Shown: positions 1 through 7,059 of the stretch, piece by piece
Layout of the letters: each line of letters begins with the position of its first letter
Numbering within the stretch: the stretch's first letter is position 1
From: Candidatus Mcinerneyibacteriota bacterium
GTDB lineage: Bacteria; AUK180; JAQVHJ01
Assembly (NCBI GenBank): GCA_030630935.1
Contig: DAOVMD010000154.1
Span: 1 to 7,059, forward strand
Direction: 5' to 3'
Length of the DNA stretch: 7,059 bases
The notes under the pieces: generated by a model
What the model saw: only the letters and a program-made list of their open reading frames with translations
The model's database searches: none
Told to the model about the DNA's origin: nothing
Position numbers and translations under genes: made by a program

Positions 1-1
1 G

Positions 2-886
2 GAAGACGAGAGAATTTTTGTCCTTGGAGCTGACCTAACAAGTTCGACATCTGCGAACTTCTTCCAGGAAGCATTCCCGGAACGATTTGTTCAGACGGGG
101 ATTGCAGAGCAGAATATGATGAATATTGCTGCCGGTTTATCCCTTGAAGGCAAGATCCCATTTGTCAGTACATACGGAGTATTTGTTGCGGGTCGTGCCT
201 GGGATCAGATAAGAACCACTGTTTGCTACGGCAATTTAAATGTTAAGATAGGCGGAGCTCACGGCGGAATTTCAGTTGGTCCTGACGGAGCGACACATCA
301 GGCACTTGAAGAGATTACTATAATGAGAGTTATTCCAAATATGAACGTTGTTGTTCCCTGCGATTACTGGGAAACGATGAAGGCAACCAAGCATATTGCT
401 CTTAAAATAGATGGCCCTTGTTATATCCGATTTGGCCGCGAAGCAGTTCCTATTATAACAGAAGAGGATTCCCCATTTGAATTTGGGAAAGTCGCGGTTT
501 TCAGAGAGGGTAAGGATGCTTCGATTATTGCTTGTGGAATGATGGTTTATTGGGCGCTTGAAGCAGCAAAGGAACTGGAGAAAGACGGTATAGACGTAAT
601 GGTAGTAAATAATCATACTATCAAACCTATTGATAAAGACGGAATTATTGATGCAGCGAAAAAGACCGGTGCGGTTGTAACTGCTGAAGAACACCAGATT
701 ACAGGCGGACTTGGCGGAGCGGTTGCAGAAGTACTTTCACAAAATTATCCTGTTCCAATGAAAATTGTAGGTGTGGAAGATAGGTTCGGTGAATCAGGAG
801 ATCCATGGGAGCTCCTGGAAGAATTTGGCTTGACAACAAAATTTCTTGTTAAAGCAGTAAAAGATGTTATAAAAATGAAAAAATAG
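2..886 (+). CDS. Transketolase, C-terminal subunit (5'-partial)
   Basis: This is the C-terminal half of a split thiamine-diphosphate transketolase, which moves two-carbon ketol units between sugar phosphates in the non-oxidative pentose phosphate pathway in the cytoplasm. The frame is already open at base 2, so the ATG at 116 is internal; 294 residues are visible and roughly 15-20 are probably missing. Seen directly: the TGIAEQNM motif (98-118), whose Glu (107-109) is the family's cofactor-activating residue; the GRAWDQIR stretch; the GGAHGGISVGPDGATHQ loop followed by EEITIMR..PNM, typical of the pyrimidine-binding domain; YIRFGRE; and a C-terminal domain with TAEEHQITGGLGGAVAE. This architecture also resembles 1-deoxy-xylulose-5-phosphate synthase and the E1 beta subunit, but the length and loop sequence fit split transketolase best. 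The N-terminal subunit gene is expected immediately upstream. The gene ends 15 bases before the DHH gene, so it may lead the same transcript. Confidence 0.93.
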   Translation, partial: EDERIFVLGADLTSSTSANFFQEAFPERFVQTGIAEQNMMNIAAGLSLEGKIPFVSTYGVFVAGRAWDQIRTTVCYGNLNVKIGGAHGGISVGPDGATHQALEEITIMRVIPNMNVVVPCDYWETMKATKHIALKIDGPCYIRFGREAVPIITEEDSPFEFGKVAVFREGKDASIIACGMMVYWALEAAKELEKDGIDVMVVNNHTIKPIDKDGIIDAAKKTGAVVTAEEHQITGGLGGAVAEVLSQNYPVPMKIVGVEDRFGESGDPWELLEEFGLTTKFLVKAVKDVIKMKK

Positions 887-901
887 AAAGAGAAGGGTAT
901 T

Positions 902-2227
902 ATGGATTATAAACAATTTGTCGAAGATCTAAAAACTAATGATAAGGACTTTATCAAAGCGCTTGAGTTCTTGAAAAACCTAAGTGGGAAAAAAGTATAT
1001 TTGTTTTCACACGACGATCCTGACGGTATTACTTCAGGTGTATTAATGTCAAGATTACTTGAAAACCTCGATATTGAACATGAAGTTTTCTTCCCCGGAG
1101 CATTTGTTCTTAACTCAAACGATTTTCCCGATTCAGAATATGATGTTGCAATCATAATGGATAAAGGGTCTCTCCCTCAATACTCTGAGTTTGGAGATTT
1201 AGGGAAGGAATTCCTCTTTATCGACCACCACTTTACACCTGGTTTACCAAAAAATGTGACGGTTTATAATCCAAATAAACCTAACCCGGGTCCCTATAAA
1301 GGGTGCTCAGCCTCCTTTCTTGTACATAACTTCTTAACTGCACTTGGTCAGGAAAGTATCTTTTACGATTTCTTCTGCCTGGTCGGGTTAAAAGGAGATT
1401 TTGCAATTGAACCGGTAACAAAAATTGTTAGTGATTATGTGAAATCATTTTATGAATCAGTTGAGAAAAAATTCTCCAAACTACTTTATCCAATGAAGAT
1501 TCATCCGACTATGTTTGATGTTGAGCAGAGAGAGAAATCGTGTTTCCTGAATCAGTTCACAGAACTTATTCATGCGGTATCAGGCGGTGGGTTCCAGTTC
1601 TTTTATAACGATTATGATAAAGCCTTAAAAGATGTAAATCAACCCCTGCTCTCATTTGATTATTTAAGGGAACTTGAAGATAATCGGTTTCATTTCAATG
1701 ATGTCACAAATCTATATGACTTCATTAACAAATCTTCGTATAAAGAACCACTTTCAAAAATTTATCAGTATTATGAGAGAGATTGGGATAAAGGAATTGA
1801 CGTAATCAATAATGCGCTTTTACTCGCAAGCGTGAAAGATACGGGGTTCTTTTTATATTCAGGGAATAAGGTTAAGCTTATGCCAATGCTCGGTTCAGTT
1901 TCGATATTTGATCTGAAAGTCGAGAATAAACTGAAGCACGGTATGATAATCATGGCTTCAAAAGAAGCTGATGTTGTGCACTTCTCAGTTAGGGCAACAG
2001 GCGGAGCATTTCACTCAGGGAAACTCTGTTCAAACATGGCTGAAGAATGGAAGAAGAACAGAAACCCGAAAACAAATGAGAATAATATTTCAGGGGGAGG
2101 GCATCCAAGAGCAGCTGAATGTGTTTCAAAGATGAATTCAATTGATTTTGGACCTGCCCTCCATTCTTTTCTTGACTTGTTTAAAGAACTGAGGGAAGGC
2201 TCTGATAAATTTAATACAGAAGGATAG
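902..2227 (+). CDS. DHH/DHHA1-family phosphoesterase (RecJ/GAN/NrnA-like nuclease)
   Basis: This 441-residue protein is a probable metal-dependent (Mn2+) nuclease or phosphodiesterase of the DHH superfamily, acting in the cytoplasm. The motifs are intact: motif I HDDPDG (H37, D39, D41), motif II MDKG (D87), motif III IDHH (107-110) and motif IV GLKGDF (D166) form the metal site. Near the C-terminus the GGGHPRAA segment (GGGH at 398-401) is the signature of the substrate-binding DHHA1 domain. Between them (about 170-330) lies a divergent linker I do not recognise. The length is shorter than bacterial RecJ (about 560) and longer than NrnA (about 320), and is closest to archaeal RecJ-like/GAN proteins. 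The exact substrate (ssDNA 5' exonuclease, nanoRNA or RNA, or cyclic dinucleotide) cannot be read from the sequence. The start is supported by AGAAGG at 891-896, 5 bases upstream. It is followed after 5 bases by an unknown gene and then a polynucleotide kinase, so a role in nucleic-acid end processing fits. Confidence 0.88.
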   Translation: MDYKQFVEDLKTNDKDFIKALEFLKNLSGKKVYLFSHDDPDGITSGVLMSRLLENLDIEHEVFFPGAFVLNSNDFPDSEYDVAIIMDKGSLPQYSEFGDLGKEFLFIDHHFTPGLPKNVTVYNPNKPNPGPYKGCSASFLVHNFLTALGQESIFYDFFCLVGLKGDFAIEPVTKIVSDYVKSFYESVEKKFSKLLYPMKIHPTMFDVEQREKSCFLNQFTELIHAVSGGGFQFFYNDYDKALKDVNQPLLSFDYLRELEDNRFHFNDVTNLYDFINKSSYKEPLSKIYQYYERDWDKGIDVINNALLLASVKDTGFFLYSGNKVKLMPMLGSVSIFDLKVENKLKHGMIIMASKEADVVHFSVRATGGAFHSGKLCSNMAEEWKKNRNPKTNENNISGGGHPRAAECVSKMNSIDFGPALHSFLDLFKELREGSDKFNTEG

Positions 2228-2232
2228 AAATT

Positions 2233-2622
2233 ATGTCATTTTCAGAATCTGATTTTCCAGGGTTAATTTCTCTGATAGAAGGGACATTAAAGAAATATAA
2301 AAACTCTGACTTTGCCGTGGCACTGGTTAACGAGATTATAAGGGTTTATAACAGAGTTCCTCTATATCCCGGGATCGCAGGGATGTGCGCAGGAACAATG
2401 GCTCAGACGGTTACACCAGATAAAATAAAAGCCGGAGATGAAGTTCTTGTTGAACTTGAAGGTTCACCTTCCCAGTTTGGGACTGTTAAGGAAATTTCCT
2501 CTGATGAAATAACAGTTGGTAATTCTAAAATATCAATATCCGAAACAGTGAGTATCTTGAAATTAAATAAGAATACACTGGAAGAGATATGGCCAACACT
2601 AATATTTCCTGAGGAGGTATAA
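2233..2622 (+). CDS. Uncharacterised 129-residue protein, possible SH3-like barrel
   Basis: I do not recognise this family. The protein is small and soluble, with no signal peptide or membrane segment. Residues 10-40 look alpha-helical and amphipathic (LISLIEGTLKKY, ALVNEIIRVYNRV). A short Pro/Gly-rich turn (PLYPGIAGMCAG) follows, then a run of short beta strands at 64-110 (KAGDEVLVEL, FGTVKEISSDEITVG, KISISETVSIL) whose spacing resembles an SH3-like or KOW/Sm-type small barrel. That fold assignment is inference. The start is set by AGAAGG at 2218-2223, inside the end of the DHH gene. The stop codon TAA directly abuts the ATG of the Clp1-like kinase gene. Wedged between two nucleic-acid enzymes with no spacing, it is a candidate adaptor or nucleic-acid-binding subunit. 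The single Cys (52) argues against a zinc site. That it is a real gene is well supported by its ribosome site and tight packing. Confidence 0.8.
   Translation: MSFSESDFPGLISLIEGTLKKYKNSDFAVALVNEIIRVYNRVPLYPGIAGMCAGTMAQTVTPDKIKAGDEVLVELEGSPSQFGTVKEISSDEITVGNSKISISETVSILKLNKNTLEEIWPTLIFPEEV
2611..2617 (+). promoter_or_regulatory. Ribosome binding site for the Clp1-like kinase, inside the upstream gene
   Basis: GAGGAGG lies 5 bases before the ATG at 2623 and forms the last Glu-Glu codons of the upstream protein, whose TAA stop immediately precedes the ATG. The zero-gap arrangement implies translational coupling and fixes the start of the kinase. Confidence 0.85.
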
Positions 2623-3885
2623 ATGATTACACAAAAAATAAATAAATCAGAAATTTACCTTCTCTCAGGTCCCGCAGAAATAAAGGTTAATTCCGGCTTA
2701 GTTTCTGTAATCGGTGCAGAGTTCAACGAAGGTAAAAGATTCAATGTCCCGACAGGAAAGAGAGTTCCGATTGAGATTCTATTAGATGGTAAGCTGGAGA
2801 TAAACTTCGGTGATACCGGAAGGATTGAAGTCCTTGAAAAAAGAACAATTCCCGAACTCTGGGATGAGCTTGCAGAGAAAATATTTAAAGAAAAACGTCG
2901 AAAAATACTTATCCTTGGTGAAGTTGATACAGGAAAAAGTTTTTTCACAACATATATCTCAAATAAACTAATTAAAAATAAAGTTACAGTCGGTATCCTC
3001 GATTGTGATGTTGGTCAGTCGGATGTCGGTCCTCCGGGAACACTGGGTCTCGCAATTTGTGATAAAGAATTTTTATTCCTTTCAAGTCAACCAGCCGATG
3101 AAATCTTTTTCATCGGATCATTATCTCCGGGACTTCACCTGACATCATTTATTACCGGAATCGATAAACTAACTACTTATGCGGTTACAAAAACAGATTT
3201 CCTGATCATTGATACTACCGGTTGGGTTCAGGGTGACGGCGGCAGACAGGTTAAACAATCTAAGATCGATATCATCCAGCCAGACCTCATCATCCTTCTT
3301 CAGCGCAACAAAGAATTAGAGCATCTTGTCCGGACTGTTCACCCCGACAACATCTTCCGACTCCCGGTTTCCAAGAAAGCGTCAAATACATCGCAAGGCG
3401 ATAGAAAAGCCCTTCGCGAGTTAGTTTCGATTAATTATTTTAAGAATTCTAAGAGTTATTCAATCTCGCTTGACAAAATAAAAACAGAGCGTTCGTATTT
3501 TAAATCGGGTTACGAACTAAGTTTAAATAATGAGAAGGTTGAGTATGCGGAGAGGTTAAGTGCTTGGGAAGGAATACTTGCGTTTGTAACGGAGTTATTG
3601 ACCCCGGATGAATTGGCAGATTTAAAGAAGGAGCATAACGTATTTAATATTAGGCAATTTAAGACTGGCACCGAGAAATATTTAACGGTTGCCTTATTAG
3701 ATAAAAATCGAAGAGCCCTGGGTTTGGGAAACATTGAGAAGTTTGACTTTAAAGATAAGGCAATCATTCTTCATTCTCCTATTTCAGCTGATAATTTCAA
3801 GAAAGTAGAGATTATCCAGTTTGGATCAAACCGCACAAATTTCTCCGGTAAGGAGATGGGATTTATTTCACCAGGGTCTTTATAA
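2623..3885 (+). CDS. Clp1/Grc3-type P-loop polynucleotide 5'-kinase
   Basis: This 420-residue protein is a probable ATP-dependent kinase that phosphorylates 5'-hydroxyl ends of RNA and/or DNA. The family includes human CLP1, NOL9/Grc3 and archaeal Clp1 homologues. Layout: an N-terminal beta domain (about 8-72) with the family pattern GPAEIKV..G.V.V.GAEF and VPTGKRVPIE; Walker A GEVDTGKS (99-106); the highly characteristic DCDVGQSDVGPPGT (127-140), the Walker B-like Asp pair plus GQ; FIGSLSPG (163-170); a DTTGWVQGDGGRQ clasp (197-209); a lid region with R261, R265 and YF (272-273); and a C-terminal beta domain with ALGLG (365-369) and IILHSPI, as in archaeal/NOL9-type members. All catalytic motifs appear intact. 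The start is fixed by a strong ribosome site and a zero-gap junction with the upstream gene. The family is common in eukaryotes and archaea and sparse in bacteria, so the presence here is notable. Whether RNA or DNA is preferred cannot be read from the sequence. Confidence 0.9.
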   Translation: MITQKINKSEIYLLSGPAEIKVNSGLVSVIGAEFNEGKRFNVPTGKRVPIEILLDGKLEINFGDTGRIEVLEKRTIPELWDELAEKIFKEKRRKILILGEVDTGKSFFTTYISNKLIKNKVTVGILDCDVGQSDVGPPGTLGLAICDKEFLFLSSQPADEIFFIGSLSPGLHLTSFITGIDKLTTYAVTKTDFLIIDTTGWVQGDGGRQVKQSKIDIIQPDLIILLQRNKELEHLVRTVHPDNIFRLPVSKKASNTSQGDRKALRELVSINYFKNSKSYSISLDKIKTERSYFKSGYELSLNNEKVEYAERLSAWEGILAFVTELLTPDELADLKKEHNVFNIRQFKTGTEKYLTVALLDKNRRALGLGNIEKFDFKDKAIILHSPISADNFKKVEIIQFGSNRTNFSGKEMGFISPGSL

Positions 3886-3887
3886 AC

Positions 3888-3895
3888 AGGAGAGG
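3888..3895 (+). promoter_or_regulatory. Ribosome binding site that decides the DUF3006 start
   Basis: AGGAGAGG lies just upstream of the ATG at 3899. It favours that codon over the in-frame ATG at 3821, which would overlap the kinase gene by 65 bases and add 26 residues unlike the family. Confidence 0.8.
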
Positions 3896-3898
3896 CCT

Positions 3899-4138
3899 AT
3901 GAGCGACATAACAGGCAGTATTGACAGGATTGAAGGCGACCTGGCAGTAATTTTATTGGACCAGGGCGGGGAGTTTATAATCCACAAGGATTCACTTCCT
4001 TCGGGTTGGCATGAGGGTTCAGTTATCCGATTCCGTCTTGAGCTTGATGAAGCTGAGGAGAAGAAGCGTATTGCTGAAGTGAAAGAGCTTCAGGAGAAGT
4101 TAATTAAGCGAACCGAAGAAAAGAATAAAAAAGAATAA
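3899..4138 (+). CDS. DUF3006-family small protein
   Basis: This 79-residue cytoplasmic protein matches the DUF3006 pattern: an opening SIDRIEGDLAVILL strand pair, then a short hairpin (GGEFIIHKDSLPSGWHEGSVIRF) forming a small beta barrel over residues 5-50. A highly charged helix follows (about 52-79, rich in Glu and Lys), probably a coiled or extended tail. The biochemical function of the family is not established; members often sit beside metallo-beta-lactamase-fold or competence-type hydrolases. Here it follows the Clp1-like kinase after 13 bases, so it is probably the last gene of that operon. The start is chosen by its ribosome site and by family length. The barrel could bind nucleic acid or a partner enzyme, but nothing in the sequence proves this. 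Confidence 0.8.
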   Translation: MSDITGSIDRIEGDLAVILLDQGGEFIIHKDSLPSGWHEGSVIRFRLELDEAEEKKRIAEVKELQEKLIKRTEEKNKKE

Positions 4139-4181
4139 ATTTTAATGTTTTTTTTAATTTTTTAGATTTTGGAGGTTTTTT
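4139..4181 (+). promoter_or_regulatory. T-rich, cytosine-free gap with ribosome site; possible promoter region
   Basis: These 43 bases are the largest gene gap in the window. They contain no C at all, a run of eight T (4148-4155), a run of six T (4158-4163), and GGAGG at 4171-4175, six bases before the ATG of the secreted-protein gene. They mark the switch from the intracellular nucleic-acid genes to the cell-surface genes. A promoter or an AT-rich upstream element here or in the end of the preceding gene is plausible, but no clear core motif is visible. No GC-rich hairpin precedes the T runs, so a canonical terminator is not supported. Confidence 0.35.
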
Positions 4182-6428
4182 ATGAAATACAAATTTCTAA
4201 TTGTAGGACTATTGCTTTTATTTGGTTTGACAGTATTCGGAAACTATGTAGATTATGTAGTAGTCAGTCAGGTTGAATATGATTGTCCTGGTGCCGAGAC
4301 TGCACATGAGTATGTTGAACTATACAACCCGACTAATCATGATATTGACATTTCCGGTTGGGATATTGTTTATAAAACCGCGGCGGGATCTACTTGGAGT
4401 ATCAAAGCAACATTACCTGCAGGTTCAACTATTCAGGCTTGTGGGTATTTTCTTGTTGGCGGCAGTCTAATTAGCACTGAATGGCCTGGAGTTACTGTTG
4501 ATTTTGTTGAAGATGGTATAGGGTTATCAGGAACAGGCGGTCATGTTGGAATCCGTGATGTCTCGGACACTGTAATTGATTATGTTGGTTGGGGTACCGC
4601 GGCTTCAGCAGAAGGCGGGTCAGCCGCTCCTGATGCAGGTTCATCTACAGACTCAATTGAAAGGATATCAGGTCCTGCCGGGATTAATGTAAACGGTCAG
4701 GGTAACGGTTGGGATACAGATAATAATGGGAATGATTGGGTGATTATAAATGAAGCACCTTCAAACTCATCATCCCCAACGGAATGTCCACCTGATGCAA
4801 CTCCGCCTCAAGTTTCGCTGACCGATCCGGTTGACACAGCAACAGGGGTTGCCTTAAACAAGGTTGTTACGATAACCTTTGATGAAGCCATGGACACTGG
4901 AACAGCAACGATTGCTTTTGCAATTAATCCATTAGTAACCGGTGCAACAAATATTACATGGGCAGGTGGAGACACAATATTAATCTTCACTCATACGATT
5001 GATTTTGCTGCTGACACTCTTTATACTATTACTATCTCGACTGATGCCGAAGATACCAGCGGTAATGCTCTTGATGGTGACGGGGACGGCAGTTCTGGTC
5101 CCGATTACATATTTAGTTTTACTACTATGGATGCAACATCCCCTGACACGATCACTGACCTTGCTGCAAGTGATGGTCCCGGTTCAAAGCAGGTAACCCT
5201 GGATTGGACTGCTGTAGGAGATGATGGAAATGTTGGGACGGCAACATCTTATATTCTAAAGTACTCAACTACAAATATTACGAACGACACCGATTTCATC
5301 AATGCAACTACGTATGCTCAAGCCTGGACTCCATTAATTGCAGGGAGTCCGGAGTCACAAGTGCTTACAATGCCGGATGCCGGGCAATTATATTATTTTT
5401 CTATTAAAGCGGTTGATGACAGTACAAATGAATCACCGTTTGGAAATGTTGATTCAGCCACATCCGGAGACTCTGCTACATCAGTCTCCCCGAATGTTAA
5501 GGCAGCTACGAGCGGCAGGGTTACATATACATTTACCTTTAGTGTAATCTCCCCGAAATATGATGGTGATGATTCTTTCAGGTTAGTTGTACCTGCAGCC
5601 TGGGGAACGGTAACTGCGGGGACTACTCAGGTTCTTCTTGATGGAACCAATTTCCCCGGTTTCACTATAAGTGGTCAGGAGATTACTGCTTCGAATATAA
5701 CCGTGAATAATAATATTCAAGTTATTGTAGGGCCTATTACGGTTCAATCAGCTGCACAGGCTAATGTTGCGTTTGAGATGTATACTAATGTTGATGGCGG
5801 CGGTTTCATCGCAGTCACAGGTTCACCGACCGTTGATGTTTCAGAGCCGGCAACGATTACATTAAATCCTGCAACTGACCCTCATCATACTCCAGGAACT
5901 ACAGATATTGTGACTGTAGAGATCAGGGATTCGAGCAATGAAATTTTATACGGTGCTCAAATTGACCTGGTCATCACGAAGAATCCAGGTGGTGATGCAA
6001 CCTTGAATAATTCTACAATCTATACAGATCTTTCCGGAACTGCAACTTTCAACTATAAACTTTCTGCCACACCCGGTGAGAATGAAGTAACGATTACATG
6101 TAATACACTAACTGCAATTTATTTAGACACAGCATTTGCAGGGAATTATATATCCCAGAATTACCCGAACCCATTTAACCTGAACAGGTACCAGAATACA
6201 ACTTTTAGAATTAACCTTGAAGGTAATTTTGAAGTGAAACTTTTGATATATAATATTAATGGTATACTTATCAGAACACTTCATGACGGTCCGATGACTT
6301 CAGGTCTTCACGAGGTTACCTGGGACGGGACAAATGACCATTTTAAACAATTAGACTCTGGAGTTTATTTTGTTTATTTCAAATATGGAAGCAATACTGA
6401 AAAGTTTAAGATGACAATAGTGAAATAA
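4182..6428 (+). CDS. Secreted multidomain protein with lamin-tail, Ig/FN3 domains and T9SS sorting domain
   Basis: This 748-residue surface or extracellular protein has no enzymatic domain that I recognise. Domains in order: a signal peptide (1-20, MKYK then a hydrophobic run ending VFG); a lamin-tail domain (about 22-190) with EYVELYNPTNHDIDISGWDI, LPAGSTI and the late DSIERI; a Big_5/SbsA-like Ig domain (about 207-315) with PVDTATGVALN, ITFDEAMD and a DGDGDGSSGPDY loop that could bind calcium; a fibronectin type III domain (about 318-428) with LDWTAVGDDG and YYFSIKAVDD; a beta-rich region (430-555) of a type I cannot name; a Big_1/invasin-like domain (about 556-645) with VTVEIRDSSNE and GTATFNYKL; and a C-terminal type IX sorting domain (about 652-748) starting ISQNYPNPFN and ending with GVYFVYF and a Lys-rich KFKMTIVK. 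It is probably exported by Sec, then moved across the outer membrane and anchored or released by T9SS. A likely role is adhesion or cell-surface structure, but that is inference. GGAGG lies six bases before the ATG. Confidence 0.88.
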   Translation: MKYKFLIVGLLLLFGLTVFGNYVDYVVVSQVEYDCPGAETAHEYVELYNPTNHDIDISGWDIVYKTAAGSTWSIKATLPAGSTIQACGYFLVGGSLISTEWPGVTVDFVEDGIGLSGTGGHVGIRDVSDTVIDYVGWGTAASAEGGSAAPDAGSSTDSIERISGPAGINVNGQGNGWDTDNNGNDWVIINEAPSNSSSPTECPPDATPPQVSLTDPVDTATGVALNKVVTITFDEAMDTGTATIAFAINPLVTGATNITWAGGDTILIFTHTIDFAADTLYTITISTDAEDTSGNALDGDGDGSSGPDYIFSFTTMDATSPDTITDLAASDGPGSKQVTLDWTAVGDDGNVGTATSYILKYSTTNITNDTDFINATTYAQAWTPLIAGSPESQVLTMPDAGQLYYFSIKAVDDSTNESPFGNVDSATSGDSATSVSPNVKAATSGRVTYTFTFSVISPKYDGDDSFRLVVPAAWGTVTAGTTQVLLDGTNFPGFTISGQEITASNITVNNNIQVIVGPITVQSAAQANVAFEMYTNVDGGGFIAVTGSPTVDVSEPATITLNPATDPHHTPGTTDIVTVEIRDSSNEILYGAQIDLVITKNPGGDATLNNSTIYTDLSGTATFNYKLSATPGENEVTITCNTLTAIYLDTAFAGNYISQNYPNPFNLNRYQNTTFRINLEGNFEVKLLIYNINGILIRTLHDGPMTSGLHEVTWDGTNDHFKQLDSGVYFVYFKYGSNTEKFKMTIVK

Positions 6429-6434
6429 TATTCC

Positions 6435-6440
6435 AGGAGG
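6435..6440 (+). promoter_or_regulatory. Ribosome binding site of the PorV/PorQ-like gene
   Basis: A perfect AGGAGG lies nine bases before the ATG at 6450, within the 21-base gap after the secreted-protein gene. It fixes the start and suggests translation from a shared transcript. Confidence 0.8.
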
Positions 6441-6449
6441 AATTCATTT

Positions 6450-7059
6450 ATGAAAAAACTCTTAACGTTTTTGTTATTAATTTTTCTGCTATTTACATTA
6501 TCGTATGCAGAAGCAGATTCGTACATTTATTCCGGGACAAAATCTATCGGGAACTTTCTAAAAATTCCGATAGGCGCCCGGGTTGAGGCAATGGGTAATA
6601 CCTATATCGCCCTGTCGGATGATATTGAAGGGATTAACTCAAACCCTGCGGGTCTTGCACTTGAGGACAGGTACCTGATAGGTTTAACCGCGGGAACTTA
6701 TTACCTTGACTTGACTTATAATTTCATTGGTGTAATGATTCCTACGGAGACAATGGGAAATATTTCTATCTCGGCGATTTACCTTGATTACGGTACCCAG
6801 GATGAGTTAGATGAATATGGCAGTTTAATCGGCGATTTCACATGTTACGATGCTGCTGTAACATTAACGGTATCGGACACTATCTTTTCCGGGTTATACG
6901 CCGGATTCAATGCAAGGTATATTGAAACGAAACTTGGTGACTATAGTGGCGGAACACTCGCGGGTGATATTGGAATATTATGGAACCCGTCTTTTTATAG
7001 AAGTATATTTTTGGGATTAGTTCTGAGGAATTTTGGTATGTCAATGAAACTTGACGAGA
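6450..7059 (+). CDS. PorV/PorQ-family outer-membrane protein (3'-partial)
   Basis: The window contains the first 203 residues; the gene continues past the end. A signal peptide covers about residues 1-20 (MKKLLTFLLLIFLLF, ending SYA). The mature start carries the family hallmark: FLKIPIGARVEAMGNTYIALSDDIEGINSNPAGLA, meaning a conserved region around residues 37-70 with the GAR..AMG and NPAGL elements. After it come alternating amphipathic strands typical of an outer-membrane beta-barrel (IGLTAGTYYLDLTYNFIGV, SISAIYLDYG, AGFNARYIETKLG). Known members include PorV, a T9SS shuttle that carries cargo recognised by its C-terminal sorting domain to the surface-attachment complex, and PorQ; many FCB paralogues are unassigned, so which type this is remains open. 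It lies directly after a gene with such a sorting domain, which supports a role in handling that cargo or a surface complex with it. Confidence 0.85.
   Translation, partial: MKKLLTFLLLIFLLFTLSYAEADSYIYSGTKSIGNFLKIPIGARVEAMGNTYIALSDDIEGINSNPAGLALEDRYLIGLTAGTYYLDLTYNFIGVMIPTETMGNISISAIYLDYGTQDELDEYGSLIGDFTCYDAAVTLTVSDTIFSGLYAGFNARYIETKLGDYSGGTLAGDIGILWNPSFYRSIFLGLVLRNFGMSMKLDE

Follow-up and report, generated by a model that had tools for sequence, protein, structure and literature searches.

The genes for a compact DHH nuclease (DHH), a small protein (U) and a Clp1-family kinase (CLP1) were found side by side in a 7,059-nucleotide contig of a Candidatus Mcinerneyibacteriota bacterium; this whole stretch is referred to here as the window. 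Judged by sequence comparison, the three genes are a conserved module, and the run is more than chance: the genes keep their order and close spacing in different phyla. Its conservation suggests a previously undescribed machine for the processing of RNA or DNA ends, in which CLP1 may prepare ends for DHH. No published description of the gene set was found; Clp1 and RecJ were mentioned together, once each, only in a phage genome paper that is unrelated by its title. The features of the locus, in window positions, are as follows.

902..2227, + strand: DHH, 441 aa, compact RecJ-core DHH/DHHA1 nuclease (predicted)
2218..2224, + strand: probable ribosome-binding site of U, AGAAGGA, within the 3' end of DHH, 8 bases before ATG 2233
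2233..2622, + strand: U, 129 aa, gap of 5 bases after DHH, new small protein family
2611..2617, + strand: probable ribosome-binding site of CLP1, GAGGAGG, within the 3' end of U, 5 bases before ATG 2623
2623..3885, + strand: CLP1, 420 aa, gap of 0 bases after U, predicted Clp1/Grc3-family polynucleotide 5'-hydroxyl kinase
3888..3895, + strand: ribosome-binding site of the DUF3006 gene, AGGAGAGG, within the gap between CLP1 and DUF3006
3899..4138, + strand: DUF3006 protein, 79 aa, ATG 3899, gap of 13 bases after CLP1

All four genes are on the plus strand, and the coordinates confirmed the gaps of 5, 0 and 13 bases given in the initial annotation, as well as its two ribosome-binding sites inside upstream genes, which are those of U and CLP1. 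No terminator-like site was detected on the plus strand between 700 and 4400, 19 promoter-like sites were counted in the window against a shuffle mean of 9.9, and no Rfam RNA was found there. DHH, U and CLP1 are presumably co-transcribed. A gene for a transketolase C-terminal subunit lies 16 bases upstream of DHH, an arrangement shared with genome G006 only. The fourth gene encodes a DUF3006 protein (Pfam PF11213, 67.3 bits, cut-off 32.3) and had initially been counted as part of a four-gene cassette. It was located downstream of CLP1 only in G000 and G006, two of the seven genomes of the phylum, and was therefore rejected as a member of the system, which leaves three genes in the conserved unit. 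DUF3006 is probably a lineage-specific neighbor on the same transcript as the triad; a search for its context in plasmids gave no match.

In this small phylum DHH, U and CLP1 adjoin each other in 7 of 7 genomes, and the same adjacency was seen at the majority of related loci outside it. Median gaps across the related loci were 11 bases between DHH and U and −1 base between U and CLP1. The gene order noted at first in one genome is thus not unique to it and is kept across phyla. Among 39 Riflebacteria genomes, CLP1 was found in 20 and U in 19 of those 20, and the other 19 had neither; in the single genome with CLP1 and without U, the locus is cut by the contig end. The triad was also present in Elusimicrobia/Caldiserica-labelled and other MAGs and in the archaeal phylum Hadarchaeota, where U was detected in 12 of 28 genomes and the module lies within the typical archaeal S15-RecJ-Pcc1-S3Ae superoperon. 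Contamination as the source of the Hadarchaeum match was rejected on these two grounds. A search for U in 200 genomes of the archaeal phylum of G023, run without a positive control, found none. Pairwise distances of the three proteins correlated over 38 loci (r 0.93-0.97). The genes are separable, which counts against strict interdependence. The natural set is short of one or two genes in six genomes: U-CLP1 occurs without this DHH in G033, G034 and G090, DHH-CLP1 without U in G093, and DHH with neither at its locus in G088 and G089. In G020 and G021, DHH is located elsewhere in the genome.

A single-sequence CLP1 scan of the genome contigs gave no match; the scan based on the alignment relied on two peptide patterns, and the true distribution is therefore underestimated. 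CLP1 was not matched in plasmids or viral contigs, and spread by either was rejected on that basis. Assignment to a defense system was also rejected, as DHH, U and DUF3006 were all unmatched in PADLOC and CLP1 was related only to Csx3 (E 0.045).

DHH scored 31.5 bits against Pfam DHH (cut-off 28.1) and slightly below the cut-off for DHHA1. Its nearest families are archaeal RecJ, including MjRecJ2 and PfRecJ, but it is far under the NCBIfam cut-offs for RecJ equivalogs (RecJ_archaeal, 52.8 of 360 bits; recJ, 33.6 of 396.9) and by these scores is a separate subfamily. The AF2 model (pLDDT 89.8) was superimposed on the Thermus RecJ core with Z 29.3 over 337 residues at 3.1 Å, and 5'-3' bacterial RecJ cores were the top-ranked fold matches. 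PAP phosphatase gave Z 22, and the nanoRNases and cyclic-dinucleotide phosphodiesterases NrnA, GdpP and DhhP, with the fold in common, gave Z 18-20, with 20 for nanoRNase. Motifs I-IV and the DHHA1 GGGH were all present and all invariant in 29 relatives (H37, D39, D41, D87, D108-H109-H110, D166, S362, R364 and GGGH398-401). DHH is thus predicted to be a minimal RecJ-type core with an intact active site. It has the DHH-DHHA1 fold and catalytic residues of archaeal RecJ (RecJ1/RecJ2, GAN) and of the bacterial RecJ core, but no OB domain. S362 and R364 match by motif S371 and R373 of Deinococcus RecJ, of which R373 has been named as 5'-phosphate binding (PMC4846377); both residues are also present in other DHH enzymes and are non-diagnostic. 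R109 of the Deinococcus enzyme has no clear equivalent in DHH. We rejected DHH as the housekeeping RecJ, since 6 of the 7 phylum genomes contain at least one other RecJ/DHH-type gene. It coexists with other RecJ-type genes in bacteria and adjoins the true archaeal RecJ in Hadarchaeota.

U had no meaningful match in Pfam, NCBIfam or PADLOC. Its family comprises 34 members with conserved P43, P46-G47, G83, W120-P121 and L123; PLYPG and WPxL are among its conserved segments. The AF2 model (pLDDT 87.8) shows three helices and an Sm/Hfq-like barrel. The barrel matched Hfq/LSm at Z 7-7.8, a borderline fold match, and residues about 61-111 were superimposed on M. jannaschii Hfq at 1.4 Å over 49 residues. 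Similarity to Sm, LSm or Hfq was not found at the sequence level, including the Pfam Sm and Hfq families. The modelled barrel of U may thus correspond to that of Hfq, LSm and archaeal Sm-like proteins; the N-terminal three-helix part and the C-terminal WPxL segment are additions of U. U is a new small protein family, probably with an Sm-like barrel, and a candidate RNA binder.

CLP1 was recognized by Pfam CLP1_P with 126 bits (cut-off 26.6), and its profile matched the human and C. elegans Clp1 structures with E 3e-19 and 5e-19. The Walker A motif GEVDTGK[ST], DxDxGQ, the TxGW clasp and the lid arginines R261/R265 were conserved in 34 of 34 relatives. CLP1 thus carries all Clp1/Grc3 kinase motifs, and its assignment as a predicted kinase is sound. 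The initial annotation is supported in part: its Clp1-type kinase was upheld, and the modelled DHH fold ranks as RecJ type rather than cyclic-dinucleotide type. Clp1 of Thermus scotoductus is a proven RNA 5'-kinase with a strong preference for RNA over DNA (PMC6777427). It is about 27 kDa in size, whereas the 420-aa CLP1 has N- and C-terminal parts. Few bacteria have a Clp1-family kinase (14 of 1,543 species), and the survey gave no cellular role or gene partners (PMC6777427). That work on Thermus and archaeal Clp1 included no analysis of genomic context, whereas CLP1 here has recurrent operon partners. With a recurrent nuclease partner and a new candidate RNA-binding protein, the role of prokaryotic Clp1 becomes a direct biochemical question.

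From the conserved gene order, the families, the predicted folds and the intact active sites, we infer a physical complex acting in the 5'-3' direction. Its substrate would be single-stranded RNA, possibly also DNA, with a 5'-hydroxyl. CLP1 would transfer a phosphate from ATP to the 5'-hydroxyl, and DHH would then grip the 5'-phosphate end and degrade the strand to mononucleotides. U would bind nucleic acid with its Sm-like barrel and keep the enzymes together with its helical part. The purpose in the cell might be to clear or recycle 5'-hydroxyl fragments that resist other 5'-phosphate-dependent nucleases. We favor this co-inherited module tentatively, at somewhat less than an even chance. 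The preference of RecJ-type DHH enzymes for 5'-phosphate, on which the initial annotation relied, has direct precedent in archaea: MjRecJ1 is stimulated by 5'-phosphate, and MjRecJ2 is a 5' exonuclease only with 5'-phosphorylated ends (PMC5615345).

The kinase-first logic has a precedent in eukaryotic ITS2 processing by Las1-Grc3 and Rat1-Rai1, in which phosphorylation of the 5' end by Grc3 enables trimming by the 5'-3' exonuclease Rat1 (PMC5702609). The nuclease here is of DHH/RecJ rather than Xrn type, a small Sm-like protein is added, and the loci showed no HEPN endonuclease. The module would thus be at most an analogue of Grc3-Rat1. It is doubtful whether it amounts to a widespread prokaryotic counterpart, a complex of Clp1 kinase, RecJ-core exonuclease and Sm-like adaptor that makes 5'-hydroxyl RNA or DNA ends exonuclease substrates in Hadarchaeota and several bacterial phyla. 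If priming by CLP1 is true, a Clp1-family kinase has been paired with an exonuclease to deal with 5'-hydroxyl ends on more than one occasion and with nucleases of different types, and prokaryotes possess a route for degrading 5'-hydroxyl fragments.

The same module could also serve general RNA turnover without priming, with DHH attacking 3' ends or short oligonucleotides and CLP1 having a separate job. MjRecJ2 and PfRecJ, among the nearest relatives of DHH, are 3'-5' enzymes on RNA (PMC5615345), and DHH and U-CLP1 were found apart in several genomes. However, the first-ranked fold matches are 5'-3' enzymes, and the preservation of order and gene overlaps over very large distances suggests a coupled step. 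We consider this reading rather unlikely.

The neighborhoods differ between lineages. In 18 Riflebacteria-type loci, ComEA-like and metallo-beta-lactamase genes, mostly with ComEC, are directly upstream of the module, and Elusimicrobia-type loci are flanked by genes of purine-nucleoside salvage (MTA/nucleoside phosphorylase, adenosine deaminase, dGTPase and kinase). It is possible that the module supplies nucleotide salvage by degrading scavenged nucleic acid, such as single-stranded DNA imported by ComEC, but the preference of Thermus Clp1 for RNA argues against it (PMC6777427). Each of these links is limited to one or two lineages, and neither neighborhood occurs in the phylum of the window or in Hadarchaeota; we consider this role rather improbable. 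No evidence was found for the initial suggestion that toxin-generated fragments are processed: the neighbors observed point to the uptake of DNA, the salvage of nucleosides or, in archaea, the translation/RecJ superoperon. No gene producing 5'-hydroxyl ends is encoded in the cluster. Known end-healing enzymes pair a 5'-kinase with a phosphoesterase, and the DHH superfamily contains phosphatases such as PAP phosphatase, but Pnkp-like healing of RNA, in which DHH would strip a 3'-phosphate or 2',3'-cyclic phosphate, CLP1 add the 5'-phosphate and a ligase encoded elsewhere rejoin the ends, is quite improbable, as no RNA ligase was recognized among the scanned neighbors and DHH is a full RecJ-size core closer to RecJ (Z 29) than to PAP phosphatase (Z 22).

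The window spans all of contig C18, from a draft genome of 3.16 Mb at 80% completeness. In it, four forward-strand genes follow a gene for a transketolase C-terminal subunit:

902-2227, forward strand, DHH, RecJ-like nuclease gene (Pfam DHH/DHHA1)
2233-2622, forward strand, U, small protein with no Pfam family
2623-3885, forward strand, CLP1, Clp1/Grc3-type polynucleotide 5'-hydroxyl kinase (Pfam CLP1_P)
3899-4138, forward strand, DUF3006 (Pfam DUF3006)

The gaps of 5, 0 and 13 bases, and the ribosome sites of U and CLP1 within the respective preceding genes, were as described in the initial annotation, which had treated the four genes as one cassette. CLP1 was found, and the DHH-U-CLP1 order was retained, in all seven genomes of the phylum examined (identities of 39-71% for CLP1 and 27-43% for U), whereas DUF3006 and transketolase lay beside the triad only in the window and in the closest relative, G006. 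The flanks differed in the remaining five genomes; selection therefore acts on the triad, without DUF3006. The window gave no meaningful match to the defence library or to Rfam. Downstream lie a large secreted protein (4182-6428) with a lamin-tail domain, a bacterial Ig-like domain and a FlgD/type IX-secretion-like C-terminus, and a partial gene judged by eye to be outer-membrane-like (6450-7059); both were downstream of the triad elsewhere only in G006.

A wider scan with the CLP1 alignment gave 36 loci in Riflebacteria/Ozemobacter, Elusimicrobia- and Caldiserica-labelled MAGs, unnamed bacteria and one Hadarchaeum. U immediately preceded CLP1 in nearly all of them (median gap −1 base), and DHH preceded U, in most cases at a distance of no more than 20 bases (median 11), with 3.0-4.7 kb of other genes between the two in some lineages. 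Among 39 Riflebacteria genomes, U and CLP1 occurred together in 19 of 20, the exception being interrupted by a contig end, and the other 19 had neither; 12 of 28 Hadarchaeota genomes carried U. Pairwise distances of the three proteins correlated at r 0.93-0.97 (38 loci), and the tree placed the window's phylum in one supported group and Hadarchaeota in another. DHH-U-CLP1 is almost certainly a conserved module. Linkage is strong but not absolute: U-CLP1 occurred without triad-type DHH in G033 and G034 (Riflebacteria) and G090 (Hadarchaeota), DHH-CLP1 without U in G093, and DHH with neither partner at the locus in G088 and G089, while DHH of G020/G021 was located elsewhere in the genome.

The CLP1 profile matched two animal Clp1 structures (E 3e-19 and 5e-19), and every catalytic motif was retained in the alignment of relatives. 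The AF2 model of DHH (pLDDT 89.8) predicts a RecJ core, with Z 29.3 to Thermus RecJ compared with 25.5 for MjRecJ2, 22 for PAP phosphatase and 20 for nanoRNase. Its metal-binding and catalytic residues were invariant, as were S362 and R364, which by motif probably correspond to S371/R373 of Deinococcus RecJ. That DHH is simply the housekeeping RecJ was rejected, because six of the seven phylum genomes carry one or more further RecJ/DHH genes that are separate and more distantly related. U was modelled (pLDDT 87.8) as three helices and a five-strand barrel, the latter resembling Hfq/LSm (Z up to 7.8 over 49 residues, 1.4 Å), a match borderline by the tool's own rating.

Bacterial Clp1 phosphorylates RNA 5'-OH ends (PMC6777427), in archaea a 5'-phosphate enhances the activity of RecJ1, and RecJ2 acts as a 5' exonuclease on 5'-phosphorylated strands only (PMC5615345), and in yeast Grc3 phosphorylation enables Rat1 (PMC5702609). 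Given these precedents, we tentatively regard kinase-primed 5'-3' degradation as the likeliest mechanism, at somewhat below even chances: CLP1 would phosphorylate, thereby priming degradation, and U may be a nucleic-acid-binding partner. Kinase and nuclease would be coupled in such a scheme. Alternatively, the nuclease may be uncoupled from the kinase or work 3'-5', the direction of the main activity of RecJ2, on RNA (PMC5615345); or DHH and CLP1 may form an end-healing pair. Neither the kinase nor the nuclease is of a new kind. What appears to be new is the triad, along with the U family and the distribution, and no paper on this gene set was found in a literature search that covered neither preprints nor most subscription journals.

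Another alternative is that the triad processes imported DNA. In 18 Riflebacteria-type loci (L019, L020, L023, L025, L026, L028, L029, L031-L034, L038, L039, L042, L079-L082), a ComEA-like HHH protein is encoded directly upstream of the triad together with a ComEC-type metallo-beta-lactamase as a separate gene, and in most of them ComEC is there as well; on the short contig of L080 the lactamase gene was the only one present. This arrangement is a split-ComEC DNA-uptake locus linked to the nuclease-kinase module. In seven Elusimicrobia-type and unnamed loci (L016, L021, L022, L024, L030, L045, L048), genes for a TIM-barrel protein and a small P-loop kinase occupy the interval from DHH to U or the position immediately before U. 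MTA phosphorylase accompanies them in six of these loci and adenosine deaminase in two, and in L030 a dGTPase comes after CLP1. The neighbourhoods agree on nucleic-acid or nucleoside chemistry, not on a single pathway. The TIM-barrel protein shows weak similarity to CbiR-type phosphodiesterases, sugar epimerases and deoxyribonuclease IV. In L021, L022, L024 and L048 this group of genes is followed by microcompartment shell, TIM and PTAC genes.

In Hadarchaeota the triad is inside an archaeal superoperon, adjoining a true archaeal RecJ, in the order Kae1-Bud32-Ham1-S15-RecJ-DHH-U-CLP1-Pcc1, then SerRS and S3Ae in several. Loci L103-L116 showed the S15-RecJ-Pcc1-S3Ae superoperon with a second DHH gene and variable U and CLP1. 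The natural partial triads among them (L107, L114, L115, L116) are useful as tests of dependence. In L115 and L116 (G088 and G089), where U-CLP1 is missing, the second gene downstream of triad-type DHH, next after Pcc1, was judged by eye alone to be flavodoxin-like.
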